From Sphingomicrobium clamense (lineage in GTDB: Bacteria > Pseudomonadota > Alphaproteobacteria > Sphingomonadales > Sphingomonadaceae), in assembly GCF_019264355.1 (NCBI RefSeq), contig NZ_JAHVAH010000001.1, positions 62,001-126,000 of the forward strand: a stretch of 64,000 bases of DNA, given 5' to 3'. The position numbers and the translations under genes are program-made. Below, in pieces: positions 1 to 64,000 of the stretch. The first letter of the stretch is position 1. Every line of letters starts with the position of its first letter. The notes under the pieces were generated by a model that saw nothing but the letters and a program-made list of their open reading frames with translations, had not been told where the DNA came from and searched no databases.

Positions 1-1
1 G

Positions 2-370
2 AACGACTTCAACACCAACGAAAAGCTGCGCTTCCTCGCCGCGATCGACAGCGATGATCTGTCCGACGCGCGGCTCAAGGCGATGGACGAGGCGTTCGGG
101 CTGACCGACACCGGCAATAACGAGGTGCTGTTCCTGTGGCTCAAGGCCGCGGTCGCCAACCGGTATGACCCGGCGGTTCCGCGTCTCGAGCAGTTCCTGA
201 CCGACATCGGCCGCCGCAAGTTCGTGCGCCCGCTGTTCGTCGCGCTAGCGGAGGATGAAGAGTGGGGCCTGCCGATCGCGCGCGAGCTCTATCCCAAGGT
301 CCGGCCGCTCTATCACCCGATTACCAGCCGCGACCTCGATGAAATGGGGCTTTTGCCGGAAGCGGATTAG
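2..370 (+). CDS. M1 family aminopeptidase, C-terminal end (partial)
   Basis: The reading frame is open from base 2 to a TAG at 368-370, so only the last 122 residues of a longer gene are present. The helical segment with 'NEVLFLWLKAAV', 'RLEQFLTDIGRRKFVRPLF' and 'ARELYPKVRPLYHPIT' matches the C-terminal ARM-like domain of leukotriene A4 hydrolase-type M1 zinc aminopeptidases. That domain packs against the catalytic domain and helps shape the substrate channel. The zinc-binding motif lies upstream of the window and cannot be checked. The family call therefore rests only on the C-terminal domain. Confidence 0.75.
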   Translation, partial: NDFNTNEKLRFLAAIDSDDLSDARLKAMDEAFGLTDTGNNEVLFLWLKAAVANRYDPAVPRLEQFLTDIGRRKFVRPLFVALAEDEEWGLPIARELYPKVRPLYHPITSRDLDEMGLLPEAD

Positions 371-461
371 TCCGAATTTCGCATCAGTCTTAACCTGGTC
401 GTAACGCTCTTTCGCTAGGTCTTTCTGCGATAAATGGCATGCAGAGGGCCAAAAAGGCGAA

Positions 462-2798
462 ATGTATCAGGCACCTGACCGTTACAAGCGCATGATTTCG
501 GCACGCACCCCCGACGGTGCGGATGTCGGCGTTGCCAGCGCGAAAGAGGATAAAGGCAGCTCGCCCCTCAAGGACGGGCAGCTGATCTCGCGCGCCCAGC
601 TCGCCCCCTTCTTCGCCATCGCCAACATCGTCGCCGCCCTGCTCGTGCCGGTCGTGCTGCACAGCAAGATCGACAGCTTCCTCCTGCTCGGCTGGATCGG
701 CACCGTCGCCGCCGTAAATATCGGCGCGATGATGCTGGCCCGCAAGCAGGCGATCACCAATATCGGTCGCTCGGGCAAGCCCGTGCCCCCCTGGGCGCTG
801 ATGGGCGAAGTCGTCATCCGCGCGGCCGTCTGGCTTTCGCTCCCGATTTATGTCTTCGAGGGGCTGTCGGGCGGCGAGCAGATCGTGCTCGCCTCGGTCG
901 TTGCCGGGCTCGGCATTGGCGGGCTCGGCCTCGTCATCATCCCGCGCGCAGCGACCGTCTGGCTGACCGCCTTCACCGTCTCGCTCAGCTATTGCCTGCT
1001 GATGCTCGGCAAGCAGGTGCCGTTCGAATTCCTGCTCACAACCGCATTCACGCTCGCGGTCGTCATCTTCGGGGTCACCACCCTGTCGAAATGGTCGTTC
1101 GGCCAGCTCAAGACCAACGCCGACGTCGGCTCGGCCAGCGAGAGCGCCGGCCTGCTGCTCCAGGAATATGAAAAGCGCGGCGTGGGTTGGCTGTGGCAGA
1201 CCGACGACGAGCATCGCGTCACCTATCTCTCCAGCCGTATGGCCGCCCTGCTCGGTCGCCCGACCAGTGGCATCCTCGGCCATACCCTTCCCTCGCTCCT
1301 GTCGGCGTCGAAGGAATTGAACGCGACGCTGGAGGCCGCGCAGCAGTTCAACAATCTCGAACTCGAAGTCGATTGCGGCGAGCGCGGCAAGCGCTGGGTA
1401 TCGATGGCGGGCGACCCGATCATCGATCCCGCCGGACGCTTCGTCGGTTTCCGCGGCGTGGGCTCGGATATCACCGACGTGCGCAACACGCAGGAGCGCC
1501 TGACCCACCTCGCCAACATGGACGTGCTTTCGGGCCTGCCCAATCGTGGCCGCGTCCGCCAGTTGCTCGGCGAGGCGCTGCGCGAGGCGACGACTTCGAA
1601 CGTGCCCTGCGCGATCATGTTTCTCGACCTCGACGGCTTCAAGCCGGTCAACGATACGTTCGGCCACCCCAAGGGCGATGCCGTGCTCCAAGCGGTGGCC
1701 AAGCGCCTCGTCCAGGAAGTCGGCGATGGCGGCCATGTCGGTCGCATGGGCGGCGACGAATTCGCAATCATCGTCAATGACGGCCAGTCGCGCCGCAATG
1801 TCGAGGCGCTCGCCGACCGCATCATCCGCTCGATCGCCGAGCCTTACATGATCGACCAGATCGAGATCCGCATCGGCGTCTCGATCGGCTGCGCCTTCGG
1901 GCCCATCGACGGCGCGACCGTCGACGACCTCATCCTCAAGGCCGACCTTGCGCTCTACGAAGCCAAGGGTGCGGGCCGCGGGGTCGCCAAATATTTCTCG
2001 AGCGAGCTGCAGAGCGAGCAGGAGGACAAGGTCCGCCTCGAAAACGACCTGCGCGCCGCGATCGCCAGCAAGCAGTTCCACCTGATGTACCAGCCGCTCG
2101 TCGCGGCAAAGGATCAGCGCCTCGTCGGTTTCGAAGCGCTGATCCGTTGGGAGCATCCCGAGCGCGGCTTCGTACCCCCGCCCGTCTTCATCGCCATGGC
2201 CGAGGAAATGGGCCTGATGATGGAACTGGGCCAGTGGGTCATCGAGGAAGCCTGCCGCACGCTCGCGCACTGGCCCGAACCGATCACGGTTGCGGTTAAT
2301 GTCAGCCCCAAGCAGATTGTCATGCCTGCCCTGCCCAACCTCGTCAGCCAGGCGCTGGCGCGTCACAAGGTGCCGGGCAACCGCCTCGAACTCGAAGTGA
2401 CCGAAGGCGTGTTCCTGGGCGACAACAGTGCCACGCTCGACACGATGAAGCGCCTGCGCCAGCTCGGCATCGGCATCGCGCTCGACGATTTCGGCACCGG
2501 CTACAGCTCGATCGGCTATCTCAACAAGGCGGTTTTCCACAAGCTGAAGATCGACGGCAGCTTCGTTCGCGAGGCCAGCACGCGCGAAGAGAATGTCGCG
2601 ATCATCAAGTCGATCGTGCAGCTGGCGAAGTCGTTCCGCATGAACGTGACTGCCGAAGGCGTCGAGACTGCCGAGGATTTCGAGCGCATGCGCGATCTGG
2701 GCGTCGACACCATCCAGGGCTATCTCTTCGGCCGGCCGCTCAGCTACGAACGCGCGACCAACATGGTCGCCAGCTTTGCCGCCCGCAAGCGCGCCTGA
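462..2798 (+). CDS. Membrane PAS-GGDEF-EAL protein (cyclic-di-GMP turnover)
   Basis: A 778-residue protein. Hydrophobic membrane segments fill roughly residues 45-205, a PAS-like sensor follows at about 230-335, then a GGDEF domain with an intact GGDEF motif at 430-434 and an EAL domain with EAL at 558-560. The EAL domain also keeps 'DDFGTGYSS'. GGDEF domains make cyclic-di-GMP and EAL domains degrade it; both signature motifs are intact, so the enzyme could be bifunctional or one half could be regulatory. It converges on the histidine kinase gene, with 9 bp between the stops. Several PilZ proteins, the usual c-di-GMP receptors, are encoded further along. The ATG follows 'aaaaaggcgaa'. Confidence 0.9.
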   Translation: MYQAPDRYKRMISARTPDGADVGVASAKEDKGSSPLKDGQLISRAQLAPFFAIANIVAALLVPVVLHSKIDSFLLLGWIGTVAAVNIGAMMLARKQAITNIGRSGKPVPPWALMGEVVIRAAVWLSLPIYVFEGLSGGEQIVLASVVAGLGIGGLGLVIIPRAATVWLTAFTVSLSYCLLMLGKQVPFEFLLTTAFTLAVVIFGVTTLSKWSFGQLKTNADVGSASESAGLLLQEYEKRGVGWLWQTDDEHRVTYLSSRMAALLGRPTSGILGHTLPSLLSASKELNATLEAAQQFNNLELEVDCGERGKRWVSMAGDPIIDPAGRFVGFRGVGSDITDVRNTQERLTHLANMDVLSGLPNRGRVRQLLGEALREATTSNVPCAIMFLDLDGFKPVNDTFGHPKGDAVLQAVAKRLVQEVGDGGHVGRMGGDEFAIIVNDGQSRRNVEALADRIIRSIAEPYMIDQIEIRIGVSIGCAFGPIDGATVDDLILKADLALYEAKGAGRGVAKYFSSELQSEQEDKVRLENDLRAAIASKQFHLMYQPLVAAKDQRLVGFEALIRWEHPERGFVPPPVFIAMAEEMGLMMELGQWVIEEACRTLAHWPEPITVAVNVSPKQIVMPALPNLVSQALARHKVPGNRLELEVTEGVFLGDNSATLDTMKRLRQLGIGIALDDFGTGYSSIGYLNKAVFHKLKIDGSFVREASTREENVAIIKSIVQLAKSFRMNVTAEGVETAEDFERMRDLGVDTIQGYLFGRPLSYERATNMVASFAARKRA

Positions 2799-2807
2799 CC
2801 CGCGGGC

Positions 2808-4754
2808 TTAGTCCGCTTCCACCAGATTCCTGAGCGCATCGACGAGCGCGTCGCCCCGGAACGGCTTGGCCAACAACTTGGCATCGGGTGCGGACGCGCG
2901 AATGGCATCGGTTTCGCTATAGCCGGACACGAACAGAATGGGCTGACCGGGCGTCTCCTCGAGCATCTGGCGAGCGACCTCGGCACCGGTCAGCCCCGGC
3001 ATGATGTAATCGAGCACTACGAGATCGGGATGCTCCTCCGCGAACCACTCGAGCGCATCGCGCCCGTCGGCAGCTTCATGCACCACGAACCCCTCGTCCC
3101 TGAGGGTCTCGACCATGAAGGTGCGAACAGCGTCGTCGTCGTCCACGACGAGGACGGAACGATCGTCGCGGCGACCCTTGGCGATCGCGTCATTAGGCCG
3201 GCTGTCATCGGCTAGGACATCTTCTTCGGCGCACCGTAGCAGCAAGGTCACGGTGGTGCCCTTGCCGGGCGTACTTTCGATCCGCGCGGTTCCGCCCGAC
3301 TGGCGCGCCATGCCATAGACCATCGACAGCCCGAGCCCGGTCCCTTTCCCGACATCCTTGGTCGTGAAGAAGGGCTCGAAGACGCGGGCGCGCACGTCCT
3401 CGTCCATACCCGACCCGGTATCCTGCACCGAGAGTTCGAGATAGTCGCCGGGCTCGACCTCCGGATCTTCTTCGATTTCTATCTTGTGCAACCCGAAGCA
3501 GAGGCAGCCCCCGTCGGGCATCGCATCGCGCGCGTTTACCGCGAGGTTGAGCAATGCCACTTCTAGCTGGGTCGGATCGGCCATGGCCGGGCAGACGTCT
3601 TCGTCGATGAAGAAGCGCTTCTCGATCCCCGGGCCGAGAACATTTCGCAACAAGGGGCGGGCCTGCTCGATCAACTGTGCGATGTTGCTCGGGCGCACCT
3701 CAAGCTTTTGCGCGCGGCTGAAGGCGAGCAGCTGGCCGGTGAGCCGCGCCCCGCGTTCTGCGGCAGCGAGAGCATTGGTCGCATAGGCAGCGGTTTTTGC
3801 GTCCTCGACGCGCCGGTTGATCATATCGAGGCCGCCGACCACGACCGTCAGCAAATTGTTGAAGTCGTGCGCGATGCCGCCGGTCAGTTGGCCGAGCGCC
3901 TCCATCTTCTGCGCCTGGCGGAGCTGCTCCTGCGCGATCTTCAATTCGCTGAGGTCGCGAGCATCGATGATCAGGAATTCGGGTTCACCATTCTTGCCCA
4001 GGACCGGTCGCACCGAGACAAGGTGCACGCCATGCTCGCCGCCCTGGACGACGTCGATTTCGACCGCGCCTTCCTTACCGGCCTGTGCGCCTTCGACGAT
4101 GACTCGAAGCGCCTGCTGGCTTTCCGGGATCGACGAGATGAAGGGCACCTCAAGCACCGGGCGCCCCGCCACGTCCTCCATGGTGACGCCCAACTTCTTG
4201 AGAATCTTTTGGTTCATCTCGATGATGCGCGCATCGAGGTCGAGCAGTGCGGCCATCTCCATGCTTTCGAACACGGCCCTGAAGCGCGCGTCCTGATGCT
4301 CCATGGCCGTGCGATGATCGGTGATGTCCTCGACGATCATGACGAGCCCGATGACGTCGCCATCACTATCGAGGTGCGGGCGATAGGTTGCCTTCGTGTA
4401 GCAGCGGCCGCGGGTGGGATGCTGGAACTCGGCGGGGAGGACCACTTCCTCTCCCGAGAGGGCGCGCTCGATCGACGAGCGCCGCAGGGCATAGGCTTCG
4501 GCGCTCATGACTTCATCGATGCGCTTGCCGAGGATTTCGGACCGCGGACGTTCGAACCAGTTGGCGAGCGTCTTGTTGAGGAAGAGATATTTCTGATCGC
4601 AACCGCAATAGGCGACCATCACCGGAAGCGTGTCGGCAATCGCCAGCAATGCCGAGAATTCGAAATCGGGTGCAGCCTCGCGGGGCGCGCCGGGCACGCC
4701 TTGAAAGAGCTCACCGCCTAGAGACGGCGACTCGCGATCCCCCCAGTTCGCCAT
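2808..4754 (-). CDS. PAS-containing hybrid sensor histidine kinase
   Basis: Domain order: two PAS-like sensors, a HisKA dimerisation/phospho-acceptor domain with 'GGIAHDFNNLL', a HATPase_c domain with 'LNLAVNARDAMPDGG' and 'GTGLGLSMVYG', and a C-terminal receiver domain. The receiver has an acidic pocket 'VVDDDDAV' and a phospho-acceptor Asp in 'LVVLDYIMPG'. No transmembrane segment is evident, so it is probably cytoplasmic. The frame extends upstream to an ATG at 4907, but those 51 codons use atypical codons (AGT, CGA, CTT) and look like leader sequence. I prefer the ATG at 4754, preceded by GAGG. No output regulator is adjacent, so the partner is unknown. Confidence 0.85.
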   Translation of the reverse strand: MANWGDRESPSLGGELFQGVPGAPREAAPDFEFSALLAIADTLPVMVAYCGCDQKYLFLNKTLANWFERPRSEILGKRIDEVMSAEAYALRRSSIERALSGEEVVLPAEFQHPTRGRCYTKATYRPHLDSDGDVIGLVMIVEDITDHRTAMEHQDARFRAVFESMEMAALLDLDARIIEMNQKILKKLGVTMEDVAGRPVLEVPFISSIPESQQALRVIVEGAQAGKEGAVEIDVVQGGEHGVHLVSVRPVLGKNGEPEFLIIDARDLSELKIAQEQLRQAQKMEALGQLTGGIAHDFNNLLTVVVGGLDMINRRVEDAKTAAYATNALAAAERGARLTGQLLAFSRAQKLEVRPSNIAQLIEQARPLLRNVLGPGIEKRFFIDEDVCPAMADPTQLEVALLNLAVNARDAMPDGGCLCFGLHKIEIEEDPEVEPGDYLELSVQDTGSGMDEDVRARVFEPFFTTKDVGKGTGLGLSMVYGMARQSGGTARIESTPGKGTTVTLLLRCAEEDVLADDSRPNDAIAKGRRDDRSVLVVDDDDAVRTFMVETLRDEGFVVHEAADGRDALEWFAEEHPDLVVLDYIMPGLTGAEVARQMLEETPGQPILFVSGYSETDAIRASAPDAKLLAKPFRGDALVDALRNLVEAD

Positions 4755-4925
4755 GACCTCATTAATGCAAAGAATCGCGCCCGAGTCACGCACCTGTGGA
4801 TAAGTCGGCTTTCCGACAAAGCCCAGTTTGCCGCCACTACTGGTGTCGAACTGACAGAGATCTCGAATTTTCCGTGGCGGACGCTGGGCGGGAAGCGACC
4901 CCCACATCCCTCGATTCGGCTAAGC

Positions 4926-6317
4926 CTAACGCGAGTAGCGCACCAGCAAACGGTGGCCGTCGACCAGCCGCAACTCGTCGACGATTCGGCCCCGCTTTTC
5001 GATCGCCGCGCGGAAATCCTCTTCGGTATAATCGTCGAAAATATCCTCGCGCATCGCCAGCAGTGTCTTGACCATATTGTCCTGCTTGTCGGGGAACTCG
5101 ATGATCCCGTCAGGCGCCATGTCCATCAGCCAGCCCACCACCTCGTCGAGCGGCACGTTGCGGCCGATGGCGATGTGGTGAACGACCGCCAACGCGACCA
5201 TCGCGTCGCCCCGCACGCGACGGGCAAACCCCTCACGCTCGCGCTCCGCCCAGCCCTGATCGGGCGACGGGTTGGCGGCGTCGAGCCAGATCGGCGTGAA
5301 GGCGAGCTTTTCCTGTTCGGCTCGGCTCACCGCGAGGTTCAGCGCATTATGGTCGAAGTCGAAGCCGATGACGCGGCTCGCGCCTGCCTCGAGCGCGGCC
5401 ACCGAATAGTCGCCGCTATTGCAGCCGATATCGAAGGTCAGGCCCTTGGTATCGGCGGCGAGCTTGCCGATGAAGTCAGCCTTCTGCTGCTGTTCGTCCG
5501 AGGAATAGCTGGTATTGTCGGCATATTCGCCCCAGACGCTTTCGCCCCCGGGCGGCTGCAAGCCTTCGATATAGGCTTTCAGTCCTTCGAGGATCGCGAC
5601 GAAACGTGCCTTGGGCAGCTTCGCCTTCTCCTTGGCGGCGCGCGCTTCGGCGGGCGTCGTCGCAAGCCGCTTTTTCTGGAGCGCGGCGAGGCCGACGACA
5701 TGAGCGAGCACGACCGGCGACCATTTGGCTTTCCACGGCAGCATCTTGGCGAGGTCTTCGGGCGCAATGCCTTCGAGGGCGCCGCGCATCCAATGGTTGG
5801 GCGCGATGCCGACCTTGTCCCATAGGAGGAGCGGGCCGAGGAACTGGCTGACGAACTGGTAGTGGCCGACCCATGCCTCGCCTTCTTCATAGGGCTGGAT
5901 CGACAGATGGTCGATGAAGCGCGGGGTCACGCCATCGAACTGGATGTTGTAGGCGGTCGCATCGGACAGGGTGAAGCCGTCCTTCAAAGCCTCGAGATGC
6001 ACGCGAAGCTGCGTGATCGCTGCCTTCTTCCAGAGTGCGAATGGCCATTCGTAGGGATGCGAGATAAAGGGCAGCGTGGGATGTTCGAGCCAATAGGCGA
6101 CATCGTCACAGGCGAGCGCTGCGGGGGCCTCGACTTCCTTGAGCCCGACCAGCAGGCCCTTCTTGACCAGCCGGCCGTAGAGCCCGGCATCGCGCGCGGC
6201 CTCATAGGCCGCGGCGGCGGCGCCTTTGGTTACTGAACGAAGGATGCGCCCTTCGTGGCGATACACCTGCCCTGCCCGGTCACGGAATGAACCGGCCACG
6301 CGCCCCCCGTCAGTCAT
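4926..6317 (-). CDS. Class I SAM-dependent methyltransferase with N-terminal extension
   Basis: A 463-residue protein. The C-terminal half carries a Rossmann-type SAM-binding motif 'FDIGCNSGDYS' followed by 'RVIGFDFDHNAL', typical of class I methyltransferases. The N-terminal ~270 residues ('HEGRILRSV', 'HPYEWPFALWKKAA', 'DHLSIQPYEEGEAWVGH') resemble a region found in methyltransferases of polysaccharide or nodulation neighbourhoods. The substrate is not evident. It lies 12 bp downstream of the small exported-protein gene and in the same direction as the sulfatase-like gene, which suggests a shared role in surface-polymer metabolism; that role is inference. Confidence 0.8.
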   Translation of the reverse strand: MTDGGRVAGSFRDRAGQVYRHEGRILRSVTKGAAAAAYEAARDAGLYGRLVKKGLLVGLKEVEAPAALACDDVAYWLEHPTLPFISHPYEWPFALWKKAAITQLRVHLEALKDGFTLSDATAYNIQFDGVTPRFIDHLSIQPYEEGEAWVGHYQFVSQFLGPLLLWDKVGIAPNHWMRGALEGIAPEDLAKMLPWKAKWSPVVLAHVVGLAALQKKRLATTPAEARAAKEKAKLPKARFVAILEGLKAYIEGLQPPGGESVWGEYADNTSYSSDEQQQKADFIGKLAADTKGLTFDIGCNSGDYSVAALEAGASRVIGFDFDHNALNLAVSRAEQEKLAFTPIWLDAANPSPDQGWAEREREGFARRVRGDAMVALAVVHHIAIGRNVPLDEVVGWLMDMAPDGIIEFPDKQDNMVKTLLAMREDIFDDYTEEDFRAAIEKRGRIVDELRLVDGHRLLVRYSR

Positions 6318-6329
6318 GCTTGGAATTCC

Positions 6330-6572
6330 TTACTTGGTCTCGGCTTCAGGTTCGGCCTCGAGCGTTTCGTCGATCTCTAGCTCGGGCTGCTTGATGCCGA
6401 ACAGGCCCTTCACCCAGCCGATCGCGCGACGCGAATAGAGGCCCCAGGCCGCGAAGAAGCCGATGATCGCCTGCAGTGCGATGCTTGCAGTGGCGCCATC
6501 GAGATAGGCATGCGCCGGGGCGGTCATCGAAATCAGGATCGCCACCGCAGCGGCCTTACGCAAAATGGTCAT
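6330..6572 (-). CDS. Small exported/membrane protein of the YLD-LLQ type
   Basis: An 80-residue protein with a cleavable signal peptide ending near 'APAHA', then 'YLDGATASIALQAIIG', one hydrophobic segment (about residues 30-50), a basic stretch and an acidic tail. The motif after the signal resembles the YLDPGTGS-LLQ motif of short proteins often found beside surface-polysaccharide and sulfatase-like genes in alphaproteobacteria; here Pro-Gly is replaced by Gly-Ala. It is 12 bp upstream of the methyltransferase on the same strand, so the two are probably co-transcribed. Function is unknown. Confidence 0.7.
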   Translation of the reverse strand: MTILRKAAAVAILISMTAPAHAYLDGATASIALQAIIGFFAAWGLYSRRAIGWVKGLFGIKQPELEIDETLEAEPEAETK

Positions 6573-6648
6573 GGTCGAATTGTCCCCATTGGTTGACTGT
6601 CGCTCTTCCTGCTAGCGGCCAATTCTTAGCAATTTGATAACCACGAAC

Positions 6649-8253
6649 TCACTGCCAGTCCAATGCGATCGGCGCGAATGTCCGTCCGTCCGGGTCGGGT
6701 GGTTCCAGCAAGGTCGGCGGAACGCCTTCGGGTTCGTGCGGCACTTGCGCCTGTCCGGCGTCGGTTCCTTCCAAGAGCTCGGCAAGGCTTGCCGGCCCTT
6801 TCATTCGCCCAGGAGCGGGCGTCTGGAGCTTCACCGCGAACAAGGTGGAGCCCGCGTGGAGCCATTGCGCCTCGCTGCCCTGGTCCATGCCCCAACGCGC
6901 CATTTCCCTACCCAGGCGCGAGCCATGGTCGCCATTGACGATCATCACATAATTGCCGCCCGAAGCCGCGTCGGCCGCATCCGCCACCCGACCGATCAGG
7001 CCGGTGACACAGCGCACCTGTGCGACATAGGCGGCGGCGCGCGTTTCCTCGGACGAAGATTGCCACGCCGTCTGCCATCCCGTCACCGGTGTCGTCTTGC
7101 AGTCCTCATCGTGGCTGTAGGGGAAGTGCGGGGCCAGCACATGTGCGACAATCGCATCACCCGGCCCCTTATCCTTCACGACGTCGGCAACGCGTTCCAG
7201 CTCGTGCACCGAATTGATCGTGTTGGCCTCCCCGCGATGCTTGAGCGGCGCATGCACCGAAATTTCGCCGGTCAGGAAGTTCCCGTCGATGATATTCTCG
7301 ATCACGCCCGAATAGACCAGCGCCAGCACCAGCTGCCGACCGATATGGATAAAGATCAGGCGCGCGCGGTCACCGGTCGAAACCTCCGCTTCGCGTATCC
7401 CTTGCAAATTCTCGCGCCAGTAGGTGCGGCACGACTGCACCTCGTTCCCCTCGCATAGATCGACGAATGACGACTGCACCACATCGATGTCATAGCCGGC
7501 CGCGCGCAGGTCGGAGAACCAGCGGGTCGCGCCGGTCACCCCGCCGACATCGCTATTGCCGAAGGACTCGCCGAGCTCCCCATAGTTGAGGAACATCGGG
7601 ATCGACGTCACCGAGTGATAATATTGCGTATGCGCATCGTCGTAGACGGTGAAGCCATGCTCCATCAGCGATGCGGCCATCGCCTCGCCCTCGCCTTCAT
7701 GCCCCGGCATCGCGTCAAGCCCGCGCACGCCCTCGAACTCGTCGAGGATCAGGTGGACGAGCAGCGGTGGCTCCTCAGCCACCTCCACGGGCGCCAGCTC
7801 CCGCTCCACCGTCTCGATCCGCTCCGCATCCTGCCCGAGCCCGAGCAGGCTGGTCATCCCGATCACCGCGAACGCGACCGTCACCAGCCGGAAAAAATCG
7901 ACCCCCATGCGATAGGTGAACAGCAGCCCCGCGACCCCGGCCACGAACGGCCAGTCGATCGACGCCATGTTCCAGTCCGCCAGCAGCAGCGCCAGGAACC
8001 CGCCCAACGCCACCTTGATCGAGAAGCGCACGTCGGCCAGCACGATTGCAAACAGCAGCGCGCAGGCCATCAGGATGACCCACACGATCCCGACTTCGGG
8101 CACCAGGATCGGATAGGAATGGAACAGCAGGATGTTGAGCAGGCTGGCCGTCAGCCCAACCCCCATCGCGCCCAGGCCCCAGATGAACCATTCGCGCTTG
8201 CTACCCCGATCACGACCAGGCGCACGCCGCGCCGTCTCCCCCGACTTACTCAT
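6649..8253 (-). CDS. Membrane-anchored sulfatase / alkaline-phosphatase superfamily protein
   Basis: Hydrophobic N-terminal segments (roughly the first 150 residues) precede an extracytoplasmic domain. That domain has features of the alkaline phosphatase/sulfatase fold seen in LtaS- and OpgE-like phosphotransferases: 'VHLILDEFEGV' near its start, 'VAHVLAPHFPYSHD' and 'IVNGDHGSRLG' as metal-site motifs. It probably acts at the periplasmic face on a surface glycan or lipid. The longest frame starts at 8289; I chose the ATG at 8253 (MSKSGE...), but no clear ribosome site separates the choices. It heads the run with the small YLD-type protein and the methyltransferase. Confidence 0.75.
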   Translation of the reverse strand: MSKSGETARRAPGRDRGSKREWFIWGLGAMGVGLTASLLNILLFHSYPILVPEVGIVWVILMACALLFAIVLADVRFSIKVALGGFLALLLADWNMASIDWPFVAGVAGLLFTYRMGVDFFRLVTVAFAVIGMTSLLGLGQDAERIETVERELAPVEVAEEPPLLVHLILDEFEGVRGLDAMPGHEGEGEAMAASLMEHGFTVYDDAHTQYYHSVTSIPMFLNYGELGESFGNSDVGGVTGATRWFSDLRAAGYDIDVVQSSFVDLCEGNEVQSCRTYWRENLQGIREAEVSTGDRARLIFIHIGRQLVLALVYSGVIENIIDGNFLTGEISVHAPLKHRGEANTINSVHELERVADVVKDKGPGDAIVAHVLAPHFPYSHDEDCKTTPVTGWQTAWQSSSEETRAAAYVAQVRCVTGLIGRVADAADAASGGNYVMIVNGDHGSRLGREMARWGMDQGSEAQWLHAGSTLFAVKLQTPAPGRMKGPASLAELLEGTDAGQAQVPHEPEGVPPTLLEPPDPDGRTFAPIALDWQ

Positions 8254-8435
8254 GCAAACGAGCATGGCGCGAGCGTGCGAGGGTAGCAAGCGCGAATGAG
8301 CACCGAGGCGAAGGAATAACGAGCGAAGCGAGGTTTCCTTCGTCCGAGAGAGGCGTTCCCGCGTCGGCCAGCGGGTCGCGAAGACTCGCGCTGCTTCGGC
8401 GACGCTATCGCGTCGGCGGCGCTACACTCGGGCGC

Positions 8436-8663
<228 letters not shown>

Positions 8664-8716
8664 GATTTACCCTGCGCCAGCAGTCCGGGGGACTGATGCG
8701 CGGGTGAACCTGGGGA
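8664..8716. other. 53-bp scar between the two lepA 3' ends
   Basis: This spacer separates the displaced lepA fragment from the stop of intact lepA. It contains a perfect 6-bp inverted repeat with a 3-bp loop, CAGTCCGGGGGACTG at 8681-8695. No coding sequence fits here. It may be what remains of an integrated element, or a recombination junction. The palindrome could equally be a short intergenic repeat. Confidence 0.5.
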
Positions 8717-10537
8717 TCAGCTCTCGTCGCCCATCTTTAGGGCGGCGATGAATGCTTCTTGCGGGATACTGACGTTCCCATACTCACGCATCTTAGCTTT
8801 GCCTTTTTTCTGCTTCTCTAGAAGCTTGCGCTTCCGGGTAGCGTCGCCACCGTAGCACTTGGCAGTAACGTCTTTCCGCATCGCCGAGATAGTTTCTCTC
8901 GCAATAATTTTCCCACCGATCGCCGCCTGAATGGGAATCTTGAACAAGTGGCGTGGAATCAGCTCTTTTAGCCGCTCGCACATGCCGCGGCCGCGTTCTT
9001 CGGCGGTGCCGCGGTGGACGATCATGGAGAGCGCGTCGACCGCTTCCTCGTTGACCAGGATGCTCATCTTGACGAGGTCGCCCTCGCGATAGCCGATCTG
9101 TTCATAGTCGAAGCTGGCATAGCCCTTCGAAATCGACTTCAGCCGGTCGTAGAAATCGAACACCACTTCGTTGAGCGGCAATTCGTAGACCACCTGCGCA
9201 CGCCCGCCGACGTAGGTCAGCTCCTTCTGGATCCCGCGCCGGTCCTGGCACAGTTTCAGGATACCGCCGAGATATTCGTCGGGGGTGTAGATCGTCGCCT
9301 TGATCCACGGCTCCTCGATGAAGTTGATCCGGTTGACGTCGGGCATGTCGGCCGGATTGTGCAGCTCCAGCACCATCGCATCCTCATTCTTGGTATGCGA
9401 CAGGTCCATGCGGTACACCACGCTCGGCGCGGTGGTGATCAGGTCGAGGTCATATTCGCGCGTCAGACGCTCCTGGATGATCTCGAGGTGCAAGAGGCCG
9501 AGGAAGCCGCAGCGGAAGCCGAAGCCCAGCGCCGCGCTCGTCTCCATCTCGAAGCTGAACGAGGCATCGTTGAGGCGTAGCTTGTAGAGGCTTTCGCGGA
9601 GCTTCTCGAAGTCCGCCGCGTCGACCGGGAACAGGCCGCAGAAGACCACCGGCTGCACTTCCTTGAAGCCCGGGAGCGCCTTTTCGGTCGGGTTCTTGAC
9701 CGTCGTGATCGTGTCGCCGACCGCGGTCTGCGCGACTTCCTTGATCTGCGCGGTGATGAAGCCGATCTCGCCCGGGCCCAGTTCGGGCAGCTCGACCCGC
9801 TTAGGGGTAAAGCAGCCGACGCGGTCGATGAGGTGCTCGCTGCCCGCGTTCATGAACTTGATCTGCTGGCCCTTCTTGATCACCCCGTCCTGCACGCGGA
9901 CGAGGATTACGACGCCCAGATACGGGTCGTACCAGCTGTCGACGAGCATCGCCTTCAAGGGCTTGTCGCGGTCGCCCGTGGGGGCGGGGATCTTGTCGAC
10001 GATCGCTTGCAGGATGTCTTCGATGCCGATGCCCGTCTTCGCGCTCGCTTCAACCGCGTCCGCGCTGTCCAGCCCGATGACTTCCTCGATCTCCAACTTC
10101 ACGCGATCGGGTTCGGCCGCGGGCAGGTCGATCTTGTTGATCACCGGCACGATCTCATGGTCATGCTCGATCGACTGGTAGACATTGGCCAGCGTCTGCG
10201 CCTCGACCCCCTGCGCCGCATCGACCACCAACAGCGCGCCCTCGCACGCCGCGAGGCTCCGGCTGACTTCGTAGGCGAAATCGACGTGGCCGGGCGTGTC
10301 CATCAGGTTGAGCTCATACGTCACCCCGTCCGCCGCCTGCCAATTCAGCCGCACCGTCTGCGACTTGATCGTGATCCCGCGTTCCTTCTCGATATCCATG
10401 TTATCAAGGACTTGCTCACGCATCTCGCGCTGCGTCAGCCCGCCGGTTTGCTGGATCAACCGGTCGGCAAGCGTCGACTTCCCGTGGTCGATGTGCGCGA
10501 TGATACTGAAATTACGGATCTTTTTAAGGTCGGTCAT
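8717..10537 (-). CDS. lepA: Elongation factor 4 (LepA), ribosomal back-translocation GTPase
   Basis: A 606-residue translational GTPase of normal family length. The P-loop is 'AHIDHGKST' (residues 14-22), followed by 'DTPGHVDF' and 'NKIDLP', then the EF-G-like domains and the LepA-specific C-terminus ('[16 protein letters not shown]'). LepA binds ribosomes and affects initiation and stalled or mis-translocated complexes. The last ~85 codons (8717 to about 8972) use AT-richer codons (TTT, AAA, CTA, AGT) than the rest of the gene, and a codon-typical copy of most of that stretch lies just downstream. The 3' end therefore appears to have been replaced, while the protein sequence stays intact. 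Confidence 0.97.
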
Positions 10538-10659
10538 AGGATTTCGTGTCGCTGAGTTTGGGGGCGCAGCTAGCAGGGATTGCGGGCGCTGTCAGCAACT
10601 CTCGGAACCCGATGCGCGCGCCCTTCGTCTTTTGACGAAACAGGGAAAGGTTTTGCCTC

Positions 10660-11406
10660 ATGTCGAAGGCCACACAACTCGAAACATGGACCCGCGTCGG
10701 CTTTTTCGCGCGCGGTCTGATTTACATCCTGCTGGGCTATGTCGCGATCAGTGCCGCGGCGCCCGACAGCACATCCGACCTGTTCAAGTCGGTCGAAGAC
10801 CTGCCGGGCGGTACCATCATGCTCGCCATCATCACGTTGGGCGCGATCGGATATGGATTGTGGAAGATCCTCGATGCGGTCCAAAATCTCGAAGGCTTCG
10901 ACGACGATGCCAAGGGCAAGGCCAAGCGCTTCTTCTACGTCGTCGGCGGTGTCGGCTATTTCGTGCTCGCCTACCTCGCGGGCAAGACGCTGCTGGGTTC
11001 GGGCGGATCGGGCCAGGGCACCGAACAGGCCGCCGCGGCCTCGCCCGACATCCTGCTCTATCTCGTGGGTGCCGGGATCGGAATTGCCGGACTCTACCAA
11101 ATCAAGAAGGGCGTCACTCGTGAATTTCTAAACGGGCTCAAGGATGCACCGCCGCTGGTCGAATATTGGGGCATGCTGGGTCATGTCGCACGCGGGATCG
11201 TGTTCATTGTATCGGGCTGGGCGGTGATCCAAGCGACGGGCAATAGCGGCGCCGCCAAGGGCCTCGCGGGCGCGCTCGCAAGCCTGAAAGGCATGGGCAC
11301 GATCTTTACCATCCTGTGCATCGGCCTGATCCTGTTCGGGCTGTTCAGCCTGGTCGAAGCGAAATATCGCACCGTGCCCAACGAAGATCTGCGCCCGGGC
11401 CACTAG
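10660..11406 (+). CDS. DUF1206 membrane protein
   Basis: A 248-residue protein with about six hydrophobic segments arranged as three two-helix repeats, each starting with a motif like 'RVGFFARGLIYILLG' or 'MLGHVARGIVFIVSG'. That is the DUF1206 pattern. It is an inner-membrane protein of unknown function. It is divergent from lepA, with a 122-bp gap that probably holds both promoters. The ATG follows 'acagggaaagg', a fair ribosome site. Confidence 0.85.
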   Translation: MSKATQLETWTRVGFFARGLIYILLGYVAISAAAPDSTSDLFKSVEDLPGGTIMLAIITLGAIGYGLWKILDAVQNLEGFDDDAKGKAKRFFYVVGGVGYFVLAYLAGKTLLGSGGSGQGTEQAAAASPDILLYLVGAGIGIAGLYQIKKGVTREFLNGLKDAPPLVEYWGMLGHVARGIVFIVSGWAVIQATGNSGAAKGLAGALASLKGMGTIFTILCIGLILFGLFSLVEAKYRTVPNEDLRPGH

Positions 11407-11513
11407 GCTTCCACGAACGTCACGCTTCATTCGACAAGCGGCGCCGGCGGCCTTGCCATCGGCGCCGCTTCCTTTCACTGTCACGCGCGACAGCATGCAA
11501 AGGAGTATTTCAC

Positions 11514-14300
11514 GTGACCCGTCTCTCCACATTCACCCTTCTCGCCGCCACCACGGCGCTGGTCGCCACGCCGACCTTCGCGCAGGACAATGGCTCGGCA
11601 ATCGACAGCCTGGTAGAACAGGTCGCGATCCCGCACGAAACCTTCAAGCTCGACAATGGTCTGACCGTCATCGTCCATGAAGACCGCAAAGCCCCGATCG
11701 TCGCGGTGTCGATGTGGTATAATGTCGGGTCGAAGGACGAGCCCAAGGGTAAGACCGGCTTCGCCCACCTGTTCGAACACTTGATGTTCAACGGTTCGGA
11801 AAACCTGCCGGGCGACTATTTCGAATATACCGAGCAGATCGGCGCGACGAGCGTCAACGGCACGACCTGGTTCGACCGCACCAACTATTTCCAGAACGTT
11901 CCGACCGGCGCGCTCGAACGCGCTTTGTTCATGGAAAGCGACCGCATGGGCTACCTGCTTGGTGCGGTGACGCAGGAAAAGCTCACCAACCAGATCGGCG
12001 TCGTGCAGAATGAAAAGCGCTCGGGCGACAACCAGCCGGGCGGCCTCGTCAGCTATGAAAAGCTCGAAGCACTCTTCCCCGAAGGTCACCCCTATCGTCA
12101 CTCGACGATCGGCTCGATGGCCGACCTCAGCTCGGCGACGATGGGCGATGTCCAGCAGTGGTTCATCGACAAATACGGTCCCAACAATGCGATCCTGGTG
12201 CTCGCCGGTGACATGAACGCCGCCGAGGCCCGTCCGCTGGTCGAGAAATATTTCGGTGCGATCCCCGCCGGTCCGGTCAACACGCCGGCAGCAGCCGACG
12301 TCCCGACGCTCGAAGAACCCAAGCGGATCGTGATGAAGGACCGCGTCGCCACGACGCAGGTCCGCAAGTATTGGGCCGTCGGCGGCCTTCGCGACGAGGA
12401 CAAGGAAGCGCTGCAGGTTGCCAGCCAGATCCTTGGCGGGCTCGCCAGCTCGCGCTTCGACGAGAAGATGGTTCGCGGCGACGAGGTCGCGGTGCGCGCA
12501 TGGACCAGTTACCAGCCGTTCCACCGCGTCGGCGAGTTCAGCATGACGGCCGAGGTGAAGCCTGGCGAAGACCCCAACAAGGTCGAGACCATGATGGGCT
12601 CGATTCTTGCCGACTTCGTCATCAACGGCCCGACCGAAGACGAGATCGAGCGCGCGGTGACGAGCATCGTCGCTGGCCAGGTCCGCGGGCTCGAGCGGGT
12701 GGGTGGTTTCTCCGGCAAGGCGAATACGCTCGCCGAAGGCCTGCTCTACGAAGACAATAGCGATGCCTATGCCGAAGCGCTGGCCGACTATGCCGCGCTG
12801 ACGCCCGAGGACGTGCGCGCCGCGGCCGCCAAGTGGCTGGTGCGTCCGCCACTGACCATCTCGCTGGTCCCGGGCGAGCGCCCGCCTTACGTGGAGCCGC
12901 CTGCGGACGGTCCGGCCGAAGGTCTCGCAGCCAAGGAATATGAACCGACGCCTCGTGAAATCCCGCCGATCGGCGAGACCGAAGCGCTCGACTTCCCCGA
13001 TGTTACGCACACCACGCTGTCGAACGGGATCGAACTCCATTACGCACAGCGCGACGCGGTGCCCCTGACGGTGATCTCGATGCAGTTCGATGCGGGTCGC
13101 GCATCGGATGCGCTCGACAAGCGCGGGCTTGCCTCGATGGCGACGACGCTACTGTCTGAAGGCGCTGGCGGCATGGACGCGCAGGCGATTGCCGAAGAGA
13201 AAGAGCGTCTTGGTGCGCAAATTTCGATCGGCAGCTCGCTCGACGACACGTCGATGACGATCAATGCACTGTCGGCGAACCTCGCCGGCACGCTCGACCT
13301 CGCAGCCAAGTTCCTCAAGGAGCCGACCTTTGCCGAGGCCGATATCAACCGCGTGCGCGCCCAGCGTCTCGCGGCGATCGCGCAGGCCAAGAACAACCCC
13401 AACTTCCTGATGGCGAAGACGCGCCAGATGGTGATGTTCCCCGCGGACCATCCCTATTCGGCCGATCCGTTGGGTGACGAAACGGCGATCAGCGGCTTTA
13501 CCCGTGACGACATGATGGCGTTCACCAACGCCTACCTGCGTCCCGAGAATGCCGAAATCTTCGTCGTGTCGGATCTTCCGCTCGAAGAAGTGAAGGCTGC
13601 GCTCGAGGCCGAGTTTAGCGACTGGACCGGGTCGGGCCCCGTGGGCACCAAGGTCTTCCCCGACACGCCACTGACCAACCCGCAGCGCGACGTCATCGTC
13701 GTCAGCCGCCCGGACAGCCCGCAGTCGGTGATCGGCATGCTGCAGTTCGTGCCGGTCGACCCGATGGACGACCTGGCGGTCATCAACGCGGCCAACGAAG
13801 CGCTCGGCGGCAACTTCCTCGCGCGTCTCAACATGGACCTGCGTGAGACGAAGGGCTGGTCCTATGGCGTCCGTGGCGCGATCCAGCGGACTGATGAAAC
13901 AGTCGGCTACATCGTTAACGCACCGGTGCAGACAGACAAGACCGCCGAATCGATCAAGGCGCTGGACTACCAAATTCGTAACTTCCTCGAGGATGAGGGC
14001 GTGAAGCCCGAAGAGCTGAGCCGTATCCAGGCGGCCAACATCTCGGCGCTGCCGGGCCAGTTCGAGACCTCGGCAGCAGTGCTCGGCGCGATGGTGCAGA
14101 ATGACGAGCTGGGCCGTCCGGACGACTATTACGAGAAGCTCTCGGAAGTCTATGCGGCGCAAACGCAGGAAAGCCTCGACAAGGCGCTGCGGGACATTCT
14201 CGATCCCGACGCCTTCACTTACATCGTCGTGGGTGATGTCGACGAGGTCATCCCGCAGCTGGAAGAAGCGGGCCTGACCTACGAGGTGCTGGAGCAATAG
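11514..14300 (+). CDS. M16 family zinc metallopeptidase, exported, two-domain
   Basis: The start is a GTG at 11514, placed 8 bp after AAAGGAG; the longer upstream frame has no ribosome site. The 928-residue product begins with a signal peptide ending around 'ATPTFA'. The first M16 domain has the inverted zinc motif HLFEH (residues 85-89) with downstream glutamates ('VVQNEKRSG'). A second M16-like domain starts near residue 500 and lacks HxxEH, as is usual in paired M16 proteins; it keeps the Arg/Tyr-type motif 'ETKGWSYGVRG'. It probably degrades peptides in the periplasm. No adjacent partner subunit is present, since both domains are on one chain. Confidence 0.9.
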   Translation: MTRLSTFTLLAATTALVATPTFAQDNGSAIDSLVEQVAIPHETFKLDNGLTVIVHEDRKAPIVAVSMWYNVGSKDEPKGKTGFAHLFEHLMFNGSENLPGDYFEYTEQIGATSVNGTTWFDRTNYFQNVPTGALERALFMESDRMGYLLGAVTQEKLTNQIGVVQNEKRSGDNQPGGLVSYEKLEALFPEGHPYRHSTIGSMADLSSATMGDVQQWFIDKYGPNNAILVLAGDMNAAEARPLVEKYFGAIPAGPVNTPAAADVPTLEEPKRIVMKDRVATTQVRKYWAVGGLRDEDKEALQVASQILGGLASSRFDEKMVRGDEVAVRAWTSYQPFHRVGEFSMTAEVKPGEDPNKVETMMGSILADFVINGPTEDEIERAVTSIVAGQVRGLERVGGFSGKANTLAEGLLYEDNSDAYAEALADYAALTPEDVRAAAAKWLVRPPLTISLVPGERPPYVEPPADGPAEGLAAKEYEPTPREIPPIGETEALDFPDVTHTTLSNGIELHYAQRDAVPLTVISMQFDAGRASDALDKRGLASMATTLLSEGAGGMDAQAIAEEKERLGAQISIGSSLDDTSMTINALSANLAGTLDLAAKFLKEPTFAEADINRVRAQRLAAIAQAKNNPNFLMAKTRQMVMFPADHPYSADPLGDETAISGFTRDDMMAFTNAYLRPENAEIFVVSDLPLEEVKAALEAEFSDWTGSGPVGTKVFPDTPLTNPQRDVIVVSRPDSPQSVIGMLQFVPVDPMDDLAVINAANEALGGNFLARLNMDLRETKGWSYGVRGAIQRTDETVGYIVNAPVQTDKTAESIKALDYQIRNFLEDEGVKPEELSRIQAANISALPGQFETSAAVLGAMVQNDELGRPDDYYEKLSEVYAAQTQESLDKALRDILDPDAFTYIVVGDVDEVIPQLEEAGLTYEVLEQ

Positions 14301-14336
14301 CTCCAGCCCTTTTGGCTGAAGCGAAATCGGGGCGCG

Positions 14337-15395
14337 TTATCCCAGCCTGGTAACGTGCCCCATTTTGCGTCCGGGGCGCGCTTCGCGCTTGCCGTAGACA
14401 TGGAGATGCGCGCCCGGCTCTGCGAGCAGTTCGGGCCAGCTTTCGATCTCGTTGCCGATGAGATTGTTCATCGTCACGCGCGGCGCGGCGAGCGAGCTGT
14501 CGCCCAGCGGCAGGCCGGCGAGGCAGCGGATATGCTGTTCGAACTGCGAGGTGATCGCGCCCTCGATGGTCCAGTGGCCGCTATTGTGGACGCGCGGCGC
14601 GATTTCATTGACCAGCGGGCCTTCTTCGGTGGCGAAGAACTCGACCGCCATGACGCCGACATGGCCCATCGCCTCGGCAAGACGGCAGGAGAGCGTCACC
14701 GCTTCCTCGGTCTGCGCATCGACGGGGCTGCCCGCGGGCACTTCCGAACGACGCAAGATGCCGCCGTCGTGAATGTTACGGGGACAGTTCCAGACCTTCA
14801 TATCGCCATCCCGGCCGCGCGCGACGAGCACCGAGAATTCGGCATCGAAAGCGACTGCGGCTTCGGCGATGGCGGGCTCGCGCCCGATCGCATCCCAGGC
14901 TTCGACCAGCTGGTCGGGCTCGCGCACCCATGCCTGGCCCTTGCCGTCATAGCCGAGCCGGCGGCTCTTGAGGACCAAGGGCAAGCCGATGGCCTCGGCC
15001 GCGGATTCGAGATCGTCGACAGTGTCGATCGTCTGCCAGCGGGCGCAGCGCCCGCCCTGGTCCTCGACGAATTGTTTTTCGTTCGCGCGGTCCTGCGCGA
15101 TGGCGAGCGAACGCGTGCTGGGGTGGAGTTTCTCACCCATCGCCTCGAGCGGCCCGGCGGGTACATTCTCGAATTCGAAAGTCACGACGTCGCATTGCGC
15201 CGCGAATGCGGCAAGCGCGTCGGAATTCTCGTAGGCAGCGCAGACGTAGAGGTTGGACGGGCCGGCCGCGGGCGGGTCGGCGTCGGGCGCATAGACGTGG
15301 ACGCGATAGCCGAGCTGGCTGGCGGACTGGGCGAGCATGCGGCCGAGCTGGCCGCCGCCGACGATGCCGATGGTCCCGCCGGGGGCGAGGGTCAT
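14337..15395 (-). CDS. purK: N5-carboxyaminoimidazole ribonucleotide synthase
   Basis: A 352-residue ATP-grasp enzyme that carboxylates AIR at N5 with ATP and bicarbonate in purine synthesis. It opens with '[17 protein letters not shown]', the family's N-terminal motif, and has 'FEFENVP', '[14 protein letters not shown]' (ATP-grasp) and '[14 protein letters not shown]'. It overlaps purE by 4 bp (ATGA), so the two are translationally coupled, with purE first. Confidence 0.96.
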
Positions 15396-15871
15396 TGGGG
15401 AGTCTCCGCGATTGCGTCGGTTTGCTTGGCCCTGAAAGCGTCGAGGCGGTGGCCGAGTTCCGTATCGTAGGGCGCGAGCATGGCGGCGGCGAGCAAGGCG
15501 GCATTCTTCGCCCCAGCCTGTCCGATGGCGAGCGTGCCAACAGGGATGCCCGCGGGCATCTGGACGATGGAAAGCAGGCTGTCGAGGCCCGACAGCGCCT
15601 TGGACTGGACGGGAACGCCAAGCACCGGAAGCGGGGTCATCGAGGCAGCCATGCCGGGCAAGTGCGCGGCGCCGCCTGCGCCCGCGATGATGACCTTGAG
15701 GCCGCGATCCTTCGCGCCCGTGGCATAATCGTAAAGGCGTTGCGGCGTGCGATGCGCGCTGACGATCTTCGCTTCATGGGCAATGCCGAGCTCGTCGAGC
15801 AGCTCGGCGGCGTGGCGCATGGTGTCCCAGTCGGACTGGCTTCCCATGATGATGCCGACGGTGGCGGTCAT
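15392..15871 (-). CDS. purE: N5-carboxyaminoimidazole ribonucleotide mutase
   Basis: A 159-residue class I PurE, which moves the carboxylate of N5-CAIR to give CAIR. The N-terminus has '[13 protein letters not shown]' and '[10 protein letters not shown]', and the loop '[13 protein letters not shown]' is also typical. The ATG is preceded by GGGGAG. It is the first gene of the purE-purK pair, which overlap by 4 bp. Confidence 0.96.
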
Positions 15872-15937
15872 TGGCTCCCCTTCTTGGCCGCTAAGCGAGC
15901 CGTTTAGGCGAAGTGGGGCATGCTTGGCAACGAAGGC

Positions 15938-16618
15938 TTAGGCGAGATAGTCGCGGCTGATTTCGGTGAGGTCGTCGGTGAGCTCGTAGAGGATCGGCTT
16001 GCCGGTCGGGATTTCGAGCCCGACAATGTCTTCATCCGAGATGCCCGAAAGATGCTTGATCAAGGCGCGCAGCGAGTTGCCGTGGGCCGAGATCATGACC
16101 GTCTCGCCCGAGCGCAGGGCCGGCGCGATGGCGCGCTCCCAATAAGGCAGCACGCGCTCGATCGTGTCCTTGAGGCTCTCGGTCATCGGCACGTGGACGT
16201 TGGCGTAGCGCGGATCGCCGGCGAGCTGGAATTCGCTGTCGGCCTCGAGCGGGGGCGGCGGGATGTCGAAGCTGCGGCGCCAGATCTTGACCTGCTGCTC
16301 GCCGACCTTGTCCATCATCTCCTGCTTGTTGAGCCCGGTGAGCCCGCCATAGTGACGCTCGTTCAGGTGCCAGTCCTTTTCGACCGGCAGCCAGAGCATG
16401 TCCATTTCATGCAGCGCGAGGTGGAGCGTGCGGATGGCGCGGGTGAGGACACTGGTGAAGCAGCGCGTGGGATAAAGGCCCGCCGATCGGATCGCACGGC
16501 CGCCCGCGCGCGCTTCCTCGACGCCTTTGTCGCTAAGGTCGACGTCCCACCAGCCGGTGAAGCGGTTTTCGAGGTTCCACTGCGATTGGCCGTGGCGGAC
16601 GAGGATCAGCTTGGGCAT
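15938..16618 (-). CDS. gpmA: 2,3-bisphosphoglycerate-dependent phosphoglycerate mutase
   Basis: A 226-residue histidine-phosphatase-superfamily enzyme interconverting 3- and 2-phosphoglycerate in glycolysis. The catalytic motif is '[10 protein letters not shown]' near the N-terminus; '[13 protein letters not shown]', typical of the dPGM family, and '[15 protein letters not shown]' follow. It sits 5 bp downstream of the M14 peptidase gene on the same strand, so the two may share a transcript, although no functional link is obvious. Confidence 0.94.
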
Positions 16619-16623
16619 GGGCG

Positions 16624-17763
16624 TTACGCTTTCTTGGCCTTGCGGGCTTCGAGATCGGGCAGCATGGCGTGGAGCGCGTCCATGCAGCTGTAGGCGAGAT
16701 ATTTGCAGCGCTCGGTCGACCAGCCGTAGATCGGGTCGGGCAGGTCGAAATTGTCCTTGAAGGGCATTTCGAGCGTCATCGACACGGCGCCGTAGCGCTC
16801 GGCGAGCTGGGTGGTCGACATGGAGAGGTTGGCCTCGCCGGGCTTGGCGACTTCATAGCCCTTTTCGCGCTGGAAATCGGGCGAGAGGCCCTCGAGGATC
16901 ACGCCGAACTTGTCGAACAGGCCGCCTTGCTCCTCATTCCACGAGGGGATGCCCTCGAAGCCGGCGAGGAAGTTGGCGGGGATGGCTTCGTCGCCATGGA
17001 CGTCCATCGCGAAATCGACGCCGGTATCGTCCATCGTATTGCGCACGTGGAAGACTTCGGGCTCGGTCGCTTCGGCGGGATCGTGCCAGACACGGTTGAG
17101 GTTCACGCCTGTCGCATTGGTGCGCAGGTGACCGCGGCGCGACCCGTCGGGGTTCATGTTGGGGATGACGTGGAAGGTGCAGCGCTGGCGCAGGCTGCGC
17201 GAGACCGGGTCGTCGGGGTCGGTGAGCTTTTCCAGCGCGCCTTCCATCCACCACTCGGCCATGCTCTCGCCCGGATGCTGGCGCGCATAGAGCCAGCAGG
17301 TGAGATCGCCCTCGCCGATAGTCAGGCAGTCAATGTCCTGTCCGTCCAGTGACTTACCGAGGCTCTGATATTCGACGCCCGGAAGCGCGGAGACGGTCGC
17401 GACGAGGTCGTGGTGACGCTCCATCGAATAGGGCACGTAATAAGCGAGCCAGATATTGTCGGTTTCGGGCACGAGGTTGATGGTGAGGACGCCGTCCTCG
17501 TAGCTGGTCGCATCGACGCGGACCCATTCGTCGCGATCGACGCTCATGCAGGCGCGATAGTCGGGCCAGCCGTCGACATAGGCCGCGCCGCCCGCATTGG
17601 TGATCTTGAGCGTGACCTCTCGCCCCTGCGCGCCGGCGAGACGGAAATAGAACCACTGGTAGAAGTCGGACTTATGGTCCTTTTCGATTTCCAGCTCGAT
17701 CGTGTCGCCGGACATGCTGATGAGCCGGATGTTGCCGGCGTCGAAGGCGCTCGAAATGATCAT
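16624..17763 (-). CDS. M14 family zinc carboxypeptidase, cytosolic CCP/AGBL-like
   Basis: A 379-residue product from the ATG at 17763; a longer open frame runs to 17988 but its extra 75 codons look non-coding. The N-terminal ~120 residues form the beta-rich M14 N-domain ('[11 protein letters not shown]'). The catalytic domain has zinc ligands in 'RQHPGESM' and 'DVHGDE', and 'GVNLNRVW' with '[10 protein letters not shown]'. There is no signal peptide, so it is cytosolic. Bacterial members of this group remove C-terminal residues, but substrates are poorly defined. It diverges from the M28 peptidase gene across a 167-bp gap. Confidence 0.88.
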
Positions 17764-17930
17764 GACGATATGGGTCCCTGTTGGCTGATCTCTGATTTCG
17801 GGGCGAGTGATAGTCGCGGGAAGGTTAAGAAGAAACCCCCCGCCGCTCGTCCATTGGTCGCAAGCGACTGGCAGGGCGCGAAGGGCACGGCTAAGGCAGT
17901 CCGCGACAACCAGTTCGGGAATCGAAATCC

Positions 17931-19577
17931 ATGACCAAGACCCTGTTCGCGGCTCTCGCCGCCACGACGTTCCTCGCCACCCCTGCATTCGCCGCCGACC
18001 CGGGCAACACGTTCGGCGCCAGCGCCGCGCAGGTCGAAGCCGACGTCCGCTTTCTTGCCGACGACCTGCTCGAAGGGCGCGAGGCGGGCACGCGCGGCTA
18101 TGACATTGCCGCGGCCTATGTCGCCTCGCGCTTCGCCGGGCTCGGCCTGACGCCTGCCGGCACCGATGGCGGCTGGTACCAGCAAATGACGCTGCGCACC
18201 GCGACGCTCGACGGCGAGCAGAGCCACGTCGCGCTGGTCCGTGACGGCGAACGCATCGAGCTTGGCGGCGACCTCGCCACGCCGCGCGCGAGCCTGGCGG
18301 CGACCGACGTGTCGATCGACGCGCCGATGGTATTCGTCGGCCATGGCCTCCACGCCCCCCAGATCGGGATCGATGCCTATGAAGGCGTCGATCTCGACGG
18401 CAAGATCGCCGTCTATGTCGACTTGATCCCGCAGGCCGTGACCCAGCCCGACCGCCGCGCGCATCTGTCGCAGGCGCGGGCCAAGATGGCGGCCGAGCGC
18501 GGTGCGGTTGGCGTGATTGCGATCAGTGCAAGCTCCGAAAATCGTGCGCTGCGCGCCTATAATTTCTTTAAGGACCGCCCCACCACCAGCTGGGTCGCAT
18601 CGAACGGCCTTAATGGCGCGCTCGCCGCCGGACTCGACATGTCGATCCGCGTGTCGCCCGAGGGTGCCGCAGCGCTGTTCCACGGCGCCGACCTGTCGCT
18701 CGACGACGTGCTGACCTTGGCGCGCGGCAATGAGGAGCTACCGAGCTTTACCCTGCCTGGTCGCCTCGAAGCGCGCGCGGTGTCGACCCACGAGGACGTC
18801 CAGACGCCAAACGTGATGGGCATGATCCCCGGCGCCGATCCGGCGCAAGCGGACGAGTATGTCGTGATGGTCGCGCATCTCGACCATGTCGGCATCAACG
18901 AGAACGCGAAGCCCGGCGAAGATGCCATCTATAACGGTGCGCTCGACAATGCTGCGGGCGTCGCAACGATGCTCGAGGCGGCGCGGATGTTCGCCGAAAC
19001 CGAAGGCGAGGCACGTCCCGATCGCTCGATGCTATTCATTGCGGTGACGGCTGAAGAAAAGGGGCTGCTTGGTGCCGAATATTTCGCTGCCGAGCCGACC
19101 GTGCCGATCGACAGCATCGTCGCCGATCTTAGCCTCGACATGCCAGTGCCGCTTTACGACTTCACCGACGTCGTGGCGTTCGGGTCGGAGCATAACACGA
19201 TGGGCGACTATATTCGCCGCGCGGCGGAAACGATGGACATTACTCTGTCGCCCGACCCCATGCCCGAGCAGGCGATCTTCGTCCGTTCGGACCATTATGT
19301 CTTCGCGCAGTATGGCATACCCGCGGTGCTGCTGTTCACCGGCTATGCCAATGGCGGCGAGGAGATGTTCACCGACTTCTTCGCCAACCGGTATCACAAG
19401 CCCGGCGACGACCTGAACCAACCCTTCAACTGGGACGCACTTGCACGCTACGCTGCGCTCAACTTCCGCATCGCTTCGGAAATCGCGGAAGATGACGGTC
19501 GACCGCTGTGGTATGCTGGCAACTTCTACGGCGAGGCGTTCGATCCGGACGGGGAAAAGGCGCCGCAGCCCGAATAA
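17931..19577 (+). CDS. Exported M28 family aminopeptidase with PA-type domain
   Basis: A 548-residue protein with a signal peptide ending near 'ATPAFA'. The mature part starts with a helical region ('VRFLADDLLEGREAGT'), carries a PA-like insert (about residues 130-260), and ends in an M28 di-zinc peptidase core: 'VVMVAHLDHVG', 'GALDNAAGVATMLE', 'VTAEEKGLLGAEYF' and 'RSDHYVFAQYGIPAV'. These supply the expected zinc ligands and catalytic Glu. It probably trims peptides in the periplasm or outside the cell, alongside the M16 peptidase encoded upstream. Confidence 0.92.
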   Translation: MTKTLFAALAATTFLATPAFAADPGNTFGASAAQVEADVRFLADDLLEGREAGTRGYDIAAAYVASRFAGLGLTPAGTDGGWYQQMTLRTATLDGEQSHVALVRDGERIELGGDLATPRASLAATDVSIDAPMVFVGHGLHAPQIGIDAYEGVDLDGKIAVYVDLIPQAVTQPDRRAHLSQARAKMAAERGAVGVIAISASSENRALRAYNFFKDRPTTSWVASNGLNGALAAGLDMSIRVSPEGAAALFHGADLSLDDVLTLARGNEELPSFTLPGRLEARAVSTHEDVQTPNVMGMIPGADPAQADEYVVMVAHLDHVGINENAKPGEDAIYNGALDNAAGVATMLEAARMFAETEGEARPDRSMLFIAVTAEEKGLLGAEYFAAEPTVPIDSIVADLSLDMPVPLYDFTDVVAFGSEHNTMGDYIRRAAETMDITLSPDPMPEQAIFVRSDHYVFAQYGIPAVLLFTGYANGGEEMFTDFFANRYHKPGDDLNQPFNWDALARYAALNFRIASEIAEDDGRPLWYAGNFYGEAFDPDGEKAPQPE

Positions 19578-19682
19578 TCGGGTGCAATTTCTTGACTCTG
19601 GGCCCCACCGACCCTAGGTGGGCGCCCGGACTCGTAGAGATTCCCAACAGTTTTAACGATTTGCAGGCAAGGGTGACCGGCC

Positions 19683-19808
19683 ATGAAAGTACGTAACTCG
19701 CTGAAATCGCTGAAGTCGCGCCATCGCGATTGCCGGGTCATCCGTCGTCGCGGTCGCACTTACGTGATCAACAAGACCAACCGTCGCTTCAAGGCGCGCC
19801 AGGGCTAA
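19683..19808 (+). CDS. rpmJ: 50S ribosomal protein L36
   Basis: A 41-residue very basic protein: it starts '[17 protein letters not shown]', followed by '[19 protein letters not shown]'. This is the ribosomal L36 form with an incomplete zinc-binding Cys set (the single Cys is in 'HRDC'), as in the YkgO/type B group found in alphaproteobacteria. It is too short for common ORF cut-offs. A rho-independent terminator follows closely. Confidence 0.93.
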
Positions 19809-19839
19809 CGCCTGAACGCTGCCAAGGCTTCGGCTTGAG

Positions 19840-19870
19840 AAAAGGGTCGCCTTCGCGGGCGGCCCTTTTT
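19840..19870 (+). terminator. Rho-independent terminator after rpmJ
   Basis: GGGTCGCC pairs with GGCGGCCC (one G-U pair) around a TTCGCG loop. The stem is flanked by A-rich and T-rich tracts (AAAA ... TTTTT). The T run serves rightward transcription from rpmJ, and the A run could also stop the convergent kinase gene, whose stop codon lies just beyond. Confidence 0.85.
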
Positions 19871-20761
19871 CTATTGGGCGAGGTGCTGCTCGAGCAGGAC
19901 GAGCGCATCCTCGGCGCGGCCGAAATCGAAGAGACGGGAAAAGCGATAGACCTCGCACGTCCGGGCAAGGTCGAGGCAGCGCTCGAACCCCCAATCATCG
20001 CCGCCATGCCAGAGCGATGCGGCGGCCCAGCGATAGGCGTTGTCGACCACCAGCGCCCCCGCCTCGGCGCCTCGCACGCGATCGATCGCCGGCCCCGTTG
20101 CCGACTGTTCGAGCAAATAGATGCGTCGTAGCGGAAGGCGCTCTGGCGCGGCGGGATTGACTGAAAGCGGCATCTGATACTTGTCCGCGCGGGCGATGAC
20201 CGGGTCGAGATCGGCCGCCGAGATACCCAAGTGATCGAGCGTTTCGCGCCATAGCTTGATTCTTGGCACGCCGCGATCGACCATCGGGGTGCCGCTTGCC
20301 CCATCGATTGCAAGCAGGTCGTCGCAAAACATGTCATAACCTCGCCGCTCGAGCATGGCGGCGAGCGTCGACTTGCCCGCGCCGCTGGGTCCGGCAAAGG
20401 CGGCGAGGCCCTTGCCATTGGGCAGGACCACGGCATTTGCGTGGAGCGCGAGGCGCCCGCGTTGAACCAGCAGCGTCCCCAGTACCTGCCCCGTCAGCCA
20501 GCCGGTGACGAGCCCCATATCGATGCCGCGAGGCGCGGTAATGTCGATGCGATTCCCTTCGGCCACCAGATAGCGAATCCCGTCGAGCTGCATGTCGAAG
20601 ACGCGGTCGTCGCGAAGCGCATTCTCCCAATTGCCGAAGGCGACTTCGTCGGGGGCGTATTCGAAGGTGACCTGCGCGTCAGCCTTGCCCGGCGCCTCGG
20701 CAAGGCTGGGAATGGCGATCTGGCTGTCGATCGTGAGCCCGAAGACGCGGTAGGTCGGCAT
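19871..20761 (-). CDS. HprK-like lasso-peptide kinase
   Basis: A 296-residue protein with an HPr-kinase-like C-terminal half: 'HANAVV' (residues 108-113), Walker A 'GPSGAGKST' (124-132) and 'FCDDLLAID' (145-153). The N-terminal third is the small beta domain seen in these stand-alone kinases. HprK-like kinases in lasso clusters of the paeninodin type phosphorylate the C-terminal Ser of the precursor; the precursor encoded 2.1 kb away ends in Ser, which fits. The gene is divergent from the B1-D-A-C-B2 run, with only 48 bp between the start codons. The link to the lasso cluster is inferred from context and the C-terminal Ser. Confidence 0.85.
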   Translation of the reverse strand: MPTYRVFGLTIDSQIAIPSLAEAPGKADAQVTFEYAPDEVAFGNWENALRDDRVFDMQLDGIRYLVAEGNRIDITAPRGIDMGLVTGWLTGQVLGTLLVQRGRLALHANAVVLPNGKGLAAFAGPSGAGKSTLAAMLERRGYDMFCDDLLAIDGASGTPMVDRGVPRIKLWRETLDHLGISAADLDPVIARADKYQMPLSVNPAAPERLPLRRIYLLEQSATGPAIDRVRGAEAGALVVDNAYRWAAASLWHGGDDWGFERCLDLARTCEVYRFSRLFDFGRAEDALVLLEQHLAQ

Positions 20762-20809
20762 GGCTCACTTCTTGCGCGAACCGCCCTGCCCGCGCTAGCC
20801 CCTTGCGTC

Positions 20810-21097
20810 ATGGCCGATCCGCTTCCCGACACACTCCTCCTCGTCCAGACCCGGCGCATGCCGACGGGCGAGATCGATGGCGAGCTGATGGCGCTCGACG
20901 CCGCCGCGGGCGACGTACTGGGGCTCGACGTTATCGGCACGCAGCTATGGGGACTTGCGAAAGAGCCGGTCACGCTCGGGGCGATGATCGACTGGGCCTT
21001 GCAGCACTACGACGTGGCGCGCGAAGCGGCCGAGACGGATATCCGCCGCTTCGTCGGCGACTTGCTCGACGCCGGCTTGCTCGAGCGGGCGCAATGA
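20810..21097 (+). CDS. PqqD-family RiPP recognition protein (lasso B1)
   Basis: A 95-residue protein of the PqqD/RRE fold: 'GELMALDAAAGDVLGLDVIGTQLW' (family pattern: strand, then D--AG----L---G--IW) and the C-terminal winged-helix part 'YDVAREAAETDIRRFVGDLL'. In lasso systems with a split B protein, B1 binds the precursor leader and delivers it to the B2 protease. The ATG has no good ribosome site and lies 48 bp from the kinase start, so the message may be leaderless or nearly so. It overlaps the exporter gene by 4 bp (ATGA). Confidence 0.88.
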   Translation: MADPLPDTLLLVQTRRMPTGEIDGELMALDAAAGDVLGLDVIGTQLWGLAKEPVTLGAMIDWALQHYDVAREAAETDIRRFVGDLLDAGLLERAQ

Positions 21098-22782
21098 TCC
21101 TCACGCCTCCGGCGGCACGCGTCTTTGCGGACCTTGCGAAGTGGGGAGGCGCGCGCCTGTGGGTGCTGTTCGGCCTCATGATCGTCGCGGGCCTGAGCGA
21201 AGTGGTGGGGATCCTCCTGCTCGTGCCGCTGGTGTCGGTCGCCGATGACAGCGTCGACTGGTGCGGCACGCTGGGCATCGCCGATCCGCTTGCCGGACTT
21301 TCGCCGACCGGTCGCTTGCTGGTCGTGGTCGCCGCCTTTGTCGGCGTGATGGCCTTGCGTGCGCTACTTTCAATGGCGCGCGAAAAGCGTCAGGCAGAGC
21401 TCGACCTTGGATATGAGCAGTCGCTCCGCTCGCGCTTGCTCCAAGGCGTGGTCGCACGCGGGTGGAGCCGTGGAGCGACGATGGGCGAATCTTCGCTCCA
21501 GACCCTGCTGATCGCGGAGACGACGCGCGCAAGCGCGGCCGCGCAGCCGGGGCTGGTGATCATCACGTCGGCGGCGCTGCTCGCGATCCAGGGTCTCGCC
21601 GCCCTTCTGATTTCGCCGAGATTGACGCTGGTCGCGGTGGGCGCCGTGGGCCTGTTGATGCTGGTGGGAATACCGCTGGCGCGATCGAGCCATCGCAAGG
21701 GGGCGGCGATCGGCGTTGCGCACGAGCAGAGCGGCGATCAGAGCGGGAAACTGATCCAGGGCCTGAAAACGGCGAGCGCGGAAGGGCGCACCGGTTCCTA
21801 TCTTGCGAGGTGGCGGAAGAGCGATCACGCCCTGTTCGACGATCAACGCGCCGTCGCGATGCAGGCCGCGCGCATGCGCACGAGCCTCACCTTCCTCCTC
21901 GCCCTGTTTGCCGCGCTCCTGCTGCTCGTGGGACGGATTGCTTTCGACGTTCCGCTGGTGATCTTGTTGCCGCTGCTCGTGCTGCTGGCGAGGCTGGCGA
22001 TTCCAGCGCGGCAGATCGTCAATGCCACGCAATCGATGGCTGCGTACGCGCCCGCCTTCGATCGGCTTGCTCCCCATATGTCCGCCTCTGCGGCGGAGGC
22101 GCCCGAGAACGGGTCGCCGGCGCCGCTACGCTGGACTCGGCTCAGCGCAGAGCGGCTGTCGTACCGGTCGAGCGAAGCGTTCGGGCTGGGGCCGGTCGAT
22201 TTCGAGATTATGGCGGGCGAGCGGGTCGGGCTGACGGGCGCGACAGGGAGCGGCAAGACCAGCCTGATCGACTGTCTCGCGGGATTGCATCGCCCCGATG
22301 GCGGCAAGATCCTGATCGACGGGTCGCCGGTTGATCTGATCGCCAACCCGGGCTGGGCAGCGCAGCTTTCCTATGTCGGGCAAGGTGAGGCGCTCTACGG
22401 TGGCAGCCTGAGCGAATTGATGAATCTCGAAGCGTCGCCGACCGATGAAGGCGAGCGACGTCTCATCCTCGAAATTACCGGCGTCGAGCGGATCGCCGCC
22501 GGGTTATCGGACGGGCTTGACACCGCGCTCGGCCATCGCGCGAGCCTCTTGTCAGGCGGCGAGGCGGCGCGTGTGGCCATCGCGCGAGGCCTGCTTCGCC
22601 GACCTTCGCTTCTGATCCTGGACGAGGCGACCGCTGCGCTCGATGTCGAGAGCGAAGCGGACTTGTTCGCCGGAATGGGGCGCTTGTCCTGGCGGCCGGC
22701 CATTTTGATGGTGGCGCACCGACCGCAGTCGCTCGGCCACATGGACCGTGTCGCGACGATGGAAGCGGGTCGGCTTCGGTAG
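21094..22782 (+). CDS. ABC exporter, fused membrane and ATPase domains (lasso D)
   Basis: A 562-residue half-transporter. About six membrane segments lie in residues 15-320 and an ATP-binding domain follows: Walker A 'GATGSGKT' (382-389), signature 'LLSGGEAARVAIARGLL' and Walker B 'LLILDEATAALD'. It most likely exports the mature lasso peptide across the inner membrane and so may provide self-immunity. The start codon overlaps the stop of the PqqD gene, so the two are translationally coupled. The gap to the precursor gene is 97 bp, enough for an internal promoter. Confidence 0.9.
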   Translation: MILTPPAARVFADLAKWGGARLWVLFGLMIVAGLSEVVGILLLVPLVSVADDSVDWCGTLGIADPLAGLSPTGRLLVVVAAFVGVMALRALLSMAREKRQAELDLGYEQSLRSRLLQGVVARGWSRGATMGESSLQTLLIAETTRASAAAQPGLVIITSAALLAIQGLAALLISPRLTLVAVGAVGLLMLVGIPLARSSHRKGAAIGVAHEQSGDQSGKLIQGLKTASAEGRTGSYLARWRKSDHALFDDQRAVAMQAARMRTSLTFLLALFAALLLLVGRIAFDVPLVILLPLLVLLARLAIPARQIVNATQSMAAYAPAFDRLAPHMSASAAEAPENGSPAPLRWTRLSAERLSYRSSEAFGLGPVDFEIMAGERVGLTGATGSGKTSLIDCLAGLHRPDGGKILIDGSPVDLIANPGWAAQLSYVGQGEALYGGSLSELMNLEASPTDEGERRLILEITGVERIAAGLSDGLDTALGHRASLLSGGEAARVAIARGLLRRPSLLILDEATAALDVESEADLFAGMGRLSWRPAILMVAHRPQSLGHMDRVATMEAGRLR

Positions 22783-22879
22783 GGCGACCATCCGCTGGCG
22801 GCAGCAACGCGGGTAGACTTTGAGCTAACCGGAAGTTAAGCAAAACCACCTAGAAGCTTGTGTTTTCAGGAAGTTCAGC

Positions 22880-23017
22880 GTGACCAAGTTGCCGAATCAA
22901 GACCGACAGAATTGGACTGCGCCCAAGCTGCGCCGTCTTTCCGCCAAGAATGCCTTGATGCCGGGCGGCACGTCCGGCGAAGAAGGCGTCAGCGGGAAAA
23001 GGAGAACGTTCAGCTAG
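22880..23017 (+). CDS. Lasso-peptide precursor (A), 45 residues
   Basis: The gene starts with a GTG at 22880, 8 bp after an AGGA ribosome site, and ends with TAG at 23015-23017. The leader contains 'WTAPKLRRLSAKNAL', with the P-x-L-type motif recognised by RRE proteins, and the chain ends '...KRRTFS'. A plausible core is GGTSGEEGVSGKRRTFS: Gly1 would close a 7-residue ring onto Glu7, as in xanthomonin-type rings. Starts at Met27 or Leu26 (ring on Glu34 or Glu35) are possible alternatives. The usual Thr two residues before the core is absent. The C-terminal Ser is the expected target of the HprK-like kinase. It lies 13 bp before the cyclase gene and 97 bp after the exporter. Confidence 0.82.
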   Translation: MTKLPNQDRQNWTAPKLRRLSAKNALMPGGTSGEEGVSGKRRTFS

Positions 23018-23030
23018 TTCGAGCCATGAT

Positions 23031-24758
23031 GTGAGAACGCTGACCACGGATCTAAAAACCAATTGGCCTGTTGGCCAAGCATCCCCGTCCTGGGTTGACG
23101 GCGGACCGGCGAGTGTCGCGATCGACGGGAATATCGTCAATTATCGGGACGTGGCCCGAGCGATTGGCTTGAGGGGTGATGAGCCTCTCACGCTTATTCT
23201 ATCTGAACTGATCTCCCGGCGCGGACTGTCAGGCCTCGGTCAACTTCGTGGCAGCTTTGCCGCGATGATTTGGGAAAACGAGAGGCTGACCCTAGTACGG
23301 GACCCAGCTGGCAGAAGACCTTTGTTTTACCGGATCGATGATGGCGGACTTCGTGTCGCCACCGAGCCCCTGCATTTGCATGTTGCTGGCCGTGGGATCC
23401 AGCATCGCTGGCTGGTGCGCAGACTGCTGCTGCTGCCAGAGCGCGATGACATCACCGCGTTCGGCGAGGTCAGAAGGGTGATGCCTGGAGAAGCGCTTTG
23501 CTTCGAGGCTCCGTCATGGCCTGCTTCGCGGACGCGGTGGGCGCCGCAATTTGAGAGCATCATTCACATGTCGACTGACGAAGCGGCGGATCGGGCGACC
23601 GCACTGCTCGACGTGGCCATCGCGCGCATCGGCGACGGAAGGGAACGGTTGGCCAGTCAGCTTTCATCGGGGCTCGACAGCGCAATCCTGCTTTCGCGGC
23701 TGACTGCGCACGACAATCTTAAAGTGGATTGGTACACCGCCTCACCGGGTGGACACTTGCCACCGGACCTGCCTGTCGACGACGAGTGGGAAGCTGCTCG
23801 GCAGCATGCGGCCGCATTGGATGCCGTCCCACGCCGGGTTAGCGGCCCTCCCAGCGGACTTAGCGATGGGGCGGCCTATTTCTCTCGATCGCACGCACCC
23901 ATTCTTAACTATTGGAATTTGGGTTGGATGGAGAGCCTGGTTGAATCCGCAGCGGATGACGGCCATGACGTGATGATTGAAGGCCTTGTCGGGAACGAAA
24001 CCTTGACCTTTGCCGGACACGGGCCGCTGGCAGCGCGCGCTGCAGGACGGCATTGGGTGCAGTTCGTATGGGAGGCCTTGAAATCGCGCGGAAAGGGTAC
24101 CCGTACCGCGCTTCGGCGAGACCTGCCTGCACCTTGGCGTCAAATCCGATCACGGGCAGCACAAGACGAGTTCGTCGGATCGCTCTACCTAAACAGGAGT
24201 TCGGAAGCTCTCCAATCCTCGATGGCTGACGAGCGTCGCCTGGGGAAGGCACCGGAATCGGTCGATTCGATCGACGATCCGCGCGCTCGATATTTCGAAC
24301 ATTTGTTTCATCAGGACGATGCTCTTTACCGCCGCTATCTGCGCGGGAAGTACGGCGTCGAACTCCACGATCCATTCGCCGACCCCGATGTGATGGACTT
24401 CGCGTTTCGCCTGGCTCCGGAAGCCTTCGGAGCGAGCGGCAGTCGCGCTCTTGGTTTTGCGATGATCGACGATCGGATCGATCCGGTGTCGGTGCATGAA
24501 GGCGCGCGCGCCTCGCAAGGCGACCATTGGATCGTAGCAGCGCGGAGTGGTGTCGCTCTTGCGAGAGACATTCTGGAATGGGCCGCAAGCACCGACGGGA
24601 TTGCGGATCTGGTCGACACCCAAAGACTAAAAAGAGAGGTCGACAGTCTCGCGAGCGGGCACTCAGGCGCCGAATTCTGCCCCGACCGATTCCGGAACGG
24701 TGCGCTGAGAACGTTGGGCACGCTCGCATTTGCTCGCTGGGTCGAAGAGGCCGCATGA
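23031..24758 (+). CDS. Asparagine-synthetase-like lasso cyclase (C)
   Basis: A 575-residue protein starting at a GTG. The N-terminal half is a glutaminase-like fold without the nucleophilic Cys ('GQLRGSFAAMIW', 'LTLVRDPAGRRPLFY'). The C-terminal half is an ATP pyrophosphatase with 'SSGLDS' at 212-217 in place of SGGxDS. Lasso C enzymes adenylate the core acidic side chain and join it to the new N-terminus. Asn synthetase itself is unlikely given the missing Cys and the neighbouring B1, B2, D and precursor genes. Base composition is visibly lower in G+C than in flanking housekeeping genes, suggesting transfer. It overlaps B2 by 4 bp. Confidence 0.9.
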   Translation: MRTLTTDLKTNWPVGQASPSWVDGGPASVAIDGNIVNYRDVARAIGLRGDEPLTLILSELISRRGLSGLGQLRGSFAAMIWENERLTLVRDPAGRRPLFYRIDDGGLRVATEPLHLHVAGRGIQHRWLVRRLLLLPERDDITAFGEVRRVMPGEALCFEAPSWPASRTRWAPQFESIIHMSTDEAADRATALLDVAIARIGDGRERLASQLSSGLDSAILLSRLTAHDNLKVDWYTASPGGHLPPDLPVDDEWEAARQHAAALDAVPRRVSGPPSGLSDGAAYFSRSHAPILNYWNLGWMESLVESAADDGHDVMIEGLVGNETLTFAGHGPLAARAAGRHWVQFVWEALKSRGKGTRTALRRDLPAPWRQIRSRAAQDEFVGSLYLNRSSEALQSSMADERRLGKAPESVDSIDDPRARYFEHLFHQDDALYRRYLRGKYGVELHDPFADPDVMDFAFRLAPEAFGASGSRALGFAMIDDRIDPVSVHEGARASQGDHWIVAARSGVALARDILEWAASTDGIADLVDTQRLKREVDSLASGHSGAEFCPDRFRNGALRTLGTLAFARWVEEAA

Positions 24759-25153
24759 CCCGCCCGGGCCCGAAGATCCTGACCGAGACCCTGCTGGCGC
24801 TGACATGGGCGACCGCGCGGCTACGGCTGCAATCTTTCGAAAGTGTGATGGCGGCGCTGCCGGTCCGGAGCACGCCTGGCGGCGCGATCGCCAGCGATGA
24901 CGCCGCACAACTTAGCCGTGCCTTCAAGGCGTGGGATCGCCGCCTGCCGTTTCGAACCAAATGTTTCGAGCAGGGCTTGGCGGCGATGGCGATCCTGCGC
25001 CGACGCGGACATGAAGCCACGCTCCACTATGGAGCGCGCGGGGCAGGAGACGCACTGGAGGCACATGTCTGGGTGACGTCGGGCGATGTGCCGGTCGTGG
25101 GCTGCGAGAATACTTCGGAATTTCGCGAATTGGCGCGATATCCGGCGGAATAG
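24755..25153 (+). CDS. Lasso leader peptidase, transglutaminase-like (B2)
   Basis: A 132-residue protein of the McjB C-terminal family, which cuts the leader from the precursor. The catalytic Cys is in 'RTKCFEQGLAAM' (Cys70), 'LRRRGHEATLHYG' is the family's central motif, and the catalytic His is in 'EAHVWV' (His104). The third triad residue, usually an Asp about 12 residues after the His, is a Gly here; Asp111 or Glu118 may substitute, or the triad may be weak. The gene overlaps the end of the cyclase gene by 4 bp (ATGA), so it is translationally coupled. Confidence 0.9.
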   Translation: MTRPGPKILTETLLALTWATARLRLQSFESVMAALPVRSTPGGAIASDDAAQLSRAFKAWDRRLPFRTKCFEQGLAAMAILRRRGHEATLHYGARGAGDALEAHVWVTSGDVPVVGCENTSEFRELARYPAE

Positions 25154-25208
25154 TGCACTTTCTCGCTTCATCGGCGGTTCAGTGACCGACGTGCATATTC
25201 TTGCGACT

Positions 25209-25481
25209 ATGAAGACGAAGACTCTTTTCCTGCTCGGCGGCATGGCCGCGCTGGTCGCGCTGAGCGCGGGCCAGGCGAATGCGCAGGATCGGTCGAAGAC
25301 GCCCAAGAATTGGGACTATGAGATCGTCGATGGCAAGCGCGTGCCCAAGGCCAAGCGTCAGGTGAACGACGACGGCAGCTGGCGCGAAGAGCGCCGCACC
25401 GGCGATTGCGTCGAAGTGAAAGAGCGTAGCGCGTCGGGCGAGATCAAGATCACCCGCACCTGCGACAACAAGCCCGACTAG
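25209..25481 (+). CDS. Small exported protein, unknown function
   Basis: A 90-residue protein from the ATG at 25209. A signal peptide ends near 'AGQANA'; the mature part is short and charged ('DYEIVDGKRVPKAKRQVND', 'WREERRTGDCVEVKERS') with two Cys that could form a disulfide. I do not recognise the family. It lies 55 bp downstream of the lasso B2 gene in the same direction, but its base use matches the ordinary chromosome, so membership of the lasso cluster is doubtful. It converges with the lipoprotein gene, overlapping by 4 bp. Confidence 0.6.
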   Translation: MKTKTLFLLGGMAALVALSAGQANAQDRSKTPKNWDYEIVDGKRVPKAKRQVNDDGSWREERRTGDCVEVKERSASGEIKITRTCDNKPD

Positions 25482-25885
25482 CCGTCGGCACTATCCTCGA
25501 GAACGGTTTCTTCGCGCGTGTCGAGACGCGTGATTTCGCATGGCGGTAGGCCGGTCTCCACGACATCTTCGCAATAGCGCACCTGCGCCGTGTCGTCGGC
25601 GCCCATGAAGATCGCCCATTGGCGGCCGTCGTCACACATGGCCGTCCACTGGTCGAGGCTCTCATATTGCCCGACATAGCCTGAATATTCGACCCGCTGG
25701 CACGGCATGCCGACGCCGGTAATGGCGCGCTTGAGCGCGATGTTGCGATAGAGCGGCGACAGCTCGAACATCTTGTCCTGCTGCTCCGAACGCACCGTGA
25801 TTTCGGCGTCGCCTTCGCTTTCGACCTTGCCGCAGGCGGCCAGCGCAGCGGCGGTGCAGCCCAGGATCAGTGCTTGGCGGACCAT
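25478..25885 (-). CDS. Putative lipoprotein, unknown function
   Basis: A 135-residue protein from the ATG at 25885, which follows a strong AAGGAGGAAA ribosome site. A short hydrophobic N-terminus ends in a lipobox-like 'ALAACGKV'. The mature part has four more Cys ('GMPCQRVEYSGYV', 'TAMCDDGRQWAIFMG', 'RYCEDVV', 'LPPCEI'), suggesting a disulfide-stabilised periplasmic domain. I do not recognise the family. It overlaps the upstream 62-residue reading frame by 19 bp, so the two are probably co-expressed. Confidence 0.65.
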   Translation of the reverse strand: MVRQALILGCTAAALAACGKVESEGDAEITVRSEQQDKMFELSPLYRNIALKRAITGVGMPCQRVEYSGYVGQYESLDQWTAMCDDGRQWAIFMGADDTAQVRYCEDVVETGLPPCEITRLDTREETVLEDSADG

Positions 25886-26055
25886 GGATTTTCCTCCTTG
25901 TCGTGCGGCGCGCGCTCTTCGCTTTCGATGAAACTGGCGAGCGTCGCCAGCGCCTCCCGGATCACAGGATCTTCGCTGGCCTCGGCCATGCGGCGCAATT
26001 CGCCGGGCGATCGCGGTTGAAACGGTTCCACATGAGGCCAATGCGTATTGGACAT
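25867..26055 (-). CDS. Small hypothetical protein
   Basis: A 62-residue acidic protein ('SPGELRRMAEASEDPVIREA', 'ASFIESEERAPHDKEEN'), probably helical, with no signal peptide. Its stop lies inside the start region of the lipoprotein gene, whose strong ribosome site falls within this frame; that arrangement is typical of coupled small genes. It lies 19 bp downstream of purT's stop... reading leftwards it is followed by purT at 26075, so it is encoded after purT on the same strand. Function unknown. Confidence 0.5.
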   Translation of the reverse strand: MSNTHWPHVEPFQPRSPGELRRMAEASEDPVIREALATLASFIESEERAPHDKEENPWSAKH

Positions 26056-26074
26056 TTTGGTTGCGATTCCGGTC

Positions 26075-27247
26075 CTATTCGGAGCGAACGCTGACGTGGG
26101 CAGCGGCCTTTTCGGCCAATGCGCGCGCCTCCTCGGCGCTCCCTGCTCGTGCCAGAACCACGCCCATGCGGCGGCCCGGTCTTGTCGTGGGCTTGCCGAA
26201 CAGGCGAACGTCCACCGGCGTGCCGGGACCGCCGCAAGCGAGCGCGTCTTCGATGCCTTCGAAGCTGAAGCTGTCGCTCTCCTCGCCGGCCAGGATCACC
26301 GAGGTCGCGGCCCCGCCGTCGACGGGCTGGATGGCAGGGATCGGCAGGCCCAGGATGGCGCGAAGGTGGAGCTCGAACTGGTTGGGCGACTGGCCGATCA
26401 GGGTCGCCATGCCCGTGTCGTGCGGGCGCGGCGAGAGTTCGGAGAAAATGGCACGCTTGCCCGCGATGAAGAACTCGACGCCGAAAATGCCATGGCCGCC
26501 CAAGGCGGTGACGACCTTGGCGGCCTGATCCTGCGCGGATTTGAGCGTTTCATCGGACAGAGCAGCGGGTTGCCAACTGGAGCGATAGTCGCCGCCTTCC
26601 TGCACGTGGCCGATGGGTTGGCAGAACAAGATTCCGCTTTGTGAAGAGACGGTTAGCAGGGTGATCTCGCTGTCGAAGCGGATGAACTCCTCGACGATCA
26701 CGCGCGGGCGGTCGCCGCGCATATTGTCGACGGCATAAGTCCATGCGGCGCGCAGTTCGGCCTCGTCCTTCGCCATCGACTGGCCCTTGCCCGAACTGCT
26801 CATGACCGGCTTGACGATGCAGGGGTAGCCGGTGTGTGTGGCGGCAGCGACGGCTTCGTCCTCGCTTTCGGCGAAGCGATATCTGGACGTCTCGAGCCCG
26901 AGCTCTTCGGCGGCGAGGCTGCGGATATTGTCGCGGTTCATTGTCTGCTTTGCCGCGTTGGCGGACGGCGCGACGCGCCAGCCCTCGCCCTCCAGCGTCA
27001 TCAGCATGTCGGTATCGATCGCCTCGATCTCCGGCACGATCACGTCGGGCTTGTGCTTCTCGACCACGGCGCGGAGCGCGGCGCCGTCGAGCATCGAGAA
27101 AGTCTCGGAGACGTCGGCGACCTGCATCGCGGGCGCGCCCTCGTAGCGGTCGCAGGTGACAACGCGGCATCCGATCCGCTTGGCGGCGATGGCGAATTCG
27201 CGGCCCAGTTCGCCCGAACCGAGCAGCATCAATGTGGCGATATGCAT
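26075..27247 (-). CDS. purT: Formate-dependent phosphoribosylglycinamide formyltransferase
   Basis: A 390-residue ATP-grasp enzyme making formyl-GAR from GAR, formate and ATP in purine synthesis. It begins 'MLLGSGELGREFAIAAKR', the PurT motif, with 'KPVMSSSGKGQS' (ATP-grasp), 'GVEFFIAGKRAIFSELSPRPHDTG' split across the metal-binding region, and 'GRRMGVVLAR' near the end. Two small minus-strand genes of unknown function follow closely. Confidence 0.96.
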   Translation of the reverse strand: MHIATLMLLGSGELGREFAIAAKRIGCRVVTCDRYEGAPAMQVADVSETFSMLDGAALRAVVEKHKPDVIVPEIEAIDTDMLMTLEGEGWRVAPSANAAKQTMNRDNIRSLAAEELGLETSRYRFAESEDEAVAAATHTGYPCIVKPVMSSSGKGQSMAKDEAELRAAWTYAVDNMRGDRPRVIVEEFIRFDSEITLLTVSSQSGILFCQPIGHVQEGGDYRSSWQPAALSDETLKSAQDQAAKVVTALGGHGIFGVEFFIAGKRAIFSELSPRPHDTGMATLIGQSPNQFELHLRAILGLPIPAIQPVDGGAATSVILAGEESDSFSFEGIEDALACGGPGTPVDVRLFGKPTTRPGRRMGVVLARAGSAEEARALAEKAAAHVSVRSE

Positions 27248-27324
27248 GGCCTGCTGCCTAGCGCCCCTTGCGCTTCATCGGCAAGTCGTCATGGTGGCCC
27301 CGAACCGAAACAGGGGGTCCAGCC

Positions 27325-28212
27325 ATGTCCATCTCGCTTCTCGCCTTTGCCGCCGCGCTCGCGCAGGACGCGCCGCCGCCGCGCACGCCCAACGATCCGA
27401 TCGACGAGGCGCCCGAGAGCGCATGGACCGAGATTGCGGCCGACGACCTGATGGTGATGGACGTGGGCGGCAAACGGGTGGTGATCCAGCTCAACGAGGC
27501 CTTCGCGCCGACCCACGTCGCCAACGTCAAGAATTTCGCGCGCAACGGCTATTGGGACGGTGGCAGCGTCTATCGCGTGGTCGACAATTGGGTGACCCAG
27601 TGGGGCAATGGCGGCAACCCGCTCTACGCAGACGAGAACAAGCCGCTGCCCGAGGGCGCGGTCGAGAACCCGCCCGCTGACTACGCGCGGCCCGCCGGCA
27701 GCGTGAATGTCACCCCGCTTGGCTCGTCGGACAGTTTCTCGTCGATGGCCGGGTTCGACAATGGCTGGCCTGTCGCGGTGCATGACGACGGCACCGTCTC
27801 GCCGACTTATTGCTACGGCTATGTCGGGGTGGCGCGCAGTGCCGATCCGGACACCGGCACGGGATCGGAGTTGTTCGCGATCATCGGGACGCCGGCGCGC
27901 AGGCTCGACCGCAACTACGCAGTCATCGGGCGCGTGGTCGACGGTATGGAGAACCTCTCGGCAATACCGCGTGGCACCGACACGATGGGCGTCTATGCCG
28001 AAGGCCAAGCGCAAATCCCGATCGAAGTGACGATGATGGACGCGCTGCCCGAAGACGAACAAATGCGCTTCAAGATGATGAAGGAAGGTTCGGCCAGCTT
28101 TGCCGAATATGTCTACCTGACGAGCCATAACCTTCATTATGGACGCGGCACGTCGGGCTCGGACATCTGTTCGGTCCGGGTTCCCGTTCGAAAGATCGAA
28201 GAGGAGGGCTGA
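27325..28212 (+). CDS. Cyclophilin-type peptidyl-prolyl cis-trans isomerase, probably exported
   Basis: A 295-residue protein from the ATG at 27325, after AGGGGG; the longer frame from 27268 is not supported. A short hydrophobic N-terminus ('SISLLAFAAALAQ') suggests export. The isomerase core includes 'AFAPTHVANVKNFARNGYWD', 'SVYRVVDNWVTQWG', 'SELFAIIGTPAR' and 'NYAVIGRVVDGMENL'. It has a large insert around residues 100-150 compared with minimal cyclophilins. It would assist folding of exported proteins. Confidence 0.88.
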   Translation: MSISLLAFAAALAQDAPPPRTPNDPIDEAPESAWTEIAADDLMVMDVGGKRVVIQLNEAFAPTHVANVKNFARNGYWDGGSVYRVVDNWVTQWGNGGNPLYADENKPLPEGAVENPPADYARPAGSVNVTPLGSSDSFSSMAGFDNGWPVAVHDDGTVSPTYCYGYVGVARSADPDTGTGSELFAIIGTPARRLDRNYAVIGRVVDGMENLSAIPRGTDTMGVYAEGQAQIPIEVTMMDALPEDEQMRFKMMKEGSASFAEYVYLTSHNLHYGRGTSGSDICSVRVPVRKIEEEG

Positions 28213-28217
28213 GCCCT

Positions 28218-28487
28218 CTAGGCGGCGAAGAAGACCGGGCGGTCGGGCCGGTGCGCGTTCTTGTGCACGATTTCCGGCGGCGCGCTGGCCGACAGGATGC
28301 TGGCCTCTGCAAGCGGAAGCGCGGTCGAGCAATAGGCACATTCGGCCGAAAAGCGACCCACGATCCACTGCACGCGGCCGCAGCCCGGGCAGTGATTGAC
28401 CTCATTTTCGCGATAGACGGCATGATAGCCACGGCCCGCGGGGTCGTGGCGCATCTTCAGTTCGCTCAAGGTCGGCACGTGAGTCAT
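28218..28487 (-). CDS. Small zinc-ribbon protein, unknown function
   Basis: An 89-residue protein with two Cys pairs, 'HCPGCGRVQW' and 'ECAYCSTALPL', forming a rubredoxin-like zinc ribbon around residues 30-55. There is no signal peptide. Zinc ribbons of this size bind nucleic acid or protein partners, but no function can be named. It converges with the cyclophilin gene, with 5 bp between the stops. Confidence 0.65.
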   Translation of the reverse strand: MTHVPTLSELKMRHDPAGRGYHAVYRENEVNHCPGCGRVQWIVGRFSAECAYCSTALPLAEASILSASAPPEIVHKNAHRPDRPVFFAA

Positions 28488-28560
28488 AATCGCTCCCTTT
28501 CGACCATTTTGAACGTTTAACGAAGAGTTAGGTTTCGTCCGTCCCGCTCCAGGACGTTGC

Positions 28561-31026
28561 TCAGACGGTGCGGAGCGCGCGCGCAGGACGTGCCGAAATG
28601 GCCGGCCAGGCAGCCAGCAACGCGGCGATAACCGCGACTGCCACGGCCCCCGGCCCGAGCGCGATCAGCATCGGCCAATCAGGCGAAAAGGCGAATTCAA
28701 AAAGCCGTGTGACGACGATCCACGAAGCCAGCACGCCCGCCCCCAGGGCGATCGCGGCGGCGCCGGTCGACAAAGCGAGGAACTCGATCAGCTGCGTGCG
28801 GGTCAGCTGCGCGCGACTGGCCCCGACGAGGCGGAGCAGCACAAGATCGCGGGCGCGTTCGCGGCGGGTGGCGACGACTGCGCCTGCGAGCACGACGACG
28901 CCCATGGCGATGGCGAGGATGACGGCGACGCGGATCGCGGCATCGAGGCTGACGAGGATCGAGCGCACTTCGGCGACGATATCGCCAACGCGGATCGCGC
29001 TGACCTGCGGCAGTTGATTGACCAGCGCGCGTTCGAACGGACGCGTGTCGGTGTCGGGCGGGGTGGTCACCGTCGCCATCTGCGTGTGCGGGACCTCTTC
29101 GAGCGTGCCGGGCGCGAAGATCATCGCGAAGTTGAAGCCGAAGCTGCGCCAGTCAATGGTCCGGAGCGAGGAGATGGTCGCCTCGATCGGGCGGCCGAGG
29201 ATGGAGATTGTCAGCGTATCGCCGACTTCGAGGCCGAGCGCCTGCGCGGCTTCGACGTCGAGGCTGATTTGCGGCGGGCCGTCATAATCGGACGGCCACC
29301 ATTCGCCCGAGACGACGTTGTTGCCCTCGGGCAGGTCGGCGAGGAAAGTGAGCCCGCGATCGCCGCGCAGGATCCACGCGCCGTCGGGAATATTTTGCAT
29401 CTCGGCGACGGGCGTGCCGTTCACCTCGACCACCGGGCCACGCAGCGAGGGGACCAGTTCGAAGCTGGCATTGGGCAGCGTCGTGTCGAGCGCCTCGCGG
29501 AATTGCGGACTGCCGTCCGACGGAATGTCGAGCAGGAAGACCGAAGGCGCGCGGTTGGGAATGGACTGGTCGATTTCCTTGAGGATCGACTGGCCGGTCG
29601 CAGCCAGCGCGACGAGCAGGCTGAGCCCGAGACCGAGCGCGACGGTCAGCCGCACGGTAGCGTTGCCGGGCCGGTCGAGCGCGGCGATGCCGAGCCGGGT
29701 CACGGGGCCGCCGCGATGGCGCAGCGTGCGCGCGGCGACGCGGATCAGCCAGCCGAAGAAGGCAAAGAAGATGCCGAGCGCGACGAGCGCGCCGATCGAG
29801 CGGAGCGCAAGCTGCTCGTTCGAAGCGCTGACGACCGCAAGCAGCACGGCGAGAAGAAAGGCCGCGAGCGGGACAAGCCAACGCCTGCGTGCACTGTGGG
29901 TGCTGGCGCCATCGCGAAGCAGGGCGGTGGGACGCGCGGCGAGCGCCTCGGCAAGCGGGCGCCAGGCTGCGGCAATCATGGCGAGAACCACGACAGCCGC
30001 CGCCAGCCCGAGCGCCTGCCAATGCGGGCCCGGGTCGGGAAGGATGGGAAGCTGGTCACCAAAGGTTGCGGTGACGATGCCGGGGGCGAGCATGCCAAGG
30101 AGAAGGCCGGGGATCAGCGCTGCCAGCGCGACGGCGGCCAGTTCGAGGCCGAGCATGCCGGCAAGGGTCTTTCTTTGCGCCCCGACAAGCTTGAGGCGAG
30201 CGACGGTGGCGCGGCGACTGGCGGCGAATGCGCGTGCCGCGCTGGCGATGCCGAGCGTGCCGATACCGAGCGCAGCGAGCGCGATGAGGAGCAGCATGTC
30301 GCCGGTGCGCGCGACGAAGCGCTGGACGCCGCCTGCGGCTTCCCCGCGCGCGACTTCGCGCCAGCCGGCGTCCTCGAACCGTTCCTGGAAGGCGCGGCCG
30401 ACCTCTTCGGGGACCCGGCCGTCCTCGATCAGCATGCGATATTCGTGGCTGACAATACTGCCCGGCACGATGAGGCCGGTGGCGTCCATCGCTTCCTCGG
30501 TCAGGAGGATGGGCGGGGCGAGATTGAAGGCGCCGCCCTGCGGCATCTCGTCGATGATCGCGCCGATGGTCACGGTCGCGAAGCCGAGCCGTGCCGTATC
30601 GCCGACCTCAAGCAGAAGGCGGTCGGACAATAGCGGGTCGATGGCGATCGACAGGCCCTCGGGCCGTTCGCCGTCAAACGTGACCTCTCCCGCGAGCGGC
30701 CAATTCTCGTCGATACTGCGCAGTTCGGCCAGCGCGGTGCCGTCGGGGGCGTTGAGCATGCCGCGCGTCTCGACCATGTGGCTGACCGGGCCGATGTCGC
30801 GCATGGCCGCGAGCTCTTCCTCGGTCGCCTCGCGATTGGCGATGGAGAGAAGGAGGTCACCACCAAGGATCGCTCGCTGGTTGTCGCCGATCGCCTTGTC
30901 CATTGCGGCGGTGAGGCTGAGCACCGCAGCAAGACCCGCGACCGAAAGCAGCAGGCAGGCCCACAGCAGGCCGAGCCCGCCGAGCCCGCCGCGCAGGTCG
31001 CGCCGTGCGAGGGTCAGTGCCTTCAC
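28561..31026 (-). CDS. FtsX-family ABC transporter permease (YbbP-like)
   Basis: An 821-residue membrane protein with an N-terminal anchor, a large periplasmic region, two clusters of membrane segments and two FtsX domains ('GDMLLLIALAALGIGTLGIAS' region is the first; 'RVAVILAIAMGVVVLAG' begins the second). It overlaps the ATPase gene by 4 bp, and together they match the YbbA-YbbP pair found beside the TesA-like esterase in many proteobacteria. The transported substrate is unknown; mechanotransmission or lipid handling at the periplasmic face is likely for this type. Confidence 0.88.
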   Translation of the reverse strand: MKALTLARRDLRGGLGGLGLLWACLLLSVAGLAAVLSLTAAMDKAIGDNQRAILGGDLLLSIANREATEEELAAMRDIGPVSHMVETRGMLNAPDGTALAELRSIDENWPLAGEVTFDGERPEGLSIAIDPLLSDRLLLEVGDTARLGFATVTIGAIIDEMPQGGAFNLAPPILLTEEAMDATGLIVPGSIVSHEYRMLIEDGRVPEEVGRAFQERFEDAGWREVARGEAAGGVQRFVARTGDMLLLIALAALGIGTLGIASAARAFAASRRATVARLKLVGAQRKTLAGMLGLELAAVALAALIPGLLLGMLAPGIVTATFGDQLPILPDPGPHWQALGLAAAVVVLAMIAAAWRPLAEALAARPTALLRDGASTHSARRRWLVPLAAFLLAVLLAVVSASNEQLALRSIGALVALGIFFAFFGWLIRVAARTLRHRGGPVTRLGIAALDRPGNATVRLTVALGLGLSLLVALAATGQSILKEIDQSIPNRAPSVFLLDIPSDGSPQFREALDTTLPNASFELVPSLRGPVVEVNGTPVAEMQNIPDGAWILRGDRGLTFLADLPEGNNVVSGEWWPSDYDGPPQISLDVEAAQALGLEVGDTLTISILGRPIEATISSLRTIDWRSFGFNFAMIFAPGTLEEVPHTQMATVTTPPDTDTRPFERALVNQLPQVSAIRVGDIVAEVRSILVSLDAAIRVAVILAIAMGVVVLAGAVVATRRERARDLVLLRLVGASRAQLTRTQLIEFLALSTGAAAIALGAGVLASWIVVTRLFEFAFSPDWPMLIALGPGAVAVAVIAALLAAWPAISARPARALRTV

Positions 31027-31706
31027 GCGGCGACCTTTTCGGCGATCAGGCCGTCGGCGATGGTGAGCGTGCGATCGGCACGCGCGGCAAGCGCGGGATC
31101 GTGCGTGATGACGACAAGGCCCGATCCGGTGTCGGCAGCGCGTTCGAACATGAGGTCGATGATCGCCTCGCCCGTCTTGCCGTCGAGATTACCGGTGGGT
31201 TCGTCGGCCAGCAGCAGTCGCGGGTGGGGCGCGGTGGCGCGGGCAATGGCGACGCGCTGCTGCTCGCCGCCCGACAGCTGGGTCGGATAGTGGGTGAGCC
31301 GGTGCGACAGGCCGACCCGGTCGAGCTCGGCCGCAGCGCGGTCGCGAGCGTCGTTGAGGCCGGCAAGCTCCATCGGCACGGCGACATTCTCGATCGCGGT
31401 CATGGTCGGGAGAAGCTGGAAGCTTTGCAGAATGATGCCGATCTCGCGGCCGCGCAGGCGTGCGAGCGCATCCTCGTTCATCCCGGCAATGTCGTTGCCG
31501 AGCAGTTCGACCTGGCCTTTCGATGCACGTTCGAGGCCGGCGATCACTGCCATCAGCGAAGATTTGCCTGAGCCCGACGGGCCCAGGATGGCGAGATGTT
31601 CGCCCTCGCCAACCTCGAGGTCGATGCCCTTGAGGATGTCGGTGCGCGCCGGACCCTGGCCGAGCGTCAGGTGGATGTCGGAGAGGCGGATGAGAGGGCT
31701 GGTCAT
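31023..31706 (-). CDS. ABC transporter ATP-binding protein (YbbA-like)
   Basis: A 227-residue ATPase from the ATG at 31706. Walker A is 'GPSGSGKSS', the signature is 'QLSGGEQQRVAIARA' and Walker B 'LLLADEPTGNLDGKT' is the LolD/MacB-type motif that goes with FtsX-like permeases. It overlaps its permease gene by 4 bp. The gene is divergent from the esterase gene, as in the conserved tesA-ybbA-ybbP layout; the 56-bp gap must hold both start regions. Confidence 0.9.
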   Translation of the reverse strand: MTSPLIRLSDIHLTLGQGPARTDILKGIDLEVGEGEHLAILGPSGSGKSSLMAVIAGLERASKGQVELLGNDIAGMNEDALARLRGREIGIILQSFQLLPTMTAIENVAVPMELAGLNDARDRAAAELDRVGLSHRLTHYPTQLSGGEQQRVAIARATAPHPRLLLADEPTGNLDGKTGEAIIDLMFERAADTGSGLVVITHDPALAARADRTLTIADGLIAEKVAA

Positions 31707-31762
31707 AGGGTCCTGAGCTAGGGATGTTGATGCGGACACGCAATGACGGCACAAGGTCCGTC

Positions 31763-32398
31763 ATGTCCATTCGCTTCCTGTCGCATCTCGTCGCGCTCCT
31801 CACGCTATTTTCGGCCAGCGCCCACGCCCAGCCGGTCGAACGACCGACGATCATGGCGTTCGGCGACAGCCTGACGGCGGGCTACAACCTTCCCGAGGGG
31901 CTCGGCTTTGCGCCGCAACTCGAGGATGCGCTACGCCGCGAGGGCGTGGCGGCGACGGTGATCGACGCGGGCGTGTCGGGGGAGACGACCAGCGGCGGGC
32001 GCGAGCGCATCGAATGGGTGCTCGACGGGCTGGAAAAGAAGCCCGACCTGTTCATCCTCGAACTGGGCGGCAACGACATGCTGCGCGTGATCGACCCGGC
32101 GCTAACCGAGGCGAATTTGCGCGCGATGCTCGACGTGCTGGCGGAGCGCGACATCGACGTGCTGCTGGCAGGGATGCAGGCGGCGCCCAATTACGATCCG
32201 GCCTTCGTCGAAGCGTTCAACGCCATCTATCCCCGGCTTGCCGCCTATTACGACGTGCCGCTCTACCCACTGTTCGTCGATGGCGTCGCGGGCGAGCCTG
32301 ACAAGCTGCTGCCCGACGGAATCCATCCGAATTTCGAAGGGATCAAAGTGATGGTGACGCGGATCCTGCCGAGCGTGCGGCAGTCGCTTGAGAACTAG
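31763..32398 (+). CDS. GDSL/SGNH arylesterase, exported (TesA-like)
   Basis: A 211-residue protein with a signal peptide ending at 'ASAHA'. The SGNH hydrolase blocks are present: 'AFGDSLTAGYNL' (nucleophile Ser), 'LGGNDMLR' and 'DGIHPNFEG' (Asp/His). It hydrolyses esters, probably lysophospholipid or acyl-thioester-like substrates in the periplasm. The ATG at 31763 follows AAGG by 6 bp. Its stop overlaps by 3 bp the stop of the convergent PilZ gene. Confidence 0.92.
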   Translation: MSIRFLSHLVALLTLFSASAHAQPVERPTIMAFGDSLTAGYNLPEGLGFAPQLEDALRREGVAATVIDAGVSGETTSGGRERIEWVLDGLEKKPDLFILELGGNDMLRVIDPALTEANLRAMLDVLAERDIDVLLAGMQAAPNYDPAFVEAFNAIYPRLAAYYDVPLYPLFVDGVAGEPDKLLPDGIHPNFEGIKVMVTRILPSVRQSLEN

Positions 32399-32718
32399 CT
32401 GGCGAGCTGCTGCGTATCGACCGGCTCGGCGAATTCCGCGCCCATACGGGTGCCGGCGGTCCATTTGACCACCGCGCTGGCGCGGTCGCGACCGGGGATG
32501 ATCAGCCAGACGCGGGTGCCGACTTCGAAATGGGCATCGGGCGCTTCGACCATGAAGCCATGCTCTGACAGGTTGATGACCCTCGCCTCGCAGCCTTCGG
32601 CGCCCATCTCGCGCACGTGCGCGTCGACCTCCACGTCGCGGCGTTCGCTGCGGCGTCGGTCCTCGAAATTGTCAGCCTCGGTAATCCGGGCTTTGATCAT
32701 GCGAAAGTCCATGTTCAT
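32395..32718 (-). CDS. PilZ domain protein 1
   Basis: A 107-residue single-domain PilZ protein. The c-di-GMP-binding motifs are 'RRRSERRDVEV' (RxxxR) and 'VINLSEHGFMVEA' ((D/N)xSxxG), with 'VKWTAGTRMGAEF' near the end. It would act as a c-di-GMP receptor. It is 6 bp downstream of a second PilZ gene on the same strand, so the two form a pair. Confidence 0.9.
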   Translation of the reverse strand: MNMDFRMIKARITEADNFEDRRRSERRDVEVDAHVREMGAEGCEARVINLSEHGFMVEAPDAHFEVGTRVWLIIPGRDRASAVVKWTAGTRMGAEFAEPVDTQQLAS

Positions 32719-32724
32719 GCCGAG

Positions 32725-33033
32725 TTAGCGACCAAGCTCCTCGGCAAAATTGATTCCAATGCGGCCGTCCCGCACCCAACGCACATAGGCGGTTTGTTCT
32801 CCATGGTCGAGCAGCTGCAGGCTGACCTGTTCGCCGATATGGGGCACGCCTTTGAAAATTACCATGGCCCCCGCGCTGGAAATATTCGCCAAGCGCACGA
32901 CATGGGCGTGGCCGCGAATGGTCATGACGGCGGTCTCCGATTCCATGTCGTGGCGTTCCTCGGCACGCTGGTCGAAGACGCGCTTGACGGTGCGCGGAAT
33001 CAGGTTCGCATCGAGCAACGATTTTTCGCTCAC
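32725..33033 (-). CDS. PilZ domain protein 2
   Basis: A 102-residue protein from the GTG at 33033, preceded by GGGGAGAG. It keeps 'QRAEERHDMES' and 'RLANISSAGAMVIF' (motif NxSxxG), while the RxxxR motif is degenerate ('RAEER'), so c-di-GMP binding is less certain than in its neighbour. It is the first gene of a two-PilZ transcription unit. Confidence 0.85.
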   Translation of the reverse strand: MSEKSLLDANLIPRTVKRVFDQRAEERHDMESETAVMTIRGHAHVVRLANISSAGAMVIFKGVPHIGEQVSLQLLDHGEQTAYVRWVRDGRIGINFAEELGR

Positions 33034-33209
33034 GTGAGCTCTCCCCAAATGGTCCGGGTCACGAGGGTAAGCGGCGATGCTTAACAAGCGGTTTTCAATG
33101 CAAAAAATGCCGTTCAGCCTCTGTTTTGCCACGCACTTGCATGGTAAGCGGGTCGAGACCGGGCCTGCGGGGGTTTGGGATACGGGAATACGGTTCAAGG
33201 GTGAGATCA

Positions 33210-34559
33210 ATGAAATTGGACAAATTTTCGAAACTGTCGCTGCTCGCGGCAGGTGTTGCGATGCCCATGACGCCGCTTGTCGCGCAGGACGCGACGCAGC
33301 AGGCCGAGGCGGTCGAGCAGGAAGCGCCGGCCAAGCCGGTCGTGGTGCCGGTGGATCGCCAGCCGGTGATGGAGGTCGTGGCCGACCCGCTCGCCGCGCA
33401 GGACGAACCCGAGATCGCCGAACCCGAAGCGCCGCTGATGTGGAGCGAGGCACAGGCGCAGGCGCTCTACGACTTCATGGTAGGGATCGGCGCGGAAGGT
33501 CTCGATCCGGCCGACTATCCCATCGAGCGGCTCAAATACGGCCTGGAAAGCGGCAATGCGCTGGTGCTGTCGAGCGCGGCGAATTTTGCCTTCGACCATG
33601 TCATCCATGACGTGCTTCTCGGCCACACGCCGAAAGAGAACCGCGTCGACTGGCACATCGTCGACACCGATCTCGACAGCGTATCGCTGAATGTTGTCCG
33701 TGCCGCCGCGCTGGCCGCGCCCGACATGGGGCAGTGGCTGCTCGGCCAGCTGCCGACACACCCGCAATATGCCGCGCTCAAGAATGCGCTGCGCGTGGCG
33801 GATCCCGAAGACGCTGAACTGGTCGCCAAGATCCGCACCAATCTCGACCGCTGGCGCTGGATGCCGCGCGACCTAGGCGACCGCTACATCATCGTCAATG
33901 TGCCGGCCTACACCGCCGCGTTGGTCAAGGATGGCAAGACCATCTCGCGCCACAAGGCCGTGGCGGGGGCCAAGGCGACGCCAACGCCGCAGCTGATGGC
34001 CGAAGCGACGGGGGTGATCTTCAATCCCTACTGGAACGTGCCCAAGTCGATCGAACCCGAAGTGCGCGGCAAGCCCGGCTACGAAGCGATCAAGGCCGAC
34101 GACGGCTCGATCATCCGCTATCGCCAGCCGCCGGGACCGTCCAACGCGCTCGGTCAGGTGAAGTTCGTGATGTACAACCCGCACCTCATCTACCTGCACG
34201 ACACGAACGCGCGCGGCCTGTTCGACACGCAGAACCGCGCTTACAGCCACGGCTGCATCCGCACCGAGAACATTCTCAAGCTGGCAACGATGCTGCTCGA
34301 GGAAGACGGTGGAGACTGGTCGCCGGAAAAGACCGTCGACGTCGTCAACTCGGGCGAGAATACCGGTGCCAAATTCGTCAAGCCGTTGCCGGTCTACATC
34401 GTCTACATGAGCGCGGCGGCAAAGCCCGATGGCGGTATCGTCGAATATGAGGATATTTATAGCCGCGACGGCAAGGTGCTCGCCGCACTGGGCGATGCGC
34501 AGAGCGAAGAGCGCATGGCCGACCTCGAAGCGGCCATTGCAGAGGGCGGCAGCGAGTAA
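33210..34559 (+). CDS. L,D-transpeptidase, YcbB/LdtD-like, exported
   Basis: A 449-residue protein from the ATG at 33210. It has a signal peptide ('SLLAAGVAMPMTPLVA') and a proline/glutamate-rich segment, then a helical substrate-binding region and a YkuD catalytic domain. The catalytic block is 'YSHGCIRTENILKLA', with the Cys nucleophile and its His partner, preceded by 'NPYWNVPKSIEPEV' and 'NPHLIYLHDTNARGLFD'. It makes 3-3 crosslinks in peptidoglycan or attaches proteins to it. A bidirectional terminator separates it from a second L,D-transpeptidase-family gene. Confidence 0.9.
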   Translation: MKLDKFSKLSLLAAGVAMPMTPLVAQDATQQAEAVEQEAPAKPVVVPVDRQPVMEVVADPLAAQDEPEIAEPEAPLMWSEAQAQALYDFMVGIGAEGLDPADYPIERLKYGLESGNALVLSSAANFAFDHVIHDVLLGHTPKENRVDWHIVDTDLDSVSLNVVRAAALAAPDMGQWLLGQLPTHPQYAALKNALRVADPEDAELVAKIRTNLDRWRWMPRDLGDRYIIVNVPAYTAALVKDGKTISRHKAVAGAKATPTPQLMAEATGVIFNPYWNVPKSIEPEVRGKPGYEAIKADDGSIIRYRQPPGPSNALGQVKFVMYNPHLIYLHDTNARGLFDTQNRAYSHGCIRTENILKLATMLLEEDGGDWSPEKTVDVVNSGENTGAKFVKPLPVYIVYMSAAAKPDGGIVEYEDIYSRDGKVLAALGDAQSEERMADLEAAIAEGGSE

Positions 34560-34581
34560 CACGCTCCTCCGATATCAACAG

Positions 34582-34616
34582 AAAAGGCCGGCTCCCTCGC
34601 GGGGGCCGGCCTTTTC
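34582..34616. terminator. Bidirectional rho-independent terminator
   Basis: AAAAGGCCGGC pairs perfectly with GCCGGCCTTTT across a loop of about 13 nt. It lies between two converging genes and can serve both strands because of the flanking A and T tracts. Confidence 0.9.
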
Positions 34617-34637
34617 CATGGGAAACTCGTTGTCGGC

Positions 34638-35315
34638 CTAGGCCAGTTTGTCGGCGTAGATCAGTCGACCGTCGCCGAGCCGGTTCAACAGCAGCCAGTG
34701 GTCGCGCTGGCCGAAGGCGAAGCAGCCCTCGCTGCGCCCCAGCTTACCGTGTTTGCGCACCATGTCGGCCTCGGCATACCAGGCCGGGTGCATGACGATT
34801 GCGCGGTCCCAGGCATTGCTGTTCGAAAAGTCGAGCCCGTGCAGCTTCATCGAGAGGCCGTACTTGCCGCGATACTGGTTTGCGGTGACGTAAGCACCCG
34901 ACGAGGTCGCCAGGCTGTTCACCGTGTTCGAGAATTTCTGGAGATAGCCGGTATGGCCGCGATCCGATCCGCGCCCGTGCGTCGTATAGAAGCTTTCGAC
35001 CGTGCCCGAGGCCATGTGGACAAGGTGGAAGCGCTTTTCGGACGAATGCTTGTCGAAGTCGACGATCCCGACCGAATCGCGATGGCGCACCTGGCCCGCG
35101 TGGCGATCGAGCGCCGCGCGAGCGCGTTCGATCAGCGCGGGATTGACGCCCTGCGGCGTCGGGGTCGCGGGACCGCGATGCACGCGCACCGGCGGCGATC
35201 CGACTTCACGGAACTGCATCGCGTCCTGGCGACGCGCCAGCAGCGGCGAGGACAAGACAAGCCCTCCGGCGCCCGCCAAACCGGCACGCAACATACGACG
35301 ACGATCGAATTCCAT
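34638..35315 (-). CDS. YkuD_2-type murein L,D-transpeptidase catalytic domain protein
   Basis: A 225-residue protein with a signal sequence starting 'MEFDRRRMLRAGLAG', which resembles a Tat signal. The body matches the YkuD_2 family: 'GIVDFDKHSSEKRFHLV', 'VMHPAWYAEADMV' and the catalytic 'LGRSEGCFAFG' with the Cys. It is probably a periplasmic enzyme acting on peptidoglycan cross-bridges. It converges on the YcbB-like gene, so the two are not co-transcribed. Confidence 0.85.
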   Translation of the reverse strand: MEFDRRRMLRAGLAGAGGLVLSSPLLARRQDAMQFREVGSPPVRVHRGPATPTPQGVNPALIERARAALDRHAGQVRHRDSVGIVDFDKHSSEKRFHLVHMASGTVESFYTTHGRGSDRGHTGYLQKFSNTVNSLATSSGAYVTANQYRGKYGLSMKLHGLDFSNSNAWDRAIVMHPAWYAEADMVRKHGKLGRSEGCFAFGQRDHWLLLNRLGDGRLIYADKLA

Positions 35316-35587
35316 TTGGTTAACCCCTCCCCGGTAACTGAAGATTTTCTATAGCAACCAAAGACTTAATGTCGCCTTAGGATGTTATCATTTCGTCGCG
35401 CCAAGCCGTCGACTTGTCCTATTCATCGCGCGTTCCGACACGCCCGTTTAAGGTTGCCTTCCATCGACCCCGCTGCTAATGGGCCGCCTTCACCAGCGCG
35501 CCACTGGCTGCGCAGGCCAATTTTCCTCGGGTTTCAGCCATTTGCGATTCGGCCGATGCCCAAACCGATTTGGAGTTGAAGGCTTTT

Positions 35588-35794
35588 ATGCAGATCATCG
35601 TTCGCGACAATAATGTCGACCAGGCGCTGCGCGCGCTGAAAAAGAAGCTGCAGCGTGAGGGCGTCTATCGCGAAATGAAGCTGCGTCGTCACTACGAGAA
35701 GCCGTCGGAAAAGCGTGCGCGCGAACGTGCCGCCGCGATCCGTCGTGCGCGTAAGCTCGAGCGTAAGCGCATCGAGCGTGAAGGCGGCCGCTAA
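35588..35794 (+). CDS. rpsU: 30S ribosomal protein S21
   Basis: A 68-residue basic protein ('[20 protein letters not shown]', '[16 protein letters not shown]'), the expected length and sequence for bS21 of alphaproteobacteria. The ATG at 35588 follows GAAGG; the frame is open slightly upstream but the first Met of the family sequence is clear. The 272 bp upstream hold no other gene I can support. Confidence 0.96.
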
Positions 35795-35827
35795 GCCCCT
35801 CTCCCTCCTTCCCTGAAGGATCTCAAT

Positions 35828-36331
35828 ATGTCGGTGAGCCAGGTCCCGCTTCGGCCGATTGCCAAGGGTTCGGTCCTCAAATTGTGGCTGGCCATCGCCG
35901 CGCTCGTCGCGGCGGCCTTTGCGCTCGCCTATTGCGCGACCGCGCCGCTCAAGGGTGAGGTCACCGACAGCGGACTGCAGTTCCGCGTGCTCGAAGAGGG
36001 CGACGGCGAGCTGATCACCGTCGATGACGGCGCATTCGTCATTTACGAAGGTCGCCTGCTCGATGGCACCGTGTTCGATTCGAGCGACGGCCGACCGGTC
36101 CCGATGCTGCCTAACGGCGTGGTTCCGGGTTTTCGCGAGGCGCTGTTGAAGATGCGCGAAGGCGGCAGCTACCGCGTCGTCATCCCGTCCGAGCTGGCCT
36201 ATGGCGACCAGGATAACGGGCCGATCCCCGCCAACAGCGACCTGGAATTCGATGTCGAGATCGAATCGGTCGTGCGCGGCGCCGCGCTGATGGTGCAGCA
36301 GCAACAGCAGCAGGGCCTGCCGCCGCAATAG
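35828..36331 (+). CDS. FKBP-type peptidyl-prolyl cis-trans isomerase, membrane-anchored
   Basis: A 167-residue protein: one N-terminal membrane segment (about residues 18-40, with a possible lipobox Cys in 'LAYCATAP'), then a single FKBP domain ('GAFVIYEGRLLDGTVFDSS', 'VVPGFREALLKMREGGSYR', 'IPSELAYGDQ', 'LEFDVEIESV'). The C-terminus carries a run of six glutamines. It acts on proteins in the periplasm. It lies 33 bp after rpsU. Confidence 0.93.
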   Translation: MSVSQVPLRPIAKGSVLKLWLAIAALVAAAFALAYCATAPLKGEVTDSGLQFRVLEEGDGELITVDDGAFVIYEGRLLDGTVFDSSDGRPVPMLPNGVVPGFREALLKMREGGSYRVVIPSELAYGDQDNGPIPANSDLEFDVEIESVVRGAALMVQQQQQQGLPPQ

Positions 36332-36359
36332 GCGAACCCAAGGATCGCAAGCGAGAAAG

Positions 36360-36383
36360 CGCCGCCCTAACCGGGCGGCGTTT
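36360..36383. terminator. Terminator hairpin overlapping the stop of the AI-2E gene
   Basis: CGCCGCCC pairs with GGGCGGCG around a TAAC-type loop, followed by TTTTCG on the plus strand. It sits between the FKBP gene and the convergent membrane-protein gene, whose TAG stop lies within the hairpin. Confidence 0.8.
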
Positions 36384-37434
36384 TCGTTTCGGTCGCCGGC
36401 TCGTTTTTCTCTTCGGCATAGGCTTCGAGCGCGGCCTTGATCGCAGCGACGATCGGGTCGGCAAGCAGCAGGCCGAGGAAGCCGAACAGCGTGCCCATGA
36501 TCAGCTGCATCGCCAGCACCAATGCGGGCGCGAGGTCGACCGTCTTTTTCGCGATCATCGGAATGACGATGTAGCCGTCGACATTCTGGACGAAGAAATA
36601 GACGAAGATTGCCCACAGGCCCTGTTCGGTCCCGGCGGAGAAGCCGACCGCGACCATCAACAGGCCCGAGATGATCGCCCCGATGTTCGGGATGAAGGCG
36701 AGCAGACCGGTCAGCAGGCCGAGCAACGCAGCGAGCGGCACGCCCCCGATCAGCAGCATGACGTAGGTGAACACACCCTCGAACGCCATGCCGACCAGGC
36801 GGCCCGCAAGCAGGCGGCGCAAATTGTAGCCGACGCGGTCGGAGATTTCGTAAAAGGTCGAGCGGCTCTCGGTCGGCAGCATCCAGGCGATGCCACGGTC
36901 GTAGAGGCGCGGTTCGGCGGCGATGAAGATGCCGATGACCAGGATCATCAACCCTGCCGCCAGCCCGCCGACGGCAGACCCGAGGATGGAGGTGACGCGC
37001 CCGACCGAGCCGACCACCTGTCCGGACACCATCGAGAAGTCGGCGTCGGGGAAGAAGCCGCTGCTCGCGGCCCAGTCGAGCAGGCGATTGGCCTGCACCG
37101 TCACGGCATCGCGCAGTTCGCCGAACTGACCGGCAAGAGAAGTGCCTGCCCACCAGAAGACCCAACCGAGGAAGGCGAAGGTCGCGAGGATGACCATCGC
37201 CAGACGCCAGCCGCGCGCGATCGGGAGCACGCGCCCGAGGAGGCGAGTGCCGCCATCGAGCATAACCGCGAACACCATGCCGCCCGCGATCAGCATCAGC
37301 GGTCCGGCAAGAACCACCACGCCCGCCGCCAGCAAGACCATGCCGATCCAGATCGCCGCGCGCTTGAATTCGAACCGCAGGCGCGGATCGTGAATTTCGG
37401 TGGGGCCGGGTCCTTGCTGGTTGGCTTCACTCAT
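36367..37434 (-). CDS. AI-2E / PerM family membrane transporter
   Basis: A 355-residue protein with about eight membrane segments and the family's conserved C-terminal part ('LLGLLTGLLAFIPNIGAIISG', 'LFGFLGLLLADPIVAAIKA'). The family includes TqsA-type autoinducer exporters and Na+/H+ antiporter-like members, so the substrate cannot be named. It lies 22 bp downstream of lepB on the same strand, at the end of the pyrE-pdxJ-acpS-lepB operon. Confidence 0.9.
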   Translation of the reverse strand: MSEANQQGPGPTEIHDPRLRFEFKRAAIWIGMVLLAAGVVVLAGPLMLIAGGMVFAVMLDGGTRLLGRVLPIARGWRLAMVILATFAFLGWVFWWAGTSLAGQFGELRDAVTVQANRLLDWAASSGFFPDADFSMVSGQVVGSVGRVTSILGSAVGGLAAGLMILVIGIFIAAEPRLYDRGIAWMLPTESRSTFYEISDRVGYNLRRLLAGRLVGMAFEGVFTYVMLLIGGVPLAALLGLLTGLLAFIPNIGAIISGLLMVAVGFSAGTEQGLWAIFVYFFVQNVDGYIVIPMIAKKTVDLAPALVLAMQLIMGTLFGFLGLLLADPIVAAIKAALEAYAEEKNEPATETKTPPG

Positions 37435-37456
37435 GCACTTGCCCCCTTGTTCGATA

Positions 37457-38404
37457 TTATTCGGTGTCGGTGTCGCTGCCCAAGCTGACCCAGCTTCGTC
37501 CTTCGCGCAAGCTTTGCCACCATGTCAGCGGATTGAGCGTTGCGGTCCCGTCGAGCGAGAAGGTGATGAATTCGGCGCGGCCGCCGATATTCTCGACCGG
37601 CACCGGACCGCCCAACCCGTTCGCCTCGAGCGGGAAGCGGCTGTCCGAGCTGCGGTCGCGATTGTCGCCCATCAGCCAGACATGGCCCTCGGGGATCGTG
37701 ATCGGGTCGAAGTCGTCGGCGGCCGAATTGAACAGGTCGATCGTGTCGTAGCTTACCCCGTTGGGCAGCGTTTCGCGCACGATCGGAAGGCGACAATAAA
37801 GGTTGCCGTCCTCTGCGCGGACGCGATGTCCGGGAAATTCGCGGATGCCGCACGGCGCATTGGGATCGACCGGGATCATCGCCTGCGGACGACGCTCGAT
37901 CGCCACCGCGACCCCGTTGATGACCAGCCGGCCCGACGTCATGGCGATCGTGTCGCCGGGCAGGCCGATGACGCGCTTGATATAGTCCTCGTCGCGGCCG
38001 GGCGGGGTCACGATCACCGTATCTCCGCGTTCGGGGTACGAGCCAAACAGTCGGCCCTTCATGGGCGGGAGGGTGATGTTCCAGGGCTCGGCCGGGCCGT
38101 CGCCGAAGATGTTGCGCGCGACTGCCGCCGGGTTGGGAATGGTCGGCGAGACATAGCTGTAGCCGTAGGGATATTTGGTCACCACCAGCCGGTCACCCTC
38201 GATCAGCGCGGGCATCATCGATTCCGAGGGGATGTAGAAGGGCTTGGCAACGAAGCTATGGAAGACGAGCACAGCCAACAGCACCCACAGCATGGCGCGA
38301 ATCTCGTCCATGCTCGCGCGCAGGAAATCGCGGCCCTTCTGGAGCGGCGTCTTTTTCTTGTCGGGGCTGGGGGTCGGAGTGGGCGTCGTCACGGCGGTGG
38401 TCAT
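37457..38404 (-). CDS. lepB: Signal peptidase I
   Basis: A 315-residue protein from the ATG at 38404. One membrane segment ('[19 protein letters not shown]') precedes the catalytic Ser in '[19 protein letters not shown]' and the Lys in '[12 protein letters not shown]'. The family boxes '[11 protein letters not shown]' and 'HVWLMGDNR' are also present. It cleaves signal peptides at the periplasmic face. The start overlaps the acpS stop by 4 bp (ATGA). Confidence 0.96.
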
Positions 38405-38802
38405 TCGGGCAGGGCTTCCAGGATCACGAAGGCCTGCGCCCATGGATGATCGTCGGTGAGGGTCAGATGAACCAGCATTCGGTGGCCATCGGGGGTGAGT
38501 TCGTCAAGCCGCGCCTTCGCGCCGTTGGTGAGTTCGAGCGTCGGCGCGCCCGAGGGGGCATTCACCACGCCGATATCCTTCATATAGACGCCGCGCTTGA
38601 AGCCCGTGCCCACCGCCTTGGAGAATGCTTCCTTGGCCGCGAAGCGCTTGGCGAGCGTGCCAGCGGCGGTGAAAGGTCGGCGCTTGGCCTTGGCGCGCTC
38701 GGTCTCGGTAAAGCTGCGCTGGAGGAAGCGATCGCCGAAGCGGTCGAGCGAGGACTGGATCCGCTCGATATTGCACAGGTCGCTGCCAAGCCCGACGATC
38801 AT
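38401..38802 (-). CDS. acpS: Holo-[acyl-carrier-protein] synthase
   Basis: A 133-residue phosphopantetheinyl transferase from the ATG at 38802. Family motifs: '[15 protein letters not shown]' with the Mg-binding Asp, '[18 protein letters not shown]' with the Lys-Glu pair. It activates ACP for fatty acid synthesis. The overlap with the 65-residue gene upstream and with lepB downstream is 4 bp each. Confidence 0.95.
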
Positions 38803-38996
38803 GAACGCCTCGCAATCTTCGAATAAATATGCAGCAAGGCTGTCAAAACGATCGTGCCCACGATAAGCCAAACAGTGGACATGAACGCGCCGCCCGTTGG
38901 CTTATCGAATAGCATGGCGGCGATTATTAGCCCGATTAGTATGAGCATCGCTCCCATTCTAATGAGCATCAGGACGATCAGGGCTTTGGAGATCAT
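38799..38996 (-). CDS. Small two-helix membrane protein
   Basis: A 65-residue protein with two hydrophobic segments (roughly 3-30 and 38-58) and a basic C-terminus ('[12 protein letters not shown]'). No known family is recognised. It is a genuine gene by context: its start overlaps the pdxJ stop by 4 bp and its stop overlaps the acpS start by 4 bp, so translation of the block is coupled. Its function may relate to the membrane or to its neighbours, but this is unknown. Confidence 0.7.
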
Positions 38997-39751
38997 CCGC
39001 GCGCCTCGTCCATCAGGTCGCGCATCTTGCGGACGCTTTCTTCCAGCCCGACGAAGATCGCTTCGCCGACCAGATAGTGGCCGATATTGAGCTCCGCGAT
39101 CTGGGGGATGGCGGCGATGGGCTGGACGTTTTCGTAAGTGAGGCCATGGCCCGCGTGTGGCTCGATCCCGTTCTTGGCGGCGAGCGCGGCCATGTCGGTG
39201 ATGCGCTTTAGCTCCGACGCCAGCTTCTCGCTATCGCCGTCGAGGAAAGCGTGCGCATATTCGCCCGTGTGGAATTCGACCACGGGCGCGCCGAGCCGGT
39301 GCGCGGCGTCGAGCTGGCGCTCGCTCGCCTCGATGAACAGGCTGGTACGGATGCCGGCATCGTTGAGCCGTGCGACGAACGGCGCAAGGTGGTTATGCTG
39401 ACCCGCCGCATCGAGCCCGCCCTCGGTCGTCCGCTCCTCACGCTTTTCCGGGACGATGCAGGCGGCATGGGGTGAATGGCGCAGCGCGATCTCGAGCATT
39501 TCCTCGGTTGCCGCCATTTCAAGATTCAGTGGCAGGTCGGTCGCGTCCTGGATCCGGCGCAGGTCGGCATCGCGGATATGGCGGCGATCCTCACGCAGGT
39601 GCGCGGTGATGCCGTCGCCGCCGACGCTTGCCACGATTTCCGCCGCGCGCACCGGATCGGGATGATCGCCCCCGCGCGCATTCCGCACGGTCGCGACATG
39701 GTCGATATTGACGCCCAATCGGAGGCGATGGGGACGAAGCCGGTCGGTCAC
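38993..39751 (-). CDS. pdxJ: Pyridoxine 5'-phosphate synthase
   Basis: A 252-residue TIM-barrel enzyme forming pyridoxine phosphate from 3-amino-2-oxopropyl phosphate and deoxyxylulose phosphate. It starts '[17 protein letters not shown]', the family signature, and has '[12 protein letters not shown]', '[11 protein letters not shown]' and '[15 protein letters not shown]'. It overlaps pyrE by 4 bp upstream and the small membrane-protein gene by 4 bp downstream. Confidence 0.96.
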
Positions 39752-40326
39752 CCCTTGCGGCTGCCCGGCTTGATCGCCTCGATCGCCTCCAGCTCGGGCG
39801 GAAGGGAGTCGGGCTCGTAGGTCGGAATGTCGAGCGCGATGAGCGGGGTGAAGGGGACGCCGAGGTCGGTGCCGCCCGAGCGGTCGACGAGGCTGGCCGC
39901 CGCGACGACCTCGCCGCCCTCTTCGCGAATCGCCTTGATCGCCTCGCGGCTCGACAGGCCGGTGGTGACGACGTCCTCGACCATCAACACCTTCGTCCCG
40001 GGCTCCAGCGCGAAGCCGCGGCGCAGGTGGAAGACCCCGTCGGGACGCTCGAGAAACATGGCATCGACGCCCAGCGCGCGGCCCATTTCATGGCCGATGA
40101 TGACCCCGCCCATGGCCGGCGAAACGACCGCCTCGATCGAGCCACGAATCTCGTCGGGAAGCTTGGCCGCCAGCGCCTCTGCCAGGCGGGCTGCACGGTG
40201 GGGATTCATGAGGACTCGGGCGCATTGCAGATAGTTGGGACTGCGCAGCCCGGAGGAGAGGATGAAATGGCCTTCGAGCAGCGCGTCGGCGCTCTTGAAT
40301 TCGGCCAGAATTTCTTCCCTCGTCAT
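39748..40326 (-). CDS. pyrE: Orotate phosphoribosyltransferase
   Basis: A 192-residue type I phosphoribosyltransferase converting orotate and PRPP to OMP. The PRPP-binding loop '[18 protein letters not shown]' is clear, with '[15 protein letters not shown]' and '[13 protein letters not shown]' before it. It is the first gene of a densely packed operon running to lepB, with 4-bp overlaps throughout. The 169-bp gap to coxB probably holds two divergent promoters. Confidence 0.95.
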
Positions 40327-40498
40327 CGCGCTCCCTCCACTGGTATGACGGCCTTCCGATAGGCGGTGGAGGCCGCCTCGTAAAGGATGCGAAAATAAGG
40401 TCTATAGACCCGCTTGAGCCTTTGGGGTCACCTCCCTATAAGGCGCGCCAATCCTTAGGGGTGTCTCGCCCCGTACCACGACCAAGCCTACTGGGGTG

Positions 40499-43224
<2,726 letters not shown>

Positions 43225-43251
43225 TCTTCGACACGGCAAGAACAAGGAAGA

Positions 43252-43278
43252 GGCCGTCCCGAAAGGGGCGGCCTTTTT
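43252..43278 (+). terminator. Rho-independent terminator after ctaD
   Basis: GGCCGTCCC pairs with GGGGCGGCC (one mismatch/G-U) around GAAA, followed by TTTTT. It ends the coxB-ctaD transcript before the unrelated genes that precede ctaB. Confidence 0.9.
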
Positions 43279-43407
43279 CGTCTCGGCCACCGAGGCGCGG
43301 TTTGGTGCGCAATGCCTGCTTCCCAACTCCGGCCAAAGTTCGTAACGCAGGTTAGTCACCAAGTCTGGCGGCCCGTTTGCTTTGACCATCGAACCAGGGG
43401 ATTCTCC

Positions 43408-43824
43408 ATGACCATTCGTGACACCGCCCGTAATTTCTTCGATGCCTGCGAGACCGGGAAAGGGTGGGACGGCTGCCGCCAATATTGCCACGACAATGCG
43501 ACCTTCGCCGCCCAGGCGGACATCGTCGACGGGATCGATACGCTGGCCGACTATACCGATTGGCTTGCGAGCATGTTCGTGCCCTGCCCAGACGGACATT
43601 ACGAGCTGACCGGCTTTGCGGTCGACGAGGATCGTCAGAAGGTCATCGGCACGGGAATCTTCAAGGCCACGCACACGGTCGATGCCGGGAACGGGCCGCC
43701 GACGGGCAAGAGCGTCGCGGCAGACTATGCCTACATCATGGAATTCGACGGCGACAAAATCTGCCACATGACCAAGATCTGGAATGACGGTCATTCGCTG
43801 CGCCAGCTCGGCTGGGCAGAATAG
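43408..43824 (+). CDS. SnoaL-like / NTF2-fold protein
   Basis: A 138-residue protein from the ATG at 43408, seven bases after AGGGG. The sequence 'ARNFFDACETGKGWDGCRQY', 'WLASMFVPCPDGHYEL' and 'HMTKIWNDGHSLRQLGW' fits the SnoaL-like NTF2 fold (ester cyclase/polyketide-cyclase-like). Such proteins bind small hydrophobic ligands, and no substrate can be named. It lies after a strong terminator and so has its own promoter. Confidence 0.75.
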   Translation: MTIRDTARNFFDACETGKGWDGCRQYCHDNATFAAQADIVDGIDTLADYTDWLASMFVPCPDGHYELTGFAVDEDRQKVIGTGIFKATHTVDAGNGPPTGKSVAADYAYIMEFDGDKICHMTKIWNDGHSLRQLGWAE

Positions 43825-43927
43825 CCGGCAATTCCACGCTTTTCAGCGCTTCCTCATCTTTTGCTCATGGCTTTCACGGGGTGATCGGCCACGACAGGAG
43901 CATCTCAACGATGCAGAGGAATGACCA

Positions 43928-44218
43928 ATGACAAAATCGATCAATCAATGGCGGATCTACCTGTGGACCGCGCTCGCCGCCCTGCTTGCGCTGCCCGCCA
44001 TTGCCATGATGGCCGGCGCAGAAGGCGTTGCCTGGGGCCCGGGCGACTTCCTGATCATGACCGTTCTGCTCGGCCTGCTGGGCCTCGGCATCGAGTTCGT
44101 CAGCCGGGTGTCCAAATCGGCGCGCGGCAAGGCGGTCGGCATTGGCGTCGCCGTGCTCGCCTTTCTGTGGTTGTGGGCGGAACTGGCCGTCGGCGTGTTC
44201 ACCAACTTGGGCAGCTGA
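43928..44218 (+). CDS. Small integral membrane protein
   Basis: A 96-residue protein with three hydrophobic segments: 'IYLWTALAALLALPAIAMM', 'LIMTVLLGLLGLGIEFV' and 'GIGVAVLAFLWLWAELAV'. I do not recognise a named function. It is convergent with the cyclophilin gene (2-bp gap between stops). Confidence 0.65.
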   Translation: MTKSINQWRIYLWTALAALLALPAIAMMAGAEGVAWGPGDFLIMTVLLGLLGLGIEFVSRVSKSARGKAVGIGVAVLAFLWLWAELAVGVFTNLGS

Positions 44219-44220
44219 GC

Positions 44221-44859
44221 CTATTCCTCGATGCGGGTCGCCGACACGATTTCGATCGGGTCGGCGATCATCTGGCCCTTCATCGCGCCCTCGCCCGCTT
44301 CCGGATCGACGGGCGCGTTGAAGATGGCCTCGACCACGTCCATGCCCTCGATGACCTGACCGAAGGGCGCGAAGCTCGCGTCGAAGCTTTCGACCGGCGA
44401 GAGCATGATGAAGAAGTCGTTGCGCGCGGTGCCCGGGCCGGCATTGGCCATCGAGATGGTCCCGCGCTCATGCTTGAGCCCGGTATCGGCGCTCGCTTCA
44501 TGCTCGATCGGCGGGAGAAGTTTGCTGCCGTCGCGCACGCCGCCCTGGATCAACCCGCCTTCGCCAAACGGCATGGCGCGGTAGAATGGCTGGCCGTCGA
44601 GCCATCCTTTGTCGAGATAAGCGAGGAAGTTGGCGACGGTGATCGGCGCGCGCCCCTCGTCGAGCGCCAGCACGATGTCGCCTTTTTCGGTCGACAGGCG
44701 CACGCGGACGAGCTGCTCTACCGATGCCGCTTCAGGCGCGGCTTCCTCCATGAATGCGCTTGGTGGCGGAGACCCGGCCGGCCTTGCCTCCTGCGCTGAA
44801 GCGGGGGCGGCAAAGAGGCTGGCGGCGGCAATGGCCGCAAGGGCGAGACGATTCGTCAT
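44221..44859 (-). CDS. Cyclophilin-type peptidyl-prolyl cis-trans isomerase, exported
   Basis: A 212-residue protein with a signal peptide ending at 'APASA'. The isomerase domain has 'ITVANFLAYLDKGWLDGQ', 'FYRAMPFGEGGLIQGG', 'NDFFIMLSPVESFD' and 'FAPFGQVIEGMDVV'. It would accelerate proline isomerisation in periplasmic proteins. It is convergent with the small membrane-protein gene and divergent from ctaB, with an 80-bp gap. Confidence 0.9.
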   Translation of the reverse strand: MTNRLALAAIAAASLFAAPASAQEARPAGSPPPSAFMEEAAPEAASVEQLVRVRLSTEKGDIVLALDEGRAPITVANFLAYLDKGWLDGQPFYRAMPFGEGGLIQGGVRDGSKLLPPIEHEASADTGLKHERGTISMANAGPGTARNDFFIMLSPVESFDASFAPFGQVIEGMDVVEAIFNAPVDPEAGEGAMKGQMIADPIEIVSATRIEE

Positions 44860-44939
44860 GGCTTCATCCTATAGTGCGAAACGGCTTGACCGAAGCTGAA
44901 GCTTTTTTTCGTGCGCACAAGGCCTTATAGGCCCGCGCA

Positions 44940-45860
44940 GTGACTCAAAGCTCCACCCCCATCGTGATGGACCCGGCATTGATGCCCGCGTCCCCGCGCG
45001 ACCTGTTCGCCCTCACCAAGCCGAGGGTGATGAGCCTAGTCGTCTTCACCGGCCTGTGCGGACTGATCGCCGCGCCGATAGCCATGCCATGGGTGCTCGC
45101 TTTTACTGCGGTGCTGTGCATCGCGGTCGGCGCTGGGGCCGCCGGGGCGCTCAACCAGTGGTACGAGGCCGACCTCGACGCGAAGATGAAGCGCACCGCG
45201 GGCCGCCCGCTTCCTGCCGGTCGCATGACCCGCGAGACAGCGTTGCATTTTGGCGTAGGGCTCAGCTTCTTCTCGGTCATCCTCATGGGGTTCGCGACCA
45301 ACTGGCACGCCGCGCTGTGGCTCGCCATTTCGATCCTGTTCTACGTGATCATCTACACGATGTGGCTCAAGCGTCGGACGGCGCAGAACATCGTCATCGG
45401 TGGCGCGGCTGGCGCCTTCCCGCCGCTGATTGGCTGGGTCGCGGCGACGGGCGAGCTTGCGCTGCTGCCGGTGCTGCTGTTTGCGATCATCTTCCTGTGG
45501 ACGCCCCCGCATTTCTGGGCGCTGAGCCTGTTCATCAAGAGCGATTACGGCAATGCCGGCGTGCCCATGCTCCCGGTCGTCTCGGGGTTGAAAGCCACGC
45601 GCATCCAGCAATTCGTCTATACGCTGCCGATGGTCGCCGCCGCCATCGCCCCGTGGCCGCTGGGGCTGGTGGGTGCGATCTACGGATGGGCGAGCGTCGC
45701 GCTCAACGCCGTCTTCCTGCTGCTGTCGCTCCGCGTGCTCTTGAACACGGCCCAAGAGCCATCGGGCATGAAACCCGAAAAACAGCTATTCGGCTTTTCG
45801 ATTCTATATCTCTTCGTGCTGTTCGCAGCGCTCGTTGTCGACAGGATGCTCCTTTCATGA
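44940..45860 (+). CDS. ctaB: Protohaem IX farnesyltransferase (haem O synthase)
   Basis: A 306-residue UbiA-family membrane prenyltransferase that farnesylates haem B to haem O for the oxidase. Motifs include '[20 protein letters not shown]' (NxxxDxxxD type) and '[20 protein letters not shown]'. The assigned start is a GTG at 44940; an ATG at 44967 is a possible alternative. Its stop overlaps the start of the 43-residue CoxF-like gene (ATGA). It begins the second oxidase-related operon. Confidence 0.95.
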
Positions 45861-45988
45861 CCCAGCCCACCGACGAACAGATCCGCGCCGTCCAGAAGGC
45901 GCGCTCGCGATGGACCGCCTTGCTGTTGATCGGCTTCGTGATCCTCGTCTTCGGGATCACCATCGCCAAGATGGCAGTCGCCGGCTGA
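45857..45988 (+). CDS. CoxF-like 43-residue cytochrome oxidase-associated protein
   Basis: A 43-residue protein with one membrane segment ('[19 protein letters not shown]'). It overlaps the ctaB stop and its own stop overlaps the ctaG start (TGATG). Small one-helix proteins at this exact position between ctaB and ctaG are known in alphaproteobacterial cox operons. Its biochemical role is not defined. It is too short for standard ORF cut-offs. Confidence 0.8.
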
Positions 45989-46533
45989 TGAGCGAACTCG
46001 CGATCCAGGATGCCAACAAGAAGGTCGCGCTGCGCATGGCGCTGTTCGCGGCGGGCATGCTCGCGCTCGCCTTCGCCAGCGTCCCGCTCTACCGCATCTT
46101 CTGCCAGGTGACCGGCTTTGGCGGTACGACGCAGGTCGCCGACACCGCGCCGGGTGCGATCGAGGGCGAGATCGGGGTGCGCTTCGATTCGAACGTCAAC
46201 GGCGTGCCGTGGCGGTTCGAAGCGCCCGAGAAGGTCCGCATCGCCCCGGGGGCACGCACCGTCGTCAACTATACCGCCGCCAACACGCTCGCACGGCCCA
46301 CCACCGGCACCGCGACCTTCAACGTGTCGCCCGTCCAGGCCGGCCAGTATTTCTCCAAAATCGAGTGTTTCTGCTTCACCGAGCAGACGCTGCGCCCGGG
46401 CGAGAAGGTGGAGATGCCCGTGATCTTCTTCGTCGATCCCAAGATCGCCGAGGACCCGCTCACCGCGCATATCGACGAGATCACCTTGAGCTACACATTT
46501 TTCCCGGTGGAAAATCCTTCCACCAGCGGCTAG
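45988..46533 (+). CDS. ctaG: Cytochrome c oxidase assembly protein CtaG/Cox11
   Basis: A 181-residue membrane-tethered copper chaperone. One N-terminal membrane segment ('MALFAAGMLALAFASVPLYR') precedes the Cox11 domain, with the copper-binding 'KIECFCFTEQTL' (CFCF motif) and 'EMPVIFFVDP'. It inserts copper into the CuB site of subunit I. It shares a start/stop overlap with the CoxF-like gene. Confidence 0.95.
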   Translation: MSELAIQDANKKVALRMALFAAGMLALAFASVPLYRIFCQVTGFGGTTQVADTAPGAIEGEIGVRFDSNVNGVPWRFEAPEKVRIAPGARTVVNYTAANTLARPTTGTATFNVSPVQAGQYFSKIECFCFTEQTLRPGEKVEMPVIFFVDPKIAEDPLTAHIDEITLSYTFFPVENPSTSG

Positions 46534-46566
46534 AGCCGCCCCAACGAGTCAACAGGACGAGATTTC

Positions 46567-47394
46567 ATGGCCGGTAAGACCAACCACGACTATCACATCC
46601 TCCCGCCCAGCCCCTGGCCCCTGATCGGGTCGCTCAGCGCCGTCGCGCTGACCGGTGGCGGCGTCATGTGGATGAACGACTATGCGGGCGGAAGCTTCGT
46701 GTTCCTGCTCGGCCTGATGGGCGTGCTGGCGACCATGTTCCTGTGGTGGCGCGATGTCATCGCCGAGGCGCATGCGGGCGATCACACCCCGGTGGTTCAG
46801 CTGCACCTGCGCTACGGCATGATCCTCTTCATCGCGTCGGAGGTCATGTTCTTCGTCGCCTGGTTCTGGGCCTTTTTCGACGCCGCGCTCTTCCCGAGTT
46901 CGGTCGAGGCGATCGGCGGCACCTATCCTCCCGCGGGCCAGGAAGTCATCGACCCGTTCGGCTATCCGCTGCTCAACACGCTGATCCTGCTCTGCTCGGG
47001 CACGACCATCACCTGGGCGCATCACAGCCTCATTCACGGCAACCGCGACGGGCTCAAGAAGGGCCTGCTCGCTACGATTGTGCTGGGCCTGATCTTCACC
47101 GCGATCCAGGCGTACGAATATGCCCACGCGCCGTTCGCCTTCTCGAACATCAACGGCGGCAACATCTACACCGCAACCTTCTATATGGCGACCGGCTTCC
47201 ATGGCTTTCACGTCATCGTCGGCACCATCTTCCTCGTCATTTGCTACCTGCGCGCGCAGAAGGGCCACTTCACGCCCAAGCAGCATTTCGGCTTCGAAGC
47301 GGCGGCCTGGTACTGGCACTTCGTCGACGTCGTGTGGCTGTTCCTGTTCGTGGCGGTTTACGTCTGGGGCAGCTGGGGCGCCCCGATCCACTAA
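46567..47394 (+). CDS. ctaE: Cytochrome c oxidase subunit III
   Basis: A 275-residue seven-helix membrane subunit of the aa3 oxidase ('HDYHILPPSPWPLIGSL', 'ITWAHHSLIHGNRDG', 'FHVIVGTIFLVICYLRA', 'AAWYWHFVDVVWLFLFVAVY'). It stabilises the core and lines an oxygen pathway. It follows ctaG by 33 bp and precedes the DUF983 gene by 1 bp. Confidence 0.96.
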   Translation: MAGKTNHDYHILPPSPWPLIGSLSAVALTGGGVMWMNDYAGGSFVFLLGLMGVLATMFLWWRDVIAEAHAGDHTPVVQLHLRYGMILFIASEVMFFVAWFWAFFDAALFPSSVEAIGGTYPPAGQEVIDPFGYPLLNTLILLCSGTTITWAHHSLIHGNRDGLKKGLLATIVLGLIFTAIQAYEYAHAPFAFSNINGGNIYTATFYMATGFHGFHVIVGTIFLVICYLRAQKGHFTPKQHFGFEAAAWYWHFVDVVWLFLFVAVYVWGSWGAPIH

Positions 47395-47395
47395 G

Positions 47396-47779
47396 GTGGG
47401 CGACCACGAGATCACCAATGGCGGCGGTGGGCCTACGCTCGCCGCCGCTTCCTTTTCGGGACTGTGTCCGCGCTGCGGCGAGCGCACGCTGTTCGACGGC
47501 GTCGCGAAACTGTCCGACCGATGCCGCGCCTGCGATCTCGACTTCGAGAAGTTCAACGTAGGCGACGGCCCCGCGGCCTTCCTCATCTTGATTCTGGGCG
47601 CGATGATCGCGGTCGGCGCGATCTGGGTGGAGCTGGCCTTCGCGCCACCGTTCGCGGCGCATATCGTGTGGCTACCGATCCTGGTCGGCCTGACACTTCT
47701 GGGCCTGCGTTGGGGGAAGGCGGCCCTGCTGGTGCAAGAATATCGCACCGACGCGCGTGAAGGGCGGTTGCGCAAATGA
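47396..47779 (+). CDS. DUF983 membrane protein in the oxidase operon
   Basis: A 127-residue protein, with a GTG start placed right after the ctaE stop. The N-terminus has two CxxC pairs ('GLCPRCGERTLF', 'DRCRACDLDFEKFNVGDGP'), which is the DUF983 signature, followed by two membrane segments. DUF983 proteins sit in cox operons of alphaproteobacteria but their exact role is unknown; a part in oxidase assembly is a reasonable inference. It overlaps the SURF1 gene by 4 bp. Confidence 0.87.
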   Translation: MGDHEITNGGGGPTLAAASFSGLCPRCGERTLFDGVAKLSDRCRACDLDFEKFNVGDGPAAFLILILGAMIAVGAIWVELAFAPPFAAHIVWLPILVGLTLLGLRWGKAALLVQEYRTDAREGRLRK

Positions 47780-48351
47780 AGTGGCTGACCCACCTGATCG
47801 TCGCTGCCGCCGTCGCGACCATGATCGGCCTTGGCCTTTGGCAGCTCGAGCGCAAGGCGTGGAAGGAAGAGTTGCTGGCATCCTACGACGCGGCGGCGGG
47901 ACTGGACGCCGTTCGCTACCCGATCGAGCCCACCGAATCACCCTACCCGCTCTACCGCCGATCCTCGCTGACCTGCGACCGCGTCGAGGATTGGCGGCAT
48001 GAGACGGGCGCAAACGAGGAGGGCGAGATTGCCTATGTCCACGTGGCGGAATGCCTCGTGGGCGAACGTCGCGCTGCAGTCGAAATCGGCTGGAGCCGCG
48101 AACCGGTCGCGGGCACCGACTGGCAGGGCGGCGAGGTCAGCGGCCTGATCGGGACCGACGCCAAATTCGGCGTGCGCCTCGTGTCCGATACCGGATTGGC
48201 GGGGCTCCAGACGAGCAAGGAGCCCGATGCCTCCTCCATCCCCAACAACCACCTCGCTTATGCTGTCCAGTGGTTCGCCTTCGCGCTTATTGCGGGGGTG
48301 ATTTACGGGCTTGCGCTTACCAAGCGGCGGCGTGATGAGGCGTCGTCATGA
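47776..48351 (+). CDS. SURF1 family oxidase assembly protein
   Basis: A 191-residue protein with an N-terminal and a C-terminal membrane segment and a periplasmic domain ('LGLWQLERKAWKEELLASYD', 'NNHLAYAVQWFAFALI', matching the SURF1 signature 'NxHxxYAxxWF'). SURF1 proteins deliver haem a to subunit I. It is slightly short for the family (usually 220-250). It overlaps its neighbours by 4 bp on both sides. Confidence 0.9.
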   Translation: MKWLTHLIVAAAVATMIGLGLWQLERKAWKEELLASYDAAAGLDAVRYPIEPTESPYPLYRRSSLTCDRVEDWRHETGANEEGEIAYVHVAECLVGERRAAVEIGWSREPVAGTDWQGGEVSGLIGTDAKFGVRLVSDTGLAGLQTSKEPDASSIPNNHLAYAVQWFAFALIAGVIYGLALTKRRRDEASS

Positions 48352-49220
48352 GCGAACTTTTCACCCTCGTCACCGAACCGTGGGACGCGTGCACGCTGCT
48401 CGACAGCGGTAACGGGCGCAAGCTCGAGCGCTATGGCGACGTCACCGTGATCCGGCCCGAGCCGCAGGCCATGTGGGCGCCGGCGAATTCGGACTGGCAG
48501 GCCGATGCCGAATTCGTGCCGGGTAGCGATGCCGAAGGCGGCGGGCGCTGGAACGCCACGCCCAAGGTGCCGGGGGTGTGGGAATCAGCCCGTGGAAACG
48601 TCAAATTCCACGCCAGTTTGACGCCTTTTCGACACCTCGGCTTTTTCCCCGACATGGCGCCGCATTGGGATTTTGCGCGCGAACAACTTTCGGGGTTGTC
48701 CGACCCGCAATTTCTCAACCTGTTCGGCTATACCGGGGTCGGCACGCTGCAGGCCGCCGATGTCGGCGCGCATTGCGTGCATGTCGATGCATCGAAGAAG
48801 TCTGTCGAGGGCGCGCGGCGCAACGCCGAGCTATCAGGCATGGCCGACAAGCCCATTCGCTGGCTGGTCGAAGATGCAGGCAAGTTCGCGGCGCGCGAGG
48901 TGCGGCGCGAACGGCGCTATGACGGCATCATGCTCGACCCGCCCAAATTCGGACGTGGACCCAAGGGCGAGCGTTGGCAGCTGGAAGAAGGACTGGCACC
49001 GCTCGTCAATAACTGCGCCAAGCTGCTGGATGCCGACAGCCGCTTCATGATCCTGACCGTCTATGCGGTGCGGATGAGTGCGCTAGCGATCGGAGAGCTG
49101 GTCGCCCAGGCGACCGCGCACCTGCCCGGCCGGGTCGAGATGGGCGAGATGGCGGTGCGCGAGGAAGCGCGCGGCCTCACGCTGCCGACCGCGATTTTCG
49201 CCCGCTACGTCCGCGACTAG
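48348..49220 (+). CDS. Class I SAM-dependent (rRNA-type) methyltransferase
   Basis: A 290-residue protein with 'FLNLFGYTGVGTLQAADVGA' (SAM motif I), 'VHVDASKKSVEGARRNAEL' and the catalytic-type 'IMLDPPKFGRGPKGE'. These motifs match the RlmI/RlmK-type 23S rRNA cytosine/guanine methyltransferase group, but without the N-terminal PUA domain. The target is therefore uncertain. It is the last gene of the ctaB-SURF1 operon by overlap and converges with ccmB (4-bp overlap). Confidence 0.85.
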   Translation: MSELFTLVTEPWDACTLLDSGNGRKLERYGDVTVIRPEPQAMWAPANSDWQADAEFVPGSDAEGGGRWNATPKVPGVWESARGNVKFHASLTPFRHLGFFPDMAPHWDFAREQLSGLSDPQFLNLFGYTGVGTLQAADVGAHCVHVDASKKSVEGARRNAELSGMADKPIRWLVEDAGKFAAREVRRERRYDGIMLDPPKFGRGPKGERWQLEEGLAPLVNNCAKLLDADSRFMILTVYAVRMSALAIGELVAQATAHLPGRVEMGEMAVREEARGLTLPTAIFARYVRD

Positions 49221-49855
49221 GTCCGCGACGCGCGGATCGCGGCGCCCGCCACGAACGGGCTCCCTGCCAACAGGATCAGCGACATGGCCGCGACGAGCTG
49301 GAGCGCGCCCATCGGATCCGTGCCGCTTGCGCCGACGCCGAAGATCAGCAGCGGCACGGCCAACGGCAGGGTCAGCATGCCCGCAAGCGCCGAGGCCCGC
49401 GGAAGCCCCGCGGTCAACGCGGCCACGGCCACGGTGAGCCCCGCCAGGCCGGGCGTCCCGATCGCCAGCGCCAGCAACAAGTGGCGCAGCTGCTCGCCGT
49501 CGAGCGCGAGCAGGGCCGCCGCGGGAAAGCAGGCGATTAGCAGAAGCGGCGCGAAGGCGAGCCAATGGGCAATGATCTTGGCGCTCGCTACCATCTCCTC
49601 GCTCGCCCCCTTGATCGCCAGCTGGTCGAGCGTGCCGTCCTCGAGGTCCGGCGCGACCAGCCGGTCGACGGGGAGCAAGGCGGACAGGAAGGCCGCGACC
49701 CACACCATACCGGGACCGACCCGCGCCAGCGTGCGCGCGTCGGGACCGATGGCGAAGGGCACCAGCGTGACGACCAGCAGGAAGAAGACGATCGGCAGCC
49801 ACGCGCTGGAGACCAATGCGGCGCGAAGGTCGCGGACGATGAGCCGGCCCATCAC
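49217..49855 (-). CDS. ccmB: Haem exporter protein B
   Basis: A 212-residue membrane protein with six hydrophobic segments and the CcmB layout ('RDLRAALVSSAWLPIVFFLLV', 'DLEDGTLDQLAIKGASEEM', 'GTPGLAGLTVAVAALTAGL'). It is the permease of the CcmAB complex used in cytochrome c maturation. It overlaps ccmA by 4 bp; ccmC and later genes are not in the window. Confidence 0.93.
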   Translation of the reverse strand: MMGRLIVRDLRAALVSSAWLPIVFFLLVVTLVPFAIGPDARTLARVGPGMVWVAAFLSALLPVDRLVAPDLEDGTLDQLAIKGASEEMVASAKIIAHWLAFAPLLLIACFPAAALLALDGEQLRHLLLALAIGTPGLAGLTVAVAALTAGLPRASALAGMLTLPLAVPLLIFGVGASGTDPMGALQLVAAMSLILLAGSPFVAGAAIRASRT

Positions 49856-50403
49856 AGCGCAAGGCTCCGCCAGTCGCCCGCCATCGGGACATGGCTTGCC
49901 GCCAGCACTGCCCCGCCATTGTCGAGATGATTTCGGACTGCCGTGTCCAGCAAGCCTACTGCGTCCTGGTCGAGCCCGTTCAATGGTTCGTCGAGCAGCC
50001 AGAGCGGCGCGTCCGATGCGACCACGCGCGCCAGCCGGGCGCGCTGGCGCTGTCCGGTCGACAAGAGCCGCACTGGCACCTGCCCGATCTCGAGCCCCAT
50101 CGCGGCCAGCGCCGAGGAACGGCGCGCGGGATCGTCGATCCAGAATGCGAGCGCCCGGTCGAGCGAGAGCTCGCGGTCGAGCGCGAGCTTTTCATCGGCC
50201 AGCGCACAGTCGGCGCGATCGATACTTCCCGCGGCCGGCGCAAGCAGCCCCGCCACCAGCCGGATCAGGCTCGATTTACCGCTGCCGTTAGCGCCGGTGA
50301 CGTGCACGGCCTCGCCAGGATGCAACGTCAGGTCGAGTCCCTCGAAGAGCATCCTCCCGCCGCGCAGGCAGGCCACGTCCATCATGGTGAGCAGCGCGCT
50401 CAA
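49852..50403 (-). CDS. ccmA: Haem exporter ATP-binding protein A
   Basis: A 183-residue ABC ATPase: Walker A 'GANGSGKSSLIRLVAGL', signature-like 'LSTGQRQRARLARVVAS' and Walker B 'LWLLDEPLNGLDQDAV'. With CcmB it drives release of haem from CcmE during cytochrome c maturation. The TTG at 50403 overlaps the metallopeptidase stop (TTGA); an ATG at 50385 is an alternative start. Confidence 0.93.
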   Translation of the reverse strand: MSALLTMMDVACLRGGRMLFEGLDLTLHPGEAVHVTGANGSGKSSLIRLVAGLLAPAAGSIDRADCALADEKLALDRELSLDRALAFWIDDPARRSSALAAMGLEIGQVPVRLLSTGQRQRARLARVVASDAPLWLLDEPLNGLDQDAVGLLDTAVRNHLDNGGAVLAASHVPMAGDWRSLAL

Positions 50404-50801
50404 ACCTGCTCCTCGAGCGCGTGCATGTCCTCGTCCGAGAAGCCGAAATGATGGCCGATCTCGTGGATCAGCACGTGGCGGACGAGATGGTCGAGACGCT
50501 CGTTACCGCGCTCGGCCCACTCGTCGAGGATCGGGCGGCGAAAGAGGCGCACGCGGTCGGGCATGGTGCCCGAATGCTCGACGCTTCGTTCGTTGATCGG
50601 AAGCCCTTCGTAGATGCCGGTGAGCTCGAACGGATTTTCGATCTCCATTGCCTTGAGCGTCTCCGCATCGGCGAATTCCTCGACCTGCAACACGACCGCG
50701 CCCAAGTGCTGCGCGAAAGGCTCGGGCAACCCCTCCATCGCGGCGCGCGCGATTGCCTCCATCTCCTCTGCCGAGGGGGCTGTGCCGAAACGCTCGTCCA
50801 T
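50400..50801 (-). CDS. Small zincin-like metallopeptidase family protein
   Basis: A 133-residue protein from the ATG at 50801, with 'HVLIHEIGHHFGFSDEDM' near the C-terminus; this has the HExxH zinc-binding motif with a third His. It matches the short acidic zincin-like family often found in alphaproteobacteria. Proteolytic activity is not established. It overlaps ccmA by 4 bp and may be the first gene of a ccmAB transcript. Confidence 0.85.
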   Translation of the reverse strand: MDERFGTAPSAEEMEAIARAAMEGLPEPFAQHLGAVVLQVEEFADAETLKAMEIENPFELTGIYEGLPINERSVEHSGTMPDRVRLFRRPILDEWAERGNERLDHLVRHVLIHEIGHHFGFSDEDMHALEEQV

Positions 50802-50867
50802 CGATTGGGGCTTATCGGCAGGGCGCTTGAAACGCAAAGCCTTCCCCCCTAAAGCCGCACGCGGCGC

Positions 50868-50958
50868 GGAGCGGTGGCCGAGTGGTCGAAGGCGCACGCC
50901 TGGAAAGTGTGTATACGGTAACCCCGTATCGTGGGTTCGAATCCCACCCGCTCCGCCA
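50868..50958 (+). tRNA. tRNA-Ser (anticodon GGA)
   Basis: A 91-nt serine tRNA with CCA encoded. The acceptor stem pairs GGAGCGG with CCGCTCC, the anticodon loop is CTGGAAA, there is a long variable arm (stem around TATACGGTAACCCCGTAT), and the T arm is 'GTGGGTTCGAATCCCAC'. Its 3' end is the attachment site for the downstream island, which starts inside the T arm/acceptor region. Confidence 0.97.
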
Positions 50959-50961
50959 TTT
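50945..50961 (+). repeat. attL core (17-bp direct repeat in tRNA-Ser 3' end)
   Basis: CACCCGCTCCGCCATTT covers part of the T-arm, the acceptor 3' strand, the encoded CCA and two or three further bases. An identical copy lies at 59567-59583. Bases on either side differ between the copies, which defines the core. Confidence 0.93.
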
Positions 50962-51095
50962 GTCCTTTTCCAGCCGTTCGCTGTCGTTCCCAGACTTGAT
51001 TAAAAATCAAGGAATTCAAAGAAAAACTGTTTGCTGTTGTTTCTTGCCGTTTCTCGCCAGCCGCCTTACGGTGTGGGAAACAGTGTGGGAAGAAC

Positions 51096-52247
51096 ATGGC
51101 ACGACTCACGGCAACGGCAGTCAAGGCAGCAAGCAATCCGGGGCGCTATGGCGATGGCGACGGGCTTTACCTCGTGGTCGGAAAAGGCGGGTCGAAAAGC
51201 TGGGTCGTGCGAGTCCAAAAGGATGGCCGCCGCCGCGACATTGGCTTGGGCAGTGCGAAAAAGGTGCCATTGAAATTGGCGCGGGAACGTGCGGCTGAAG
51301 TCCGCACCCAGGTCGAGATCGGCGTCGATCCCATTGCCGAGCGCAAGAAAGCGGCTGGCATTCCGACATTTCGCGAGGCGGCCATCAAGGTGCATGCCGA
51401 ACAGAAGAAGGGGTGGAAGAACGCCAAGCACCGCGCGCAATGGCTTTCCACGCTGAAAACCTATGCCTTTCCCGCTTTTGGCGACCGTCCGGTCTCGCAG
51501 GTTACCGAAGCCGACGTGAGAGACGCGCTCATTCCAATCTGGCTGACCAAGGGCGAAACGGGCCGGAGGCTCCGGCAGCGTATCAACACGGTGATCGATT
51601 GGGCGGTGGCGAAGGGGTATCGCGAGACGTCACTTGCCTTGCCTGTCATCGATAAGTCGCTGCCCAAGCAACGGGCAAAAGTGAAGCACCATCGCGCCTT
51701 GCCCTATGCGGAGCTTCCCGAGTTTTCCGTAGCCTTAAAAAACAAAGAGACAATCGGGCGGCTGGCCTTGGAGTTCGCAATCCTCACGGCGGCGCGATCG
51801 GGCGAGGTGCGGCTGGCGACGTGGGATGAGATCGACAAGAAGGCCAAGCTATGGACGGTGCCAGCCGAAAGAATGAAGGCGGGGCGCGAACATGTCGTGC
51901 CGCTGTCTGACGAGGCGCTGGACGTGCTTGAGCGCGCCAGGCCCTACCGACGTGGCGACAGCAACTTCATCTTTCCAGGGATGAAGCGTGGCCAGCCGCT
52001 GAGCGACATGACGCTGACCAAGGTGCTGCGCGACTTGGACGTAGACGCCACGGTCCACGGATTCCGGTCAACGTTCAGAGACTGGGTGGCGGAATGTACC
52101 GACTTTCAAGGCGATCTTGCAGAAGCGGCGTTGGCGCATGTCATCGCAGACAAAACTGAGGCCGCTTACCGGCGCGGGTCGATGTTGGAAAAGCGGCGCA
52201 AGATGATGATTCGATTTGGAGAATGGATGCAGTCCTGTTCGACGTGA
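51096..52247 (+). CDS. Tyrosine-type (P4-like) integrase of the island
   Basis: A 383-residue integrase with the N-terminal DUF4102-like arm-binding domain ('ATAVKAASNPGRYGDGDGLY'), a core-binding domain and a catalytic domain with Arg in 'ILTAARSGEVRLATWDEID', 'HGFRSTFRDWVAE' (HxxR) and Tyr in 'AYRRGSMLEKRR'. It recombines attP with the tRNA-Ser 3' end. It starts 135 bp from the tRNA. Two direct GTGTGGGAA repeats (51071 and 51083) just before it may be arm-type sites. Confidence 0.95.
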   Translation: MARLTATAVKAASNPGRYGDGDGLYLVVGKGGSKSWVVRVQKDGRRRDIGLGSAKKVPLKLARERAAEVRTQVEIGVDPIAERKKAAGIPTFREAAIKVHAEQKKGWKNAKHRAQWLSTLKTYAFPAFGDRPVSQVTEADVRDALIPIWLTKGETGRRLRQRINTVIDWAVAKGYRETSLALPVIDKSLPKQRAKVKHHRALPYAELPEFSVALKNKETIGRLALEFAILTAARSGEVRLATWDEIDKKAKLWTVPAERMKAGREHVVPLSDEALDVLERARPYRRGDSNFIFPGMKRGQPLSDMTLTKVLRDLDVDATVHGFRSTFRDWVAECTDFQGDLAEAALAHVIADKTEAAYRRGSMLEKRRKMMIRFGEWMQSCST

Positions 52248-52481
52248 TCTTGAGCTTGTCATGTAGATGCGCGTCGAAGAACAAAAATATTTCTTGCTAG
52301 AATTCTTGGGGTTTTCTGCCGATTTTCTGAAACGCAAGGGTTGACGGAGCGTCGGGCACGGAAATGACTCTTGCGTACGAATCCTACTTTTCTCATCCTT
52401 TGTGTTGCCAGGATGTTCCCTGGTGAACATGCGCGGCCAAGGCCCGCGAAGGAGGAAAGATGGAAGTGCCTGAACTTTTGA

Positions 52482-52649
52482 ATGAACGACTTTCTGGCGC
52501 GCTACAGCGTCGGAAGGACGACCGCCTACCGCGAGATCGCAGCGGGACGGTTGCGGATCCGGAAGCTGGGATCGGCAACGCGCGTTGCGCGCAAGGATGC
52601 CGAAGCCTGGGCGGCCAACTTGCCTGCACGTGGCGGGGAGGCTGCATGA
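52482..52649 (+). CDS. AlpA/excisionase-like helix-turn-helix regulator
   Basis: A 55-residue protein 'MNDFLARYSVGRTTAYREIA' followed by 'GRLRIRKLGSATRV' and 'DAEAWAANLP', the HTH_17/AlpA pattern. Such proteins control integrase expression and excision. The start is odd: an in-frame TGA directly precedes the ATG at 52482 and there is no ribosome site, while a strong AAGGAGG site precedes an ATG at 52460 in another frame. Frameshifted initiation, coupled translation or a sequencing error are all possible. It is not in usual ORF lists because of its size. Confidence 0.8.
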   Translation: MNDFLARYSVGRTTAYREIAAGRLRIRKLGSATRVARKDAEAWAANLPARGGEAA

Positions 52650-52704
52650 CCGACAGGCCACCAAAGGAAAGCCCCCCGGTCGCGGCAACGACCGAAGGGC
52701 ATGA

Positions 52705-53058
52705 AAGTCCCCACTTGAAACCTTCGACCTCCCCTTACGCCAAAGAGGGCAATTTCTGCAAGCGGCTAAAGCGCGACATGCCCGTTTGTTATCGGCGTTT
52801 AATGGACCGTTGGAGCGTCAGGAAGCGCGATGCCCGCCCCTGGCACATGCAGAGGCCGTCAAAGCCGCCCAAGCGCGCTGAGCGAGTCCGCAAACGGCGT
52901 GGCGGCTGGACTCGTTCGTCGCAGTGCTCTTCGGTGATAATACAGCGAAAGAACAGCGAGAGCTGATCGGCTGGGGGCGGCGGGAAAATGCCTGTCGTCC
53001 CCACCTGATTTTCGACCAACTTGAAACTTGGACGCATGCGCCAATCCGCGCCTGTTAA
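52705..53058 (+). pseudogene. Degraded coding remnant with internal TGA
   Basis: In one frame this stretch reads as plausible protein: 'QRGQFLQAAKARHARLLSAF', then 'ERQEARCPPLAHAEAVKAAQ', a TGA at 52879, and 'WRLDSFVAVLFGDNTAKEQR', 'ELIGWGRRENACRPHLIFDQ', to a TAA at 53056. The arginine-rich 106-residue frame that overlaps it on the same strand looks like a shadow. No start codon with a ribosome site was found. I read it as a broken gene, or two short genes, of unknown family, between the regulator and the HUH protein. Confidence 0.35.
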
Positions 53059-53088
53059 AACAGGCGGGAAACAGGCCGTGCGTGAAGG

Positions 53089-53718
53089 ATGGCACGCGCC
53101 TTGCAATCTTATAAGAGTAGGGGCTTATCCCCGCGCCGTCGCTCCAATTGGGGTGGTGCTCGTAACAACAAGAACCGTCGCAGCTGGTACCTTTCGCCAA
53201 AGCAGGCAAACATGCTGCAACTTGCGTTTGCGAGATCGATCGAACTGGGCGTGCCCTTTAATCGGCATTGGACGGTCCACCACGAGCGGGCAGGGATTAC
53301 CAACGAAGATGGGGCCGCATTTGTTGGGCGCTTGCTCGCTCCTGCCGGACGCTACTGCCGGAGGCGGGATCGCTTTGCCGCCGCCTGGGTGCGCGAGAAT
53401 GGTGACGGAAAAGGCTGTCACGTCCACATTGCCATGCATGTGCCTGAGACCGCGAAACTACGCGGCAATACGCGGCGCTGGATCGAACAGGCAGGCGGTA
53501 CATGCCGCAAGGGAGTGAGCGTGGTGAAAGTTATTGGCGGGACGCTGGCCGCCAGCCGCGTGGGCGGTCCATTTTATGAAGCGAATGCCGATGTGCTCTT
53601 ACGCTACTTCCTGAAAGGGGTGGATGCGGATTTGGGCAAAGAGCGCAGCTTAGAACTTTACGGCGAAGGCGGTCTCATCATTGGGAAGCGAGCCGGGCGA
53701 ACGCAGAACTTGGGCTAA
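53089..53718 (+). CDS. Candidate HUH-superfamily replication initiator/endonuclease
   Basis: A 209-residue basic protein. Around residue 60 'NRHWTVHHERAGI' could be motif 1; 'GKGCHVHIAMHVP' at 108-119 has a His-hydrophobic-His (HVH, 111-113) motif; and 'LLRYFLKGVDADLG' has Tyr173 and Lys176 (YxxK) at the expected place for a catalytic tyrosine. That order is the one used by rolling-circle Rep and relaxase nucleases. It suggests the island can replicate, or derives from a plasmid or ssDNA phage satellite. The call rests on motifs only. A palindromic repeat begins at the stop codon. Confidence 0.6.
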   Translation: MARALQSYKSRGLSPRRRSNWGGARNNKNRRSWYLSPKQANMLQLAFARSIELGVPFNRHWTVHHERAGITNEDGAAFVGRLLAPAGRYCRRRDRFAAAWVRENGDGKGCHVHIAMHVPETAKLRGNTRRWIEQAGGTCRKGVSVVKVIGGTLAASRVGGPFYEANADVLLRYFLKGVDADLGKERSLELYGEGGLIIGKRAGRTQNLG

Positions 53719-53745
53719 CGTCCGCAATGGGGTGGAAAGCGGCCA
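53719..53745. repeat. 27-bp palindromic repeat, copy 1
   Basis: This copy, starting directly after the HUH gene's TAA, reads in reverse complement as a member of the TGTCCGC...GCGGACA family described at 57370-57396 (GTCCGCAATGGGGTGG plus AAGCGGCC). One arm is degenerate. Confidence 0.6.
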
Positions 53746-54122
53746 TTGAATAGCGATAAGACTGGATCCGACAATCAGCTAACCGAACAGTTCGCGGACG
53801 TTCATTAAAGTACGCACGTGGGCCGTCTGTTGATTGCCTTGTAGCGGCGCCTACCTGAAGCGGCCTAGCCGCAAGAATGAGGCATTTACCGGGGGCGCTT
53901 AGCTATAGTTTTGCGTACGGCAAGAGAGCTTGGCATCGTAGAGATTTCGCCGACAGAAGGAAGCCAAGTCTAGATATATTTCCTGCTCGATCATGGTCGA
54001 TGCATTTTCGGCTGCCTTCGTAGCAGCTTCAAATTCTTTCTCGAAGACTCTCTTCCGAGACACACCCGTCCTTTCCTACAAGTCGAGTAGAAATACGGCC
54101 ATAAAGTGGTCCGGGAACAGCT
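53746..54122. other. Non-coding gap in the island
   Basis: The 377 bp between the HUH gene and the convergent PilZ gene show no coding frame that I can support. A second partial palindrome arm ('GCGGACGTTC') occurs near 53797. Composition is AT-richer than the chromosome. Confidence 0.5.
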
Positions 54123-54764
54123 TCACCGGAGCAAGCGCCGTCGTAGTGCCTCTCGGCCGATGGACATCGCAGCTGTGACATGATCATCGGCTTCGGTGAC
54201 AGTAGCAAGATGACCTAATATCTGCATCATGACATCGATGTCTTGGAGCTGACGCTGATACCTAAACATCAAGATAGGGTCGTTCGCCAATGAGTCGCCA
54301 AGACTTTCTAATCGCCGCTGGAGGCTTCTCATTTCCTCTGCGATCCGCGGCGAAAGCTTCGAACCGATCGAACACTGCTCTACTTCGAGTAAATTCGGAG
54401 CCACTCCTGCCCTGACCTGCGCGATCTTTGTGTCAACTTCTGCCTGTCCCCTTCCTCGCCGGCTAAGCCTTTCATAATCCGTAAATGGCTCGTCGAATGC
54501 GATTCCGGCTCTCGCCGCAGAAGACCAGGCGAGGCGGCAAGGAAGCGAAAAGTTCTTAATCTGCAATACAAAGGCAGACCCTAATGGTGCAGCGATATTC
54601 CCTACCAACAGAGCACCGCCGCGCGACACATCACGTATCTGCACCGGCTCTACTCGTGTTGCTGAGGCCAGCTTTCCAGCCATAAGGACGTTTGACCGAG
54701 CATCTCTGCGGCGGTTTTCGTCTTTCCTGCTCGTGTTGGCAAGCAGTGGTGCAATCGCGCTCAT
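54123..54764 (-). CDS. PilZ domain protein with C-terminal helical extension
   Basis: A 213-residue protein. The N-terminal 100 residues form a PilZ domain: 'RRRDARSNVLMAGKL' (RxxxR), 'QIRDVSRGGALLVGN' (DxSxxG) and 'RLAWSSAARAGIAFDEPF'. The C-terminal half is helical ('AEEMRSLQRRLESLGDSLAN'), possibly coiled coil. It would bind c-di-GMP through the PilZ domain. It is encoded in the island and so is a third, mobile PilZ protein beside the two chromosomal ones. Confidence 0.85.
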   Translation of the reverse strand: MSAIAPLLANTSRKDENRRRDARSNVLMAGKLASATRVEPVQIRDVSRGGALLVGNIAAPLGSAFVLQIKNFSLPCRLAWSSAARAGIAFDEPFTDYERLSRRGRGQAEVDTKIAQVRAGVAPNLLEVEQCSIGSKLSPRIAEEMRSLQRRLESLGDSLANDPILMFRYQRQLQDIDVMMQILGHLATVTEADDHVTAAMSIGREALRRRLLR

Positions 54765-55305
54765 TCAACGAAAATATGTGACAAGGGGAAACGTCAGATT
54801 AGCAATCTGTTCAATTTGGTTAGATTGTTTGTTGTGAGGTCTTGGTCTGGGTCATTCTCCGCTAGATCGATTCTGGGACGTCAAGCTGACGACTTACTCG
54901 ATGTCGGTAATCGGGCCGTTCGCTGTCCGGTCGATTGGGTTGGAAGCTGTCGCTGTAGAATTCATTCGAGCGAGGAGACATATGTCGCGAAAGGACAGTC
55001 AGTGTCGCTAACCGCGTAGATGCGACCTTCCTGTCAAAGCACCTGCTTTACGCCCCAATGTCTCGCCAGAACGAACAGATCATCGATCTTTGCTTAACCC
55101 GTCCGGATTTAATGATGGTTGGTCACGAAGGGCATCATCTCTCCACTGGATGCTCGACTTGCTTTTCACTGGTCCTGGAAAGCCTAGAGGCTCTCGCTGC
55201 TTAGCAACGAGAGCCTCTTTCATTTCGTCACCGATCGAGGGTCGCAAATTCATTAGGGCATCGTTTCCGATCTTGCCGCGATGGCCTGAAAAGGCACCGC
55301 TCAGG
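54765..55305. other. Island gap with a hairpin and no supported gene
   Basis: The 541 bp between the PilZ gene and the DUF6232-like gene contain open frames of 60-90 codons, but none has a family match, a ribosome site and good codon use together. A short frame at 55112-55204 ('MMVGHEGHHLSTGCSTC...') ends inside a perfect hairpin and may be chance. Confidence 0.5.
55186..55222 (+). terminator. Hairpin, probable terminator on the plus strand
   Basis: AGAGGCTCTCG pairs perfectly with CGAGAGCCTCT across an 11-nt loop and is followed by TTCATTT. It would end a rightward transcript in a region where no protein gene is supported, so a small RNA or short peptide transcript upstream is possible. Confidence 0.65.
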
Positions 55306-55704
55306 TCAACTCAATGCCTCCTTTTCGAGCGGCGCACCGCCCGCTTCCTCAAGGGCGTCGCGAAGACCTAACACCTGCTCTTTCGACCTCGAGCTGTAAG
55401 CTCGGACCCGCGCTGACCCTGTTTCAAGGATAAGATGATACTTCGGCGCGGAGCTCTCCAGCCAAGCCCGATATGCCACGATGCCTATGGCGCCAACGAA
55501 AACTGCTTCCAGCCATGACGGTGAAGTCAGGAAGAACAGCCCACCGACCAGAGCAAGCAGTCCAGCGATCAGCAAAGCGTTCCCTTTGCGGACAGTCTCC
55601 GTCTCGATAGCGAAATTGACGATAGCGTCGAGATTGAAGTCCTGGGGGCCAATCTCCACAACATCGCAGCCTATGGATAGCGCCCCCAATTGATCCTGTT
55701 TCAT
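55306..55704 (-). CDS. DUF6232-like small membrane protein
   Basis: A 132-residue protein. The layout is an N-terminal beta segment ('DVVEIGPQDFNLDAIVNFA'), a two-helix hydrophobic hairpin ('GNALLIAGLLALVGGLFFLT', 'WLEAVFVGAIGIVAYRAWLE'), then 'YHLILETGSARVRAYSSRSK' with a final helix. This matches the DUF6232 family, common in bacterial genomes and sometimes near defence genes. Function is unknown. The start overlaps the stop of the 47-residue frame upstream by 4 bp. Confidence 0.65.
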   Translation of the reverse strand: MKQDQLGALSIGCDVVEIGPQDFNLDAIVNFAIETETVRKGNALLIAGLLALVGGLFFLTSPSWLEAVFVGAIGIVAYRAWLESSAPKYHLILETGSARVRAYSSRSKEQVLGLRDALEEAGGAPLEKEALS

Positions 55705-55844
55705 TCGCAGCCGTCGCCGTCATAGTCGACGACTTTATTGAGGGTGCCAGGATGTGCGGAGTGGGCAAGTAGCAAGGCCTCCCCCAAGACGATCGGCAAA
55801 CAGAGCGCGAGCCAAATCGATCGAATCACGGAACTCTCCCACAT
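55701..55844 (-). CDS. Possible small exported peptide with Ca-loop-like tail
   Basis: A 47-residue frame from the ATG at 55844. A hydrophobic N-terminus ('SIWLALCLPIVLGEALLLAHS') looks like a signal or anchor, and the tail 'VVDYDGDGCE' resembles the excalibur calcium-loop motif (DxDxDGxxCE) with two residues missing. It overlaps the DUF6232-like start by 4 bp, which supports coupled translation. The call is tentative. Confidence 0.4.
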   Translation of the reverse strand: MWESSVIRSIWLALCLPIVLGEALLLAHSAHPGTLNKVVDYDGDGCE

Positions 55845-56108
55845 TCGATTCGGCAGAGCTCTGAAACACCCATCTGTAACTTTGGTCAAGTTTTCACATG
55901 AGTGCGGCGTGACCGGTTGCCCCACCCCCAGATTGTCGAGGCCAAACGACGTGATATTCAATGAAGCGGTGACTTGAGTTGGGAGCTCATCCAATTTGCC
56001 GCTTGTCTCGCGCTGGCACGACGTTAGACTTATGATTGCTCGGTACCACCCAATCTGGTTTGGGGGCCGTCCGTTCTTAACTCGCTCACAAGAAACAGAA
56101 CCTCTGGC

Positions 56109-56456
56109 GTGCCGCACGGTGAGCGGGTTGCACGGCGAAAAGCGTTCGTGGGGAAATTGCTCGACGAGCTTTATCGCTACGAACGCAAGGACGGCATTGA
56201 GATTGCGCCGATCGTTGCCTTGATAAGCATCTATCAGGCCCAGATATTTGGCTACCAAACGAAAATTCAGGACCTGATCTGCCACTTCGGCTCCTCGCCT
56301 CGACAGACCGCAGCTTTTACGGCGAGCCTACGCCGTCATGGCGTGATCGAGTATCGGGCCACGCACGATGGACGGCACGCCGTTGTTGTGACCGCCAAAG
56401 CGAAGGCGGAGCTAGATCGATATTTCGACAATCGGTTAGTCACTATGGATCAATAA
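56109..56456 (+). CDS. Winged-helix DNA-binding protein
   Basis: A 115-residue protein starting at GTG 56109. The sequence 'APIVALISIYQAQIFGYQTK', 'LICHFGSSPRQTAAFTASLR' and 'VIEYRATHDGRHAVVVTAKA' is a typical MarR-like winged helix with a recognition helix at 'SSPRQTAAFTASL' and a wing at 'ATHDGRHAVV'. It is likely a transcriptional regulator in the island, target unknown. A weak ribosome site precedes the GTG. Confidence 0.65.
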   Translation: MPHGERVARRKAFVGKLLDELYRYERKDGIEIAPIVALISIYQAQIFGYQTKIQDLICHFGSSPRQTAAFTASLRRHGVIEYRATHDGRHAVVVTAKAKAELDRYFDNRLVTMDQ

Positions 56457-56629
56457 GTCGGCTCATGGGTCGTTGCCAGCCTGGTCGGATTCGGGGTGGG
56501 AAGGAGACGCCGCGCAAATAGAACGAACGGAACAAGTTCCACCGCTAGGGCTAGTCGAACTGGACAGCCAAGGCGCAGCCGCGCTAGCCCCTGATGGGTT
56601 GTTACGTCTCCGATTCAAGATAGGTACTT

Positions 56630-57292
56630 ATGTCTGCGTCCAGACTTCCGCTTCTTACCAATCCGGCGATACGCCTCATCATCACCATCGCGCTCATGGT
56701 CGGCGCTATGTTCGCCCCCATCGCCTTCCCATGGAAAGTGCCGTTATTCGCGGCGCTTGCTATGGTTGTTGTGTGGCTTGAGACGGGAAACTTAGAATGC
56801 ATGGGGATTGGAAGGCGTCCGCTGCGTCCGACCGTGGGGTGGGCGATCGTCGGCTTCCTCCTGGTAGTTCTTCTCATTGCGCGAGGCATCATGCCGGTGA
56901 TCGAAGGCGCAATGGGGATCGAGACCGACTATTCGGCCTATGGTGCTCTTAAGGGTAATCTCGAGTTAGTTCTCAAGCTTTTCGCTGGAGCTGCGATCAG
57001 CGCTATGATCGCCGAAGAGATCGTTTATCGGGGTTTCTTCTTCCACCAACTCACCGCACTATTCGGCAATGGCAAGGTAACACGCGCCGTGCTGATAATC
57101 CTCGGCGGCTTCGTTTTCGCGCTCCCGCACAGCGAGCAGGGAATGGTCGGCATGACGGCCGTCGCGCTCACAGGCATAGTTTTCGGCTGGCTGTTCTTCC
57201 GAGGCAACAAACGAAACCTGCTCACTTGCATGCTCGCTCACGCCATGATCGATGTTTGGGGCCTCTCAAGCCTCTATTTCGGCTGGTATTGA
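56630..57292 (+). CDS. CPBP-family intramembrane metalloprotease
   Basis: A 220-residue integral membrane protein with about seven hydrophobic segments. The CPBP motifs are 'AEEIVYRGFFF' (EExxxR), 'FALPHSEQG' (FxxxH) and 'MLAHAMIDVWG' (HxxxD). CPBP proteases process prenylated proteins in eukaryotes; in bacteria they take part in bacteriocin maturation or immunity and in phage-related (Abi) functions. No bacteriocin gene is adjacent in the island. A palindromic repeat follows about 75 bp after its stop. Confidence 0.85.
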   Translation: MSASRLPLLTNPAIRLIITIALMVGAMFAPIAFPWKVPLFAALAMVVVWLETGNLECMGIGRRPLRPTVGWAIVGFLLVVLLIARGIMPVIEGAMGIETDYSAYGALKGNLELVLKLFAGAAISAMIAEEIVYRGFFFHQLTALFGNGKVTRAVLIILGGFVFALPHSEQGMVGMTAVALTGIVFGWLFFRGNKRNLLTCMLAHAMIDVWGLSSLYFGWY

Positions 57293-57369
57293 GAAGCGGA
57301 AATGGGAACTCTTCGAATGGGGGCCGGCCGACTGACAGATTAGGTGCGCGAGGTTGAGGCTTGGACCAA

Positions 57370-57396
57370 TGTCCGCATCTGGGTCGTTAGCGGACA
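57370..57396. repeat. 27-bp palindromic repeat, copy 2 (perfect arms)
   Basis: TGTCCGC and GCGGACA flank a 13-base centre (ATCTGGGTCGTTA), giving a perfect 7-bp inverted repeat. It follows the CPBP gene and defines the repeat family with the copy at 59394-59420. Confidence 0.75.
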
Positions 57397-57544
57397 GTCC
57401 GCTCCAATCACCTGAATGGGTTTAGATACCAATACGCTCGCGGGCGCACGCGCGCGAGGGGAGGGGGTGGTCAAATCCTTGGGAGTTGCAAACCGTAAAC
57501 CGGTCCCGCTCCGTCACGCTATCGCTAACACAGCTTTTTTCGAC

Positions 57545-57571
57545 CGTCCGGAAACGACCCAATTGCGGACC
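57545..57571. repeat. 27-bp palindromic repeat, copy 3
   Basis: The arm and centre read CGTCCGGAAACGACCCA followed by ATTGCGGACC. One arm is degenerate, but the CGACCCA-ATTGCGGAC half matches the family. It lies just after the stop of the KOW-domain gene. Confidence 0.6.
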
Positions 57572-57579
57572 TAAGCAAT

Positions 57580-57765
57580 TCAGATTTTCTCAACGCTTCG
57601 CGCAAGAGTTTTGAAGCGAGTGCCATCGTCCTGACGAACGGTAATCGTCAGATTACCCCCCTTGCTGCGATTAAGGTCCTCCACCAGTCCTGTCTTGCCT
57701 TTGTGGACTCCGGCACTGACCTTGCATTTGTCGCCATTCACGACCTGCGTCTGCTCCTCGGGCAT
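57580..57765 (-). CDS. Small KOW-motif protein
   Basis: A 61-residue protein from the ATG at 57765, which follows GAGGAGG; the frame runs a little further upstream. The centre 'NGDKCKVSAGVHKGKTGLVE' is a KOW motif, the RNA/protein-binding fold of ribosomal L24 and NusG, and the rest is a short beta domain ('LTITVRQDDGTRFKTL'). A stand-alone KOW protein in a mobile island is unusual; it may bind RNA or ribosomes. No function can be assigned. Confidence 0.7.
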   Translation of the reverse strand: MPEEQTQVVNGDKCKVSAGVHKGKTGLVEDLNRSKGGNLTITVRQDDGTRFKTLARSVEKI

Positions 57766-58092
57766 GAAATCCTCCTCACGCAATGAATTGATTTGGTCTT
57801 TGCTGATGCAAAATAGCTAGCACGGAGAACATTAGATTGCATTGAAGGTCCGCAAACTACCCCGAAAGCGACCAGGCAGCGAACGACCCCATTGCGGACG
57901 ACAGTCGTCTCGGCGCTGTTGATCCTTTGCTGCACTTGAAAATCAGACACTCAGTCACCATGTAGTTATTAGCTACCAGTCGCAATCGACGGTCACTGCT
58001 TCCTCCGTTGGGAGCCCTCTCCTTCAGTTACGCCTTCTAGTTGCAACGGGCCTGCATCTGGCTCGCTGCCGTACGTGCAAAGGGGACTTCCT
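57766..58092. other. Island gap with paired palindromic repeats
   Basis: The 327 bp between the KOW gene and the lipoprotein gene have no supported coding frame. They contain two adjacent repeat copies, reverse-oriented, at 57848-57901, and presumably the divergent promoters of the two flanking genes. Confidence 0.55.
57848..57901. repeat. Two adjacent palindromic repeat copies (4a, 4b)
   Basis: GGTCCGCAAACTACCCCG plus AAAGCGACC (57848-57874) is followed directly by AGGCAGCGAACGACCCC plus ATTGCGGACG (57875-57901). Read on opposite strands they are two degenerate members of the same family as 57370-57396, in tandem inverted arrangement. Confidence 0.6.
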
Positions 58093-58500
58093 ATGACAAG
58101 ACTGCAGGCATTAGCCGTTGCGGCAGTTTACACCTTCGCTCTTGGCGGATGTGTTGGCTCCAACACGCCGCAGGATACAGGCGAGCGCATTTCTGAGCGA
58201 GGCAGCCAAATCAGTGAATATGGCGACGCATGGTCCGCAGGCCAAAGTGACGTCGAGCAGGGCGAGCGAACAATCGAGAAAAGCGACAAGACCATCAAGA
58301 GCGCACGAAAACAAAGGGAGGACGCCCTCGAGGCGCTTTCATCAGCGGACGACAAGTTGAGGATTGCTGAAGCGGAGAGGGCGACTGCCGAACAACGCAT
58401 CGCGAATGGATACGAGAGCATGCGGCGTGCTGAGGAAAATTACGCTGCGGTAAGATCAGGGCCATCGGCACATGAAGATTCGGGTCCGGAGGATGAATAG
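58093..58500 (+). CDS. Putative lipoprotein with coiled-coil region
   Basis: A 135-residue protein from the ATG at 58093, after AGGGGA. The signal peptide ends in a lipobox 'FALGGCVGS'. The mature part is charged and helical with heptad-like repeats ('SDKTIKSARKQREDALEALS', 'AEAERATAEQRIANGYESMR'), suggesting a periplasmic or outer-membrane-tethered coiled coil. Family not recognised. Confidence 0.65.
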   Translation: MTRLQALAVAAVYTFALGGCVGSNTPQDTGERISERGSQISEYGDAWSAGQSDVEQGERTIEKSDKTIKSARKQREDALEALSSADDKLRIAEAERATAEQRIANGYESMRRAEENYAAVRSGPSAHEDSGPEDE

Positions 58501-58652
58501 AGTTCGACAGATAGTTAGACGTTAGTATGGATCCGTCCGACATCGTCGCGTTGTCGGACGGACCGCGTTCTTCAAGACCGCGCTGCAAGCAAGAGAGAAC
58601 GTACCCTGCGTCTCTGTTGCATTTCGCACCCGACTCCCGAGGAGGGGTTTCG

Positions 58653-59045
58653 ATGACCATCAATGAATTGCTCTACGACCATCAAAAGGCATTGCTGCGA
58701 TATCAGCATTCCAGCCCTGCTGAAGAGCGCGAAGTGCACTGGGCCGACGCGGTGATTGCAGCGAGCCAACTAATGGAATGGCGTGAGGCAAACGGGGTCC
58801 AGCCGCACGGCTTGCCAGAAGGGACGACACCGCTCGGCAACACGACCATGATGCACAGCGGATCTATCGCTGCCCAACCTCGCGGCAGGCTAAACGAATG
58901 GGAGAACGAAGGCGGCGCATTGGCCCGGCGCGGTGTGCCGAGGCCATCATCGGATTTTATCGTTATGTCCGCCGGTCAGTTTTTTGTCGGTCAGAACCAG
59001 TTCGATAATCTTTCGGTTGCTGTGGCCTATACTCGGCGATACTGA
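58653..59045 (+). CDS. Hypothetical protein
   Basis: A 130-residue protein; the ATG at 58653 follows a strong GAGGAGGGG site. 'MTINELLYDHQKALLRYQHS', 'WADAVIAASQLMEWREANG' and 'SAGQFFVGQNQFDNLSVAVA' suggest an N-terminal helix pair and a beta end. I do not recognise the family. The frame is open upstream to 58527, but that part lacks a ribosome site. Confidence 0.55.
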   Translation: MTINELLYDHQKALLRYQHSSPAEEREVHWADAVIAASQLMEWREANGVQPHGLPEGTTPLGNTTMMHSGSIAAQPRGRLNEWENEGGALARRGVPRPSSDFIVMSAGQFFVGQNQFDNLSVAVAYTRRY

Positions 59046-59126
59046 GCCCGCCATTCGCGTCGATTGCTCGTCGTTTCTCTCTGAGAAAACTTCCAACAAC
59101 CAAATAGATAGATTGGGGACGCGGCC

Positions 59127-59345
59127 ATGCGAGACCTTAGCTACTTACTTTCTCTCGCAGGGATCGCTGTCATTGCGAGTGCGGCAGTTGCTTGGTCAGC
59201 CTGGTACTATCTTAACGACCGGCACCTGAACGACGGAAACACACGCTTTCGTTTCGGCCAACTCAGTGAAGGATTATACCTGATGGGTGCAGCGATTTGT
59301 GCAGTGGCAGCGATCGTCGCGATCATCGGATGGTTTCAGCGATGA
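59127..59345 (+). CDS. Small two-helix membrane protein
   Basis: A 72-residue protein with two hydrophobic segments ('LLSLAGIAVIASAAVAWSAW' and 'LYLMGAAICAVAAIVAIIGW') separated by a polar loop. A GGGGA site precedes the ATG. No family is recognised. It is the last gene before the right attachment site; a palindromic repeat lies 48 bp after its stop. Confidence 0.6.
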   Translation: MRDLSYLLSLAGIAVIASAAVAWSAWYYLNDRHLNDGNTRFRFGQLSEGLYLMGAAICAVAAIVAIIGWFQR

Positions 59346-59393
59346 CTGCAGTCTGAAACTGGAGGGAGCGGCATTTCCTCTGACCAAATGCGG

Positions 59394-59420
59394 TGTCCGC
59401 TTCCCACCCCATTGCGGACA
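59394..59420. repeat. 27-bp palindromic repeat, copy 5 (perfect arms)
   Basis: TGTCCGC and GCGGACA flank TTCCCACCCCATT, a perfect 7-bp inverted repeat. It lies between the last island gene and the right attachment site. Confidence 0.75.
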
Positions 59421-59566
59421 TGGGGGGCAAATCGCTATGACGATGAAAGCGGACATCCCACCGCTCAAGTGAAGCGAGCTTGTTGTGGTAAGGAATGTGG
59501 GAAAGCTGACAAGTCAGTTTCTTTTTATCTCAATAAAACAATTAAATAGGCTGAAATAGGGGCAGA

Positions 59567-59583
59567 CACCCGCTCCGCCATTT
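59567..59583 (+). repeat. attR core (17-bp direct repeat)
   Basis: CACCCGCTCCGCCATTT is identical to 50945-50961 in the tRNA-Ser 3' end. Here it is preceded by GGCAGA and not by the T arm, so it is the separated copy marking the right end of the island. A TGTGGGAAA sequence at 59496, like the repeats beside the integrase, may be an arm-type site. Confidence 0.93.
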
Positions 59584-59599
59584 CCAATAGGGGGGACTG

Positions 59600-60112
59600 A
59601 TGACCGAACCGACCTTGTCCGGCATTGCCACCGACCTCCTCACGCGGACCGCGTCGACGGCGCGGGTACAGGGTATCGTGCAGTTGAGCCTCGCCCCGGT
59701 CTTCCTGCTCGCTGCGATCGGCGCGATTCTGAACGTCATGAACGCGCGGCTGATCTGGATCGTCGACCGCGTCGAACGGCTCGAACGGCGCGAGGAAGGC
59801 GGGCATGTGAGCCGCGAAGTCGACGAACTGCCCGCGCTCCACCGCCGGCAGCATTATGCGCAGGTCGCGATCAACCTCGCGACAGCCGCGGCGCTGACGA
59901 TCTGCGTCGTGGTCGCGCTCTTGTTTATCTCGGCATTCATTCGCCCGGCGATCGGGACAGTCGTTGCCATCCTCTGGATCTCATCCATGGCGCTGGTGTT
60001 CGGCTCGCTCTTCTACTTCCTGCGCGAGACGCAGCTGGCGACCAGCACCATTCGCGAACGCCGCAAGCTCGCCGAGAAAATCCGCGAGCAGGAAGCTAGC
60101 GCCGAAGACTGA
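59600..60112 (+). CDS. DUF2721 membrane protein
   Basis: A 170-residue protein with about three hydrophobic segments and the DUF2721 layout ('VQLSLAPVFLLAAIGAILNV', 'NARLIWIVDRVERLE', 'AALTICVVVALLFISAFI'). Function unknown. It follows the right attachment site by 17 bp, and its stop overlaps the stop of the convergent dehalogenase gene by 17 bp. Confidence 0.87.
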   Translation: MTEPTLSGIATDLLTRTASTARVQGIVQLSLAPVFLLAAIGAILNVMNARLIWIVDRVERLERREEGGHVSREVDELPALHRRQHYAQVAINLATAAALTICVVVALLFISAFIRPAIGTVVAILWISSMALVFGSLFYFLRETQLATSTIRERRKLAEKIREQEASAED

Positions 60113-60995
60113 GCAGCGCGTCGACGAAGACCTCCGGCACATCCTCCTGACAGAAATGGCCGCCGCCTTCGACGATGCGGTGCGGCTGGCCTTTCGCGCC
60201 GGGCACTGCCTTCTGGAAGAAGGAGTCGCCGCCTTTAGTGATCGGGTCCTGGTCGGTGAAGAGGGTGAGGAAGGGGCGATCGAAGCGGGCGAGGCCTTGC
60301 CATGCCTTCACATTGTCGATGGCGCCGGGGTCGTCTTCGCTGATCGGGACGAGCGCGGGGAAGGCGCGGGCGGCGGCCTTGTGCGCTTCGTCGGGGAAGG
60401 GCGCGTCGTAGGCGGCGGTCTCAGCGTCGGTTAGCTGATTGACGGTCGCGCGCTGTAGGAGAGGTCCTATGCGAAAGTCGGGGCTGGTGCGCGCAAATTC
60501 GCGCCAGGCGAGAAAAGCGTCGGCGGGTTTTCCCTTGCCGACGGGCAGGAAGGTGTTGGACGCGACGATGAATGCGAAGCGGTCGGGATCGAGCCCTGCG
60601 AGCCGCAACCCGAGCAGCCCGCCCCAGTCCTGGCAGAACAGGCCGATATCGCGAACATCGAGCGCGTCGAGAAACTGGCGCAGCCAGTCGGCGTGGCGCG
60701 CGTAGGTGTAGAAATCGATGTCGGCGGGCTTGTCCGACTTGCCGAACCCGATGAGGTCGGGCGCGAGGACGCGGCATCCCGCCTCGGCTAGCGGGCCGAT
60801 CATGTGGCGGTAGAGGAAGGACCAGCTCGGTTCGCCATGGAGCAGCAGGATGACCGGGCCGTCGCGCGGTCCCTCGTCGACATAATGCTGGCGCGCGGTC
60901 AGCCCGTCGCCAATGTCGATGTCGAGATAATGGGGCGCGAAGGGATAGTCGGGCAGGTCGGCGAAACGGTCGTCGGGGGTGCGCAAGATATCCAA
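60096..60995 (-). CDS. Haloalkane-dehalogenase-like alpha/beta hydrolase
   Basis: A protein of about 299 residues. The order fits haloalkane dehalogenases: 'ILRTPDDRFADLPDYPFAPH' near the N-terminus, 'LLLHGEPSWSFLYRHM' (oxyanion hole), nucleophile Asp in 'LFCQDWGGLLGLRL', and the catalytic His in 'VEGGGHFCQEDVPE'. It hydrolyses carbon-halogen bonds or related esters; the true substrate is unknown. I chose the TTG at 60995 from the family N-terminus; a GTG at 61043 adds 16 residues. Neither has a convincing ribosome site. Confidence 0.85.
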   Translation of the reverse strand: MDILRTPDDRFADLPDYPFAPHYLDIDIGDGLTARQHYVDEGPRDGPVILLLHGEPSWSFLYRHMIGPLAEAGCRVLAPDLIGFGKSDKPADIDFYTYARHADWLRQFLDALDVRDIGLFCQDWGGLLGLRLAGLDPDRFAFIVASNTFLPVGKGKPADAFLAWREFARTSPDFRIGPLLQRATVNQLTDAETAAYDAPFPDEAHKAAARAFPALVPISEDDPGAIDNVKAWQGLARFDRPFLTLFTDQDPITKGGDSFFQKAVPGAKGQPHRIVEGGGHFCQEDVPEVFVDALLSLRR

Positions 60996-61070
60996 GGGCG
61001 CGAGCCTACGCCCATCACCGTCCAAAGCCCATTCGATTTTCACGCAAAGCTGGGCTAGAGCGCGAAGCGA

Positions 61071-62261
61071 ATGAACCACGCCTTCCCCTCCCCGGCCACC
61101 TGGAGCCCCTCGCGCTGGCGCCAGCGCGACGCCCGGCAGATGCCGCATTATGACGATCCCGCATTGTTGCTGGCGGTCGAAGAGCAGCTCGCCGCCGCCG
61201 CGCCCGTCGTGACGCCTGCGGGATGCGCGAGGCTGCGCGAAGAGATGGCGAAGGTCGCGAAGGGCGAAGCATACCTGCTGCAGGGCGGCGACTGCGCGGA
61301 AAGCTTCAACGACGCGGTTGCCGATCGTGTGGCGCGGCTGTCGGGCCTGTTCGACGCGATGGACGGCGTGCTGTCGGACGGACTAGGCCTCCCCATTCTT
61401 CACGTCGCACGGATAGGCGGACAATTTGCCAAGCCACGCTCGGCCGCGACCGAGGCGCGCGGGCCGGTCGAACTGCCCGCCTATCGCGGCGATATCATCA
61501 ATGGCATCGGCTTTTCGGGCGAGGAACGCCGCGCCGATCCGCAGCGCATGCTGCGCGCGCATTTGCAGTCGGTCGGGACGGTGGCGACGCTTAAGGCAGC
61601 GCGGGGCGGACGCGACCCGGTCTATACCAGTCACGAGGGCCTGTTGCTCCCTTACGAGGAAGCGCTGACGCGGCAGGACGAGGACGGGCGCTGGTGGGCG
61701 ACCTCGGGCCATATGCTGTGGCTCGGCTATCGCACCAACGATCTCGATGGCGCGCATGTCGACTATCTGTCGGGCATCGAAAATGTCGTGGGCGTCAAGG
61801 TCGGGCCGGGCATGGACGCCGACCAGGTGCTGGCGCTCGCCGAGCGGCTCGACCCGCGAAACCGCGCGGGCAAGCTGCTGCTGATCGCGCGCTTCGGGGC
61901 GAAGAGAATCGAAGCCGAGCTGCCTGCGCTGATGCAAGCGACCCAAGCCGCAGGCCTCAACGCCGCGTGGAGTGTCGATCCGATGCACGGCAACACCGAG
62001 ACGATCGAAGGACGCAAGGTCCGGCGCGTCGATGCGATCGAACGCGATATCGCCGCTTTCTTCGCGATCGCGCGGGCACAAGGCGTGCATGCCAGTGGCG
62101 TGCATCTGGAAATGAGCCCCGACGACGTGACCGAGTGCCTGGGCGGAAGCGGGCCGACCGACCCGAGCGATCTCGACCGCGCCTATCGCACCGCCTGCGA
62201 CCCCCGTCTCAACCCGGGCCAGGCCACCGCGCTCGCCAGTTTCATCGCGGGGCTCGCATGA
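61071..62261 (+). CDS. aroG: Class II 3-deoxy-7-phosphoheptulonate synthase
   Basis: A 396-residue class II (plant-type) DAHP synthase, the first enzyme of the shikimate pathway. Key motifs: 'YLLQGGDCAESF' (metal/PEP site), 'RIGGQFAKPRS', 'RGDIINGIGFSGEER', 'WSVDPMHGNTE' and 'GVHLEMSPDDVTECLGG'. It is shorter than many class II enzymes (about 450). Its stop overlaps aroA by 4 bp. Confidence 0.92.
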   Translation: MNHAFPSPATWSPSRWRQRDARQMPHYDDPALLLAVEEQLAAAAPVVTPAGCARLREEMAKVAKGEAYLLQGGDCAESFNDAVADRVARLSGLFDAMDGVLSDGLGLPILHVARIGGQFAKPRSAATEARGPVELPAYRGDIINGIGFSGEERRADPQRMLRAHLQSVGTVATLKAARGGRDPVYTSHEGLLLPYEEALTRQDEDGRWWATSGHMLWLGYRTNDLDGAHVDYLSGIENVVGVKVGPGMDADQVLALAERLDPRNRAGKLLLIARFGAKRIEAELPALMQATQAAGLNAAWSVDPMHGNTETIEGRKVRRVDAIERDIAAFFAIARAQGVHASGVHLEMSPDDVTECLGGSGPTDPSDLDRAYRTACDPRLNPGQATALASFIAGLA

Positions 62262-63562
62262 GCGCCATGAGGGGGGCGGCGTCGCCCGAATATGGCGGCA
62301 CGGCCAGCGTGCCCGGCGACAAGTCGATCGCGCATCGGGCGCTGATCCTTGCTGCACTGGCGCAGGGCACCAGCCGGATTTCGCGGCTTCCGAGCGGCGA
62401 GGACGTGGCATCGACCCGCAAGGCCGTCGAAGCGCTCGGCGCGACCGTCGAGGCGGATGGCGACGACTGGCTGGTCACCGGCTGCGAATGGACGTCGCCG
62501 CCAGGCGACATCGATTGCGGCAATAGCGGGACGTCGGCCCGGCTGCTGATGGGCGCGGCGGCAGGATTTGAAGGGCTAAAGGCGACGTTCGTCGGTGACG
62601 AAAGCCTGTCGCGGCGGCCGATGCGGCGGGTGATCGATCCACTCTCGCGCATGGGCGCGTCGTTCGATGGCGGCGATACGCTACCGATCACCCTCACCGG
62701 CGCGACGCTGGGCGGGATCGATTTCTTGCAGCCGGTCGCCTCGGCGCAGGTGAAGACCGCGATCCTGCTGGCCGGACTGCGCAGCAGCGGGCCGGTGCGT
62801 GTGGTCGAGCCATTTGCCAGCCGCGATCATAGCGAAGTCATGCTGGCGCAGTTCGGGGTCGAAGGGTCGGTCGAGGAAATCGTCGACGGGCATGCGGTGT
62901 CGCTGGGCGACGCGCGCGCGCTGACCGCGACCGACGTCATCGTTTCGGGCGATCCATCCTCTGCGGCGTTCCTGTTCGCAGGTGCGGCGATCACGGGTGG
63001 GACCGTCACCGTCACCGACCTCAACGTCAACGCGACGCGGACCGGCTTTCTCGAGGCGCTCGACGCGATGGGCTGCACGGTCGAATTCGCCAATCCGCGC
63101 GATTGGGCGGGCGAGCCGGTTGCCGATGTGACGGTCAGCCGAACGCGCACGCTCCAGCCGATCGAATGGCATCGCGACAAGGTGCCGGCGACCATCGACG
63201 AGCTCCCTCTGCTGGCAATCGTCGCGGCGTTCGCGGACGGCGAGAGCCTGCTCGAAGGTCTCGGCGAGCTACGGGTCAAGGAAAGCGACCGGCTGGGCGC
63301 GGTGATCGCGGGGCTGGCGGCCAACGGGGTGAGCGTTTTTCCCGACGGCGACGACCTGCGCGTGCTCGGACGGGGCGCGGTGCGCGGGGGCGGTCGGATC
63401 ATGGTCGGGCACGATCACCGCATCGCGATGGCTTTCCTGACCATGGGGCTAGGCACCAAGCAAGCGATCACGGTCGACGATATCACCCCGATTGCCACTT
63501 CCTTCCCCGACTTCGTAGAAGTCATGCGGAGCCTTGGCGCCAATCTGGAGGACGCCCTATGA
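62258..63562 (+). CDS. aroA: 3-phosphoshikimate 1-carboxyvinyltransferase (EPSP synthase)
   Basis: A 434-residue enzyme adding enolpyruvyl to shikimate-3-phosphate. It starts at the ATG 62258, overlapping aroG. Family motifs: '[20 protein letters not shown]', '[13 protein letters not shown]'-type '[17 protein letters not shown]', '[16 protein letters not shown]' and '[14 protein letters not shown]'. It overlaps aroC by 4 bp. Confidence 0.96.
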
Positions 63563-64000
63563 GCGTGAACAGTTTCGGGACCCTGTTCCGGCTATCGACC
63601 TGGGGCGAGAGCCATGGGCCCGCGATCGGCTGCATGGTCGACGGCTGCCCGCCTGGGCTCGAACTGGACGAAGCCTTCGTGCAGCGCTTCCTCGACCAGC
63701 GTCGCCCCGGCACGGGCAGGAATGTCTCCCCGCGGCAGGAGCCCGACCAAGTGCGCATCCTGTCGGGCGTCTATGAGGGCAAGACGACCGGCACGCCGAT
63801 CGGGATGATGATCGAGAATGTCGATGCGCGCTCGAAGGATTATTCCAAGGACGCGCCCTATCGGCCGGGCCATGCCGATTACAGCTATGACGCCAAATAC
63901 GGCATTCGCGATCCGCGTGGCGGCGGCCGCGCGAGCGCACGCGAGACGGCGATGCGGGTGGCGGGCGGCGCGGTGGCGCGTCTGGTGCTGGAAGGTATCG
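63559..64000 (+). CDS. aroC: Chorismate synthase (5' part, cut by the window)
   Basis: The first 147 residues of chorismate synthase are present: '[20 protein letters not shown]', '[18 protein letters not shown]' and '[17 protein letters not shown]', then '[19 protein letters not shown]'. It converts EPSP to chorismate with reduced FMN. The start overlaps the aroA stop by 4 bp, so aroG-aroA-aroC form a coupled unit. The frame continues past the window end. Confidence 0.95.

Follow-up and report, generated by a model that had tools for sequence, protein, structure and literature searches.

Gene content of the locus

In a stretch of 64,000 nucleotides from Sphingomicrobium clamense (contig NZ_JAHVAH010000001.1; this whole stretch is hereafter called the window), six open reading frames that we denote K, B1, D, A, C, and B2 lie between the ribosomal protein gene rpmJ and a small-protein gene (Table 1). 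As an earlier note on this DNA had described, B1-D-A-C-B2 follow one another on the plus strand up to position 25153, and an HprK-like kinase gene is transcribed away from them on the minus strand, 48 bp from the start of B1. The note had interpreted these genes as a lasso peptide cluster of the exporter-plus-kinase type, and this interpretation is supported by the family matches of B2, B1, and C, by the HprK/PEPCK fold of K, and by a precursor with an acidic residue at core position 8 or 9 and a C-terminal serine. A Pfam scan of 10 long ORFs (among the 20 window ORFs of at least 430 aa) plus eight proteins of or beside the cluster found neither TonB-receptor nor isopeptidase-type domains, in agreement with the note, and the isopeptidase/TonB type of sphingomonad lasso cluster is therefore not what we see within the proteins scanned. 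The split B protein that the note had highlighted is real in that B1 and B2 are separate genes, but such a split is usual in kinase-type lasso clusters according to excerpts of PMC10368454.

Table 1. Features of the rpmJ-associated gene cluster (positions in the window).
Feature	Position	Strand	Remarks
rpmJ (ribosomal protein L36)	19683..19808	+	left flank marker; adjoins the cluster wherever the cluster is present
K, HprK-like peptide kinase, 296 aa	19871..20761	-	open frame
K-B1 divergent intergenic gap, 48 bp between starts	20762..20809	.	from coordinates
B1, PqqD-like RiPP recognition element (RRE), 95 aa	20810..21097	+	PF05402 match
D, ABC exporter (permease + ATPase), 562 aa	21094..22782	+	PF00005 match; overlaps B1
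A, precursor, GTG start	22880..23017	+	stop at 23015-23017
A, leader of 26 aa with the motif W12-x-x-P15-x-L17 and putative Ala(-2) Leu(-1)	22880..22957	+	compared with 15 lineage precursors and the second lineage
A, predicted core, 19 aa, MPGGTSGEEGVSGKRRTFS	22958..23014	+	register argument
C, asparagine-synthetase-like macrolactam cyclase, 575 aa, GTG start, SSGLDS motif	23031..24758	+	PF13537 and PF00733 matches
B2, leader peptidase of transglutaminase type, 132 aa, with Cys70 and His104	24755..25153	+	NF033537 and PF13471 matches; overlaps C
Small-protein gene, 91 aa	25206..25481	+	right flank marker, outside the pathway; 3' of rpmJ in cluster-free loci

The biosynthetic proteins and the kinase

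The leader peptidase, the RRE, and the asparagine-synthetase-like cyclase of a lasso cluster are all present, and B2, B1, and C have family matches above the respective cut-offs (NF033537, PF05402, and Asn_synthase). The outcome that the earlier note had named as refuting its interpretation, no lasso-type matches for these proteins or homologues belonging to another pathway, was thus not observed, and the scores below and the recurring gene order exceed what chance would give. B2 scored 67.6 bits against NF033537 (NCBIfam; curated cut-off 33) and 74.9 bits against PF13471 (Transglut_core3, Pfam; cut-off 26), its Cys70 and His104 are common to 10/10 aligned sequences, and it is the single B2 match in its source genome. 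A plasmid search with B2 returned one match, from Azospirillum. B1 reached 43.7 bits with PF05402 (PqqD, Pfam; gathering score 23.4) and aligned to TbiB1 (5v1u) at an E-value of 3.4e-7 and also to PbaB1 (9x90). Matches of C to PF13537 (GATase_7; 42.2 bits, cut-off 25) and PF00733 (Asn_synthase; 27.5 bits, cut-off 21) place it in the broader Pfam families; with the narrower lasso cyclase model NF033535 it matched at 40.3, far under the cut-off of 525. Residues G214, D216, and S217 of C are invariant among 10 sequences with at most one gap. The exporter D matched PF00005 with 89.1 bits (Pfam; cut-off 25) and falls into a clade of cluster exporters in our tree.

The AlphaFold model of K (mean pLDDT 90.8) matched the folds of PEPCK (E 1.4e-7) and HprK/P 3tqf (E 1.2e-5) in Foldseek searches, and H107, K130, D147, and D148 are invariant in 10/10 sequences. 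In our own reading these are the residues of the His-Lys-Asp-Asp motif of HprK-like lasso kinases that excerpts of PMC9266682 name. K thus combines the fold, the motif, and the C-terminal-serine precursor of such kinases, but it lies below the curated cut-offs of HprK-related models (HprK_rel_B 36.3 and HprK_rel_A 29.3 against 200; Hpr_kinase_C 14.6 against 33.3). The K proteins of clusters at the rpmJ site form one clade (99/97), and Bacillota kinases form a separate one. A first kinase scan of the genome contigs with the single K sequence as query found no relatives.

Distribution in the genus

Looking for the same genes in related genomes, as the earlier note had suggested, we found that the K / B1-D-A-C-B2 order recurs in nine further genomes of the genus, so that the full cluster sits between rpmJ and the small flank gene in 10 of 71 genomes. 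One of these clusters (G003) is split across two contigs, and in another (L035) D and A are separated by an additional ORF. Elsewhere the rpmJ site holds the exporter alone (5/71), fragments (2/71), or nothing (45/71), is ambiguous (5/71), or lacks an rpmJ match (4/71); rpmJ copies are 90-100% identical in 67/71 genomes, and in the 45 loci that gave no lasso match the small flank gene lies 101-502 bp behind rpmJ. Our precursor profile A1 was built from 9 of the 10 genomes that it later matched strongly.

The divergent kinase had been called unusual. The layout itself is confirmed, but all 10/10 clusters at the rpmJ site share it, so it characterises the lineage and is not peculiar to a single genome. 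The fragments in two genomes and the lone exporter in five might suggest that S. clamense, too, has a degenerating cluster that yields no product, yet with six open frames and retained catalytic residues in the window we regard this as extremely improbable.

Precursor, predicted cut site, and core register

The precursor A matches no NCBIfam or Pfam family, a PDB search with its profile gave chance-level matches, and among 13 database precursor matches the five that carry a name are all called "hypothetical protein". All 16 precursors of the rpmJ lineage have a W-x-x-P motif in the leader. Counted from its tryptophan, position 14 is Ala in 16/16, position 15 Arg in 11/16, position 16 Met in 15/16, and position 17 Pro in 10/16. 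Since the leader tryptophan of PbaA lies at -15 (excerpts of PMC13381572), position 14 would be the -2 site, and we moved the register from Pro1 to Met1 because the precursors of a second lineage pointed to the same position. These 20 precursors comprise all 16 W-type candidates from loci of the genus outside the rpmJ lineage, every one with Ala at position 14, plus four (L152, L166, L169, and L196) chosen for reading Ala-Glu, with spurious frames dropped by eye; since entry to their candidate list was conditional on a C-terminal Ser/Thr and on an acid at core position 7 to 9, neither trait is informative for them. Position 14 is also Ala in the database proteins P0008, P0009, P0011, and P0012, and it is Thr in kinase-type candidates from Bacillota, one spurious frame (L171) aside.

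In this preferred register the lineage has Ala(-2) in 16/16 and Met as core residue 1 in 15/16 precursors. An acid stands at core position 8 or 9 in all 16, with Glu9 as the ring acid in 14 and Glu8 in two, and the last residue is Ser in 14/16 including the window precursor, which has both Glu8 and Glu9. We thus predict from sequence that the core MPGGTSGEEGVSGKRRTFS forms a ring from Met1 to Glu9 (or Glu8) and is phosphorylated on its last residue, Ser19. The usual though not universal Thr(-2) is absent here, and excerpts of PMC10368454 describe a proven Ile and predicted Ile, Val, and Ala as other -2 residues elsewhere.

A cut one residue later, after Met, would instead give a core beginning with Pro1 and a ring from Pro1 to Glu8, in which the isopeptide linkage to the secondary amine of Pro1 would form a tertiary amide; the window precursor would then have Leu(-2). 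This register would provide five precursors that read A-T-M-G-G (L039, L044, P0008, P0009, and P0012) with a classical Thr(-2) Met(-1) Gly1 Glu8, several Bacillota candidates likewise have Met(-1) after Thr(-2), and Arg at position 15 is so far from random in the lineage that it is unlike a free -1 site. However, it is the less conserved of the two, with Arg (11), Thr (2), Leu, Gly, or Gln at -2 and Pro (10), Gly (3), Ser (2), or Ala (1) as residue 1, and it would shift the leader tryptophan to -16, whereas that residue lies at -15 in PbaA and, by our reading, in the second lineage. We therefore consider the later cut clearly unlikely and retain the register with Ala(-2) and Met1.

The leader -2 residue and the RRE

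In PbaB1, Tyr38 is linked to the Thr(-2) pocket. The corresponding residue of all 10 rpmJ-lineage B1 proteins is Val (five, including the window) or Cys (five). Pairing this position with the -2 residue locus by locus gave Thr/Tyr in 13, Ala/Cys-or-Val in 25, Ala/Tyr in five, Ala/Ile in one, other residues in six, and Thr/Cys-or-Val in none, in a table that was filled by hand, leaves out Tyr-type leaders, and counts related loci rather than independent events. A two-way rule coupling Tyr38 to Thr(-2) and its loss to Ala(-2) was rejected; the association holds one way only, with five Ala/Tyr loci and no Thr/Cys-or-Val locus. Within the rpmJ lineage, Val versus Cys in B1 does not track the A-T-M form of the precursor.

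Predicted phosphorylation and threading

The kinases of Bacillota and of proteobacteria both act on a C-terminal Ser in the excerpts of PMC8498205, which would fit Ser19 as the target of K. BsfK of Bradymonas instead phosphorylates Ser3 (excerpts of PMC10368454), and K could by analogy target a ring residue, Thr5 or Ser6. We find this very unlikely, since 13 aligned precursors share no invariant ring Ser/Thr column and the C-terminal Ser is present in 14/16, in contrast to BsfA, which ends in Asp.

The tails of the lineage fit ordinary threading less well. Phe, Trp, Tyr, or His occurs in the tail of only 4/16 rpmJ-lineage precursors (4/15 in the set compared with the second lineage) and of 2/20 second-lineage precursors, versus 19/22 comparison precursors with Thr(-2), which omit the Tyr-type leaders L160 and L168. 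The 15-residue core of L035 is an example with almost no bulky residues. That most tails carry no aromatic or His residue counts against ordinary threading, and the macrolactam might be branched-cyclic and not stably threaded for want of a tail stopper, making the product a lariat rather than a true lasso, as the shortest cores of 13 to 16 residues would also suggest. Against this stand the Lys or Arg in 16/16 lineage tails and 14/20 second-lineage tails, the Lys14, Arg15, Arg16, and Phe18 of the window tail, and the membership of B2 in a lasso family, so that we regard the lariat as possible but doubtful. A more speculative proposal, which we rate as rather unlikely, is that precursors of this lineage are cut at Ala(-2), start their ring at Met1, and mostly dispense with an aromatic or His stopper, with a (poly)phosphate, attached by the kinase to the C-terminal Ser of the still uncyclised peptide, acting as the stopper that holds the tail.

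Discussion

We consider it likely that the locus encodes a complete kinase-type lasso peptide pathway. The genes, their family assignments, the conserved motifs, and the recurring locus are direct observations, and the following steps are deduced from them. B1 would bind the W-x-x-P-x-L portion of the leader, and K would phosphorylate Ser19 of the linear precursor, perhaps repeatedly and perhaps with help from B1. B2 may then cleave after Leu26, leaving Ala as the penultimate leader residue and Met1 as the first of the core, and C would activate Glu9 (less likely Glu8) and join it to the Met1 amine. The putative product would have a ring of 9 and a tail of 10 residues, threaded like other lasso peptides, and D may export it and protect the producer.

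A close parallel by published description is the putative phosphorylated lasso cluster of another sphingomonad, Sphingobium yanoikuyae ATCC 51230 (SyanK, SyanB2), which is likewise of the kinase type; there SyanK polyphosphorylates the C-terminal Ser of the precursor (excerpts of PMC8498205 and PMC9266682). This comparison covers host group, cluster type, and phosphorylation site. The paeninodin family of Bacillota (PadeA, PbaA) shares the W-x-x-P leader, discrete RRE, B2, C, HprK-like kinase, and C-terminal Ser (excerpts of PMC13381572, PMC5067487, and PMC9266682), but differs in Thr at position 14 after the Trp, Tyr at the B1 Tyr38 position, and tails that mostly carry an aromatic or His residue. 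The Bradymonas bsf cluster is also kinase-type and likewise departs from Thr(-2), but it has Ile there, Ser3 phosphorylation, and a precursor ending in Asp (excerpts of PMC10368454), while metanodin shares an unusual first ring residue but has Asn1 and a Thr two residues upstream (excerpts of PMC12670498). The cluster is thus most likely a recognisable but unusual branch of the known lasso family with a probably phosphorylated product. New here are the predicted precursor pattern of Ala(-2), Met1, and Glu9, with its atypical cut site and mostly non-aromatic tails, and the non-Tyr residue at the B1 Tyr38 position. In the open-licence papers searched we found no report of Pro1 or Met1 as the first lasso ring residue and, for Sphingomicrobium together with lasso peptides, nothing beyond one list of new names.

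Genome mining based on Thr(-2) could overlook such precursors. A leader in which Ala(-2) takes the place of Thr(-2), paired with a changed B1 tyrosine linked to that site, offers a naturally occurring test of leader-peptidase specificity. Excerpts of PMC9266682 count phosphorylation among the lasso modifications that still await a functional explanation, and cores with few bulky residues and a conserved C-terminal Ser offer a clean test of phosphate-dependent threading; if the phosphate did serve as the stopper, lasso phosphorylation would be structural, not decorative.

Gene content of the cluster

By gene content, the locus is a complete kinase-type lasso cluster, and the earlier note's reading of it as a lasso cluster is right in substance. 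It combines an HprK-like peptide kinase (K), a PqqD-like RRE protein (B1), an ABC exporter (D), the precursor (A), an asparagine-synthetase-like cyclase (C) and a transglutaminase-like leader peptidase (B2), with 48 bp between K and B1 and four-base overlaps at B1/D and C/B2. Matches above Pfam cut-offs identify B1 as PqqD-like, B2 as Transglut_core3, C as GATase_7 plus Asn_synthase and D as an ABC exporter. The lasso B2 model, which has a cut-off of 33 bits, gives B2 a score of 67.6 bits. C falls far under the cut-off of a lasso-specific cyclase model, and the precursor has no match in the family-model searches. K scores under the curated HprK model cut-offs, and its predicted structure (mean pLDDT 90.8) is matched by PEPCK and HprK/P structures. 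One His, one Lys and two Asp of K are invariant among ten relatives, Cys70 and His104 of B2 are common to all ten aligned proteins, and G214, D216 and S217 of C are invariant across ten aligned rows with at most one gap; our own pattern for the C loop, SxGxDS, is matched by eight of the ten (not L039 and L044).

Features and loci considered in this analysis
Feature	Coordinates or loci	Description
Six open frames	19871-25153	K on the minus strand; B1, D, A, C, B2 on the plus strand, in that order
tRNA gene	50868-50955	The window's one Rfam hit that reaches the gathering threshold
Exporter-only sites	L108, L109, L120, L123, L125	Between rpmJ and flank gene in five genus genomes
Satellite locus L093 (genome G058)	5539-6030 and 6039-7202	Two same-family precursors and an opposite-strand ORF
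Second kinase-type lasso lineage	16 of loci L041-L067, plus L152, L166, L169, L196	

The rpmJ site across the genus

The window's genome measures 2.2 Mb in four contigs. A lasso B2 match occurs in 48 of the 71 genus genomes, a fragment in G001 being counted among them, while the precursor profile matches 15 genomes at E 0.01 and ten strongly (below 1e-12). In all ten strong-match genomes, rpmJ borders the cluster on one side and a small flank gene on the other, and K is divergent; the cluster of G003 is spread over two contigs. Among the 67 genomes with a detected rpmJ, the site holds the cluster in ten, an exporter only in five, fragments in two and no lasso match in 45, where the flank gene follows 101-502 bp past rpmJ; the remaining five were left unclassified. 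The fragment sites, with a B2 piece (L094, G001) or broken K and B2 pieces (L054, G006), are decayed cluster remnants.

Kinases of the ten rpmJ-site clusters form one clade (99/97). Two other groups stand apart from it: ten Bacillota kinases (100/98) and a second kinase-type lineage, to which the genus contributes 16 of 20 rows (97/87). The five lone exporters (matched length 545-552 aa) form a clade (100/100). It is nested in a broader clade of 16 rows (99/99) that also takes in L151, which is a named copy of L034, and the exporters of the ten clusters. The simplest reading makes the lone exporters remnants of that cluster locus; possibly, an exporter stood at the rpmJ site before the rest of the cluster. 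Since all five genomes have a B2 match elsewhere, a lone exporter may also have been kept for immunity or put to another use.

Two loci carry additional genes. The opposite-strand ORF of L093 resembles by eye a nucleotidyltransferase, and this satellite locus would have to act in trans because its 13 kb contain no other lasso enzyme match. Inside the cluster copy L035, a frame of ~380 aa between D and A resembles, again by eye, nucleotidyltransferases of phosphoglycosylated lasso clusters.

Leader, B1 pocket and core

The rpmJ lineage is unusual in leader, B1 pocket and core. We read 16 precursors, one each from the window, L032, L035, L039, L044 and L100 and two each from L033, L036, L037, L038 and L093, and counted positions from the conserved leader Trp. 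Position 4 is Pro and position 14 Ala in all 16, followed by Arg (11), Thr (2), Leu, Gly or Gln at 15, Met (15) or Asn at 16, and Pro (10), Gly (3), Ser (2) or Ala at 17. Fourteen precursors have Glu at 24 and the remaining two have it at 23; the window precursor carries Glu at both. Ala at 14 recurs in four further database proteins and, followed by Glu, in the 16 W-type candidates from genus loci of the second lineage, where position 16 is Ala, Ser, Asn, Val or Phe. Leaders of that lineage end in Ala-Glu, for which L152, L166, L169 and L196 were picked, and its cores are short and polar. Apart from one spurious frame, position 14 is Thr in the kinase-type candidates from Bacillota.

The leader Trp of PbaA is at -15 (PMC13381572), so that position 14 corresponds to -2. 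On this basis and on the comparison of position 14 between lineages, we place the cut before Met, giving MPGGTSGEEGVSGKRRTFS as the predicted window core. Cutting one residue later, so that the core starts after Met, is kept as an alternative because A-T-M-G-G occurs in L039, L044 and the database proteins P0008, P0009 and P0012, and because Arg is frequent at 15. With the preferred cut before Met, the leader ends with Ala at -2 and the core begins with Met1. Leu and Trp are known first residues of lasso cores. A 2025 paper names Gly, Cys, Ser and Ala among examples of first residues already known and describes Asn1 as previously unobserved (PMC12670498). In the open-licence papers searched, we found no report of Met1. 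As for -2, Thr was once held general for lasso leaders, Ile has since been proven for Bradymonas, with Ile, Val and Ala predicted elsewhere, according to a report that also suspects an RRE tyrosine, Tyr33 in FusE, of engaging Thr(-2) (PMC10368454). PadeB1 Y38A is described as still binding the leader with little or no cleavage (PMC5067487), and FusE Tyr33, PadeB1 Tyr38 and PbaB1 Tyr38 probably represent one position.

Aligned with PbaB1, the ten lineage B1 proteins have Val (5) or Cys (5) at this position. All 26 genus loci with B1 found have Cys (20) or Val (6), and the 65 loci outside the genus have Tyr (55), Cys (4), Phe (4), Ile (1) or Ala (1). In the second lineage, B1 was found in 16 of the 20 loci, each with Cys or Val. 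The pairing of pocket and -2 residues is not strict, as Ala(-2) occurs together with Tyr in five loci.

Core tail and predicted phosphorylation

Two cysteines, and thus possibly a disulfide, are present in seven of the 16 lineage cores and none in that of the window. Phe, Trp, Tyr or His occurs in 4/15 tails of the rpmJ lineage, 2/20 of the second lineage and 19/22 of Thr(-2) precursors (Fisher p 2.8e-7, with rows that are related rather than independent), a contrast explained in part by tail length (medians 13, 9 and 15, respectively). All 16 lineage tails contain Lys or Arg, and that of the window has Phe18 and three basic residues. The C-terminal residue is Ser in 14 of 16 lineage precursors, and lasso kinases of Bacillota and proteobacteria are reported to phosphorylate a C-terminal Ser (PMC8498205). 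The most interesting question is whether C-terminal phosphorylation serves as the stopper in those peptides that otherwise lack one.
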